Below are positions 1 to 45,522 of a stretch of DNA of 45,522 bases, piece after piece. The stretch comes from Alteromonas mediterranea DE (GTDB taxonomy: Bacteria > Pseudomonadota > Gammaproteobacteria > Enterobacterales > Alteromonadaceae): positions 2,707,401-2,752,922 of the forward strand of contig NC_011138.3 of NCBI RefSeq assembly GCF_000020585.3, in the 5' to 3' direction. Numbering within the stretch: the stretch's first letter is position 1; every line of letters begins with the position of its first letter. The notes beneath the pieces are model-generated. The model saw only the letters and a list, made by a program, of their open reading frames with translations, ran no database searches and was not told where the DNA came from. The translations under genes and the position numbers were made by a program.

Positions 1-764
1 AAAGGCCCTTTAGGCAGGTTATGCTCTTCAGGGTAAGTTACGTCTACCAGGTACAAACCGTTTGGCTTCGCCGTGGCTGCAGATTTGCTTCTATCTTTTA
101 AACTTAACAGGTGAGCAATCCAGTTTACATCTTGCTCCCCTGCCCCAATTTCAACAAGCGCGCCAGTGATATTGCGAACCATGTGATGCAGGAAAGCATT
201 GGCACGGATATCTATAATCACATAGCGACCTTGGCGGTACACGCCTACATTGGTAACGTTGCGAAACGGCGTTTTACTTTGGCATAGCGCGGCGCGAAAC
301 GACGTAAAATCCTGCTCACCCAATAGTGCTTGAGCAGCAAGGTGCATTTTTTTTTCGTCTAATTCGCGATGAATGTGGGTAACGCCCGAACTGAGTATGG
401 CGGGGCGCATTTTGGCGTTGTGGATAACATAGCGATAGCGGCGATGGGTAGCTGAAAAACGTGCGTGGAAATCATCAGCCACATTTTTTGCCCATGTAAC
501 GGCAACAGAGTTTGGTAAATTAGCATTTACACCTAACGTCCATGCACGCTCTGACCGTGGTGCGTCACAGTTAAAGTGAACAACTTGGCCAGTGGCGTGA
601 ACACCTGCATCAGTGCGTCCAGCGCATTGCACCTCAATAGGCTCATTGGCCACCGTTGATAATGCTTTCTCAAGATGCTCTTGAACACTGGGTACCTCCC
701 GCTGGCGTTGCCAACCGTAAACAGCAGCCCCATCGTATTCAATCCCTAAGGCAATTCGCCCCAT
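1..764 (-). CDS. truA: tRNA pseudouridine(38-40) synthase A, 3' end beyond the window
   Basis: TruA converts uridine to pseudouridine at positions 38-40 of the tRNA anticodon arm, in the cytoplasm. The frame is open from an ATG at 764 to the window edge without a stop, giving 254 codons; E. coli TruA is about 270 aa, so only a few C-terminal residues should be missing. The start [12 protein letters not shown] is typical of the family. The catalytic motif [12 protein letters not shown] is at about residues 49-60, with Asp52 as the expected nucleophile. Further conserved stretches are [14 protein letters not shown] and [17 protein letters not shown]. It lies 155 bp downstream of fimV on the same strand, as in the asd-fimV-truA order known from Pseudomonas. 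No frameshift is seen. Confidence 0.96.
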
Positions 765-919
765 GTCTGTGTTACCCCTTCGCTAAAAAGGCGCTAAGTG
801 TAGTCATCTCATTAGCAACTTGCAACGACGTGACTACCTAAAAGCCCCATATAAAAAGACCGGTATACCGTAAAAGTAAACAGGCCGATATTCATTAATT
901 TTTTAAAAACTATTGTCCG

Positions 920-3900
920 CTATACGATTTTAGCCAGTATGGACTCCGCTTCCTGCTTTTGCTCTTCACTACCCTCTTTTATTACTTCGTCAAGTAACTC
1001 TTTTGCCGCTTCCACATCTTCCATTTCTATATAAGCTCGCGCCAAATCAAGGTTAGCGTTCTGACCTGCGTCTTTATCAATATCAATAACAGTATCCTCA
1101 TCAGATACGCCTGTGAAATCAGATAAACTCACGTCAAGGTCTAGCATTTGGCTGTCTGGGTCTATTGTATTTCCATCATCACCGTCATCCATTAACGATT
1201 CTACGTCTAGAAAATCTTCAGGTGGCGTTTGCGAATCACCTTCACTTTCTCCGTCACTTAATAATGCCGCTAGGTCTAAGTCAGGGTTATCAAGCTTCAG
1301 GTCGTTCTCTTGCGTTTCAGAGCTTTGTGCTTCTTCTGACAGCGGCCCATCGGGCTCGACCTCAGATGGCGTGGCGATATCTAAATCAACGTCATCTGGA
1401 ATAGCAAGATCATCTAACTCGTCTGTGTCGTTCTCAAGCTCGAAGGTGTCTTCGGCTTCGTCATCTTGCTCTAGCGCGAAGGTATCTTCGGCCTCATCAT
1501 CTTGCTCAAGCTCAAAGGTATCTTCAGCCTCGTTATCTTGCTCTAGCCCGAAGGTGTCTTCGGCTTCGTCATCTTGCTCTAGCGCGAAGGTATCTTCGGC
1601 CTCATCATCTTGCTCAAGCTCGAAGGTATCTTCAGCCTCGTTATCTTGCTTTGGCTCAGAATCCGTGGATTCATCTTCATCATCAATATCAGCAGGTTCA
1701 GCTAAACCGTCCGACTCAAGACTTTGAAGTAATTCATCAAACTCTGCGCTATCTAAATCGTCCAGTATTTCATTGTCGTCCACCGAATCGTCATCGTCTG
1801 AACCAGTTAACCAATCATCAAGGCCTGGTACATCGTCAAGCTCGTTAAACTCGCTTTGTTTACTATCCTGAACGCTATTTTCATCAATTGGGTTTTCTTC
1901 GTCTGAACTTGCAGCAGCAGGAGTTTCTTCATCTATTGAAAGCGCATCATCTTCGACACTTTCTTCTGATTGTGGCGCTTCATCGTCAACAACACCATCA
2001 ACTTCCTGTTCAAGTTCAAAACTGTCTATGTCATCAAACGCCGCATCTAACAAACTATCGTCATATTCATCCTTATCGGAAGACGGCTCATCTTCGATAG
2101 GCGTATCTTGTTGTGAGGTACTCTCTTGCGCTGAGCTAGTATCTTCTTCGTCAACAGCATCAGTATCCATCTGACTAAACGATGGAATATCATCCATCAT
2201 TTCTCTTTCAAACGCTTCAATAGCATCATCTAGTGGATCGCCAGATGTTTCACCTTGTTCCTGCGCTGGCTCTAACTCTGCTTCTTCATCTGCGGCCTCG
2301 CCTGCTGATTCGTCTTCTTCGAGCATTGGCTCTAGCTCTACTTCATCACCTGCGACTCCGCCTGCTGATTCGTCTTCTTCAAGCGCTGGCTCTAACTCTG
2401 CTTCTTCATCTGCGGCCTCGCCTGCTGATTCGTCTTCTTCGAGCGCAGGCTCTAACTCTGCTGCTTCATCTGCGGCCTCGCCTGCTGATTCGTCTTCTTC
2501 GAGCGCAGGCTCTAGCTCTACTTCATCACCTGCGGCTTCGTCGCTGTCCTGTACTGCGTCTGATTCGAGTTCCGCCAATAATTCGTCGGTTAGTAGGTCT
2601 ACATCTTCGCTACTTTTCGACTCTTCCGCTTCCAGTTCCGCGAGTAGTTCGTCAGTTAATGGGTCGCTAAAGTCTGCTTCATTATCTTCGCTGCCTTCAT
2701 TGTCTTCACTTTCGGTACTTTCGGCATTGTCCGTATCTACACCGTCTGAAATGTCTATACTTTCGTCATCAGACTCAGGACTAACCTCAGGCTCTTCTTC
2801 TAATTCAGCTTCAAGTTCAGCAAGTAATTCATCGGTAAATGGGTCTTCGAATTCACCATCATCGCTTTCAGACATTGGTTCCGACACATCCGAAGGGGCG
2901 CTTTCTTCTGACGGGGCGTCAGACGTAAGAGGCTGTTTTTCCGCTGAAGGCTGTTTTTCCGCTAAAGGCTGTTTTTCCGCTAAAGGCTCTTCACCATCCG
3001 GTTCAGCAGCTTCATCCTCGGCCTGTAGCTCTGCAATAAGATCGTCGGATAGTGGGTCGCTAAAATCAGCATCCAACTCTATCTCGTCACTATCAATTAT
3101 CTCATCGCTATCAAATTCATCTAAATCATCAGTGATAGCGTCAAGGCTTTGAATAGACTGCGGCGAAGGAGACGTTGTCGTTATTTCTTCATCAAAATCG
3201 TCATCTTCATCATCGTCACCGAGACCGCCCATCATCTCTATCTGCTCAATTTCATTAAGCAAATCGTCGGTTATTTTGTCTATTTCTTTGTTCTGCTGAT
3301 TAATCTCGTCATCAAGCTTACTCAGCATATCCTCGTTAATGAGGTCATCATTACTATCTAATTCATCGGTAAGCCCCGCGTCAACGCCATGCTCTTCTAG
3401 CAAGTCGTCAATACTTATCTCGGGCTTATCATCCTCATCTTCCACACTCGGAAGCGAGGTTAGGCTTTCGCTTTCTTCTTTATCATCAACGTCGTTTTCA
3501 ACCTCTTCCACAGAGCTTGCTAGTAACGCGTCAATATCATCTTCATCAACGTTACCTGATTCAGATGCTTCATTGACCTCATTTAAAATCTCATCAGGGT
3601 CTATATCATCGACATCCGCCAGTTCGTCGGTATCTGGCTCATTCGCTTCTTGGCTCTGCACATCGTCGAGTAAGTCATCGATATCGAAGTCTTCAACGTC
3701 ATCGCTTGCTAATTCATCGTCAGATTCGCTTGATTCCTGCTCGCTACTGTCGTCGCCGCTCTCTTCGAAAACATCGTCATCGCCTGATAAGTCGAAACCT
3801 TCTAGGTCATCATCATCGTTATCATTTAAGACTTTATCTGATAAGTCATCGTCATCGAACAGGCTGTCTAACTCACTTTGGTCCAACTCGTCGTCACCGG

Positions 3901-5041
3901 CCTCAAATAGATCGTCGCCGCCATCATCTGGCACCAACATGTCGTCTTCAAGGTCTGCAAACGTTTCAAGTTCGTCATCCAAGCTTTCCTCTAAATCAGA
4001 TGTCAGTACGTCATCAAGTAAATCATCGTCGTTAAATAAATCATCGTCTGACAACTCTGCGTTATCGTCTAAATCTGGCGCAAGAGCACTTGAAAGATCG
4101 CCGATATCCGCGTCAGGCACAGGTACATCATCACTTTCGGAAGTAATCGTAGGGCCGGGCGAAGGTTCTTCTTCCGGTTTGCTATTGCGTTTCAATAGCC
4201 ACATGATTAAGCCACCCACGAGCAATAGCGAGAGCAGCGCCGAACCGGTTATTAAACTAATTGGGCTAGTTAGTGCTGAAAGAAAAGATGACTGCTTCTC
4301 TGCTTCGCGCTGTGCTTGCTCGGCCTTAATCATATCCAGCAACTCTTGCTGCAGCGCTACCTGCATATCAAGCTGTGATTTTACGTCGCCTTCAACTTGC
4401 CCTCGTAGTGATTCTAGCTCCCCATTCACTGCTTCAACGCGCTCGTACAGCCGTCTGTTTTCGTTAAGAATGGCTTCTACGTTTTCCAATGAAGCAGCAA
4501 ATTGCATACGCAACTCATCGAATTGACGTGTTTGCTCTGCATCTAAACGGGTTATCTTCTGCTCAATGTCAGTTTGTGTTTGGGTAAGGTCTTGCTGATT
4601 AACTAAAGGAGACGCCGGTTTAATGTTTTTGACACTGCTGCCAGGCTGGTTAAGCATTTCTGCAAATGCCCTATCGTCCTGTTCAGCGCGCATTTGGGCT
4701 TTTTGCTTATCAATACGAGCTATGTAGCGTTCTGATGGCAGCTTCAAAACAGCACCATCAACCAATAGGTTTAAATTGCCGTTTTCAAAAGCGTTGGGGT
4801 TAAGTTCATAAATGGCAGCCATCACCTGATAAACACTCAGGTTATTATTCTGGCGGTAACGCTCGGCAATTCGCCACAGAGTGTCGTTGGCATCTATAGG
4901 GCCATATTCCAACCCTGAAAATTGGTCGGTAGCGTCCTTAGGACCTTTTAGAAAGGTAACACGTTCCTGTGCATCTACAGTAATAATAGGGCCAGACAAA
5001 CATAGTGTGAGTAAAAGTAAGCCCGTCAAATGCAATTTCAT
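920..5041 (-). CDS. fimV: FimV/HubP-type polar hub protein, large and acidic
   Basis: FimV/HubP proteins bind peptidoglycan in the periplasm and organise polar machinery (type IV pili, flagella, chemosensory arrays) through a long cytoplasmic tail. The 1373-aa protein starts with a signal peptide (MKLHLTGLLLLTLCLS...). A FimV N-terminal/LysM-like region follows at about residues 45-105 (NDTLWRIAERYRQ, YELNPNAFENGNLNLL), then a Gln/Glu-rich coiled coil and one membrane segment at about 261-282. Roughly 1000 residues of Asp/Glu/Ser-rich sequence with internal repeats follow. The C-terminal TPR-like FimV domain contains ANLDLARAYIEMEDVEAAKELL. I chose ATG 5041 because AGGA lies 5 nt upstream; a TTG 21 nt earlier also keeps the frame open. 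The order pdxB-asd-fimV-truA supports the call. Confidence 0.95.
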   Translation of the reverse strand: MKLHLTGLLLLTLCLSGPIITVDAQERVTFLKGPKDATDQFSGLEYGPIDANDTLWRIAERYRQNNNLSVYQVMAAIYELNPNAFENGNLNLLVDGAVLKLPSERYIARIDKQKAQMRAEQDDRAFAEMLNQPGSSVKNIKPASPLVNQQDLTQTQTDIEQKITRLDAEQTRQFDELRMQFAASLENVEAILNENRRLYERVEAVNGELESLRGQVEGDVKSQLDMQVALQQELLDMIKAEQAQREAEKQSSFLSALTSPISLITGSALLSLLLVGGLIMWLLKRNSKPEEEPSPGPTITSESDDVPVPDADIGDLSSALAPDLDDNAELSDDDLFNDDDLLDDVLTSDLEESLDDELETFADLEDDMLVPDDGGDDLFEAGDDELDQSELDSLFDDDDLSDKVLNDNDDDDLEGFDLSGDDDVFEESGDDSSEQESSESDDELASDDVEDFDIDDLLDDVQSQEANEPDTDELADVDDIDPDEILNEVNEASESGNVDEDDIDALLASSVEEVENDVDDKEESESLTSLPSVEDEDDKPEISIDDLLEEHGVDAGLTDELDSNDDLINEDMLSKLDDEINQQNKEIDKITDDLLNEIEQIEMMGGLGDDDEDDDFDEEITTTSPSPQSIQSLDAITDDLDEFDSDEIIDSDEIELDADFSDPLSDDLIAELQAEDEAAEPDGEEPLAEKQPLAEKQPSAEKQPLTSDAPSEESAPSDVSEPMSESDDGEFEDPFTDELLAELEAELEEEPEVSPESDDESIDISDGVDTDNAESTESEDNEGSEDNEADFSDPLTDELLAELEAEESKSSEDVDLLTDELLAELESDAVQDSDEAAGDEVELEPALEEDESAGEAADEAAELEPALEEDESAGEAADEEAELEPALEEDESAGGVAGDEVELEPMLEEDESAGEAADEEAELEPAQEQGETSGDPLDDAIEAFEREMMDDIPSFSQMDTDAVDEEDTSSAQESTSQQDTPIEDEPSSDKDEYDDSLLDAAFDDIDSFELEQEVDGVVDDEAPQSEESVEDDALSIDEETPAAASSDEENPIDENSVQDSKQSEFNELDDVPGLDDWLTGSDDDDSVDDNEILDDLDSAEFDELLQSLESDGLAEPADIDDEDESTDSEPKQDNEAEDTFELEQDDEAEDTFALEQDDEAEDTFGLEQDNEAEDTFELEQDDEAEDTFALEQDDEAEDTFELENDTDELDDLAIPDDVDLDIATPSEVEPDGPLSEEAQSSETQENDLKLDNPDLDLAALLSDGESEGDSQTPPEDFLDVESLMDDGDDGNTIDPDSQMLDLDVSLSDFTGVSDEDTVIDIDKDAGQNANLDLARAYIEMEDVEAAKELLDEVIKEGSEEQKQEAESILAKIV
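1433..1648 (-). repeat. 36-bp in-frame tandem repeat in fimV, six units
   Basis: Six 36-bp units encode a 12-residue repeat of the type DDEAEDTFALEQ with small variations (DN/DD, FE/FA/FG). The variants alternate, suggesting a second-order unit of about 108 bp (three repeats). The period is a multiple of 3, so copy-number change would lengthen or shorten the acidic tail without breaking the frame. Confidence 0.93.
2281..2520 (-). repeat. 60-bp in-frame tandem repeat in fimV, four full units plus partial flanks
   Basis: The 60-bp period is exact. Each unit encodes a 20-residue block of the type ELEPALEEDESAGEAADEEA. Partial copies extend to about 2262 and 2540. The unit differs in sequence from the 36-bp array closer to the 3' end, so two independent expansions occurred in the same gene. 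Confidence 0.93.
2931..2984 (-). repeat. 18-bp in-frame tandem repeat in fimV, three units
   Basis: Three copies of an 18-bp unit that differ at one base encode the hexapeptide repeat PLAEKQ/PSAEKQ. It is a third, short array in the acidic tail, and the only basic-containing repeat there. Confidence 0.9.
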
Positions 5042-5484
5042 AGCAGTCCTATATGCCCTCAAGCGTCTTTACCACCCGTGACCTGTGGGCGGATTTTTTA
5101 GCCAATCAGTACTGAAGAAAATATTGGCTTTTATTTTTATTCTGAAGCCACCTTGTCGTGTTTCTCATCAAGTTGGCGTTTAACAGTTGTTATGACCTTG
5201 GCGGTAAGATTTTTTTGCGCTTTTAAGTGTTCTTACACTTTGCCTAAGTGTCTGACTGTCTATTGTTTTTTAACGTTGTTTTGTTCCTAACTTTACAAAC
5301 TATAAACCAGTTATCAAGGGTGATCTAGTTTGACGACAGTATTGCCTTACTATGCCCCTTAAGTTAACCGTCTATGTTACTTCAATAACATCCCTTTCAT
5401 TGCGTATCGGCAAGCACAGAAAAATATTTACCTTTTCCTGTGCTTAGCCGAACAAGCGGCTAAAAAATTAACCGCTTTTACTAA
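5042..5484. other. fimV-asd intergenic region with two abutting inverted repeats
   Basis: 443 bp without a supported gene. Just downstream of asd are two inverted repeats: AAGCACAG (5412-5419) with CTGTGCTT (5438-5445), and TTAGCCG (5444-5450) with CGGCTAA (5457-5463, 6-nt loop). They share two bases. Either could form an RNA hairpin after asd, but neither is followed by a T-run on the minus strand, so they are not textbook terminators. A small AAGTGT/ACACTT hairpin lies at 5224-5239. A fimV promoter is expected here, but I could not pick convincing -35/-10 boxes. Confidence 0.5.
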
Positions 5485-6501
5485 CTATAGATAGTCGCGA
5501 ATCAAGGTCTCTGCGATTTGAATGCTGTTTGTCGCTGCGCCTTTACGGATGTTGTCAGAAACAACCCATAGGTTTAAACCACATGGATGGCTAATATCGT
5601 TGCGAATTCTTCCAACGTGCACGATATCATTGCCGCTCGCGCTGCTTACCTGAGTAGGAAACTGCTCGTTTCCGTCATAAACAGTAACGCCGGGAGCATC
5701 AGCTAATAGCTCTTTGACATGCTGCGCATCAATGGGTGAGCTAGTTTCTAAATGGATTGCCTCAGCGTGCCCATAAAACACGGGTACACGTACCGCTGTC
5801 GCGTTCACCAAAATACTTTGATCGCCCATTATCTTCTGCGTTTCCCACACCATTTTCATTTCTTCTTTGGTGTAGTCGTTGTCTTGGAAGACATCGATTT
5901 GAGGGATAACGTTAAACGCAATCTGACGGCTGAACGCTTCATTTTTAACTTCTCGAGCGTTTAGCAAGCCAGCGGTTTGTTTAGCCAGTTCTTCCATTGC
6001 TTCTTTGCCAGCACCCGATACTGATTGATAGGTACAGACGTTAATGCGGTCGATACCTACAGCATCTTGAATAGGCTTTAACGCAACCATCATTTGAATG
6101 GTCGAGCAGTTAGGGTTGGCAATAATGTTTCTATTGCGAAATTCTGCCAGTGCATGCGCGTTAACTTCTGGCACTACAAGAGGGATATCTGGCTCGTAAC
6201 GAAACTCTGAAGTATTGTCGATAACGATACAGCCTTCCTCTGCGGCTAGCGGGGCAAATTTTGCAGAAATACTGCCACCCGCTGAGAAAAAGCCGAACTG
6301 CACTAATGACCAATCGAAGTCATCAGCATCTAACACTTCAATGTCTTCGCCTTTAAACGATACGGTACTACCAGCTGAACGTTTACTGGCAAGCGGATAC
6401 AAACGGTTTACCGGAAAGTCTCGCTCTTCTAATAGTTCAATCATGGTTTGGCCCACTAAACCTGTGGCGCCAAGTACCGCGACGTCAAACGCTTGCGACA
6501 T
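5485..6501 (-). CDS. asd: aspartate-semialdehyde dehydrogenase
   Basis: Asd reduces aspartyl phosphate to aspartate semialdehyde with NADPH, the branch point toward lysine/diaminopimelate, threonine and methionine; it is cytoplasmic. The 338-aa length fits the family (about 335-370). The NAD(P)-binding start is VAVLGATGLVGQTM. The catalytic cysteine is Cys132 in NPNCSTIQ, followed by the substrate loop GAGKEAMEEL and a conserved His in GHAEAIHLE. ATG 6501 has AGGAGC 8-9 nt upstream. It starts 29 bp after the pdxB stop, so the two are probably co-transcribed. Confidence 0.97.
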   Translation of the reverse strand: MSQAFDVAVLGATGLVGQTMIELLEERDFPVNRLYPLASKRSAGSTVSFKGEDIEVLDADDFDWSLVQFGFFSAGGSISAKFAPLAAEEGCIVIDNTSEFRYEPDIPLVVPEVNAHALAEFRNRNIIANPNCSTIQMMVALKPIQDAVGIDRINVCTYQSVSGAGKEAMEELAKQTAGLLNAREVKNEAFSRQIAFNVIPQIDVFQDNDYTKEEMKMVWETQKIMGDQSILVNATAVRVPVFYGHAEAIHLETSSPIDAQHVKELLADAPGVTVYDGNEQFPTQVSSASGNDIVHVGRIRNDISHPCGLNLWVVSDNIRKGAATNSIQIAETLIRDYL

Positions 6502-6530
6502 AATGCTTTATGCTCCTAATTTATATATAA

Positions 6531-7739
6531 CTAAACCAAGCTTACCTGAAAGCCAAGCTCGGTGAATGTGTTTTGAATTTGCTTACTGGTGTTCTGTGGC
6601 AAGTGTAACGCATAGGCGCTGCACTCGCGACGCACTCTGTATTGCTTGCGCAGTGCCGAGAACGTATTCGCAATGTGTGCGTCTGGCGTTTCATCATGGC
6701 CCGACGTTAACGCAAATGCGTTTCGCGTTATCTCATCGTCTATGGCAACGTCATACACATTGTGGAATACGGCAATGAGATCATCAACCGACAACCGCGT
6801 TGCCTCGGGCGAATTTAACGCAGCTTTGATCGGGTTGGTCTTCTCTAAAAAGTCGCTAAGCGCTTTGTTTGGTGCTGTACCCACTACCTCACAAATTTGT
6901 TCGTAAATCATTTGCGTACCGCGAACTTTGCCTTCTACAGAATGACCCGCAATATGTGGCGTAACAAACCAAACATAATCAAATAGTGCTGTGTTTATGG
7001 CAGGTTCATTATCGAATACATCGAGTACTACCGTTGGCGATTTTTCCCCTTGAAGTACGCTAAGCAGTGCTGCTTCATCGATAACCTCGCCTCGGCATGC
7101 ATTGATAAGCAGTTGGTTTGACGTTAATCCTTCCAGAAATGTCTTGTCGATCATCTGATAGGTGGGATAATCGCCGCCTTTAATAAAAGGCACGTGAAGC
7201 GAAATAACGTCGCACTGTGCTATTTGTGCTAAATCTACAAATGACTGCCCGTTATGCTTCGTTTTACCAGTACCGGCTAACGCTTGCTGTAGCGGAGGGT
7301 CGTACAAGCAGTGTTCAATGCCAACTGCCGTTAAAATACGTGATAGTGCAGTCCCCACATTACCAGCGCCTACTATTCCCACTGTCGCATTATATAAATC
7401 AAGCTTTTGGGCTTTTTGCGCGTGCAGCAAAGCACTCAACACGTATTCGGCAACCGCTACGGCATTACAGCCTGCTGCACTGCTATGCATAATACCCACG
7501 CTATCTAAATGCGTTTTATCTAGATGATTTATCCCCGCCGTTGCCGTAGTAACAAACTTGAGCTTGCTAGCGCTGATCAGCAGTTCAGGGGTAACCTTGG
7601 TGGTAGAACGTAGCGCAAGAATATCTACATCGCGCAGCATTTCAGGCACAAGAGATTGCCATGCATAGGTTTCAACCTCACCTACGCTATTAAGGTAATC
7701 GGTGCCAAACGGAATGGTATCTTCAAGAAGTATTTTCAT
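6531..7739 (-). CDS. pdxB: 4-phosphoerythronate dehydrogenase
   Basis: PdxB oxidises 4-phosphoerythronate with NAD in the DXP-dependent pyridoxal phosphate pathway. It belongs to the D-2-hydroxyacid dehydrogenase family. Visible features are the Rossmann motif VGIVGAGNVGTALSRIL, the catalytic-site Arg in INACRGEVIDEAAL, DVFDNEP, and the catalytic His in TPHIAGHSVEGK. A C-terminal extension of about 100 residues, typical of PdxB dimerisation, is present. The length is 402 aa against 378 in E. coli. It is the first gene of the pdxB-asd run; the 238 bp upstream of it must hold its promoter, but no boxes stand out. Confidence 0.95.
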   Translation of the reverse strand: MKILLEDTIPFGTDYLNSVGEVETYAWQSLVPEMLRDVDILALRSTTKVTPELLISASKLKFVTTATAGINHLDKTHLDSVGIMHSSAAGCNAVAVAEYVLSALLHAQKAQKLDLYNATVGIVGAGNVGTALSRILTAVGIEHCLYDPPLQQALAGTGKTKHNGQSFVDLAQIAQCDVISLHVPFIKGGDYPTYQMIDKTFLEGLTSNQLLINACRGEVIDEAALLSVLQGEKSPTVVLDVFDNEPAINTALFDYVWFVTPHIAGHSVEGKVRGTQMIYEQICEVVGTAPNKALSDFLEKTNPIKAALNSPEATRLSVDDLIAVFHNVYDVAIDDEITRNAFALTSGHDETPDAHIANTFSALRKQYRVRRECSAYALHLPQNTSKQIQNTFTELGFQVSLV

Positions 7740-7977
7740 GGCGCTAAGTGTACCTTAACTTAGGCTTTTAGTAACCCAGCGCCCTTGATTTATCTTGTCG
7801 GTGATTCGTTTAATTTACGTCATTTTGATGCACGTTTGGCCGCAACATTAAAGAGACGGCCGAAGTTCATACAATCCTTTAAAACGGGAACGCTTAGAGC
7901 AAACCGCTTTAGCTCACGTTTTTTGTCCACTTCATCCGTTGCGATCATCGTATTAGATAACGTTAAACTTCACGCCG

Positions 7978-8733
7978 TTACTTGTCATATCCAGGGAAAC
8001 GGCGTTCAACGCGTCGTTTAATACCCGGCCATGCTAACGAACCACCAGCCTGCCGGGTGACTTGATCGGCCTGCATTCGAATGCCATCTAGAATTGCCGA
8101 ATGAATTGGAATAAGCGGTTTGCCTGTGGCCTGCGCTTTTAACTGAATTTCACAGGCGCGCTGCATAATAAACATAAACAAGAATGCATCGGGAATATTG
8201 TCTGCACAGGTTAAAAGCCCGTGATTGCGCAAAATCATAAATTGGGTATCGCCAAGGTCGCGAACCAATCGCACTTTTTCTTCTGGGTTTAGCGCCACGC
8301 CTTCGTAGGCATGATAGGAAAGCGACGCCAGCGGAAAAAGCGACTGTTGCGAGTATGGCTGCAACCCTTCTTCTAAAATGGATACCGCCACACCTTCTGC
8401 TGTGTGCAAATGCAACACACATTTTGCATCGTCTCTAGCCTCATGTACAGCGCTATGAATAGTAAAACCTGCTGGGTTAATGTCGTACTCACTTTCCATT
8501 ACCTTGTTACCGTGAAGATCAACTTTAACCAAGCTTGATGCAGTAACTTCATCAAACATTAAACCGTAAGGATTAATCAAGAAATGATGGTCAGGCCCAG
8601 GAACACGGGCAGAAATATGGGTGAAAATAAGGTCGTCCCAACCATACATAGCAACTGCGCGATAACATGCGGCAAGGTCAACACGGGTTTGCCATTCTTC
8701 ACTGCTAACTTTCGACTTTACTGAATCTGTCAT
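7978..8733 (-). CDS. class II aldolase/adducin family protein
   Basis: Class II aldolase/adducin-fold proteins use a divalent metal, usually Zn, bound by histidines to cleave or isomerise sugar-like substrates. The 251-aa protein shows TRVDLAACYRAVAMYGWDD, FTHISARVPG, a HxH metal site in VLHLHTAEGVAVS, and a further His in RNHGLLT, all expected for the fold. It resembles the stand-alone class II aldolase group in which bacterial substrates are mostly unknown, so I give no substrate. It is divergent from the Crp/Fnr regulator at 8910; 176 bp separate the two starts, so the regulator may act on it. Confidence 0.88.
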   Translation of the reverse strand: MTDSVKSKVSSEEWQTRVDLAACYRAVAMYGWDDLIFTHISARVPGPDHHFLINPYGLMFDEVTASSLVKVDLHGNKVMESEYDINPAGFTIHSAVHEARDDAKCVLHLHTAEGVAVSILEEGLQPYSQQSLFPLASLSYHAYEGVALNPEEKVRLVRDLGDTQFMILRNHGLLTCADNIPDAFLFMFIMQRACEIQLKAQATGKPLIPIHSAILDGIRMQADQVTRQAGGSLAWPGIKRRVERRFPGYDK

Positions 8734-8875
8734 AGCTTTACTCTTTTAATGTACAAATTAATTTCATTTGAGGCGGGAGAGCCCTAGGTGGAAGGCTCGC
8801 TACCTTGAGCGTTTCAATAAAACTTCCACTTACTTTTTCTTACCGCCTACATTACGCGCAGTAATTGCTATACAC

Positions 8876-8891
8876 TGTCGGATATACGACA
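8876..8891. promoter_or_regulatory. candidate Crp/Fnr-type operator, TGTCG-N6-CGACA
   Basis: A perfect 5-bp inverted repeat with a 6-bp spacer has the same geometry as the E. coli CRP box (TGTGA-N6-TCACA). It lies 18 bp before the start codon of a Crp/Fnr-family gene, where binding should repress. The divergent aldolase starts about 140 bp away. Autoregulation is an inference from position and symmetry. Confidence 0.45.
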
Positions 8892-8909
8892 TTGTAAGAA
8901 ATTTGTTAA

Positions 8910-9599
8910 ATGGAAAAATTTAAACCTGTTCTCGCTAGCTCTACATGGTTCGGCGCGCTTCCACCCTATTTGCAGGAAGCCATGTTCGACAAGATGCGTC
9001 TAAAACACCTAAAAGCTGGGCAGCAACTGCATGCCAAAGGTGAAGACGGTGTCGGTTTTTATGGGGTATGCGAGGGCCGTTTAAGAGTTGTTACAGTGGG
9101 CGTAGATGGTCGAGAGATGCTATTTGCGCTACTGGGCCCCGGCACCTGGTTTGGTGAGATATCGATGTTTGACGACCTCCCTCGTACTCACGACAACTTC
9201 TGCGAGACAAATTGCACCGTGGCGATTATTCAAAAGAACGCGTTTAAAGCACTGCTTGAGCAATATCCTGAACTCTACCCGCATTTTACTCGCCTTTTAT
9301 GCACACGGGTGCGCAGTGCTTTTCAGTTTATTGACTCGAGCGCAGGGCTTAGCCTTAAGCACCAACTGGTAAAACGGCTTTTAATGCTTACCACCAGCTA
9401 CGGTCAGCACTTACCAAGAAACAATGCGATTACCCTCACCCTTTCGCAAGAGTCTTTAGCGCAAATGATAAACAGCAGCAGGCAAACGGTTAATCAGCTT
9501 TTAGGTGAGCTTGAAAGTGAAGGTTTACTGAAACGGCATTATGGGAAAATCACTATTCCCGAGCCAGAAACTCTGTTTAGTCGTTACCAGTTTAATTGA
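8910..9599 (+). CDS. Crp/Fnr-family transcriptional regulator
   Basis: The 229-aa protein has an N-terminal cyclic-nucleotide-binding-like beta-roll (about residues 15-125; GDGVGFYGVCEGRLRVV, LLGPGTWFGEISMFDD), a dimer helix, and a C-terminal winged helix-turn-helix (about 165-225; LTLSQESLAQMINSSRQTV). Its recognition helix reads SRQTVNQ where E. coli CRP has SRETVGR, so half-site preference may differ from CRP. The N-terminal cysteine cluster that holds the Fe-S centre in FNR is not seen. The effector is unknown. The start codon has only a weak ribosome-binding site. It diverges from the aldolase gene. Confidence 0.9.
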   Translation: MEKFKPVLASSTWFGALPPYLQEAMFDKMRLKHLKAGQQLHAKGEDGVGFYGVCEGRLRVVTVGVDGREMLFALLGPGTWFGEISMFDDLPRTHDNFCETNCTVAIIQKNAFKALLEQYPELYPHFTRLLCTRVRSAFQFIDSSAGLSLKHQLVKRLLMLTTSYGQHLPRNNAITLTLSQESLAQMINSSRQTVNQLLGELESEGLLKRHYGKITIPEPETLFSRYQFN

Positions 9600-9734
9600 C
9601 CGAAATAATTAGCGGAATCGCTCATTTACTGTAGTGATTGTTGCTCGAAATAAATGAGCAGACATTTAATGAGTAATTTGTTTCTCTATTTGACTTGGCA
9701 CTTTCGCCGCATTACTAGGTCTTTCCTGAGAGTT
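9600..9734. other. regulator-parE convergent spacer with a 9-bp inverted repeat
   Basis: GCTCATTTA (9620-9628) is repeated inverted as TAAATGAGC (9651-9659) with a 22-nt spacer, between the ends of the regulator and parE. It may end transcription in both directions, but there is no clear T-run after it. Confidence 0.3.
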
Positions 9735-10031
9735 TCAATCGGATAGATGCATAGAGTATTTCATTTGTTGATGAAGCACCCTAATGACGAAAATACCATC
9801 ATCGACTTTTTTATAGAAGACCATGTGCCTATGAACTGGCAGTTGAAAGTAAGTCTTTCTGATATCCTCTGCTGAAGTACCGATACTAGGGTTTTCCGCC
9901 AAAATAACGAGAGCTTCGTGTAGGGCAACAAGATAGGCTTCAGCTTGAGTTACGCCATGAATATTGGCTGAATAATCGTAAATCACGGAGATATCTTCCT
10001 CTGCTTTATTAGAGAGGGTATATTTATTCAT
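9735..10031 (-). CDS. parE: RelE/ParE-family toxin
   Basis: ParE toxins act in the cytoplasm, classically on DNA gyrase, and are neutralised by ParD; related RelE-fold toxins cut mRNA. The 98-aa protein has the usual fold pattern: YTLSNKAEEDISVIYDYS at the N-terminus, a helical hairpin with EAYLVALHEALVILAENP, then GTSAEDIRKTYFQLPVHRHMVFYK and a final strand with FVIRVLHQQM. It overlaps the antitoxin by 4 bp (ATGA), the usual translational coupling with the antitoxin first. The exact target cannot be told from sequence. Confidence 0.92.
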   Translation of the reverse strand: MNKYTLSNKAEEDISVIYDYSANIHGVTQAEAYLVALHEALVILAENPSIGTSAEDIRKTYFQLPVHRHMVFYKKVDDGIFVIRVLHQQMKYSMHLSD

Positions 10032-10258
10032 TCTGAGGCTCGGGTTTTCTTAGCTTGAATAATATCTAAAACATTCTTATCACTTTTCCCACTCAATTCA
10101 CCTTCTATGAGAGCTAAGCTAATTGCCTCTCGCTCACTCTGATTGCGACGTACTAAATCGCGAATATAATCACTAGCATTAGCAAATTTGCCAGTTTTTA
10201 CTTGTTCATCAATCCACGTACGCATTTCGTCAGGAAGCGACACATTTAAAGTTGCCAT
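10028..10258 (-). CDS. parD: ParD-family antitoxin
   Basis: The 76-aa protein has an N-terminal ribbon-helix-helix DNA-binding domain (MATLNVSLPDEMRTWIDEQV, FANASDYIRDLVRR) and a C-terminal tail expected to wrap the toxin. ParD proteins repress their own operon together with ParE. The gene is first in the operon, and an inverted repeat overlaps the -35 box just upstream. The pair stands alone between the Crp/Fnr gene and a serine hydrolase gene, with no other mobile genes beside it. Confidence 0.93.
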   Translation of the reverse strand: MATLNVSLPDEMRTWIDEQVKTGKFANASDYIRDLVRRNQSEREAISLALIEGELSGKSDKNVLDIIQAKKTRASE

Positions 10259-10288
10259 TGTCTATTTCCGAATGTTCACCACCCTCAA

Positions 10289-10319
10289 ATTATGGCAGAT
10301 ATTGGCAAAGACTGCCAAT
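10289..10319 (-). promoter_or_regulatory. parDE promoter with overlapping operator palindrome
   Basis: On the minus strand, TTGGCA (10313-10318) and CATAAT (10289-10294) are separated by 18 bp and make a good sigma-70 promoter 30 bp before the parD start. The -35 box lies in a 7-bp inverted repeat, ATTGGCA (10301-10307) and TGCCAAT (10313-10319) with a 5-bp spacer. This is a fitting operator for the ParD ribbon-helix-helix dimer, so bound repressor would cover the -35 box. Confidence 0.6.
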
Positions 10320-10741
10320 GAAGTGATAAAAGTTTGGCTTAACAGGTGGCTCCAGAGCACTTCGTTAAACGACTAGTTTAGCGCCACTCGAAACACTGCA
10401 CTTAATCAAAATCCGACCTTCTGCTTCACGTACACGTCGGCCCCTCAAAATCACTGGCTTCAAAAGACAAAAAGTGGCCTAACACTCAAATCAGCCATGA
10501 CCGGTATCGAGCAATCTTATGTTGTTTGAGAAGTAGCAAGTAGCAAGTAGCAAGTAGCAAGTAGCAAGTAGCAAGTAGCGCAAGGATTGCGTAAAAGCAG
10601 CTGTCGAACAAAAATCGTGTGTTATATTTGAGTCACTGCCTTATTATGCGGTTTAATAGCTTTTGCGTTTTTCTACAGCGTATTGACGTTTGCTCTTCGT
10701 CGGAAAAAATTGAAAATAAGTGATAACAAGGAATCGTTAAA
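10320..10741. other. intergenic region between parDE and the serine hydrolase
   Basis: About 420 bp with no supported gene. It holds the heptamer array at 10531-10579. A candidate promoter for the downstream gene is TTGAGT (10628-10633), an 18-bp spacer and TTTAAT (10652-10657). The ribosome-binding site AAGGA lies 9 nt before ATG 10742. The TAAAC/GTTTA inverted repeat at about 10366-10380 is short and unexplained. Confidence 0.5.
10531..10579 (+). repeat. seven perfect tandem copies of the heptamer AAGTAGC
   Basis: 49 bp consist of seven identical 7-bp units with no interruptions. It is intergenic and ends 48 bp upstream of the candidate -35 box of the serine hydrolase gene. Perfect short arrays of this kind slip during replication, so copy number probably varies between strains or cells. 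Confidence 0.97.
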
Positions 10742-12463
10742 ATGCCTAATCTTGCAGCGCGTCTAGTCATTAGTTTACTACTATTGATTGGTTTAAGCGC
10801 CTGCCAACCATCTTCAAAACCTGAAAAGCCTCTTAATGGCCCTTCACAACAAACACTCGAGTTTGACCGGCTATTTACCCAATTCGATGATATTAATAAG
10901 CCAGGGGCCTCAGTTGCAGTAATGCAGGATGGAGAGATTATATTTTCAAAAGGTTATGGCAGCGCAAACCTAGAATACGATATACCTGTTACGCCAGAAA
11001 CTATGTTTCACGTTGCATCTGTATCGAAGCAATTTACCGTATTCGCCATTCTTCTACTTGCTGAAGAAGGTAAGTTAAATTTCGATGATGACATACGACA
11101 ATACATTCCAGAAGTACCGGATTTTGGTCACACTATAACCTTACGACACTTAGCATCACATACAAGCGGCATGCGTGATCAATGGAATTTGTTGCGTATG
11201 GCTGGTTGGCGATTAGATGACGTAATCACTACCGAACACGTACTAAAAATGGTAGCAAAACAGAAAGAGCTAAACTTCAAACCGGGAGAAGAGTTTCTGT
11301 ACTCAAATACCGGGTTCACACTATTAGCAGAGGTTGTTGCACGTGTTAGTGGTAAATCTTTTGCTCAATTCACACAGGAAAGGCTGTTCACGCCATTGAA
11401 TATGAGTAACAGCTTGTTTTACGACGACCATCAAAAGATCGTTAGCAATAGGGCCTACTCATACGAACGCAGCGGCAATGGTTACAAAAAAAGTGTGCTG
11501 AACTTTTCAAATGTAGGTGCAACAAGTTTGTTTACGACAGCAGAAGATCTGCTGAAATGGTCGGCTAATTTCACCGAACCGACTGTGGGTAGCCCTGCCG
11601 TAATCGAGCAAATGAATACCCTTGCGTCCTTAAACAACGGAGAAACATTTGGTGGTGCATATGGGCAATTTATTAGCTACTACAAAGGTACCAAATATAT
11701 TCAGCATAGCGGCGGAGACGCAGGATTTCGTTCGTATTTGGCTCGATTTCCTAAACAAAATTTAGCAATAGCAATATTGAATAATGGCGCAGATGCAAGA
11801 CCTTGGGAATTGGCTCTGCAAATTGCTGACAGGCTTATAAAGAAAAACAACCCTCCCCCTCAGAACGCGATTGCTGACGCATTTCTGGAGTCAATCTCAC
11901 CTAAACAAATATCTGATTCTCTTGAGTTAAGTGAAGACATACTAAATGCCTTTGTGGGTCACTATTGGTATGAACCAGAAACGTACTCACGAGAGATATA
12001 TTTAGAAAACGGTAAATTAATGTATTCAAGGGGCCAAGACGACGTAAGCGCCCTCGCTCCTATCAGCAAAAACACATTCAAGATGCTGAATGTAGAGGGA
12101 GAGATTTATGTTAAATTTACTAAAAATGACGAGAAAAGCTTAATGACAGTGAAAGTAGACAATGTCGATACGTATGTGTCGGTTGCCTATACACCAGTCA
12201 AAATAACCAAAACCTGGTTATCGCAATTCGCCGGCAGTTACTTCAGCCCTGAACTTTCTTCCACTTATCACTTTTCACCAGAAAATAAACAGCTGAAAAT
12301 TTCTCATCACCGTCTAAGCGACCATTATATTGCGCCAGTCAAAGATGACTTTTTTAGCTCACAAATTGGCGATATCCTATTTGAGCGTGATGTTCACGGC
12401 AAGGTGAATGGCTTTAGGATATCTAACGGTCGTGTTCGCAATCTTTACTTTAGAAAGCTATAG
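10742..12463 (+). CDS. lipoprotein serine hydrolase (class C beta-lactamase/PBP4* fold)
   Basis: The 573-aa protein begins with a lipoprotein signal; the lipobox LSAC puts the lipidated cysteine at Cys21. The beta-lactamase-like domain spans about 40-370. It has the SxxK motif S93-V-S-K96, the YxN motif Y187-S-N189, HTSGMRDQW, and HSGG at 322-325 in place of KTG. These are the active-site motifs of the S12 family, which includes esterases, D-aminopeptidases and beta-lactam-hydrolysing enzymes. Two C-terminal lipocalin-like blocks (about 395-573) are common in the long forms. It is transcribed alone, with a hairpin terminator 17 bp after the stop. Real beta-lactamase activity cannot be inferred. 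Confidence 0.9.
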   Translation: MPNLAARLVISLLLLIGLSACQPSSKPEKPLNGPSQQTLEFDRLFTQFDDINKPGASVAVMQDGEIIFSKGYGSANLEYDIPVTPETMFHVASVSKQFTVFAILLLAEEGKLNFDDDIRQYIPEVPDFGHTITLRHLASHTSGMRDQWNLLRMAGWRLDDVITTEHVLKMVAKQKELNFKPGEEFLYSNTGFTLLAEVVARVSGKSFAQFTQERLFTPLNMSNSLFYDDHQKIVSNRAYSYERSGNGYKKSVLNFSNVGATSLFTTAEDLLKWSANFTEPTVGSPAVIEQMNTLASLNNGETFGGAYGQFISYYKGTKYIQHSGGDAGFRSYLARFPKQNLAIAILNNGADARPWELALQIADRLIKKNNPPPQNAIADAFLESISPKQISDSLELSEDILNAFVGHYWYEPETYSREIYLENGKLMYSRGQDDVSALAPISKNTFKMLNVEGEIYVKFTKNDEKSLMTVKVDNVDTYVSVAYTPVKITKTWLSQFAGSYFSPELSSTYHFSPENKQLKISHHRLSDHYIAPVKDDFFSSQIGDILFERDVHGKVNGFRISNGRVRNLYFRKL

Positions 12464-12480
12464 ATAACACCAATAAAAAA

Positions 12481-12531
12481 GGGCATAAACACAAACACTC
12501 GTGGTGTTCGGGTTTACGCCCTTTTTGTTTT
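12481..12531. terminator. bidirectional terminator between serine hydrolase and fabB
   Basis: GGGCATAAAC (12481-12490) pairs with GTTTACGCCC (12512-12521) with one mismatch; an inner AACAC/GTGTT stem extends it. It is followed by TTTTTGTTTT on the plus strand and preceded by an A-run that reads as a T-run on the minus strand. It should end both the serine hydrolase and fabB transcripts. Confidence 0.88.
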
Positions 12532-12579
12532 CAAGCTTCTTAAATGAAGCTAAAAACTTATTAGTTCTAACGGTTTTGC

Positions 12580-13794
12580 TTAACCATTATAACGCTGCAT
12601 AACCAGCGTTGCGTTAGTGCCGCCGAAGCCAAAGCTATTTGACATCACTGTGTTCAGCGTTGCTTCACGTGCTTGGGTAACAATATCTAAGCCTTGTGCC
12701 GCGTCGTCCAGCGTGTCTATGTTAATTGATGGCGCGATAAAGTTATTTTCCATCATTAACAAGCTATAAATAGCTTCGTTTACACCCGCTGCGCCCAGTG
12801 CGTGGCCCGTTAATGATTTGGTTGCACTAATAGGTACGCCCGCTTGGCCAAACACTTCTTGAATCGCCGCAAGTTCTTTCACATCGCCTACAGGCGTAGA
12901 CGTGCCGTGGGTGTTCAAGTAATCGATTGGAGCATCGATATTTTGCATCGCCATCTTCATACAGCGAATTGCGCCTTCACCCGATGGTGCAACCATGTCG
13001 AAGCCATCTGATGTAGCACCGTAACCTACTACTTCACCGTAGATTTTTGCACCGCGTGCTAGTGCGTGCTCAAGTTCTTCAACAACGACCATACCGCCGC
13101 CGCCAGAGCTTACAAAGCCATCGCGTGCTGCGTCATAAGTACGTGATGCAACCGCTGGGTTGTCATTATATTTCGAGCTTAGCGCGCCCATCGCGTCGAA
13201 TTGGCTTGATAGTGACCAATGTAGCTCTTCACCGCCACCGGCGAATACTACGTCTTGCTTACCAAGTTGAATAAGCTCTAGTGCGTTACCTATACAGTGG
13301 GCACTGGTGGCACACGCAGAGGCAATTGAATAGTTCACGCCGCGAATTTTAAACGGTGTCGCTAAGCAAGCTGATACCGTCGAAGCCATACAGCGAGGCA
13401 CCATGTAGGGGCCCACACGCTTAACGCCTTTTTCGCGAAGAATATCCGCAGAAAGCACTTGGTTTTCAGAAGACGCGCCACCTGAGCCAGCAATAATACC
13501 TGTACGCTCGTTTGAAATATCGCTTTCTTCTAGTCCAGAGTCTGCAATGGCTTGCTGCATTGCCACGTATGCATAGCCTGCTGCATCGCCCATAAAACGC
13601 ATTGCTTTACGGTCGATGTGCTCTTTTAAATCGATTTCGATGTCGCCCCAAACTTGGCTGCGAAGGCCCATTTCGGCGAACTGTTCTGAAAATGTAATTC
13701 CAGACTTACCCGCTTTAAGTGAAGCAAGTACGTCTTCTTTATTTACGCCGATGCTTGATACGATACCAAGACCGGTGATAACTGCTCTTCTCAT
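12580..13794 (-). CDS. fabB: beta-ketoacyl-ACP synthase I
   Basis: FabB elongates fatty acids by condensing acyl-ACP with malonyl-ACP and is the synthase needed for unsaturated fatty acids. The 404-aa length matches E. coli FabB (406). The Cys-His-His active site is visible: Cys161 in [12 protein letters not shown], His296 in [11 protein letters not shown], and His331 in [12 protein letters not shown]. The C-terminus has the glycine-rich [20 protein letters not shown] precedes the ATG. A gene for an acyl-CoA ligase lies upstream on the same strand. In E. coli fabB is beside mnmC; here mnmC is about 3.4 kb away, divergent, with two genes between. Confidence 0.97.
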
Positions 13795-14087
13795 AGTTTA
13801 CCCTTTGCGTTGTTGCGGCTTATGGTAACGATTTTGAATGGTAAAGTGGTCTGCTCTGCCAATAACCAAGCTCAAGTTAGCCAAACTTCAGCGTCGCAGT
13901 ACCTGTTTCAATTCTGGGCTTAAGTGTACAAACAGGTGGTTTACCACTTCCCTTCTTTTTCGTTTTTACCGTCTTTGTCTAAGCTTACCTATTAGGAATA
14001 AGTCCAATGTAGCACGAATGCACAGGGTCATGACCAGCGTTAATTTATACCTTCACAAAACCTTCAAAATAGCTTTAGTGGTTTCTT
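13795..14087. other. fabB upstream region with nested inverted repeats
   Basis: ACCTGTTT (13901-13908) and AAACAGGT (13930-13937) form an 8-bp inverted repeat with a 21-nt spacer. The spacer contains AGTGTACA, similar to one half of known FabR boxes, but the second half is absent. A further GTGG/CCAC repeat follows at once. The segment is about 110 bp upstream of fabB and may carry its control elements. I do not call a specific regulator. Confidence 0.3.
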
Positions 14088-15653
14088 TTATTGACTAAAT
14101 TGAGCTCTAAGTTTGTTCTTAAATATTTTACCCGTATCTTCTCTGGGCAGAGCATCGAGTATTTGCAACATTTTAGGCCACTTGAACCGCGCTAGCTTGC
14201 CACCTAAATACCCGTGTAGGGTATCAATAGAAAGCGTATTGCCGGGTGAGCATTGAACAGCCACCACGACTTTTTCGCCATACTCAGCATCAGACACACC
14301 GAATACCGCACAGTCTGCAACCTCAGGCATTTCTATGATGACGCTTTCTATTTCAGCAGGAAATATATTGGCGCCACCTGAGATGATCATGTCTTTTTTC
14401 CTATCACAAATATATAAGTAGCCATCTTCGTCCACATAACCCATATCGCCTAATGTCGTGAATTCACCAACATGTAAGTCACTCGGCGTGCCCGTAGTAT
14501 TGGTATATTTGAATGGCGCGAACATAGAAAGATGCGCGTATATAACGCCAACGTCCCCTACTTCACAAGCCTCTTTATTGTCGCTCAGTATTTTAAGTGC
14601 TGCACCGGGAATGGGCTTGCCCACAGAATTAGGCTTCTCTAATGCCTCTTGAGATGAAATTAAGGTCATAAAGCCTAATTCGCTAGCGCCGTAAGACTCA
14701 TAGAAAATTGGACCAAACCAGTTAATCATTGCTTCTTTCACGTCGCCTGGCAGTGCAGACCCCGTTGATAAGGCAAAACGCAAGCTTGAGGTGTCGTATT
14801 TGCTTCTTATCGACTCGGGCAGTTTAAGTAGCCTCACCATCATAGTGGGAACAATATAAGCGTGAGTCAGTTTAAACCGCTCTATGTCCTGTAAAAAGCG
14901 TTCGGGGTCGAATTGAGGCTCAATGTATACATCAATATTACCCGCTGCCAGACAGCAGAGCGTAAGCGCGTGTGGTGCACTGTGATAAAGTGGTGCCGAG
15001 ACGAAAAAGCGATCACCTATTGATAGCTGCATTAATGCTTCAGACAGCCCCTTAAATATCAAATACGGGTCTGGCCGCGTTAGGTCTTCATCTCGCTTAA
15101 TACCTTTAGGTTTTCCGGTACTGCCAGATGTGTAGGGAAACATGCCTTTAAAACGTTTTGGCGGTTTACTGTGCCGCTTTGCGTTTGGGGCAGCTAATAG
15201 CGTATCAAAGCACTGGTACTGTTCCCCAGCTTTCGGCTCGGATGCTAACAGTGAATTATCTGTAAGATGATAGCGCTCTAAAATGCTTTTTGGCGTTTTA
15301 ATCGTGTATATCGCTGACAAGGTGGGAACGAGTGACAATGGTTTGAGGTCATTCTCACCCTTTAGTAAATCGCGATGAGCGAACAGCACTTTAGCACCGC
15401 AGTCGTCCAGAATAGGCACAAGTTCGACAATAGGGCTGTGCCAATTAAGTAAAACATAGCGCGAGCCCACATATCGACATGCCTCTACTATTTCGAATAT
15501 GTCGACGTGGTTTCGCATAAAAATGGCTACCACATCGTTATCGCACACACCTTGCTCAGCAAGTGCATGCGCGATGATACGTGCACGTTCATCCATTTCG
15601 TCTCTAGTGCGTTTGCAAATGCTTTGACCACATTGGTGAAACACGCCCGCCAT
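14088..15653 (-). CDS. AMP-dependent acyl-CoA synthetase/ligase
   Basis: Members of the adenylate-forming (ANL) superfamily activate a carboxylic acid with ATP and join it to CoA. The P-loop motif YTSGSTGKPKGI is at about residues 171-182. The others are YESYGASELGFM, GYVDEDGYLYICDRKKD with the hinge Asp, IISGGANIFPAEIESVI, and the C-terminal catalytic lysine region PREDTGKIFKNKL. The preferred start is ATG 15653 (521 aa), because GGGAGA lies 6 nt upstream; the frame extends to a TTG at 15722 without a comparable site. It precedes fabB on the same strand by 293 bp. A fatty acid substrate is plausible but not shown by the sequence. Confidence 0.88.
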   Translation of the reverse strand: MAGVFHQCGQSICKRTRDEMDERARIIAHALAEQGVCDNDVVAIFMRNHVDIFEIVEACRYVGSRYVLLNWHSPIVELVPILDDCGAKVLFAHRDLLKGENDLKPLSLVPTLSAIYTIKTPKSILERYHLTDNSLLASEPKAGEQYQCFDTLLAAPNAKRHSKPPKRFKGMFPYTSGSTGKPKGIKRDEDLTRPDPYLIFKGLSEALMQLSIGDRFFVSAPLYHSAPHALTLCCLAAGNIDVYIEPQFDPERFLQDIERFKLTHAYIVPTMMVRLLKLPESIRSKYDTSSLRFALSTGSALPGDVKEAMINWFGPIFYESYGASELGFMTLISSQEALEKPNSVGKPIPGAALKILSDNKEACEVGDVGVIYAHLSMFAPFKYTNTTGTPSDLHVGEFTTLGDMGYVDEDGYLYICDRKKDMIISGGANIFPAEIESVIIEMPEVADCAVFGVSDAEYGEKVVVAVQCSPGNTLSIDTLHGYLGGKLARFKWPKMLQILDALPREDTGKIFKNKLRAQFSQ

Positions 15654-15876
15654 ATCTTCTCCCTGAACAATCTTCAATAGACCTACGGTCAAACTTAACA
15701 AATTATTTACAACAACAATCAAATAAACGTATTGTTTTTACTGATAGATTGTTATTTGCAGAAGCAATAAGAAAAGAAGAGTTTTAAACAGGTACAAACT
15801 TTTGCGGAAAAACAAAAAGGTGACAGGTAGAATACGCGGCCAAACGTTCGAAATTTAGATAAAACTGAAGATTGCT

Positions 15877-17151
15877 GTGTTATTAAAAAAGCCAAGAAAC
15901 ATTGCTCTACGCATTTTCCTAAGTGCGGTGCCCCGACTTTCTTTCGTGGTGGCTGCCTTTATCATTGCTTCTGCAGCGACTGTCTCAGCAACAGCTGCGC
16001 CTATCGCCCTCCCCGCGCTACCAGAGCCAGTTTCAAACAATGCCGTAGCTTCTGTCACCATAGACGACACACAATATGTATTTAGTTTTATGGGACTGGG
16101 TAAAGGTAAAACCCATAACGATGTTCACAACCGTGCTTGGCAGCTTGTTATCAACAACAACGATAAACCTTTGCAGTGGCAAGCCCTTCCCCCAGTTCCA
16201 TCCAGCCTTGCGCTAAAAGGCCGCTTGGCATCCGTAGCCGTGGGTGTTAAAGACAGCGTTTATATTTTTGGCGGCTACACGGTGGATGAACATCACAATG
16301 AAATTAGTACGCCAGATGTTTATAAATATTCGCCCACAACTGGGGAATATACGCTTTTGGCGCCTATGCCCGTCCCTGTTGATGATGCAACTGCACTGGT
16401 TTACCAAGACCGTTACGTGTACTTAGTTTCTGGCTGGCACAACGATGGCAACGTAAATCTTGTGCAGGCCTACGATACGCAAACCGGTCAATGGCAACAG
16501 GCGAGCCCATTCTTAGGTAATCCGGTATTCGGGCACGCTGGCGGCATCGTTAATAACACTATGGTAATTTGTGACGGCGTATCGGTAACACCGCACAGCG
16601 ATAAACGCCGCAGCTTTGCTGCTGAAACCGCCTGCTTTAAAGGTGTAATTGATAAGCAAAACCCTTTGAAAATTGATTGGCGCACACTTGACCATCCAAC
16701 GGGTACTGCGCGCTATCGCATGGCCGCAGCGGGCGATGAGGCCACCAATAAAATCTATTTTGTGGGTGGCTCGACTAACCCCTACAACTACAATGGCATT
16801 GGCTATAACGGCGAGCCTTCAAATGCGGATAGCGCAATTTGGACCTTTGATATTGCAGAAGAAACCTGGGTTATATCAAAAACAGAAGCTGTAGCGCCTA
16901 CCATGGATCACCGCGGATTAATCGACATTAACGGTACATGGGTCACCATTGGCGGTATGCTTGGCGCACAGCGCGTTACTAGTAAAGTCACCTCGCACTT
17001 TTCAGCACTCGCAGAGGCGTCTTGTTCACTAACACAACAAACTAGCTCTGACGTTTCAAGTCAATCGTCGGATGGGCAAGCTGATGAACGAGTAAAAACA
17101 ACCCCCAATTTAGAGTGCCAACACCAAAACAACATAAACGGAGAAAAATAA
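15877..17151 (+). CDS. secreted Kelch-repeat beta-propeller protein
   Basis: The 424-aa protein starts at a GTG and has a long signal peptide (hydrophobic stretch about residues 22-41, cleavage likely after an ATA-A site). It then has Kelch-like blades: VYIFGGYTVD, YVYLVSGWHN, IYFVGGSTNPY and WVTIGGMLGA mark successive repeats. It resembles the NanM (N-acetylneuraminate epimerase)/cyclically permuted mutarotase type of propeller, but I cannot assign a substrate. The C-terminal 60 residues are Ser/Gln-rich and probably unstructured. Only 3 bp separate its stop from the mnmC start, so the two share a transcript despite very different compartments. Confidence 0.8.
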   Translation: MLLKKPRNIALRIFLSAVPRLSFVVAAFIIASAATVSATAAPIALPALPEPVSNNAVASVTIDDTQYVFSFMGLGKGKTHNDVHNRAWQLVINNNDKPLQWQALPPVPSSLALKGRLASVAVGVKDSVYIFGGYTVDEHHNEISTPDVYKYSPTTGEYTLLAPMPVPVDDATALVYQDRYVYLVSGWHNDGNVNLVQAYDTQTGQWQQASPFLGNPVFGHAGGIVNNTMVICDGVSVTPHSDKRRSFAAETACFKGVIDKQNPLKIDWRTLDHPTGTARYRMAAAGDEATNKIYFVGGSTNPYNYNGIGYNGEPSNADSAIWTFDIAEETWVISKTEAVAPTMDHRGLIDINGTWVTIGGMLGAQRVTSKVTSHFSALAEASCSLTQQTSSDVSSQSSDGQADERVKTTPNLECQHQNNINGEK

Positions 17152-17154
17152 ACA

Positions 17155-19380
17155 GTGAAATCTAAGCATGCACAGGTTCATTTTAATGAGAGCGGTACGC
17201 CTGTCGCCGACCATTTTGACGACGTTTATTTTTCTAACGACAGCGGTATAGATGAAACCCAACACGTTTTTGTAGCAGGCAACGACCTTCTTGAACGCTG
17301 GCAACAGTGGCGCAACCCTACTTTTGTCATCGCTGAAACAGGTTTCGGAACTGGGCTGAATTTCTTAGTTGCCATGCGTGCTTTTAATGAATTTAAAGCA
17401 ACGAACCCGAATCATCCGCTTAAGCACCTTTACTTTATTACCACAGAAAAGTTTCCACTGCCTCAACAGGATATGCAACGTGCACTAGAAGCTTTTCCTG
17501 CCCTTAAAGCAGAAGCGGAAGCGCTAGCTGAGCTTTACCCCATGGGGCTCGAGGGCTGTCACCGCTTGTATTTCGAACGCCACTCAACAACGCTCGACCT
17601 GTGGATTGGTGATGTTCATGAACTCTTACCCCAGTGGCACGCACCTATAGAAGGGTTGATTGATGCTTGGTTTTTAGATGGTTTCGCACCTAGCAAAAAC
17701 CCTGACATGTGGACCGATGCTCTGTTTAGCCAAATGGCTCGCTTGTCAAAAACCGGCACAACCTTTGGCACATTTACCGCTGCGGGCATCGTAAAGCGTG
17801 GGCTTGCTGGCGTAGGATTTGACATCAAAAAGCGTAAGGGGTTTGGCCGTAAGCGCGACATGCTGACCGGCGTTTTTAACACCGCTAACGACAGTGTACA
17901 ACATAAGCTTCGCCTGCCAAATGGTCCATACTACCGCTACGTTAATAGTGCAGTTACCGAGGCGAGCAAAGTTGCAGTGGTTGGTTCAGGCCTTGCGGCA
18001 GCCACGGCGTGCCTTGCGTTAGTGAAGCGCGGCATTAACACCACGCTATATTTTGATGGTGACACCCTTGCAAGTGGTGCGTCTGGCAACCCGCAAGGTG
18101 GGTTTTACCCCCAGCTTCACAGTGAAGCAAGCATTGCTAGCCGCATTCAGGCACACAGTTTTTTATATGCGCGCCAAGCCTACGACCATATTATTAAACA
18201 TGTAAAAAACAATGGTCTAGCCGACGTTGCCCATGATTTCTGTGGCGTAATTCAACTAAGCTTTAACGACAAAGTAGCAGAGCGCCAAAATAAACTTGCG
18301 ACAGCCGATGTATGGCCTGAAGCTTTGATTAAGCCCGTGGACAGTAAAGAAGTGAGCGATATCGCTAACCTAGCCCTTCCTTACTCTGGCTTGTACATTG
18401 GCTTGGGCGGATGGCTTTCTCCTCCACAGCTAGTTAATGCCATGATTGAAGAAGCACTTCAAAGCGGCAAACTCACGCTGAAACTCAATCACACCTATGT
18501 ATCGCATAAAGTGATTGAGGGAACGCCACACAATCAAGAAGGTGGCGCTTTACCCGGCGTTCTTGATGCGGATGATGTGGAAATAGCTTCAGGCGAGGCC
18601 GTTAACGGGGCAGTAAGACAGCAAGTACAAATTCGTTTTAATGTTAGTGAGCCTGAAAAATGTGGTGGAAATGAAACGGCGTGCGCTACTGCCAATGCCG
18701 GTTTACCCCAAGAGAAGCCGGCACTCAGCGGTAATGAAAAAAACGTTATTGCCGATCACCTTATCCTTGCGTTGGGCGCAGGGGCAATAAATTCAGAAGA
18801 TTTTAACAGTCTCTCTCTTCGCCCTGTTCGCGGCCAAGTAGAAGCCATTCCTACGCAACCTCCTATCGACGGTCTTAATACGGTTTTATGTCACAAGGGC
18901 TATATGACTCCGGCATTAGAGGGTAGGCATGCGCTAGGTTCAACCTACGTGAAAAACGACTTAACTACGGAGGTTCGAAACGAAGAAACTGAAACGAACC
19001 TTGCCACACATGAACAGGCACTGGCAAACACCAGCATAGTTCAGGCATTACAACACGACGGCAAAGCAAGGGCGGCTACGCGTTTGGGCTCGCCTGACCA
19101 TCAGCCTGTGGTTGGTGCTCTGCATAACTTTGACGTGATCAAAAGCCAGTTCGCCATGTTAAGCGTAGGTAAACCACTGACAAGCGCGCCGTTGCTGCCT
19201 AACAGCGTGGTCAGTACCCTAACCTGTTTAGGCTCACGTGGTTTAACTACGGCGCCATTGATGGCTGAGGTACTAGTAAGCAGTTTATGCAAGGAGCCAT
19301 TGCCACTAAGCAATGACCTTCTCAATGCGGTGAACACAAGCCGCTTTATGACAAGAGAGATGATAAGAAGCCAGAGCTAG
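17155..19380 (+). CDS. mnmC: bifunctional tRNA mnm5s2U34 biosynthesis protein (oxidoreductase and methyltransferase)
   Basis: MnmC finishes the wobble-uridine modification: its FAD domain removes the carboxymethyl group of cmnm5s2U and its methyltransferase domain methylates nm5s2U. The N-terminal methyltransferase domain (about 1-245) has the SAM motif AETGFGTGLNFL and WFLDGFAPSKNPDMW. The FAD domain starts with VAVVGSGLAAATACLALVKRG at about 272 and continues with ASGASGNPQGGFYPQ. At 741 aa it is about 70 residues longer than E. coli MnmC (668), with extra sequence at about 450-540 within the FAD domain. The start is GTG, 3 bp after the Kelch gene stop, with GGAG about 12 nt upstream. Confidence 0.96.
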   Translation: MKSKHAQVHFNESGTPVADHFDDVYFSNDSGIDETQHVFVAGNDLLERWQQWRNPTFVIAETGFGTGLNFLVAMRAFNEFKATNPNHPLKHLYFITTEKFPLPQQDMQRALEAFPALKAEAEALAELYPMGLEGCHRLYFERHSTTLDLWIGDVHELLPQWHAPIEGLIDAWFLDGFAPSKNPDMWTDALFSQMARLSKTGTTFGTFTAAGIVKRGLAGVGFDIKKRKGFGRKRDMLTGVFNTANDSVQHKLRLPNGPYYRYVNSAVTEASKVAVVGSGLAAATACLALVKRGINTTLYFDGDTLASGASGNPQGGFYPQLHSEASIASRIQAHSFLYARQAYDHIIKHVKNNGLADVAHDFCGVIQLSFNDKVAERQNKLATADVWPEALIKPVDSKEVSDIANLALPYSGLYIGLGGWLSPPQLVNAMIEEALQSGKLTLKLNHTYVSHKVIEGTPHNQEGGALPGVLDADDVEIASGEAVNGAVRQQVQIRFNVSEPEKCGGNETACATANAGLPQEKPALSGNEKNVIADHLILALGAGAINSEDFNSLSLRPVRGQVEAIPTQPPIDGLNTVLCHKGYMTPALEGRHALGSTYVKNDLTTEVRNEETETNLATHEQALANTSIVQALQHDGKARAATRLGSPDHQPVVGALHNFDVIKSQFAMLSVGKPLTSAPLLPNSVVSTLTCLGSRGLTTAPLMAEVLVSSLCKEPLPLSNDLLNAVNTSRFMTREMIRSQS

Positions 19381-19453
19381 GCTAGAGAATATGTTACGCA
19401 CTGTATAGCGTACTTAGTTGAACGTAGATAGATAGCGGTTATGCTAAAGAAAT

Positions 19454-19519
19454 GAGTAACGCTATTAGGTGGGCGTTACTCGATAGGATTATGGCGAGAC
19501 GGCCCTCGCCATTTTGTTT
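19454..19519 (+). terminator. mnmC terminator region: two hairpins, one inside the FlgO-like gene end
   Basis: A perfect 9-bp hairpin (GAGTAACGC 19454-19462, GCGTTACTC 19473-19481) is followed by a second one, ATGGCGAG (19491-19498) with CTCGCCAT (19505-19512), then TTTGTTT. The second fits an intrinsic terminator for mnmC on the plus strand. It is built from the last codons of the convergent FlgO-like gene. Confidence 0.6.
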
Positions 19520-20229
19520 AAGTCCATTACGATAAACGCAGGAATATACACGTTTGCGCTTGCCACAACTTGCTTGTTCTTTAGCGACACAATACGCGCA
19601 TTAACACGCACACCGCGTTCATCCTCGATAATAGTGCCGGTTACCACATGGTCCATTTCAACCTGTTTAGCAAGGGCTGCCCCATCACGAGTTAAAACGA
19701 AATCGCCTACAGGTGTAACGGTAATCCCACCTGCCAGTTTAAAATCGACAATCGCTAATCCAAAATCTTGAAGTTCGGCAATTAAATATTCAGAAAGTTG
19801 ATTCCCAAGCACTGTGCTGTTGTTGAGCGACTGATTAAGCCGAACAAAACTCGCCACACCTACCATGTCTTGTTGAGTTAACCGGGTTGTATTTTCCATT
19901 AACTCCATGGCCAGCTGCGAGGCGTAATCGTTCAGCCGCTTGTGGGTTTGGGACGGTGAGTACCCATTATGTAGCGGGTCTTTATAGCCGGGCTCTACCG
20001 CAACATGCTGCTGATATTCTCTATCTCGCGAGTCTGGTGTGTATTGTAAGCCTGAACGGCTGGGCACAGGGACCGGCTCTTCATGATGGGTAATTTCGCC
20101 ATCTTCACCTAGCCAAAAAGAACCTATGGATTTGGTGCTTGTACAACCGCTAAGCGACAAACCACAAAACACCAGCGCGCAGGTCAGTCGCTTTTTAAGC
20201 GCTACATTGAGGTTACGGCTAAACATCAT
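19489..20229 (-). CDS. FlgO-family lipoprotein (third gene of three)
   Basis: The 246-aa protein has a lipoprotein signal with lipobox LSGC, lipidated Cys29. FlgO of Vibrio is an outer-membrane lipoprotein needed for a stable flagellum. The C-terminal FlgO domain (about 95-240) has VGVASFVRLNQSLNNSTVLG, then LSEYLIAELQDFGLAIVDFK, DFVLTRDG, and VTGTIIEDERGVRVNARI followed by VVASANVYIP. That last pattern is shared with the two genes upstream. It starts 10 bp after the previous gene, so it is in the same operon. No flagellar genes lie nearby, so a link to the flagellum is by family only. Confidence 0.85.
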   Translation of the reverse strand: MMFSRNLNVALKKRLTCALVFCGLSLSGCTSTKSIGSFWLGEDGEITHHEEPVPVPSRSGLQYTPDSRDREYQQHVAVEPGYKDPLHNGYSPSQTHKRLNDYASQLAMELMENTTRLTQQDMVGVASFVRLNQSLNNSTVLGNQLSEYLIAELQDFGLAIVDFKLAGGITVTPVGDFVLTRDGAALAKQVEMDHVVTGTIIEDERGVRVNARIVSLKNKQVVASANVYIPAFIVMDLNKMARAVSP

Positions 20230-20239
20230 GTTGCTGCTC

Positions 20240-21004
20240 CTAGCCTCGACTTAACTTTACGCCATCGCGCATGCCGTTTTGCTGACTACCGTCACTTGGA
20301 ATAAGTGCATCTACCACGTAGAACGGCACTAACATTTGTGCGGTTGCTACGACGGCACGTGACTCCATGCCTAAAATACGCGCGTTAACCAAAACGCCAC
20401 CTTGATGCTTGGTCATGGTTCCGGTTAGCACATATTCAATAGGAAGGCTGCTGCTCAATTCCAAATAGTCTCGGCTTAATACAAAATCGCCATCGTCAGT
20501 AATGCGAATATACTCGGTGGCTTTGAAGTCGATAACCGGCACGCGGAATTTATGCAGTTCGTGAACAAAAGATTCCGCCATCTGACGGCCTAGCAAATCC
20601 GTTTTCTGCAAGTCAGTGTCTAACAATGCGAAATGGGTTACACCGATAGGTGTCTTGTTATTCACATATTCCATATTCGCAATTAAGTCTTGCGCCATGT
20701 TCTTCACATAGTCGCCAATGTGCTTGGTTAGAGGTCGACCTTTATACGCGCCCTGTACGCTCGAATACAAAGGAGGTTGACCAATGGCGCCATACGCGTC
20801 CATACCCTGAGATTGGGTATCATTGGTACTTTCGACTGGCTTTGAGGGAGCACGGTCAGCGGCTGTAATATCGATAACATTCATGGCCGGGCGCTGAGGC
20901 GCTTGTTCTGCTACCTCTTCCTCCCCCATCATCATAGAGCACCCGCTAACGCTTAGCAGTGAGGCACAGAGCGAAAGCGCCGCGTATTGATTTCGTCTTT
21001 TCAT
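20240..21004 (-). CDS. FlgO-family lipoprotein (second gene of three)
   Basis: The 254-aa protein has lipobox VSGC with lipidated Cys22, and a low-complexity linker to about residue 90. The FlgO domain follows: IGVTHFALLDTDLQKTDLLG, MAESFVHELHKFRVPVIDFK, DFVLSRDYLEL, then LTGTMTKHQGGVLVNARI and VVATAQMLVP. Residue by residue it is closest in layout to the gene downstream. The spacing to the upstream gene is 4 bp and to the downstream gene 10 bp, which indicates one transcript. Confidence 0.85.
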   Translation of the reverse strand: MKRRNQYAALSLCASLLSVSGCSMMMGEEEVAEQAPQRPAMNVIDITAADRAPSKPVESTNDTQSQGMDAYGAIGQPPLYSSVQGAYKGRPLTKHIGDYVKNMAQDLIANMEYVNNKTPIGVTHFALLDTDLQKTDLLGRQMAESFVHELHKFRVPVIDFKATEYIRITDDGDFVLSRDYLELSSSLPIEYVLTGTMTKHQGGVLVNARILGMESRAVVATAQMLVPFYVVDALIPSDGSQQNGMRDGVKLSRG

Positions 21005-21008
21005 GGGG

Positions 21009-21674
21009 TTACCTCGTACCTTCAGTTCTGTATAACTTGCCGTTTCGGGTTGTTACTTGCTCTTCTCGCCAAAACAGTTCGGCAGGGAAAAAGCGTGTTG
21101 CCGCAGCGACAATGTTTTTATTTCTAGCGTTGATAATTCGAGCGTTAACCACCGCACCAGACTCTTGGTACACCATAGTGCCGGTAATATAAAAATCGAC
21201 GCGCTCAATGTTGGAAAGCTGGTCGATATTGCGCGTTAACACTCTGTCGCTTTCGTTACTAACAATTATATCGTTCGAAAGCTTAAATTCTTGAGTAGAA
21301 AAGCCTCTTTTCGTCGCCTCAGTAATCATTCCCTGTTCAAGTTGATGGCCCAACAACATTAACGGGTGTTGATGGTCGGCACTGTATTTCATGGTATCGG
21401 CAGGTACAAAGCCGACTACCGCATAGCGAGACTGGCGCGCTGGGCCCACATCCTCGAAAAGCTCGTTGGCCAACATGTATGTGTGATATTCCACATTGCC
21501 TAAGGCAGTTACCTCACTGGTATCGATTTGCGCAAATTGACTCTTAGGTTCGTCAGATGAAGAGCAACCAGAGAGTAAGCCCAAGATAAGCGCGGTATAT
21601 GCCAAGGCTTTCGCGACCAAGCGACCATTTTCTGTCAGCAAAGCGTGAGAGACAGGTTTTGTCATACTTTTCAT
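21009..21674 (-). CDS. FlgO-family lipoprotein (first gene of three)
   Basis: The 221-aa protein has a longer N-terminus before the lipobox LSGC (lipidated Cys37). The FlgO-like domain is the most divergent of the three: YAVVGFVPADTMKYSADHQH, LGHQLEQGMITEATKRGFSTQEFK, DRVLTRNIDQL, then ITGTMVYQESGAVVNARI and IVAAATRFFP. The matching GT-x(7)-G-x-x-VNARI pattern shows common descent with the next two genes. It is the promoter-proximal member; the promoter should lie in 21675-21760, but no boxes are clear. Confidence 0.8.
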   Translation of the reverse strand: MKSMTKPVSHALLTENGRLVAKALAYTALILGLLSGCSSSDEPKSQFAQIDTSEVTALGNVEYHTYMLANELFEDVGPARQSRYAVVGFVPADTMKYSADHQHPLMLLGHQLEQGMITEATKRGFSTQEFKLSNDIIVSNESDRVLTRNIDQLSNIERVDFYITGTMVYQESGAVVNARIINARNKNIVAAATRFFPAELFWREEQVTTRNGKLYRTEGTR

Positions 21675-22008
21675 TACACGTGTCCAGTGAAAAACGTCAA
21701 ATTTCTATCGGAAAGAAGCAAAAACTCATCGAAAAACAGTGATCAGCTACTACGCAAACCGACATTTTCAGTGTCTTTAAACAGGCTTTTGCAAAATTCA
21801 CACCAAAGAGAGACTACAAGCAGCATTGACCGTTACATTGAAGGTTACATTGAAAAAAATTGCTGATAACCAAGTGACGTAAAGCGCCTAGTTTCAGGAG
21901 ATGTACTTTTCTCAGTGTTAGAAGAACTTGATGTTTATCGTCAGGCCGTGCATGAAAAGCGGAGGCGACCTGCCGCCTTAGGACAGAAAGCTGCCGATAA
22001 TTAAACGG
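21675..22008. other. intergenic region upstream of the FlgO-family operon
   Basis: 334 bp separate the FlgO operon start from the end of the VOC gene. It must hold the operon promoter. Apart from a possible 29-codon reading frame at 21915-22004, I see no gene or strong repeat. Confidence 0.5.
21915..22004 (+). CDS. possible small protein, 29 aa
   Basis: A GTG-started frame encodes a short charged peptide (MLEELDVYRQAVHEKRRRPA...) and ends at TAA 22002-22004. AGGAGA lies 13 nt before the GTG, farther than usual. The composition (amphipathic, Lys/Arg-rich centre) looks protein-like. There is no recognised family, and chance is a real alternative at this length. Confidence 0.2.
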   Translation: MLEELDVYRQAVHEKRRRPAALGQKAADN

Positions 22009-22353
22009 CTAGCTACCTAATTCGGTAATGTGAAGTAGTTCGCCCGACGGGCCCCATAGATAGAAAATGCTTCCCCAATGTTGTTGCTCAATTGATGAAA
22101 TTTTCGTTTTATGTAAAGAGCGCGAGCACAATTCAAAAGCGTCCTGAATGTCTGCCACACAGATTTGTAGCATAAAGTTATTCGCCAATTCAGGATTATA
22201 GAAGCGCTGAAGAAAGAAGAGACAATCACCATTTTCAAACAGTGTTAGATCTTCATTTACGTATTCTGCATTAAATCCAATCTCAGAATAAAATGCTTTA
22301 GAAATGTCGTAGTTTTTGCTTGGAATAAAAGTCTTAATATCTATGACGTCCAT
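22009..22353 (-). CDS. VOC (glyoxalase/bleomycin resistance) family protein
   Basis: The 114-aa protein has the two beta-alpha-beta-beta-beta modules of the vicinal oxygen chelate fold: IDIKTFIPSKNYDISKAFYSEIGF opens the first, and FMLQICVADIQDAFELC with WGSIFYLWGPSGELLHITE the second. Families with this fold include glyoxalase I, dioxygenases and antibiotic-binding proteins. The metal ligands of glyoxalase I are not fully apparent, so no reaction is assigned. It is 47 bp downstream of the GNAT gene on the same strand. Confidence 0.82.
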   Translation of the reverse strand: MDVIDIKTFIPSKNYDISKAFYSEIGFNAEYVNEDLTLFENGDCLFFLQRFYNPELANNFMLQICVADIQDAFELCSRSLHKTKISSIEQQHWGSIFYLWGPSGELLHITELGS

Positions 22354-22400
22354 ATCTTAAGATCCCTTAAGCTTCTCTGTTTCATTATTTTTAACCGTGG

Positions 22401-22838
22401 CTAAATGGCAATAACAGCAAGCATGTCTTCGCCATCTTCATCTAAACCCACTTCTTCGAAACCAAAACTTGAATAGAAGGTTTTGGCGACAGGATTCTTA
22501 GGGTTATAGCATATCTCAATAAATTTGAGCTCAGAAGTTTGCTTTATAAGCGTGATAGCTTGAGATAAAGCAACTCTGCCAATTCCTTTATTTTGATGGC
22601 TCTCATCAATCATAAAGCGCCAAATAGACACCTTAGTTGGCGTTTCCTGAACCCACATCAAGAATCCTACGGGCTGGTCGTTGCAATAAATGGCTTTACA
22701 GGTATGGTTATCATTATAAAAAGACTCAACCAGCGACCACATATTGCACGCAACAAGCGCTTGCTGATCTTCGGCCACGTCCAAGTCACAAACCTGCTCA
22801 TAGTTAGATTTGTTTATTTCTTCCAGTGAAATTTTCAT
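22401..22838 (-). CDS. GNAT-family N-acetyltransferase
   Basis: The 145-aa protein has the GNAT fold. The acetyl-CoA binding motif is in WRFMIDESHQNKGIGRVAL (the Q/R-x-x-G-x-G/A signature as QNKGIG), and the C-terminal part has KFIEICYNPKNPVAKTFY and SFGFEEVG. The overall layout, with a short FLMW strand and an N-terminal DVAEDQQ, resembles the small polyamine/diamine acetyltransferase-like group. The substrate cannot be settled from sequence. It probably shares a transcript with the VOC gene. Confidence 0.87.
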   Translation of the reverse strand: MKISLEEINKSNYEQVCDLDVAEDQQALVACNMWSLVESFYNDNHTCKAIYCNDQPVGFLMWVQETPTKVSIWRFMIDESHQNKGIGRVALSQAITLIKQTSELKFIEICYNPKNPVAKTFYSSFGFEEVGLDEDGEDMLAVIAI

Positions 22839-22924
22839 CCTGTCTTCGTTTACGCTCGTTTTATTTCAATACGCATTATACGCCGAACTTTATTCAATTA
22901 ATCAACAAGCGATTATAGCCACGT

Positions 22925-23410
22925 CTAAAGTACGAGCCTTAGAACCAATGCCGAAAGGTACAACCCTAAGCCAAATACTGCATGGTTTAAAACGCTGTGT
23001 AGGCGAACAGCGTTAGGATTAGGCGTTTTCGACGCAGCAATTCCTGCGCCCATACCAGGCTGCAATACGAAAAACGGTGCAACTACTGTGGCTATACCTA
23101 GTGCTAAAGCTGGCCCAGCCGTGGGTTGAAGCAACCAAGTCTCTCCAAATAAAAGAAAAAGTAACACCGCATAGCCAATACCAATCACGTAATGCGCTGT
23201 CCAACCAATGATCTTCTCACCACTCACAGCATCGGCGTTTGCAATAGAAGTATGGGAGAACCGTCCTTTTCTCATATGCCCTATCCAACGCCCTACCATG
23301 CCCCAATTTGTTGGAGCAATACTAAACAATTGTTGCCTTAGCAGCGCCCACAAATCCATCACTAGGGTAGCCCCAATACCAATTAACACGATAAAAACAA
23401 TATTCTGCAT
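22925..23410 (-). CDS. DUF2938-family membrane protein
   Basis: The 161-aa protein has four predicted membrane segments: residues about 3-22 (IVFIVLIGIGATLVMDLWAL), 70-90 (HYVIGIGYAVLLFLLFG), 100-118 (ALALGIATVVAPFFVL) and 140-160. Conserved-looking positions are the Asp in MDLW, the sequence GWTAHYVIG, and HSVLNHAVFG. This matches DUF2938, of unknown function. I prefer ATG 23410; a TTG 12 nt upstream is also in frame. The promoter is MerR-type and divergent from merR, so the MerR protein very probably controls it. Confidence 0.82.
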   Translation of the reverse strand: MQNIVFIVLIGIGATLVMDLWALLRQQLFSIAPTNWGMVGRWIGHMRKGRFSHTSIANADAVSGEKIIGWTAHYVIGIGYAVLLFLLFGETWLLQPTAGPALALGIATVVAPFFVLQPGMGAGIAASKTPNPNAVRLHSVLNHAVFGLGLYLSALVLRLVL

Positions 23411-23450
23411 ATTAACACTCAACAGCTAGTTTCAATTAGTTAGAGATGCT

Positions 23451-23481
23451 AGCCTACAACTTCAAGTTAACTTTAAGTCAA
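23451..23481 (-). promoter_or_regulatory. MerR-type promoter/operator of the DUF2938 gene
   Basis: On the minus strand TTGACT (23476-23481) and TAGGCT (23451-23456) are separated by 19 bp, the over-long spacer typical of MerR-activated promoters. The spacer and -35 edge hold a 20-bp near-perfect palindrome, ACTTCAAGTTAACTTTAAGT (23459-23478, plus strand). It lies 24 bp before merR on the other strand, so MerR could also repress itself. Confidence 0.75.
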
Positions 23482-23501
23482 GCATTCCTTTGGAAAAATG
23501 T

Positions 23502-23915
23502 ATGGAAATATCTCAAGTTGCCAAAAAATCCGGAGTTTCAGCATCCACGCTGCGGTTTTATGAAGAGAAAGGTCTTATCACTTCTATTGGTAGGCAAGGT
23601 ATACGTCGCGTTTTTAGCCCGAATGTACTAGAGCGGCTTGAATTAATTGCATTAGGTCGCGCTGCAGGTTTTTCTTTAGAAGAAATTGCGGGCATTTTGG
23701 GGAACGAGGCAAAGCCTGAAATTAATCGTGAACTACTACTGAGAAAAGCCAACGAACTAGACAGAACAATAAAAAAGCTCACAGCCATGCGCGATGGTCT
23801 GAAACATGCGGCCGCCTGTACAGCACCAAGCCACTTAGAATGCCCAAGATTTCGTCGTTTGATGAACCTTGCCGGTACGGGGGCAATAAAAGGTTTAGCA
23901 ACTAGCAAAAAGTAA
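23502..23915 (+). CDS. MerR-family transcriptional regulator (SoxR-like layout)
   Basis: The 137-aa protein has an N-terminal winged helix-turn-helix: EISQVAKKSGVSASTLRFYEEKGL, then GIRRVFSPNVLERLELIALGRAAGFSLEEI. A long dimerisation helix follows (LLLRKANELDRTIKKLTAMRDGL). The C-terminus has cysteines in AACTAPSHLECPRF, placed where sensor cysteines occur in SoxR- and metal-sensing MerR proteins; the CX2CXCX5C cluster of SoxR is absent. I prefer ATG 23502, with GGAA about 8 nt upstream, over an in-frame TTG at 23490. It diverges from the DUF2938 gene. Confidence 0.9.
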   Translation: MEISQVAKKSGVSASTLRFYEEKGLITSIGRQGIRRVFSPNVLERLELIALGRAAGFSLEEIAGILGNEAKPEINRELLLRKANELDRTIKKLTAMRDGLKHAAACTAPSHLECPRFRRLMNLAGTGAIKGLATSKK

Positions 23916-23940
23916 AATGCCCGCATTTAGCGGGCATTTT
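23914..23940. terminator. bidirectional terminator after merR
   Basis: AAAATGCCCGC (23914-23924) and GCGGGCATTTT (23930-23940) form a perfect 11-bp stem with a 5-nt loop, and both sides supply A/T runs. It begins within the merR stop codon and ends transcription from merR and from the convergent dehydrogenase gene. Confidence 0.92.
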
Positions 23941-23982
23941 AATGTCATCTAAAACAATTTAACCGTAGTTGAAACATAGTAC

Positions 23983-24651
23983 TCATTGTTTCAAGCTATC
24001 GATAAAATCCTGTTGCGGTGGCGTTTGCTCAGGAGGCAGCAACACAATTTTACCCACGTGCTTTTTCTCAGAGAAATCTTTTTGTGCTGTTACGATATCT
24101 TCTAGCGGGTAAGTTCTCGCTAACATAGGTTTTATTTCACCGCGTTCTATATATGAAACAAGATTCGGGAAAACCGGCTCGTCCCACGCAGTACAACCAA
24201 TAAAGGTAAGATCTTTCAAATAAAAGCTGCGCATATCAAGCGTGACTATTGGCCCTGCGATGGCGCCGGAAGAAGCGTAGCGACCACCGCGTTTCATTAC
24301 CACTGACATTTGAGTGAATCCTTCACCTGCAACGTTATCGACAACTACATCTACGGACTTTTCTCCTAACACTTCAACTAGGTCACTGTTACGTTCGATA
24401 ACGCGATCTGCACCTATTTCCATAAGCACGTCCATTTTATTTTTGCCTACAACGGCAGTAACTTGTGCACCACGGCGTTTAGCTAACTGCACAACAGCAG
24501 AACCTACACCGCCGGAAGCCCCAGTCACCAAAACATGCTCCCCTTTAGATACGCCGGCTCGGTGAACCATATTTTCAGCAGTGCCATAAGCGCAAGGTAT
24601 AGTTCCGAGTTCGGCATCCGACCAATCGCACTCGACGGCGAACGCTTCACT
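23983..24651 (-). pseudogene. MDR-family (alcohol dehydrogenase-like) gene, 3' fragment cut by an IS
   Basis: The cofactor-binding half of a medium-chain dehydrogenase/reductase. From the insertion point it reads SEAFAVECDWSDAELGTIP, then CAYGTAENMVHRAG, the nucleotide-binding motif VLVTGASGGVGSAVVQLAKRRG and a DVVVDNVAGEGF strand. The C-terminus is SLKQ. An internal ATG (24570) could start a 195-aa remnant, but this would lack the substrate domain. The frame is intact up to the IS junction; the partner 5' fragment is at 25981-26496. Without the IS it would be one gene of about 390 codons. Confidence 0.9.
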
Positions 24652-24871
24652 TATGTGGACTCCCCCTTTGTCAACAACAGTATTAGCCAGTTAAAGAATA
24701 AATGCGTGCTTATGTACGAGCTCTAATAGGGAAGCTATCCCAGGCTCTATGATATTTACGCGAACTTGTTGTCAAATCTCGATAACGAGCTCGAAGCTCT
24801 GAGCGAAGCACTGACTAAACAAGCTGATTTTCATCTTTTTTGAGCATTTTTGTTGTTGGGCAAAACCTCTA
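24652..24871 (-). ncRNA. putative bridge RNA (seekRNA) region of the IS1111-type element
   Basis: This is the 220-bp non-coding end downstream of the transposase, where the IS1111 group encodes its bridge/seekRNA. On the minus strand it contains short hairpins (GAGCT-TCG-AGCTC; GGGA/TCCC). The segment at 24801-24810 reads TGCTTCGCTC as RNA; this can pair with all 10 bases GAGTGAAGCG of the restored target, counting two G-T/U wobbles, and spans the CT core. CTTATGT (24709-24715) repeats the element's own end (24650-24656), fitting a donor guide. The boundaries of the RNA are not determined. Confidence 0.5.
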
Positions 24872-25909
24872 TTAAGCAGCGAGTAGTTCTGCTTTGTATT
24901 CTGTGCCATTTGTAAGCATCGCGAATGCCGTTCTTACTGTTTTATTTGCTAGCGCGACCGCTGTACAGCGCTTACCTCTGCGTTCAACCATCTGCTGGAT
25001 CCACATCTCTTTTTTGGTTTTTGCTGGTCGTCTCATCGCCTGATTAACTGCTGACATTGCACCGCTAACTAAGCAACTTCGTAGCATATTATTTTTAACG
25101 TACTTGCCCACCGAGCCCAATTTTACTTTACCGCCCGACGAATGTTGAATAGGCGTTAAACCAATACAGGCAGATGCATCGCGACCTTTTTCAAATTGCC
25201 CCATCTCTCCACAGCCCAGTGCCATATAAAGATTCACAGCGTTTAACGGACCTACACCTTCTAGGGCCTGTAGCGATTTACATATTTCGTGGCCGTTTGC
25301 TGCTTTTTCTAAATATAAATCGTACTGCTTTATCGACTCAATACCACGCTGGAGTTGTTGCCAGCTAGTACTGAGAGCTTGCCTAAAAACCATGGAAAAG
25401 CCATTTTCAGCATCTTCCAGTACGCCTTCAACAACGCCACTTAACCCTCCCTGACTAGGCGAGATTCGGATATTAAACTCTAGCAATAAAGATTTAATTT
25501 GTTGCTGCATTGCGACTTTATGCTTAACGGCCAACTCTCGCAGACGAACCAAGGTTTGTAGCTCTTGCTGCTCTTTTGATTTGCCGTTAATAAACGAAAC
25601 ATCGGTGAGTTGAGCAGCTTGCGCAACCGCTAAGGCGTCGTTTTTATCTGTTTTCTGATTTTGCCTAACACTAGCAACCAATTTTGCTGAAATTAATCGA
25701 GCATCATGCCCATATTCCAACGCTTTTTGCTTCCAGTAGTTTGATGTACTACATGCTTCAAAAACAATTGTCATTGGTTTTGACGACGCTAGCCAAGAAC
25801 CAAATTCTATCGGTGTCATCGCCTGATTAGACTGCACCTTGTTGCGTTTACAAACGCAAACCTGAATTTCTTCTTTCGCTAAATCAACACCTGTGATTAT
25901 ATTGTGCAT
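24872..25909 (-). CDS. IS110-family transposase (RuvC-like DEDD recombinase)
   Basis: The protein is 345 aa, taking ATG 25909 with GGAG 6 nt upstream; an ATG 12 nt earlier is also in frame. The N-terminal DEDD domain has Asp9 in TGVDLAKEE, Glu51 in TIVFEACST, and Asp88/Asp91 in KTDKNDALAVAQAAQ. A coiled linker follows. The C-terminal Transposase_20 domain has LEGVGPLNAVNLY and ACIGLTPIQHSSGGK with the expected catalytic Ser. There are no internal stops and the length is normal, so the element may be active. IS110-family enzymes use an RNA to choose target and donor DNA. Confidence 0.95.
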   Translation of the reverse strand: MHNIITGVDLAKEEIQVCVCKRNKVQSNQAMTPIEFGSWLASSKPMTIVFEACSTSNYWKQKALEYGHDARLISAKLVASVRQNQKTDKNDALAVAQAAQLTDVSFINGKSKEQQELQTLVRLRELAVKHKVAMQQQIKSLLLEFNIRISPSQGGLSGVVEGVLEDAENGFSMVFRQALSTSWQQLQRGIESIKQYDLYLEKAANGHEICKSLQALEGVGPLNAVNLYMALGCGEMGQFEKGRDASACIGLTPIQHSSGGKVKLGSVGKYVKNNMLRSCLVSGAMSAVNQAMRRPAKTKKEMWIQQMVERRGKRCTAVALANKTVRTAFAMLTNGTEYKAELLAA

Positions 25910-25980
25910 GTTGGACTCCATAATATTTTTTGTGTGAGAACTAAAATATTAACCCAGCTCACTGAGTTGGGGGAGTCCAA

Positions 25981-26496
25981 TTATCTCGCCGTTATTTTTA
26001 CGTACTGGGCGAAAGCACCATCGAAGTCTGACGCCATCCAAATATTTTCTAGTGAGTCCCAAGAATCTTTACGAATGCAAGAACGTATTAAAATTCGCTC
26101 TCCGATACGTGTAGGGTCCACGCCTTCCCCAACCGCCACGATTCGACCACAACAGTCAGTCCCTTGAATAAACGGAAACGGGGTTTGTTCATTCCATCCA
26201 CCGTCTAACTCTTCTGCTGCGCTTGATTTCTCTTCGTCATTCTCGTCCAACGCGTCAGTGCCTTGAGTGACTTTAGAAGAATACCAACCTAATCGAGTAT
26301 TAATTTCTGTATTATTGACACCAGCTGCTAAAACCTGAACTAGCACCTCGCCAGCAAGTGGTTTTGGCATGGGGACATCGGTGTAATTTAACTGCTCATA
26401 ACCACCGTTCGCCATGGTCACCAAAGCCTTCATAGTCGTATCATCAGGTTTTACATCGAATCTTTGCTTGTCGCCAAGCAAGCTAGTAATACTCAT
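25981..26496 (-). pseudogene. MDR-family (alcohol dehydrogenase-like) gene, 5' fragment cut by an IS
   Basis: The N-terminal, GroES-like half. It starts at ATG 26496 (MSITSLLGDKQRF) after AGAGAG, with MKALVTMANGGYEQLNYTDVP, VLAAGVNNTEINTRLGWYS and QGTDCCGRIVAVGEGVDP, and ends VKITA followed by an Arg and a stop supplied by the IS end. A middle stretch rich in Asp/Glu (DALDENDEEKSSAAEE) is unusual for the family but keeps the frame. The frame continues exactly in the fragment at 23983-24651. The protein is expected to be non-functional while the IS is present. Confidence 0.9.
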
Positions 26497-26536
26497 AATC
26501 TCTCTTAAGTTTAGAATTAATAACAATTAGTACGCT

Positions 26537-26565
26537 AAAATAACGTATGCCTGTCGCTCATGCAA
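26537..26565 (-). promoter_or_regulatory. candidate sigma-70 promoter of the disrupted dehydrogenase gene
   Basis: On the minus strand TTGCAT (26560-26565) and TATTTT (26537-26542) are 17 bp apart, 41 bp before the start codon. The boxes are good but not perfect. The promoter is on the far side from the IS and is intact. Confidence 0.5.
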
Positions 26566-26626
26566 AGTAGCTACGCTATTCAGCTTTATATTTAAACGGT
26601 TGAACAGTCCCTTAGATTTGCTGAGC

Positions 26627-27697
26627 TTAAGGCTTTCTCCATCGCGCTTTGATCCCTCGGGTATCAACGTGAATAAACGGCCCCCGGTGAGGTTTTGGGC
26701 CGTATACCCCTAGACCGCCAATTAAGCCTTTATATTCACTACGTTTATTAAGCTCGGCTATCATTCTAGCCATAACGTCAGCATCTTTGATACTTACCGC
26801 GCCGTCTTTGTTTAGGTCGTCCATTCTGTAGTTACCGTCATTATCTACAAAAATGTCGGCGGCATCGCCATAGACATGTCGGCTAAATTTAACGTTGCCG
26901 ATAGCTTTGTTGTACTGGGGAGTCCTGTAACCGCTCATGATCACCATGTTCGATACATTGATACTGTTCATGTTCATCTCTCTTCTAAGCATTTCCAGCT
27001 TTAACAGCAGAGACGGGCGAAGATATACAAACTTAGGGTAGCCAGAGCGCTGTTTACTGGTGAACTCCTTTAACTTGAAATGAGGAGATAAAAGTAGCTC
27101 TTGGTTTTCTTCTGTTACTTCAATAAACCCTTCAGGTTCAACATAAACATCTTTGTTTTTAATTTCACTTTCATCTGGATAAGGCCCGATATGATAATAC
27201 TTTAATCGTCCGCCTTGGACTTCCTCGGCAGGAACCATAACAAACACATTTAACGACATATTGACCTGTCCGTCTTCGCTTCTTATTTCTAGGCGCTGCT
27301 CACCAGGGACATCTTTCGCCTGCCAATGCCATGTCATAGACTCGGATTTTTCAACCATTACACCGTTTTCAAACAACTGATAGGTTTTGTCCGGTTGTGG
27401 ATAAATAATTTCTAGCTCGGTAACCTCTTCAGGCAATACAAATAGCGAGAAAGCGTTGTAAGGCACCACAATATTATCAATTTTTAAACTAAACTCCGCG
27501 TCTTCTAAGTGAGCTTTGTTTTCAACTACAACTGGCTCATGTGGCGCAGCACGAGCGGCCGTTTGAGAAGCTTTACCCTGAACCATTTCGACGGGTTTCG
27601 CATTTACGTTTTGCGCGGTCGAGAGCATTACCAGGGCCACTACCGAAGCTTTTAAGGTGCTCACTATCATCTTCATATCTTTCGTTACCATCATCAC
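26627..27697 (-). CDS. MepK-like M15 peptidase with a dockerin-like calcium loop
   Basis: The 356-aa protein has a signal peptide (about 1-33), an N-terminal region of about 170 residues, and a C-terminal M15/DUF882-type metallopeptidase domain from about 207. Metal ligands are visible: His274 in SRHVYGDAADIF with Asp281 (HxxxxxxD), and His343 in FIHVDTRG. Between them is a dockerin/EF-hand-like loop, DLNKDGAVSIKD, at about 292-303, preceded by a second Asp-rich loop (DNDGNYRMDD). E. coli MepK (182 aa) cleaves 3-3 peptidoglycan crosslinks and sits beside ldtD; here an LdtD-type gene is immediately upstream, 11 bp away. Function is inferred from this pairing. Confidence 0.85.
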   Translation of the reverse strand: MMMVTKDMKMIVSTLKASVVALVMLSTAQNVNAKPVEMVQGKASQTAARAAPHEPVVVENKAHLEDAEFSLKIDNIVVPYNAFSLFVLPEEVTELEIIYPQPDKTYQLFENGVMVEKSESMTWHWQAKDVPGEQRLEIRSEDGQVNMSLNVFVMVPAEEVQGGRLKYYHIGPYPDESEIKNKDVYVEPEGFIEVTEENQELLLSPHFKLKEFTSKQRSGYPKFVYLRPSLLLKLEMLRREMNMNSINVSNMVIMSGYRTPQYNKAIGNVKFSRHVYGDAADIFVDNDGNYRMDDLNKDGAVSIKDADVMARMIAELNKRSEYKGLIGGLGVYGPKPHRGPFIHVDTRGIKARWRKP

Positions 27698-27708
27698 TTA
27701 CCCTATTT

Positions 27709-29097
27709 TCACAAAGACGCTACCTGCGTTAGCGCTTCGGCATCGCGTCTATCGCGCTGATAAATATCGTTTCTAAAGTTAGCCTTACCGTTTTCATCGG
27801 CCCACGCGGTCCAGTACACCAAATGAATAGGCAAAGGCTCTTCAAGGTGAAAGGTTTTAGACTGACTTAGCTCGCGAGCCGAAATAACATTATCCATTAA
27901 GCTATCTACGCCCTGCTCTTCCGCTATAAGTTGGGCTAAAGAAAAAGGGTCTTCTAATCGAATGCAACCGTGAGAGGCGGCTCTGTTCGTTTCTTTGAAC
28001 CATTGCTGATAAGGGGTATCGTGCACGTATACAGCGTGTCGGTTTGGAAAAAGGTATTTAACCTTGCCTAACGGATTTTTTTCGTTGGGGAGCTTTACTA
28101 AAAAATGGTCGAACTGATAAGGCTTCATGTCTTCCCAATCAATCGTATTGGGGTCAACCAACTCATCATCAACAAAACTGTCTTTGCGAATAACAATGTT
28201 GTTTTCTTCTAAGTAGTTTGGGTTATCCGCCACTTTTGGTGCTATTTCTTTCGTGGCAATAGAAATCGGGATACGCCATTCTGGGTTAACTACAAATTTT
28301 TCTATGTGATCGCTAAATGAAGGCGTCGCCCAGCTTGGCTTACCTACTACCACGTCTTTAGTGGCTTTTACTTTACCGTTACTAATATATCGAAGACGGA
28401 ACTCGGGAATATTAACTAACACATAAGCGTCACTGTCTTTTTCTTCAAACATTTCCAAGCGCGTAATGTTTAGCGCTAGTTGCTGCGCTTTCTTTTTTGC
28501 TGTCACATTTAGCGCTGCAAGGGTTTTTCTTCCAACTACACCATCTACTAGAAGGCCGTGACGGCGTTGAAAATCTTTCACAGCGTTTTCAACGTCTTTA
28601 TTGAAAACGCATGGCGCGGAGTTAACTGCTGTTAATGCATGGGTGCAGTTTGTATTTATTGAGGGGTATTCTCTGCCCAAACGAGAGATCAATGCAGTTA
28701 TCGCTTGAGCCTGCTCTTCACTGTAAATGGGCGTTTCATCAGCCGCAGCTTTTCTTAACGCGCCATTTTTAAGAAGTAAGTCTTCATTTAAGGCTTTCCA
28801 GCCACCTTGCTGGGCGATAGAGGAATAAAAAGCATAGGCACTTTTCATTTGCTTTAACTGTGCTTGTAAGGCAGAAGCAGTACTAGCCTCTTCCAATGCT
28901 CTTGGCGTTGAAGTGGAAACGGCCGAGGCAACACCTACCAAGGGTAACCAGAAAGAAGCAGCAGCAACAATGAGTTTTTTCGTTATGCTAGAAGTTCGCT
29001 TTTTAGGCGCTGAGAAGCGACCAGAAGAGTTCACTTCCAATTGATGACTATGGCACAATTGAACAGTATGCTTGACGGCTCGATGTTCGGTTTCCAT
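27709..29097 (-). CDS. ldtD: YcbB/LdtD-type L,D-transpeptidase
   Basis: L,D-transpeptidases make 3-3 crosslinks in peptidoglycan in the periplasm. The 462-aa protein has an N-terminal membrane segment at about 37-60, a helical region, a peptidoglycan-binding domain at about 165-195 (VKDFQRRHGLLVDGVVGRKTL), and the YkuD catalytic domain at about 220-400. The catalytic motif SHGCIRLEDP has the nucleophile Cys378. The long YcbB-type lid is present. I prefer ATG 29097, with AAGGAA 8 nt upstream, over the frame's earlier start at 29169. It is co-transcribed with the M15 peptidase gene. Confidence 0.9.
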   Translation of the reverse strand: METEHRAVKHTVQLCHSHQLEVNSSGRFSAPKKRTSSITKKLIVAAASFWLPLVGVASAVSTSTPRALEEASTASALQAQLKQMKSAYAFYSSIAQQGGWKALNEDLLLKNGALRKAAADETPIYSEEQAQAITALISRLGREYPSINTNCTHALTAVNSAPCVFNKDVENAVKDFQRRHGLLVDGVVGRKTLAALNVTAKKKAQQLALNITRLEMFEEKDSDAYVLVNIPEFRLRYISNGKVKATKDVVVGKPSWATPSFSDHIEKFVVNPEWRIPISIATKEIAPKVADNPNYLEENNIVIRKDSFVDDELVDPNTIDWEDMKPYQFDHFLVKLPNEKNPLGKVKYLFPNRHAVYVHDTPYQQWFKETNRAASHGCIRLEDPFSLAQLIAEEQGVDSLMDNVISARELSQSKTFHLEEPLPIHLVYWTAWADENGKANFRNDIYQRDRRDAEALTQVASL

Positions 29098-29448
29098 TTC
29101 TTGTTTCCTTAGATTCGCGGACAAACATAAGGTCGCAAAACGAGTGCCAAGCAATAAGAAAAACCACAAACCATTGAAAGTTATGAGTTATTTTGAAATT
29201 TAAAAATGAAAAGAATTTAGATAACAGAAATATTATGTGTAGGTAATTCAGCTTTTCAGTAAGATTTTTACGGGAAAAGGTTAGAAAATAGCCGTAAATT
29301 TTACAATTTGTGTTTAAGCCGCCTCGCGGTTAGATAGTTATCGTTGTTGCATTCGGTAGCAAAGCGAGGTGCTGAAGCCTTATTTAACATTGACACATAA
29401 ACAGAAAACTTCACAATAGTTCTACTTCTTATCCACTCGCGATCATTA
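29098..29448. other. A+T-rich intergenic region between ldtD and the ABC ATPase gene
   Basis: About 350 bp of divergent promoter DNA, strongly A+T-rich in 29160-29330. I see no gene, no long repeat and no clear promoter boxes. The start of the ABC gene at 29449 has no strong ribosome-binding site. Confidence 0.5.
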
Positions 29449-30942
29449 ATGCTGTATCTTTCTGAATTTCAAACAAAGCTTTCTAATCAATATATTACCC
29501 CTGCATTTTCGTTAGCACTAAATAATGAAAAACCACCCTCGCACTACCTTATTGCAGGTAGAAATAGTAGCGGGAAGTCGCTTCTAATTTCTGCGCTTGC
29601 GGGTAACGGTAAAGTAGAAAGCGGTGTTCGCGAGTGTAGTTCGGTTGTTGCAGAAGTATCGGTTTTTAGGCAGCAGACGTTAATTGAAGAAGAAAAGCAA
29701 AAAGACAGTGCGGATATTTTAGATGTAATCGCTGAGCCAACAAAAGTTCGAGAGTTATTCTTACGCACGAATGAGGATTATCAAAATCACCTTTATTACA
29801 ACGAGCTAACCTCCGCTCTTAGAATTGAGCATTTGCTAGATAATGCGTTTCTTTCACTGTCGACGGGAGAAACTCGCAAGGTAATTATCATGCTGGCGTG
29901 GTTGAACGATGCCGCAATTATTTTGCTTGATGAACCTTTTGAAGGCTTAGATGTTGAAGCGATTGATGCATTTAGTCGCTTTCTTGTTTCTCAACAGCAA
30001 GCCACACTGGCGTTGACCGCCAACAAGCTTGCAGACATTCCTGAGGGCCTTCATGCACAACTCATTGTTATGGATGATCTAGCTATTACGTGGAAATCTG
30101 ACGGCACACTCAACTATGATGACTTGCGCTCAGAGTTAAGCACTTGGTTTGCGCTGGAGTCTGATGATATCGATGTACCCGCAGCGCTTAGCGCTAGTGA
30201 TCAAAACCGCAGCGACCCAAACCGCAAGGACCAAAATCACAATAAGCAGAACAGTGAGCTTGATGCACTACCCCATACATTGATCCAGCTAAATGACGGC
30301 TTTATGCGTTTCGATGAACGTACTGTATTTGAAAAGCTTAACTTTACGCTTAATAAAAATGACCATTGGCAGATAACGGGCCCGAACGGGTCAGGTAAAA
30401 CCTGTTTGCTTCAAATGTTTACTGGTGATAATTCCCATTGTTATACCAATGACTTAACAATGTTTGGCATAAAACGGGGAACTGGCGAAAGCATATGGGA
30501 TATTAAGAAGCACATTGGCATTATGTCGAATTCGCTGCACATGCAATACAAAGTAAACGCAAGTGTTGAACATGTAATCATATCAGGCTTTCACGACAGC
30601 ATTGGTCTATACACCCGCCCAACGTTGGCTGAGCGAAACGTAGCAGGACAATGGCTTGCTGTTCTGGGTTTACAACAGAAGAAGAACACACCGTTTCAGT
30701 CGCTATCGTTTGGCGATCAGCGATTAGTACTAATTGCACGTTCTATGGTTAAGCACCCCGCCGTGCTTATTTTAGATGAACCCTGCAATGGCTTAGACGA
30801 CTTTAACCGCCAAAAAGCGCTTAAGCTTATTGATAAATTGGCTAAGGCTGGCACCAGTACTCTCTTGTATGTTAATCACAATCCAGAAGAGTGCATTCCC
30901 AGCATTCGCAACACGTTAAATATGAAAGACTATAATGTTTGA
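29449..30942 (+). CDS. double-ABC ATPase of the ModF/PhrA type
   Basis: The 497-aa protein has two ABC ATPase domains and no membrane segments. Domain 1 has Walker A GRNSSGKS, signature LSTGETRK and Walker B IILLDEPFEGLD. Domain 2 has Walker A GPNGSGKT (about 312-320), signature SFGDQR and Walker B VLILDEPCNGLD. The linker of about 40 residues is Asp/Asn/Lys-rich (NRSDPNRKDQNHNKQN). The layout fits ModF, also called PhrA, a protein once tied to photorepair and molybdate genes whose real role is unclear. No molybdate genes lie beside it. The family is clear; the biological role is not. Confidence 0.85.
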   Translation: MLYLSEFQTKLSNQYITPAFSLALNNEKPPSHYLIAGRNSSGKSLLISALAGNGKVESGVRECSSVVAEVSVFRQQTLIEEEKQKDSADILDVIAEPTKVRELFLRTNEDYQNHLYYNELTSALRIEHLLDNAFLSLSTGETRKVIIMLAWLNDAAIILLDEPFEGLDVEAIDAFSRFLVSQQQATLALTANKLADIPEGLHAQLIVMDDLAITWKSDGTLNYDDLRSELSTWFALESDDIDVPAALSASDQNRSDPNRKDQNHNKQNSELDALPHTLIQLNDGFMRFDERTVFEKLNFTLNKNDHWQITGPNGSGKTCLLQMFTGDNSHCYTNDLTMFGIKRGTGESIWDIKKHIGIMSNSLHMQYKVNASVEHVIISGFHDSIGLYTRPTLAERNVAGQWLAVLGLQQKKNTPFQSLSFGDQRLVLIARSMVKHPAVLILDEPCNGLDDFNRQKALKLIDKLAKAGTSTLLYVNHNPEECIPSIRNTLNMKDYNV

Positions 30943-30954
30943 GATAGTATAAGC

Positions 30955-30987
30955 ACCACCGCACAAGGCACTTAAATCAACGGTGGT
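30955..30987. other. inverted repeat between the convergent ABC and atoE genes
   Basis: ACCACCG (30955-30961) and CGGTGGT (30981-30987) form a 7-bp stem in the short gap between two convergent genes. A role in termination is likely by position, though no T-run follows. Confidence 0.35.
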
Positions 30988-31051
30988 AGTGCATTAGTTA
31001 CTAAACATGCCCTTTTTCATATAACACTACAACGGCTAACGCAAAGCTTCT

Positions 31052-32359
31052 TCACACAAATCGTAAAACCAAGGAAATAATAACGCCAGTTACGATAAGC
31101 TGAACTAAGCAAAAACCCATTATATCTTTGGCTTTTAAGCCCGCTATGGCAAGTACGGGTAATGCCCAAAACGGCTGAATTAAGTTCGTCCAGGCATCGC
31201 CCCATGCCACCGCCATTGCTACCCTATTAACTTGCGCACCCAGTTCAGCAGCAGCGGGTAGGATTACAGGGGCTTGCACCGCCCACTGTCCTCCTCCCGA
31301 GGGTACGAAAATATTTACAATGCCTGCACTTATAAAACTCCACACGGGCAACGACTCTGCAGATGCAAAACTAATTAGCCATTCTGACATGGTCTGCGCT
31401 AATCCAGATTGCACCATAACCGCCATGATCCCCGCGTAAAACGGAAACTGTATTACAATCCCGCTGCCGCCCTGAACGGCTTGCTGCAAGCTATGTAATA
31501 CATTACGTGGCGTACCATGAAGGACAATAGCAAGAAAAAGAAATAGCGTATTAACGATGTTTAGGTTTAACCCGCCGCCAGAAATAAAATAGTTCGTAAG
31601 ATAAGCAAGCCCAGCGAAACCGACAAGTAAACCAAGAGCTTTGCTGTTTTCGAGTCTATCAGCGGGTCTTTCGTTTGTCGCCGAAGTTAAGGCATCGTCT
31701 TGTAGCTTTGCACTATCCACAATCACGCTTTCAGATTTAGGAGGTAGCATTAAACGATTCACAAGGGGAATAACTACAAACATAATTGCCAACAACAGTA
31801 AGTTGAAGCCACTAAAAATAGTCTCGCTGGTACCAATTACGCCTATTTGTGCCTCTGAAAAATGGCCCGGTGTTGCAATAGTTAACGGTACAGAGCCCGC
31901 CAAGCCGCCATGCCATACGATAAAACCTGAATATGCGCTCGCCACCAATAGTCGATAATCTACCGACACTTTTCTTGCAAGTGCTTTGGCGAACAACGCG
32001 CCTACCACTAGCCCGAAGCCCCAGTTTATCCAACTGGCTGTAAGCGACACTAAAGTAACCAGTACAATAGCGCTTCCTGGGCCTTTAGCTAAACGGGCGA
32101 GGTTTTCCAGCAGTGTCTTGACTAGCGGCGTGCATGCCAGCATAAACCCGGTTACTAACACTAAGAGCATTTGCATTGAAAAGGTTAGCAGCCCCCAGAA
32201 TCCATCTCCCCACTGTTGAACTGTGGTAAGTGGAGATTGGTCTTGAATGACCACCGCAAAGACAAGCGTTATGAGCGTTAACAATAAAACGAAAATATAG
32301 GGGTCGGGCAGATATTTTTCGACGAGTTTTACGAAGGGTTTTGATGCACGATTTAGCAT
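31052..32359 (-). CDS. atoE: AtoE-type short-chain fatty acid transporter
   Basis: AtoE-family proteins are inner-membrane carriers for short-chain fatty acids. The 435-aa protein has about 11-12 hydrophobic segments and typical stretches such as YLPDPYIFVLLLTLITL, WINWGFGLVVGALFAK, WHGGLAGSVPLTIATPGH and FVPSGGGQWAVQAPVI. ATG 32359 follows GAGAG by 6 nt; a GTG 12 nt earlier is also in frame. It is a single gene downstream of the hybrid kinase start region, separated by the kinase gene itself. There is no ato operon partner (AtoD, AtoA, AtoB) here. Confidence 0.92.
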   Translation of the reverse strand: MLNRASKPFVKLVEKYLPDPYIFVLLLTLITLVFAVVIQDQSPLTTVQQWGDGFWGLLTFSMQMLLVLVTGFMLACTPLVKTLLENLARLAKGPGSAIVLVTLVSLTASWINWGFGLVVGALFAKALARKVSVDYRLLVASAYSGFIVWHGGLAGSVPLTIATPGHFSEAQIGVIGTSETIFSGFNLLLLAIMFVVIPLVNRLMLPPKSESVIVDSAKLQDDALTSATNERPADRLENSKALGLLVGFAGLAYLTNYFISGGGLNLNIVNTLFLFLAIVLHGTPRNVLHSLQQAVQGGSGIVIQFPFYAGIMAVMVQSGLAQTMSEWLISFASAESLPVWSFISAGIVNIFVPSGGGQWAVQAPVILPAAAELGAQVNRVAMAVAWGDAWTNLIQPFWALPVLAIAGLKAKDIMGFCLVQLIVTGVIISLVLRFV

Positions 32360-32433
32360 TAACGCTCTCACAACTTGTTAAAAACTTGTTGCATATTAAC
32401 GTATTTTTTGATTTGAGGAGTGTTTTTATTATT

Positions 32434-35400
32434 TTAAGCTAGCCACTTTTGTAACGTGAGGATTACTTTCTCTTGGTCAATAGGTTTAGTAAGAAAGTCG
32501 TTCATGCCCGACTGAAGGCACTTATCTTTATCACTTTGCATAGCGTTAGCAGTAATAGCCACAATAGGTATGCTTTGATAGTGCGCACCGGCTGCCCCAC
32601 TTCTTATATGCTTTGTTGTTTCAAAACCATCCATTTCAGGCATTTGGCAGTCCATAACCACGAGTGAATAAGGCTTTGCCTGTTGCGGCTGCTGTAAAAA
32701 CGCTAAGGCCTCTTTACCGTTGTTTGCCACATCTACTGTGAGCCCTTCACCTTCGAGTATCGTTGTTGCTACTAGCTGATTTATCGCGTTATCCTCAACT
32801 AACAGTACCCGCAAACCCTCAGGCGAATTGTGAGGTGTAGCGTTATGGCTGGCCTCCTCTACAGGCGCACTGCGCCCAAAATCATCAGCCTTATGTTCTA
32901 TTTCGTTGGGGACCTTGGCCAATATGTGTCTAAGATTCTCGGTGGTGAGGGGTTTCGGGAAAATTGATGCGATCCCTCGTGTTCTAAAGTGCTGCGCACT
33001 TTCGATATCTTGAAGTTCAGTCATTACCACTATCCGAATATCGGCAAATCTTGGTTCTTCAAAAAGCGCCATAGCAAAGTCTTTACCGCACATATCTGGC
33101 ATTTTATTGTCGATAATAACTAAAGTGATTGGCGATGAAGACTTCAAACTGGCCTTACAGTGTGCAAGCGCACCTTTGGATGAATCTGCCACTGAAGTTT
33201 CTACACCCCAAACATTTAACTGGCGTTTCAGGACTTCTCTATTTGAAACGTTGCTGTCAACTATTAGGCAGTGTGTATGCGGGGCAACATCTGAAGGCGC
33301 CACGCCTTTAGCGTCATTAACCTTGTTCACTTCAAAAATAACTTCAAAGCAGCTTCCCTTTCCTACTTCGCTAGAGGCCTTTACATCACCACCTAACAGT
33401 TCACAAAGCTTTTTGGTAATTGATAAACCAAGTCCAGTTCCGCCATAGCGCCTTGTCGTCGATGCATCGACTTGCGTAAACGCTTCGAACAACTGTGCTA
33501 GCTTACGCGGCTCTATGCCTATACCCGTGTCTTTGACAGCGCAGCGCAGTACATATTGCCCTTCATTTTTTGAAGGTAATAGTGCTGCGGTAATACTCAA
33601 TTCGCCTTGCTCGGTAAACTTCACTGCGTTGCTTAATAAGTTAGTGAGAATTTGCTGAATTCGTGTGGGGTCGGAGTTAACTTTTGATGCGTCGACTTTA
33701 GAAACATCAACAATAACCGCTAAACCTTTTAACTGAGCCGTGTGCGCAATAGATTGCGCCAAGGTCTCGATTAAACTTCGCAAATCAAAATCAACCGATT
33801 CAATTTCAAGCTTGTTAGCTTCTATTTTTGAAAAGTCTAAAATGTCATTGATAAGTACTAGCAGAGAGCTGGCGCTTGAACTCGCTATGTTAACCCGTTG
33901 CCCTTGTTCAACGGTTAAGTCACTTTTCTTAAGCAAGTCGAGCATACCAATAACACCGTTCATCGGTGTTCTTATCTCGTGACTCATATTGGCAAGAAAT
34001 TCTGATTTTAGCTTGGTTGCTTCTTCAGCTTTTTCCAGCGCGTTTTTAAGGTTGTGGGCCTGTGCTTCGAGGGATGCCGTTTTTTCTGAAACCTGTTGTT
34101 CAAGCGCATGAACAAAGCGCTTCTGTTTAGTTATTTCCGTTTGGTGTAACCGGGTGCGCAAATACACTACCAGTATTATTACGCCAATAAGTAAGGCGCA
34201 ATATAGTGTGTATGCCCACCACGTTTTCCAAGGAACCGTAGCTACGTGTAAGTTCACGAACAGATGATTTTCGCCCCACTCTCCATTTGGCTTCATTGCT
34301 CTTACTAACAATGTGTAGGTACCACCGTTTAAATTGGTAAAGGAAACCTTATTGTGGTCTCCCGTATCTATCCACTGCTCGTCATAACCTTCCAGTTTGT
34401 AGGCAAAGTGCGGTTTTTGCGACGCTGAAAAATCCAGTAAAGCAAACTCTAAGGAGAAGAAATAGTCTGTATATGAAAGGTAGATATCGGTGACATAGGA
34501 TAGCGGTTTACTAAGCCGTATTTCTTGGCCCATTTTATTAAAACCTGTCAGCACTATTTTTGAATCGCGAACTTCCCGCTGCCCCTTCTGATAGTTAAAA
34601 TACTCTATTCCCCGCTGGCTGCTGGTAAAATAGGTATTTTGAGCCGCGTTAAGCAAGCTGTTTGAGTAGTAATTTTTTCCTGCTAACTCGGTTTTACTAT
34701 TATAGTTGGTCGCTTTTTTAGTTTCGGGATCATAGAGAAATATTCCCTTGTTAGTCGTAAGCCACAAGGTGCCATTTTCACCGTCCGCTAGCCCGCGAAT
34801 AAGCGTTGTCGGTAGCCCGTGCTGTTCATTGAATTGCTGAAACGTTTTGGTACTCGGTAAATAAAGATTTAACCCTTTTTGTGTAGCAATCCATATCTGC
34901 CCACTTTGGCTTTCGTGTATATCTTCAATTATGTTACCTAATAGGCTGTTTTCTCGCTCTACGTCAGCAAAATAAGTAACAAACTTGTCGCCATCACGAG
35001 GCCACACGCTGACGCCCTTGCCCGTGCCAACCCACATATTGCCAGCACTATCTTTAAAAAGGTTATGAATTTCAGGGTGAGATAAACCTTGTGCTTGCGT
35101 TAAGTGCTCAAAACTATTGTCACTGAAGCGATAAATATACACGCCATTTTTGTAGGTACCTACCCACAAATCGCCGTTATCATCTACTGCCAATGCTCTA
35201 AACTCCTGAAACCGACGATAATTATTGTCAGATTTAGGGTACTCTATACGTGTTACTTCGCCTGTTTGACGATTTAATCTCGCTAGGTAGTTGTCCTGCG
35301 CAACCCACAGGGTATCGTTATCGTCTTGGACGACTATAGGTCGTTCTATCACCCCACTTTCAGCATACCCATCAAAGGAAGCAAAAATCGAAGAAGCGTT

Positions 35401-36597
35401 TTTTTCTAAGCGCTGCTCGTTTACACGCCATGTGTAAATCTCTGCTTTGGCAGTAACAATGAGTACATCGCCATTTTCATCGAGCTCAATCCCATTAGGG
35501 GCAACAAGCGCATCGCTATTAATAAGCTTCACTGTGCGTCGTGGAGACAACTTAAAAATGCCGTGAACTTCACTCGTTATCCATTTCGTACCGGTGTGGT
35601 CTTCAAATATGATCCTCAGGCCATTTGTGTAGCCAAAATCCATTTTCTCGACCACGTTGCCAGTGCCTGTATGGCGATATAAACCGTTTGTTGTTACAAA
35701 CCACACACTCCCTTCACTGTCTTCAAGCATAGAGTTCACTTGGCCTAACTCTTTTCCATCGCTCGTGGTTTGTGAAACAAACTCCCCGCTTTGTGGCAGA
35801 AAAAGAAAAGGCCCATCTTGTGTAGCAACAAAAAATTGGTTTGATGTGGTTAAAAGCAGGCTTCGTATTTCATTGGCGCCTGTGGCCGTATTGTTATCTT
35901 TATCTGGGAAGAAGTGGGTTGCTGTTAAGGTTTCTTTGTTCAGTAAGTTCAAGCCGAAACTGGTTGCTACCCACAAACTATTTTCGTCATTATCAAGCAT
36001 GTCCCAAATACGATTATGCGATAAACCCGCTGAATTACCCTCTGTTTTTTTAACCCGCTGAAATGCGTTCTCGCCAAGATACTTATTCAAACCCTGGTCG
36101 TAAGTACCAAGCCAGATGTCGCCATTTGTATCGTGAAGTAACGATTGAATTCGATTAGAAGAGAGTGTTGTTTTGTCGCCTAGAACGTGTAAAAAGCGCT
36201 GAAATATACCGGTCTTTGGGTTGTACTTATTAACGCCGCCTCCCCAAGTTCCTACCCATATGTTACCGTCTTTGTCTAACATCAGGTTGCCAGCGTCATC
36301 ATGGGATAAAGTGTTTATTTGCTCTGCGTTAGACTCGAAAAGCTTGACCTGCCGACCGTCGTAGCGCATTACGCCGTTTTCAGCTGTACCGAACCACAAA
36401 AAGCCTTGGCGGTCCTGAATAATGGAATATATCTCAGAAGAAACAAAACCATCGTCAGCGGTAAGCAGCTCGACGGAGTATTCGTTCATAAGCTTGTCGG
36501 AATTCGAGGAATAAGCGTGTGGGGTACTCACCAAATAAACGAATGCACATAGTAGAAAGTGGCGAAACAGGAGCCGATAACGCGTTATATTTTGCAA
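32434..36597 (-). CDS. hybrid sensor histidine kinase with periplasmic two-component propellers and two receiver domains
   Basis: The 1387-aa protein has a signal sequence or anchor (about 1-30), then about 650 residues of two-component-propeller repeats (recurrent [21 protein letters not shown] blades), which form two seven-bladed periplasmic propellers. A Y_Y_Y domain follows (about 700-785, [11 protein letters not shown]), then a membrane segment at about 790-812. Next come a HisKA domain with phospho-acceptor His873 ([11 protein letters not shown]), an HATPase domain ([21 protein letters not shown]), and two receiver domains with Asp1163 and Asp1316. The start codon is TTG. There is no DNA-binding domain, unlike Bacteroides hybrid systems. 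The stimulus and final partner are unknown. Confidence 0.92.
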
Positions 36598-36815
36598 AGA
36601 AACATGCTCTTACTAGAAAAAGAAAAGACGAAGATATACGTTCGCAATATTAGATGATCCCTTTTAGCTTATCCATTCTACCAAAGGTGCATATATTGAC
36701 CTAGCTTACCGTTTTTATTGATTTGAATCATGTAATCTATTCTTCGGTTTGCAAAATAATTGCTGTTTATCTGATAACACGGTAAATAACCATACCGACA
36801 ACAAAAAGAGTCATC

Positions 36816-37163
36816 ATGTCTAAATCCTACAAAGAAATCACAGAAGGCCTTAATCCTTATCTTGCAGAGGTGAAAAAAGGTGTACCTGAAGTAATGAAAG
36901 GCTTTTCGGCTATGGCTAAAGCAGCGACTGCCGACGGCGCACTGGATAAAAAAACAAAAGAGCTCCTTGCTCTTGCTATTGGTATAGCGACAAGGTGCGA
37001 TGGCTGTATTGGTTTTCACGCTAAAGCGCTGGTTCATTTAGGTGCAACAAGAGCTGAAATTGAAGAAGTCTGCGGTATGTCTGTATACATGGGTGGCGGC
37101 CCCTCGTTCATGTACGCGGCAGACGCTCTGCGTGCTTTCGATGAATTTAGTGAAAGTGAGTAA
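36816..37163 (+). CDS. AhpD-like carboxymuconolactone decarboxylase-family protein
   Basis: The 115-aa protein is all-helical with the AhpD active-site motif: Cys61-Asp-Gly-Cys64 and His68, with Glu49 upstream (EXnCXXCXXXH). These residues give peroxidase or disulfide-reductase activity in AhpD. KEITEGLNPYLAEVKKGVPE opens the chain, and EIEEVCGMSVYMGGGPS is typical of the small CMD family. It is divergent from the hybrid kinase gene, with 218 bp between, and is followed by a terminator. A role in oxidative stress is likely from family knowledge only. Confidence 0.92.
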   Translation: MSKSYKEITEGLNPYLAEVKKGVPEVMKGFSAMAKAATADGALDKKTKELLALAIGIATRCDGCIGFHAKALVHLGATRAEIEEVCGMSVYMGGGPSFMYAADALRAFDEFSESE

Positions 37164-37170
37164 GAAAAAA

Positions 37171-37190
37171 GGGCCGATTATTTTCGGCCC
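37171..37190. terminator. terminator between the AhpD-like and M16 peptidase genes
   Basis: GGGCCGA (37171-37177) and TCGGCCC (37184-37190) form a 7-bp stem with a 6-nt loop. The A-run before it reads as TTTTTT after the hairpin on the minus strand, so it is strongest for the M16 gene, and it also serves the AhpD-like gene. Confidence 0.87.
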
Positions 37191-37216
37191 TAAAATTCAA
37201 TTTAAGGTTTAGGTCG

Positions 37217-39970
37217 TTACAGTGAATTCATACTTTGTACACTGACAGGACCAAGCTCTGCAGCTTCAACTTCTGCTTTGATTTTTTCAGCATCGCCGAT
37301 GATGATCCACGTTAGTTTATCTGGGTGCAATACTTCTTCAGCCGCTTTACTGAGGTCACCTAAAGACAAGCTGTTGTACTTTTCGACCAAAGACTCTGGG
37401 TAGTTGTATTGTCTGTTGAACCTTTCACTCGACAATAGGCTGTACAGCACCGCATTGGCTGTCTCAAACTGACCTGGCAGTGAGCGAACTTCATCAAGTC
37501 GTGCTCGTTCAAGTTCCTGTGCCATTGGCGGCTTATCACCTATGTAGGCATTAAGCTCTTTCTTAAGTTCTAGCAACGACGGGCCTGTTTTATCGGTTTG
37601 AACCGGAGCATAAACCATAAATGGACGTTGACCTCGAGCATCTTGTAAGAAAGTGTACGCACCATAAGACCAGCTTTTATCTTCACGTAAGTTCATATTA
37701 ATGCGAGCAGTAAAAGCGCCACCTAAGGTTAAATTCATGGCCTTGATGGCAATATTGTTTTCAGCACCAGTCGGTGGTGCTAAATGCGCAGCAAGTATAA
37801 GAGACTGCTGTGCTCCAGGACGGTCGATAATAATTGCTTGGCCTTGATCAGGCATTGATGCTTGGGCAATTTGCTTGGTGCCCTTGTCACCTGCAACTTT
37901 CCATTTGCCAAACTCTTTTTCGAGCATTGGCTTAATCGCGTCTAATGTGGTGTCGCCAACAACAAATATAGTCGCGTTATCAGGGCGAAGCCATGTATTC
38001 TTAAAGTTAACTAAGTCGCTTCGCGTAATTGCCTTCACGTCTTGCTCGGTTCCGGTACCGGTAAATGGAATACCATAGGCATGGTCATCACCATAGATAA
38101 GCGGTGGAAGCAAAGTAAGGGCAATACTTACAGGGCGAGTTTTTTGCTGTGCTATATTACTCAAAATAAGCGCACGTTGACGTTCAATCTCTTCTTCTTT
38201 AAACGTAGGTGATTTTAAGATATCACCGAGAAGTTCCAAAGAAAGTTCCATATTTTCCGTTAGCATCGACATGCTAACTGTCGTGGTATCTAAATTTGAG
38301 CCAGCGTTTAAATTAGTTCCTAACTGTTCAAGCTCTGCTGCTAGTTCTAAGGCATCGTATTTACCCGCGCCTTCGTCGAGCATCTGCGTGGTAAAACTTG
38401 CAAGGCCCAGCTTGCCACCTGCATCAGCGGCGTAGCCTGCGTCAAATTGCACCGCTACATTCACCAGTGGAACCGTCGAGCGTTTTGCAAACACCACATT
38501 AACGCCGTTAGAAAGCGTAGTTTCCGTAACGTCAGGGAAGCTTAACTGTGTTTCTGTATCAATTGATGGCAAACCTGAACTGCGATCAACACCTTCAGCA
38601 AGGGCTGCATGCTCAATGAAAGGTACAACCGTAATTTGGTGCCACCCTTCTTTTAGCCATTTATTCGCTGCCGCTTTAACGCCTTTAGGTGTTGCCTGTC
38701 CCAGCTCATCTAATTCGGTTTTAAAATAATTAGGATCGCCAGCAATAAATTCACCAGTAGCAAGCGTATCGGCTTTACCGCCGAAACCACCCACTTCTTC
38801 AAGACCACGAATAATTGAAGCTCGACGTTTAGTCGACACCAATTTGACTTCATCTTTACTTGGACCTTTACGCAAAAACTCACTAATGACTTTGTCGATT
38901 TCTTTTTCCACTTTAGCCACGTCAACGCCGTCTTTCACGTCAACCGCAACGCCAAAAATTGATGCCATTTGCAGCTCGTAATTGAACACTGAAGCATTGG
39001 TTGCGATTTGTTGGTCGTAAACCAGTTCTTTATAAAGACGAGAATTTTTGCCATCCCCCAGCGCGCTTGCCGCAATAAACAAATCGGTTGCGGTTGAAGA
39101 TGTATTCTCAGGCGACACCCAAAGGCGATAAATACGTGATTGAGGCACTTTGTCTTGAATAATTTCACGGGTATTTACGCTGCGTTTCGGCACCCATGCT
39201 TGCCATTTAGATAGCGCAGGACCCGGCTCAATATCCCCAAAGTACTTGTTTACCAGCGGCTTCGCTTCTTTGGCGTTAATATCACCGCTTAACACTAAAA
39301 TTGCGTTATTGGGGCCATAATATTTATTAAACCAGCCCTTTACGTCGTCTAAAGACGCTGAGTTAAGGTCTTCCATTGAACCAATCACCGTGTGGTGATA
39401 AGGATGCCCTACAGGAAATAAGCCTTCAAAGATGTGGGTAAACACGCTTCCATAAGGCTGATCTTCACCTTGGCGCTTTTCATTTTGTACAACGCCACGC
39501 TGTTCGTCTAACTTCTCTTGTGTTACCGCACCTAAAAGATGCCCCATGCGATCTGATTCCATCCACAATATGCGGTCAAGGGCTGGAGTAGGAACGGTTT
39601 GGAAGTAATTTGTGCGGTCAAAATTTGTGGTGCCGTTTAAGCCAGTAGCACCGGCTTCTTGAAGCGGACCGAACCATTCGTCGTCATAATTTTCGGTGCC
39701 GTTGAACATTAAGTGTTCAAATAAATGCGCAAACCCAGATTTACCCTCAGGCTCATCTTTGGAGCCTACTTTGTACCACACCGCCACAGCTACCACTGGC
39801 GCCTTGCGGTCTTCATGGACAATTACAGTTAACCCATTATCGGTAGTAAACTTTTCGTAGTCGATATTTATGTCGTTTTTAGCAAACGCTGAGCTTACCA
39901 GCGTGCTACTTACTGCCAATACACCTACGCTTACTTTTAAGCGCTTGGTGAGGTGTTTAAGTACACTCAT
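37217..39970 (-). CDS. secreted M16-family (pitrilysin-like) zinc peptidase
   Basis: The 917-aa protein has a signal peptide (about 1-30, cleaved after SAFA) and two M16 halves. The first has the inverted zinc motif HLFEH (His82, Glu85, His86) and a downstream Glu164 in VQNEKRQ. The second half, from about 480, lacks HxxEH (LASFTTQMLDEG at the same place), as expected for the non-catalytic partner; R/Y-type motifs (SWSYGAYTF) are retained. I chose ATG 39970, with AAGGA 8 nt upstream, over the frame's earlier start at 40009. M16 enzymes cut small, unfolded peptides; here the site is periplasmic. Confidence 0.92.
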   Translation of the reverse strand: MSVLKHLTKRLKVSVGVLAVSSTLVSSAFAKNDINIDYEKFTTDNGLTVIVHEDRKAPVVAVAVWYKVGSKDEPEGKSGFAHLFEHLMFNGTENYDDEWFGPLQEAGATGLNGTTNFDRTNYFQTVPTPALDRILWMESDRMGHLLGAVTQEKLDEQRGVVQNEKRQGEDQPYGSVFTHIFEGLFPVGHPYHHTVIGSMEDLNSASLDDVKGWFNKYYGPNNAILVLSGDINAKEAKPLVNKYFGDIEPGPALSKWQAWVPKRSVNTREIIQDKVPQSRIYRLWVSPENTSSTATDLFIAASALGDGKNSRLYKELVYDQQIATNASVFNYELQMASIFGVAVDVKDGVDVAKVEKEIDKVISEFLRKGPSKDEVKLVSTKRRASIIRGLEEVGGFGGKADTLATGEFIAGDPNYFKTELDELGQATPKGVKAAANKWLKEGWHQITVVPFIEHAALAEGVDRSSGLPSIDTETQLSFPDVTETTLSNGVNVVFAKRSTVPLVNVAVQFDAGYAADAGGKLGLASFTTQMLDEGAGKYDALELAAELEQLGTNLNAGSNLDTTTVSMSMLTENMELSLELLGDILKSPTFKEEEIERQRALILSNIAQQKTRPVSIALTLLPPLIYGDDHAYGIPFTGTGTEQDVKAITRSDLVNFKNTWLRPDNATIFVVGDTTLDAIKPMLEKEFGKWKVAGDKGTKQIAQASMPDQGQAIIIDRPGAQQSLILAAHLAPPTGAENNIAIKAMNLTLGGAFTARINMNLREDKSWSYGAYTFLQDARGQRPFMVYAPVQTDKTGPSLLELKKELNAYIGDKPPMAQELERARLDEVRSLPGQFETANAVLYSLLSSERFNRQYNYPESLVEKYNSLSLGDLSKAAEEVLHPDKLTWIIIGDAEKIKAEVEAAELGPVSVQSMNSL

Positions 39971-40155
39971 TTCGTCATCCTTAATCTTTTTAATTGTGCT
40001 AAATACCACAAAGCGGCGCTATGCCTGCCTTAAAGATAAATCAATCTGGCAGTTAATAAAGGATTATGAGGTTGAAAACTGTAACGGATTGTAAAAAGAG
40101 AAAAAATATCGAGCGTGGAGATTTAAATGTCTAGGCTCAAGGCTAGAAGTCGCAA

Positions 40156-40449
40156 TTATATTGCGACTAGTCGTGCCCAAAGCGCTTTAACTTGCTTTGC
40201 ATCCTCGCTTTCCAGTTCATTGTTTTTAAACGCACTTTCAAGGCTTGATAGCATTTTTTCGTTTAACAATTCCAATGAAGCGTCTTCACGCATTTCTAGC
40301 TGTCGCGCTTCTACCGCGAAGTGGCCTTGCAAATAACTTGCAATGAAAAGTTCATCGTCACTGCCGTGGTTCACCACGTCATCAAGTGACGCTTCAATTT
40401 CAGCGATAGCTTTCACTACCCCTTGAGGGGCTGCAGCAGGTGGTAACAC
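40156..40449 (-). CDS. yfcL: YfcL-family protein
   Basis: The 97-aa small acidic helical protein (VVKAIAEIEASLDDVVNHG, DELFIASYLQGHFAVEARQLE, KQVKALWARLV) matches the YfcL family, of unknown function. In E. coli yfcL lies between mnmC and epmC; here an ATP-NAD kinase-family gene lies between it and epmC, and all three point the same way. The start is GTG with AGGAG 6-7 nt upstream. Its stop codon lies in a perfect 9-bp hairpin (AGTCGCAAT 40148-40156, ATTGCGACT 40160-40168), which lacks a T-run. Confidence 0.85.
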   Translation of the reverse strand: MLPPAAAPQGVVKAIAEIEASLDDVVNHGSDDELFIASYLQGHFAVEARQLEMREDASLELLNEKMLSSLESAFKNNELESEDAKQVKALWARLVAI

Positions 40450-40537
40450 GTCTTACTCCTTCCTGTTGTTGTATATCAGTTTTCGATTTCTATATTTCAA
40501 TTCGAGATGAAATTGGTTTGCACCAAACGCCAATCGT

Positions 40538-41686
40538 TTAAACAGCCTGGCAAAGTACTTTGTCTTTGTAGCCGGTAATAACCGTAAACGCACCTGCCAA
40601 TTCAGCGTCAAGCGCGGCGTCGCTTGAATCTAAGCGAAGCGGTTTGCCGTTTAATGCCTGTAGCTTTTGCTTTGTAGCCACAACAAGCATGTTTTGTTTG
40701 CCAATTTGGCGAATAAAAGCCGGGCTTAACTGTTGATTTCCACGCCCTAAAATATGACCCTGACCACCAATCACAGTTAAAATGACTTTGGTCGGTTTGT
40801 TTTGAGTCAATGAAACAAGTTCATCAGCGGTAACGTCACTTGCTATTAACTCTCCTTGCTTAACCACATCCACACCTAGCAAGGTGTTGTCTAAGCCAAG
40901 AAACTCCATGACAGCGCCTACCGTGGAGCCTGACCCCATGACAAAGTACGTATCGGGTTCATCATCCATAATCTCGCTTACATAGGCAGCAATATCATCA
41001 AGCACCAGTGCTTCATCTTCTTTGCCGCCCATTTTTACCGCTTGTACGTAAGTTAACTCGGCCGGCACGCGCATTTCACCATAGTGTTTGGCAATAACTT
41101 TCCCTTCGCGAAACGCGTTTTCGTCAATATCTCGGACTTCAGCGTCCATTTCGCTTACTAGTTCACCGGCGATCATTTGGCTTACTACCTGCCCCGCTGC
41201 CGCTGGCGATACACAGTAAACGCCTGAGTGAATTTTACAGCCCGCTGGTACACCTAAAACCGGTATTTGAGTGCCAACCACACTGCAAATATTGCGCGCG
41301 GTACCGTCGCCTCCGGCAAATAGCAGTAAGTCGACTTGAGCATCTACCATGGCTTTTGCCGCGCGCTCTGAATCTTCACCTTCGGTTTGTTCAGCGTCAG
41401 AGGCGTAGATTACCTTGTAAGAAACACCCAAGGATTCACACACCGTCTCACCCATGTCACCGGACGCTGTGAATACGGTAAATTGACCTGACAGCGCTTC
41501 AAGAATACTGAGCGCTTTCGCCATTTTTTCATTGGCTTTTTTCTCGGCTCCCATAGCCAGCGCTTTTTCACGAATTTCAGCACCATCGCTGCCTTTTAAC
41601 GCGAGCGCGCCGCCTATACCGGCAAACGGGTTTACCACAACCCCAAGTTTAAACAAGGCTGGGCTACTACTACCAGTTTCATTCAT
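40538..41686 (-). CDS. ATP-NAD kinase-family protein
   Basis: The 382-aa protein has the diacylglycerol/NAD-kinase-like fold. LGVVVNPFAGIGGALALKG opens the chain, and the kinase signature AGGDGTARN is at about 124-132 (Gly-Gly-Asp-Gly). Downstream are VPAGCKIHSGVYCVSP, GSGSTVGAVMEFLG, and GGQGHILGRGNQQLSP. It is longer than the true NAD kinase NadK (about 290 aa) and resembles the AcoX/ATP-NAD kinase-like proteins often found beside epmC in this group. The phosphoryl acceptor is unknown. Its ATG overlaps the epmC stop by 4 bp (ATGA), which implies coupled translation. Confidence 0.85.
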   Translation of the reverse strand: MNETGSSSPALFKLGVVVNPFAGIGGALALKGSDGAEIREKALAMGAEKKANEKMAKALSILEALSGQFTVFTASGDMGETVCESLGVSYKVIYASDAEQTEGEDSERAAKAMVDAQVDLLLFAGGDGTARNICSVVGTQIPVLGVPAGCKIHSGVYCVSPAAAGQVVSQMIAGELVSEMDAEVRDIDENAFREGKVIAKHYGEMRVPAELTYVQAVKMGGKEDEALVLDDIAAYVSEIMDDEPDTYFVMGSGSTVGAVMEFLGLDNTLLGVDVVKQGELIASDVTADELVSLTQNKPTKVILTVIGGQGHILGRGNQQLSPAFIRQIGKQNMLVVATKQKLQALNGKPLRLDSSDAALDAELAGAFTVITGYKDKVLCQAV

Positions 41687-42306
41687 GCCGCATCTGCTCC
41701 TGTTGCTTTAGCTTGCCTATCACCGTTAAATGTTGCCGATAAAGCCTCTATGAAGCGCTTTGCTCGTGGGGGAAAGCCGTGTTCGTTATAATGAGCACGC
41801 TGAGCCGCTACGTTTCGCGTAAAGCCTTCTCTATCAGGCTCTGCCCCATTCAAATTATCGGTACTTACCTGAAACTTTCTGCCGGCGGCTTCTGTAAAAG
41901 CCCACTCAATGGCTTGCGGCTTAATTTCCACTTTTTCAAAGTCTGCTTGTTGGGCCTCGTCTCGCCCATCGGGGCAATACCAATAGCCGTAGTCCTCGAG
42001 CTGTCGGCGCTTCTCACCGGCAATACACCAATGCGCGATTTCGTGTAACGCACTCGAGAAGAAGCCGTGTGCAAAAACTATCTGGTGGTAACCCGTATCG
42101 TCGCCTGCCGGGATATAAATGGGCTCATCGTCACCTAACACCAATCGGGTGTTGTAATCTTCAAAGGTGCTATTAAATAATGAGATTAACGTGGGAACAT
42201 CATTGTCTATTTCAGCGCTTGCGATTTGTGCGCCGCCTTTTTCTTCAATGGTGATATCTTTGATAGCAATGTCTTCAGGAGAAATTTGACTACGTTGGGT
42301 GTTCAT
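41683..42306 (-). CDS. epmC: elongation factor P hydroxylase (EpmC/YfcM)
   Basis: EpmC hydroxylates the beta-lysylated lysine of elongation factor P; EF-P helps ribosomes through proline runs. The 207-aa protein (E. coli 182) has the metal-binding motif His88-Glu-Ile-Ala-His92 in ALHEIAHWCI. It also has IYIPAGDDTGYHQIVFAHGFF, DYGYWYCPDGRDEAQQ, and VEIKPQAIEWAFTEAAG, all family signatures. I use ATG 42306; the open frame runs to a TTG at 42351. It is the first gene of the minus-strand run with the ATP-NAD kinase gene and yfcL, and it diverges from the gene at 42461. Confidence 0.93.
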   Translation of the reverse strand: MNTQRSQISPEDIAIKDITIEEKGGAQIASAEIDNDVPTLISLFNSTFEDYNTRLVLGDDEPIYIPAGDDTGYHQIVFAHGFFSSALHEIAHWCIAGEKRRQLEDYGYWYCPDGRDEAQQADFEKVEIKPQAIEWAFTEAAGRKFQVSTDNLNGAEPDREGFTRNVAAQRAHYNEHGFPPRAKRFIEALSATFNGDRQAKATGADAA

Positions 42307-42460
42307 TACGTCCAAAAAAATATTAACAAGCAAGCTGAGTTGGTGGCGCAAGAGTATATCAGTAAAACTTTGTCATCTCACTTGAAAGCAGCGCTTGCAT
42401 GGGTCAATCTAGGTTTACAACGGACATGAATAAAAAACGACGTACTACGGAGTGCTTCAC

Positions 42461-43171
42461 TTGGCGCAAGATATAGCAAAACATATTCACAGGGTAAATG
42501 CCCTTCGCGATTTAGCCAATCAGTTAGGGGTGATGTCAGTTATTCATCAACTGCAACACTGGCAATGTGAGCGCCTGTTAGTATCCCACGACGACTTAGC
42601 GACGCAAAGTCGCTATCAAAAAGCCATGGGGTTCTTCGTTGAAGAGCTATACGGACCCAAAGATTTCAGCCAGCGAGATGCCGACTTGGTTCGGGTCATT
42701 CCCAAGTTAGCCAAAGTGTTGCCAGACAAAGCCATGAATGCGATGGATGACGCGTTAGCGCTAAATGCCCTGTCTTTTGATTTAGACATGGAAATGGCCC
42801 AGTACCTTCAAACACATTTTCCCGATGAGCCTATTAATCGGGATAATTACGCATTGGCTTACCGAGCCGTTGGCCGAATGGACGACCGTAAGCATCAAAT
42901 CGATATCATTTCACATTTGGGCGATCAACTTTCCGATGTGATAAAAGTTCGTGGTATCGGTATGTTGATTTCACTGTCTCGCCGCCCCGCTAAACTTGCG
43001 GGCTTGCTTGCGCTTCATGAATTTTTAGAACGGGGCTTCAATGCGTTTAAAGCGCTGGGCGACGTGCAAAGCTTTATTCAACCCGTGCTGGTACGAGAAA
43101 AAGCATTAATGCAGGCGCTATTAGATGAAAACGTAGCGCTGCCTGAAGATAACCCGTTACCTAACGTGTAA
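42461..43171 (+). CDS. conserved hypothetical protein
   Basis: The 236-aa mainly helical soluble protein has no signal peptide or catalytic motif that I recognise. Features are HQLQHWQCERLLVSHDDLA, GFFVEELYGPKDFSQRDADL, and YALAYRAVGRMDDRKHQ. A regular FxxELYG stretch suggests a conserved family in this bacterial group. I choose TTG 42461, with GGAG 8 nt upstream; GTG 42452 also keeps the frame but lies only 1 nt after its possible Shine-Dalgarno bases. It starts the plus-strand run with the thioesterase and retropepsin genes. Confidence 0.75.
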   Translation: MAQDIAKHIHRVNALRDLANQLGVMSVIHQLQHWQCERLLVSHDDLATQSRYQKAMGFFVEELYGPKDFSQRDADLVRVIPKLAKVLPDKAMNAMDDALALNALSFDLDMEMAQYLQTHFPDEPINRDNYALAYRAVGRMDDRKHQIDIISHLGDQLSDVIKVRGIGMLISLSRRPAKLAGLLALHEFLERGFNAFKALGDVQSFIQPVLVREKALMQALLDENVALPEDNPLPNV

Positions 43172-43237
43172 CAGAGTTAGTCTAATCGCTGACTTATACC
43201 GCTTTCTACTGAAAATTTTAAGCAACAAGGAAAAAAT

Positions 43238-43684
43238 TTGAGCCACACTAACCTAAACTGGGTGTTAGAGAATCCCTACGTTCAGCAATGGCACATAGAT
43301 AAGACGCACATTGACCACTATCAGCATGTGAATAATGTAGCGTACCTGTCTCAAGTAGAAAATCTGGCTTGGGCACATTCAAATTCGCTGGGCTTACACT
43401 TTGCAGATTACCAGGCGCTAAACCGAGGCATGGTGATTAAACGTCACGAACTCAATTATCACCTGCCTACTCATCTTGGCGACATCTTAGAATGCGCCAC
43501 TTGGATTGTGCATTGTGATAACAAACTGACCTTGAAACGCCAGTTCCAGTTTATCTGCCCCAAGCGAAACAAAACGGTTTTTGATGCCGTGACAACCTTC
43601 GTATGCGTAAGTCTTGATACTGGCGCGCCAAAGCGTATGCCGAAGCAATTTATAGATGTTTACGGAAAGGCGTGTATAAAATAA
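43238..43684 (+). CDS. hotdog-fold acyl-CoA thioesterase family protein
   Basis: The 148-aa protein has a single 4HBT-type hotdog fold. It has HIDHYQHVNNVAYLSQVENLAWAHS with the conserved Asp/His-Asn region (HIDHYQHVNN, like the YbgC/FadM signature), RHELNYHLPTHLGDILEC, and TTFVCVSLDTGAPKRMP. Proteins of this type hydrolyse acyl-CoA or acyl-ACP thioesters. The start is TTG 43238 with AAGGA about 8 nt upstream. The stop overlaps the ATG of the next gene as TAATG. Confidence 0.85.
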   Translation: MSHTNLNWVLENPYVQQWHIDKTHIDHYQHVNNVAYLSQVENLAWAHSNSLGLHFADYQALNRGMVIKRHELNYHLPTHLGDILECATWIVHCDNKLTLKRQFQFICPKRNKTVFDAVTTFVCVSLDTGAPKRMPKQFIDVYGKACIK

Positions 43685-44901
43685 TGAAAAAATGGCTGGC
43701 TGTTCTGCTTACATTATTTCTGTGTGTGTCGTTAGGCATAAACGTTTACCTATGGCTTAGCTTAAAGCAGCATAACGGTACAGCTTATGGGATAGAGGCT
43801 AGCTATGAACACCTTTTAGAAGACGAATCAGCGTTAGACAGCGAAGCACACCTAAAGGGCAAGGCAGAGCCCTTCAATAAAAGACGTTCTCCCACCTCAT
43901 TGTTGAATGCTAACGGCGCTAATACGCTATCAAGTGAAGGTGAAGATCGGCGCTCAACTTCAGCACAACTTAACCAATACGATGTAGATTCACTGACTAC
44001 CCTGCTCAACAACGGACAGTACGCGTTGCTCGCTACTGAGCTATCGAACTTTTTAAAAAATGACCCGTTCAACGAATCGCTGCTGTTGCTAGAAGGTGAG
44101 CTGATTGAGTTAACAAAGCCCCTCCCCACGGCGCTCGTGCATTATTACGACGTGGCTGAACTTCCTCTTTCAAACGAAACGCTATCGCTTATCGATACAA
44201 AAATAGCCACCCTTTATCAGCAGGCGCAAACTCAACTCAGTCAAGACGAACAATGGGAATTAGTCGCCCGACTAAACGAGCCCTTATACCAGCGAATACC
44301 CGATGCTAAACATTACACCCTTAATTTGGCCGAAGCGTACGCCTACCAGCAAAAACTTACGCTAATGGAGGATGTACTCGCCGCTCTGCCATTAAACGAC
44401 AGAGACGCCAATATCATTCGCGATAAAGCCTATGAAATACGTGATATGGCTAGCGCAGACACCACGCCGAACGATAGCGAAATTGAACCCACAAGCCCGG
44501 GAACTGCTCGATATCAAACCCGCGTGACCTTGGAACGCATTGGCGATCAATACCGCCTTGAGGCAAAGGCCCTTAACCAAAAAGCCACGATGATTTTAGA
44601 TACCGGTGCCAGTACCACCGCAATATCCTCACGGCTATTTGCTCGATTAGGGCGTATGCGTAACCTCACGTTTATTGGTAACTTCAACGTGAGAACCGCG
44701 TCGGGAACGATAGAAGCTTCACTTGTTCAAATACCGCGCTTTTACTTTGCGGGATACGAGTTCAATGATGTTTCCGCCATTGTTTTACCTGAAGACGCCC
44801 TTCCCGATACCGATGGCCTGTTGGGCATGAATGTGTTGGGTGAGTTCGACTTCGCCATACTGCCAAAGACGAATGAATTGATTTTAAGTGAGAGAAATTA
44901 A
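43684..44901 (+). CDS. membrane-anchored retropepsin-like aspartic protease
   Basis: The 405-aa protein has one N-terminal membrane segment (WLAVLLTLFLCVSLGINVYLWL region, about 4-25), a TPR-like helical middle, and a C-terminal retropepsin fold. The active-site triplet is Asp306-Thr-Gly in MILDTGASTTAISSRLF; a second characteristic stretch, DGLLGMNVLGEFDF, is near the end. Such proteins act as dimers, since one chain brings one DTG. Orientation implies a periplasmic catalytic domain. The ATG overlaps the stop of the thioesterase gene (TAATG), so the two are translationally coupled; a GTG 12 nt earlier is in the same frame. Confidence 0.85.
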   Translation: MKKWLAVLLTLFLCVSLGINVYLWLSLKQHNGTAYGIEASYEHLLEDESALDSEAHLKGKAEPFNKRRSPTSLLNANGANTLSSEGEDRRSTSAQLNQYDVDSLTTLLNNGQYALLATELSNFLKNDPFNESLLLLEGELIELTKPLPTALVHYYDVAELPLSNETLSLIDTKIATLYQQAQTQLSQDEQWELVARLNEPLYQRIPDAKHYTLNLAEAYAYQQKLTLMEDVLAALPLNDRDANIIRDKAYEIRDMASADTTPNDSEIEPTSPGTARYQTRVTLERIGDQYRLEAKALNQKATMILDTGASTTAISSRLFARLGRMRNLTFIGNFNVRTASGTIEASLVQIPRFYFAGYEFNDVSAIVLPEDALPDTDGLLGMNVLGEFDFAILPKTNELILSERN

Positions 44902-44913
44902 GTTTAACCAAAC

Positions 44914-44943
44914 GGTGTACTTTCATCAAAGTACACCTATTTA
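44914..44943. terminator. hairpin between the convergent retropepsin and hopJ genes
   Basis: GGTGTACTTT (44914-44923) and AAAGTACACC (44928-44937) form a perfect 10-bp stem with a CATC loop. It is followed by TATTTAAA on the plus strand, a weak T-run. It is probably the shared terminator of both genes. Confidence 0.65.
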
Positions 44944-44962
44944 AACCACACTGAAAAGTCGT

Positions 44963-45322
44963 TTATTTGCTAACTTCAACTAACGGAAACACCTCAAATA
45001 CCACACCTTCATGGCCTGTTTCCATAAAATTGCGGATATTGGCGTGATCGTCACCTTCGGGGTTATTGAGTACGTCTTCACGATAAAATCGCCCGAACAA
45101 GGCCAGTGTTTGTGCTTGACTAAGGTTTAAATACTGACCGAGTGCGAGTAGTTTGCATGAGCCGTTGTTCTGATTTGCATCGTTTGACACATCGCCATTG
45201 GTGAAAGCGGTTGGCGTGAAGGCAAAGGCGCTATCAACGAGCGCGATAACGTCGTTAAACTCGATAGCTTCAGGAGAATTGCTCACTGCTTGAACAAGGT
45301 CATTGGTGTTGCTGAATGTCAT
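44963..45322 (-). CDS. HopJ-family protein
   Basis: The 119-aa protein belongs to the family named after the Pseudomonas syringae type III effector HopJ. FNDVIALVDSAFAFTPTAFTNG, LLALGQYLNLSQAQTLALFGRFYREDVL and FMETGHEGVVFEVFPL are the typical blocks. The family is widespread in marine gammaproteobacteria that lack type III secretion, so effector function should not be assumed; a housekeeping role is more likely but unknown. I use ATG 45322. The open frame runs on to 45511, but that part translates the end of a group II intron and is not a protein N-terminus. Confidence 0.87.
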   Translation of the reverse strand: MTFSNTNDLVQAVSNSPEAIEFNDVIALVDSAFAFTPTAFTNGDVSNDANQNNGSCKLLALGQYLNLSQAQTLALFGRFYREDVLNNPEGDDHANIRNFMETGHEGVVFEVFPLVEVSK

Positions 45323-45411
45323 GGTTATCCCAATAGAAAAAGAGAAAGATAATAACAGATCTATATCACTGCAACAGATAGCAACAGCCTCACCTTCAAT
45401 ATTTACATATC

Positions 45412-45522
45412 GAGTAGGGTGAGGCTTGCGCCTCATCCCTCTCACAGAACCGTACGTACGGGCCTCGTATACGGCTCCTGCATACTTCATATCACTTGCT
45501 AAGTGACACAATGCTAATTTGC
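45412..45522 (-). mobile_element. 3' end of a group II intron (domains V and VI), continuing past the window
   Basis: Read on the minus strand, 45477-45447 is a 31-nt domain V: GAGCCGTA opens it with the catalytic AGC triad, and TACGGTTC closes it. The tip is slightly unusual (ACG-AGGCC-CGT). A domain VI stem-loop follows at about 45444-45412, GAGGC-GCAA-GCCTC with GGG/CCC below and an unpaired A. Upstream is a CACTT/AAGTG hairpin. The element lies about 90 bp before hopJ in the same orientation. The 5' end and any reverse transcriptase are outside the window. Confidence 0.75.

Follow-up and report, generated by a model that had tools for sequence, protein, structure and literature searches.

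The 3' non-coding end of an IS1111-type element in the chromosome of Alteromonas mediterranea DE very probably encodes a bridge RNA (seekRNA) with two guide loops. The element lies in the window, as we call the whole stretch of 45,522 nucleotides analysed here (contig NC_011138.3, positions 2,707,401 to 2,752,922). This reading draws on sequence comparison, namely on the element ends, the uninterrupted target in orthologues, a conserved RNA fold and the fact that both target guides and the right-end guide covary with the sequences that they would recognise.

The element and its insertion site

The element is intact, about 1.33 kb long and oriented on the minus strand (24652-25984). Its bounds, deduced from ends common to its relatives and from empty sites in orthologues, are the span between two CT/AG cores, and the ownership of the 2-bp core is ambiguous. 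The core dinucleotide, AG in the transposase sense (CT on the plus strand), occupies 24650-24651 at the right end and 25985-25986 at the left end (both minus strand). AG was present at both ends in 44 of the 45 elements of the first collection described below, a count obtained with an end-search pattern that itself contained AG and allowed two mismatches. Subterminal inverted repeats of 11 bp are found at the right (24656-24666) and left (25969-25979) ends on the minus strand, inside the range of 7-17 bp given for the IS1111 group by Durrant et al. (2024; PMC11208160). The transposase gene (24872-25921, minus strand) has an intact frame of 349 aa, and the Pfam domains PF01548 and PF02371, both over their cut-offs, place the product among the IS110-type DEDD transposases at the level of domains rather than of single residues. 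A phmmer search of the transposase against solved structures gave no match at E 1e-3. Downstream of the gene lies a non-coding stretch of 220 bp (24652-24871), long as in the IS1111 group. Judged by these sequence features, the element is a member of the IS1111 group of the IS110 family.

The genome carries seven copies. Subtype A comprises the window copy (L001), L002 (99.8% identical to it) and L003 (90%); subtype B (L004-L007) is a sister element, present in four copies at 68% identity to the window copy.

The window copy interrupts a dehydrogenase gene. Comparison with orthologues places the left half of the interrupted target at 25987-25994 and the right half at 24641-24649 (both minus strand), the latter also being recognised by its pairing with the right guide. 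Among 40 same-genus genomes searched, three contain close orthologues without the interruption, with open frames of 402, 402 and 424 aa whose identity to the N-terminal part is 98, 96 and 94%. Their junction sequences are GGCGAG/CGAAGCC (L187), AGCAAG/TGAAGCC (L188) and GGCAAG/CGAAGCG (L189). The target that the first-pass annotation had rebuilt from the two dehydrogenase fragments is therefore correct, the same sequence standing uninterrupted in these orthologues. Compared with the three of them, the insertion is exact and without duplication beyond the shared 2-bp core.

The match first noticed and its chance expectation

The proposal of a bridge RNA began with a complementarity between the non-coding end and the rebuilt target. 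Its letters and coordinates hold: TGCTTCGCTC is the reverse complement of 24801-24810, and all 10 of its positions can pair with GAGTGAAGCG (two G-U), so that the complementarity is real. Lengthened to AGTGCTTCGCTC and GAGTGAAGCGTT, the pairing covers 12 nt with three G-U, and the L187 target forms Watson-Crick pairs with the right guide across GAGCGAAGC. When 24652-24871 was shuffled with dinucleotide composition kept, a 10/10 match to the same 10-mer appeared in 109 of 5000 shuffles, and a run of at least 12 nt including a core base in 17 of 1000. The earlier rough estimate of about 1% was thus of the right order, the shuffles giving about 2%. With the last 12 bases of the region set aside before shuffling, 85 of 5000 shuffles contained the 7-nt copy ACATAAG. 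In its own genome, GCGAGCGMAGCG occurs in two places and TANYRAGCGAAGC in eight, compared with three and one for the reversed-pattern controls; the first of these counts is uninformative, since its control is found in three places. A single 10-nt match is only moderately improbable and would not convince by itself. It is the covariation of guides and targets among relatives that lifts the match clear of chance.

A conserved RNA fold in the non-coding end

The predicted structured part of the RNA covers 24704-24835 (minus strand), as suggested by the fold and by compensatory changes; these are the bounds of the predicted structure. In the predicted fold of the window RNA, a long stem opens into an internal loop, where the two target guides flank a small hairpin; the two donor guides lie in a second loop, which GCGU/ACGC closes. 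Taken alone, this fold is unremarkable (z -1.63, with 11 of 200 shuffles folding equally well). The fold was examined on an alignment of 28 chosen elements, from which the divergent AGATGTAT group, L036, L040 and L042 were left out. Of 26 predicted pairs, 15 still pair after two-sided changes in at least one sequence. Paired cells amount to 97.1% for the counted structure and 80.4% in shuffles, and the covariation score is 0.460 compared with 0.141, none of 500 shuffles reaching as high. Copies of the structure slid along the alignment gave 29.2-42.1% paired cells, a comparison that favours the structure over its slid versions, having been derived from the very alignment on which it was scored. 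Conserved structure in the non-coding end had been named beforehand as something that a guide RNA should display, and the fold is indeed kept through compensatory changes at those 15 of 26 pairs. No Rfam family reached its gathering threshold over 24652-24871. Elsewhere in the window, 45409-45479 on the minus strand matches an Rfam group II intron family (RF00029, 47.5 bits).

Two target guides that covary with targets

The right target guide, TGCTTCGCTC (24801-24810, minus strand), pairs with the top strand of the target over the core and the right side. The left target guide, TTATCGAG (24778-24785, minus strand), pairs with the bottom strand over the left side and the core. At the window insertion only 4 nt of the left guide are paired, core included. 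The guide architecture, which the first-pass annotation had suspected to consist of split guides and had resolved only in part, now takes the form of two target guides in one loop and two donor guides in the other, with the amendment that the left target guide fits the window site over these 4 nt only.

For the comparison with relatives, one scan of genome contigs gave 60 loci, which together with the seven own copies made 67. Of these, 45 yielded a complete element whose two ends fitted the pattern, the other 22 being without an end or a fitting end pair, and the last 235 nt of the 45 elements were aligned. Further loci contributed 11 new elements (L068-L159, 92 loci), of which L091 was then removed for ends that disagree, and 14 more (L160-L185, 26 loci), bringing the total to 69 elements. 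Loci whose ends fell outside the patterns were left out, and same-length copies differing at fewer than 5 positions from one already included were dropped (e.g. L069). Viral contigs were also scanned for relatives, and none of 74 pattern matches was confirmed.

In a blind scan, every column of the alignment was set against 42 target positions in 24 non-redundant members of the first 45 elements. The targets were permuted 300 times for z-scores and 100 times for the null maximum. The top identity diagonal joined columns 128-132 to target positions -5 to -1 (z-sum 27.5, null maximum 9.2), the bases being identical in 21, 19, 21, 22 and 23 of the 24 rows. The top complement diagonal joined columns 103-107 to positions +7 to +3 (z-sum 17.0, null maximum 9.0). 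In the window the two winning diagonals map to 24778-24785 (identity) and 24801-24810 (complement). When the scan was rerun on all 69 elements at redundancy limits of 75, 70 and 65%, the same diagonals won, with z-sums of 29.5 and 21.0 (27 rows), 26.8 and 18.1 (21 rows) and 19.6 and 13.0 (14 rows) against null maxima of 8.0-9.5. The permutation of targets ignores the relatedness of elements; kinship is an unlikely source of the signal, since shared ancestry should lift columns everywhere, and in the rerun no diagonal outside the two guide regions exceeded 7.7.

The 24 elements outside the first 45 served as a held-out set, in which the own target of each was ranked against the others. With the right guide the own target was strictly best in 13 of 24 and best or tied in 16 (mean rank fraction 0.092, 0.5 expected). 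With the left guide it was strictly best in 6 and best or tied in 10 (0.128, 0.5 expected), with L079 and L080, whose left-guide region was not located, scored as 0. Among the first 45, the corresponding values are 8 and 19 of 45 for the right guide (0.123) and 2 and 13 of 45 for the left guide (0.204). Ties are frequent because related elements have targets in common. In the held-out set the right guide failed in L131, L133 and L173, and the left guide was weak in L165, L175 and L184. In L131, L133 and L173 the left guide fits the left flank and the right guide misfits the right flank, which was possibly rearranged later.

Natural retargeting is seen between elements with 81-87% identical transposases. 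L010, for instance, has the guide GCTTCGCTTA and a target with A in place of G before the core, and L011 the guide GGCTCGG for the target CCGAGCC. As in seekRNAs, there are two target guides, and the top-strand match lies 5' of the bottom-strand match. The guide columns of other copies, which had been singled out in advance as the place to look, covary with their targets far above permuted targets, and do so in held-out elements as well.

Copies in the genome and attC-like sites

Identical guides at unrelated targets would, according to the first-pass annotation, speak against guidance by this RNA. The three subtype-A copies share the right guide, and their targets share the paired motif. Their locations differ: L001 sits in the dehydrogenase gene, L002 in a region of short frames only and L003 within a long frame. 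Pairing with the right guide covers 12 nt in L001, 8 nt in L002 and 9 nt in L003, wobbles included (the last two read by eye). The left guide pairs over 4 nt only in L001 and fits partially in L002 and L003. In subtype B the guide reads GCTGCGCTC and the targets GAGCGCAGC; compared with subtype A (GCTTCGCTC, GAGCGAAGC), guide and targets differ in a matching way. The target of L069, a near-copy of subtype B, is CCAGCGAG/CGAAGCG, with one mismatch to the subtype-B guide.

L004-L007 lie in four nearly identical sites that look attC-like. Their surroundings and those of L033, a relative from Alteromonas aquimaris in which both guides fit TACCGAG/CGAAGC, are presumably attC-like sequence, as judged by eye from attC motifs. 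An integron integrase over the curated cut-off is encoded at 672102-673049 of the chromosome, 3 kb away from L005 and 16 kb from L006. An attC site as target of the window copy was rejected, the copy sitting within the dehydrogenase gene. With its full right-guide match, weak left-guide match and location inside a metabolic gene, the window copy looks, from its sequence context, like a secondary-site insertion. On this reading, with attC called by eye, the usual target of subtype A would be attC-like.

Donor guides, element ends and core

The putative right-end guide, TACATAAG (24709-24716, minus strand), is a copy of ACATAAG at 24650-24656. The motif CTTATGT does occur at 24709 and 24650, as had been claimed, and its proposed role as a donor guide can be specified as that of the right-end guide, which changes together with the right end in relatives. 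The natural pairs of right-end guide and right end are TACATAAG/CACATAAG and TATATAAG/CATATAAG. In the pattern by which the guide was located several bases were fixed, and the tested positions were open (the third any base, the seventh A or C). At its third base the right end carries C in 52 of the 69 elements and T in the other 17; the RNA copy agrees in 68/69, matching every T-end and 51 C-ends, and the one remaining C-end goes with a copy that has A. In the four elements whose core starts with C (ends CATATACG or CATATACA), all four RNA copies follow with C; they also all end in G, which makes a wobble with the two CATATACA ends.

The candidate left-end guide, AAATATC (24751-24757, minus strand), was assigned by position and from a partial table of relatives, and forms 6 of 7 pairs with GATAATT at 25979-25985. 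The single internal A-A mismatch is common to many relatives. In the table, which is partial in that a wrong stretch was taken in 11 of 69 rows, the guide is mostly AAATATC for left ends AGATAATT (one mismatch), AAATTATC for AGATGATT, ATACATC or a variant of it for AGATGTAT, ATACATTG for CAATGTAT and again ATACATC for CGATGTAT. The match of donor guides to element ends is thus seen by direct count for the right end and by this table for the left.

A tree was built from 54 of the 69 transposases, leaving out fragments below 300 aa and identical proteins; it is unrooted and does not give the direction of change. The five classes of right end and core require five label changes on it. The T-form right end appears in two groups that stand apart; the two rows with core CG form a supported group, as do the two with CA. 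L175, L181, L177 and L179 have the core CG or CA instead of AG, and the changed core is carried, wholly or by wobble, in their right ends, right-end guides and left target guides.

At the junction of the circular form, 54 of 69 elements would have a promoter-like -35 box that departs from TTGACA by no more than one base and lies 16-18 bases upstream of GATAAT or GATGAT; nine are without a -35 box and six have it at other spacings.

Proposed mechanism and alternative explanations

The minus-strand RNA is predicted to fold into two loops, the first with both target guides and the second with the left-end and right-end guides. By analogy with published relatives, it would be expressed and bound by the DEDD transposase, which would use it to bring circle junction and target into contact and would catalyse their recombination at the shared AG/CT core. 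Expression may start from the promoter-like TTGACA-N18-GATAAT of the junction.

A fortuitous match in a region without guide function would be in keeping with the appearance of the 10-nt complementarity in about 2% of shuffles, but the same columns pair with differing targets in relatives, far above permuted targets and also in held-out elements, which leaves this explanation with a negligible probability. Scarcely more credible is a conserved RNA with another role, such as transposase regulation, next to a protein that picks the target alone: a conserved fold suits many RNA functions, but a regulatory RNA has no cause to track both strands of each element's target. Both chance complementarity and protein-only target choice were rejected on the covariation of guides and targets, held-out elements included.

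Two further alternatives leave guidance of the target in place. The window copy might be a dead relic whose RNA no longer works, as the weak fit of the left guide to its own site could suggest; with transposase frame, ends and guides intact and a 99.8% identical copy elsewhere in the genome, we regard this as improbable. A somewhat better case, though still an unlikely one, can be made for a seekRNA that serves target choice only, in which loop one selects the target, the protein reads the ends via the inverted repeats and loop two does something else. In ISEc11, according to PMC11187229, a short seekRNA of 82 nt is enough for movement. Against this, the right-end copy in loop two changes along with the end in each of two groups that stand apart on the transposase tree, and it also follows the first base of the core. 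We favour the bridge RNA with four guides, and consider it likely that IS1111 elements in nature use such a complete RNA, that donor guides co-evolve with the ends and that lineages have switched the core (AG, CG, CA), with ends and guides following. If this holds, the target-only seekRNA is an incomplete picture of IS1111 movement.

Comparison with known systems

Target choice by IS1111 elements has been published as RNA-guided (PMC11187229), and bridge RNAs with possible donor-binding nucleotides were predicted in 93.0% of IS1111 elements (PMC11208160), donor binding being predicted there by inspection of six elements from both groups (Durrant et al., 2024). Among open-licence PubMed Central papers, searched by title and start of abstract, no report of natural donor-guide covariation in IS1111 was found. 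RNA guidance is already known for IS1111; what is usefully added here is that donor guides and ends change together in nature. This co-change of second loop and ends makes the recognition of own ends by IS1111 directly testable. In addition, the collection provides a family of IS1111 elements reprogrammed in nature to many differing targets, and bridge-RNA guides prove readable from raw sequence and checkable by covariation alone.

The window RNA resembles the seekRNAs of ISEc11, ISKpn4, ISPst6 and ISPa11 (Siddiquee et al., 2024; PMC11187229) in coming from the non-coding region 3' of the transposase gene, in having guides for both target strands with the top-strand match 5' of the bottom-strand match, and in the lack of target duplication. 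It differs from them in element and targets, and its second loop with donor guides, known from sequence, is supported by natural co-change with the ends. With the IS621 bridge RNA and predicted IS1111 bridge RNAs such as that of ISPa11 (PMC11208160), it shares a target-guide loop, a donor-guide loop and the CT core; unlike in IS621, the RNA lies at the opposite end of the element and the right guide precedes the left guide in each loop. The subtype-B copies and L033, in attC-like sequence, and the integron integrase near two copies recall the IS1111-attC group (Tetu and Holmes, 2008, cited in PMC11187229), which inserts in attC sites of integron cassettes, whereas the window copy and L003 lie in long frames and L002 among short ones.
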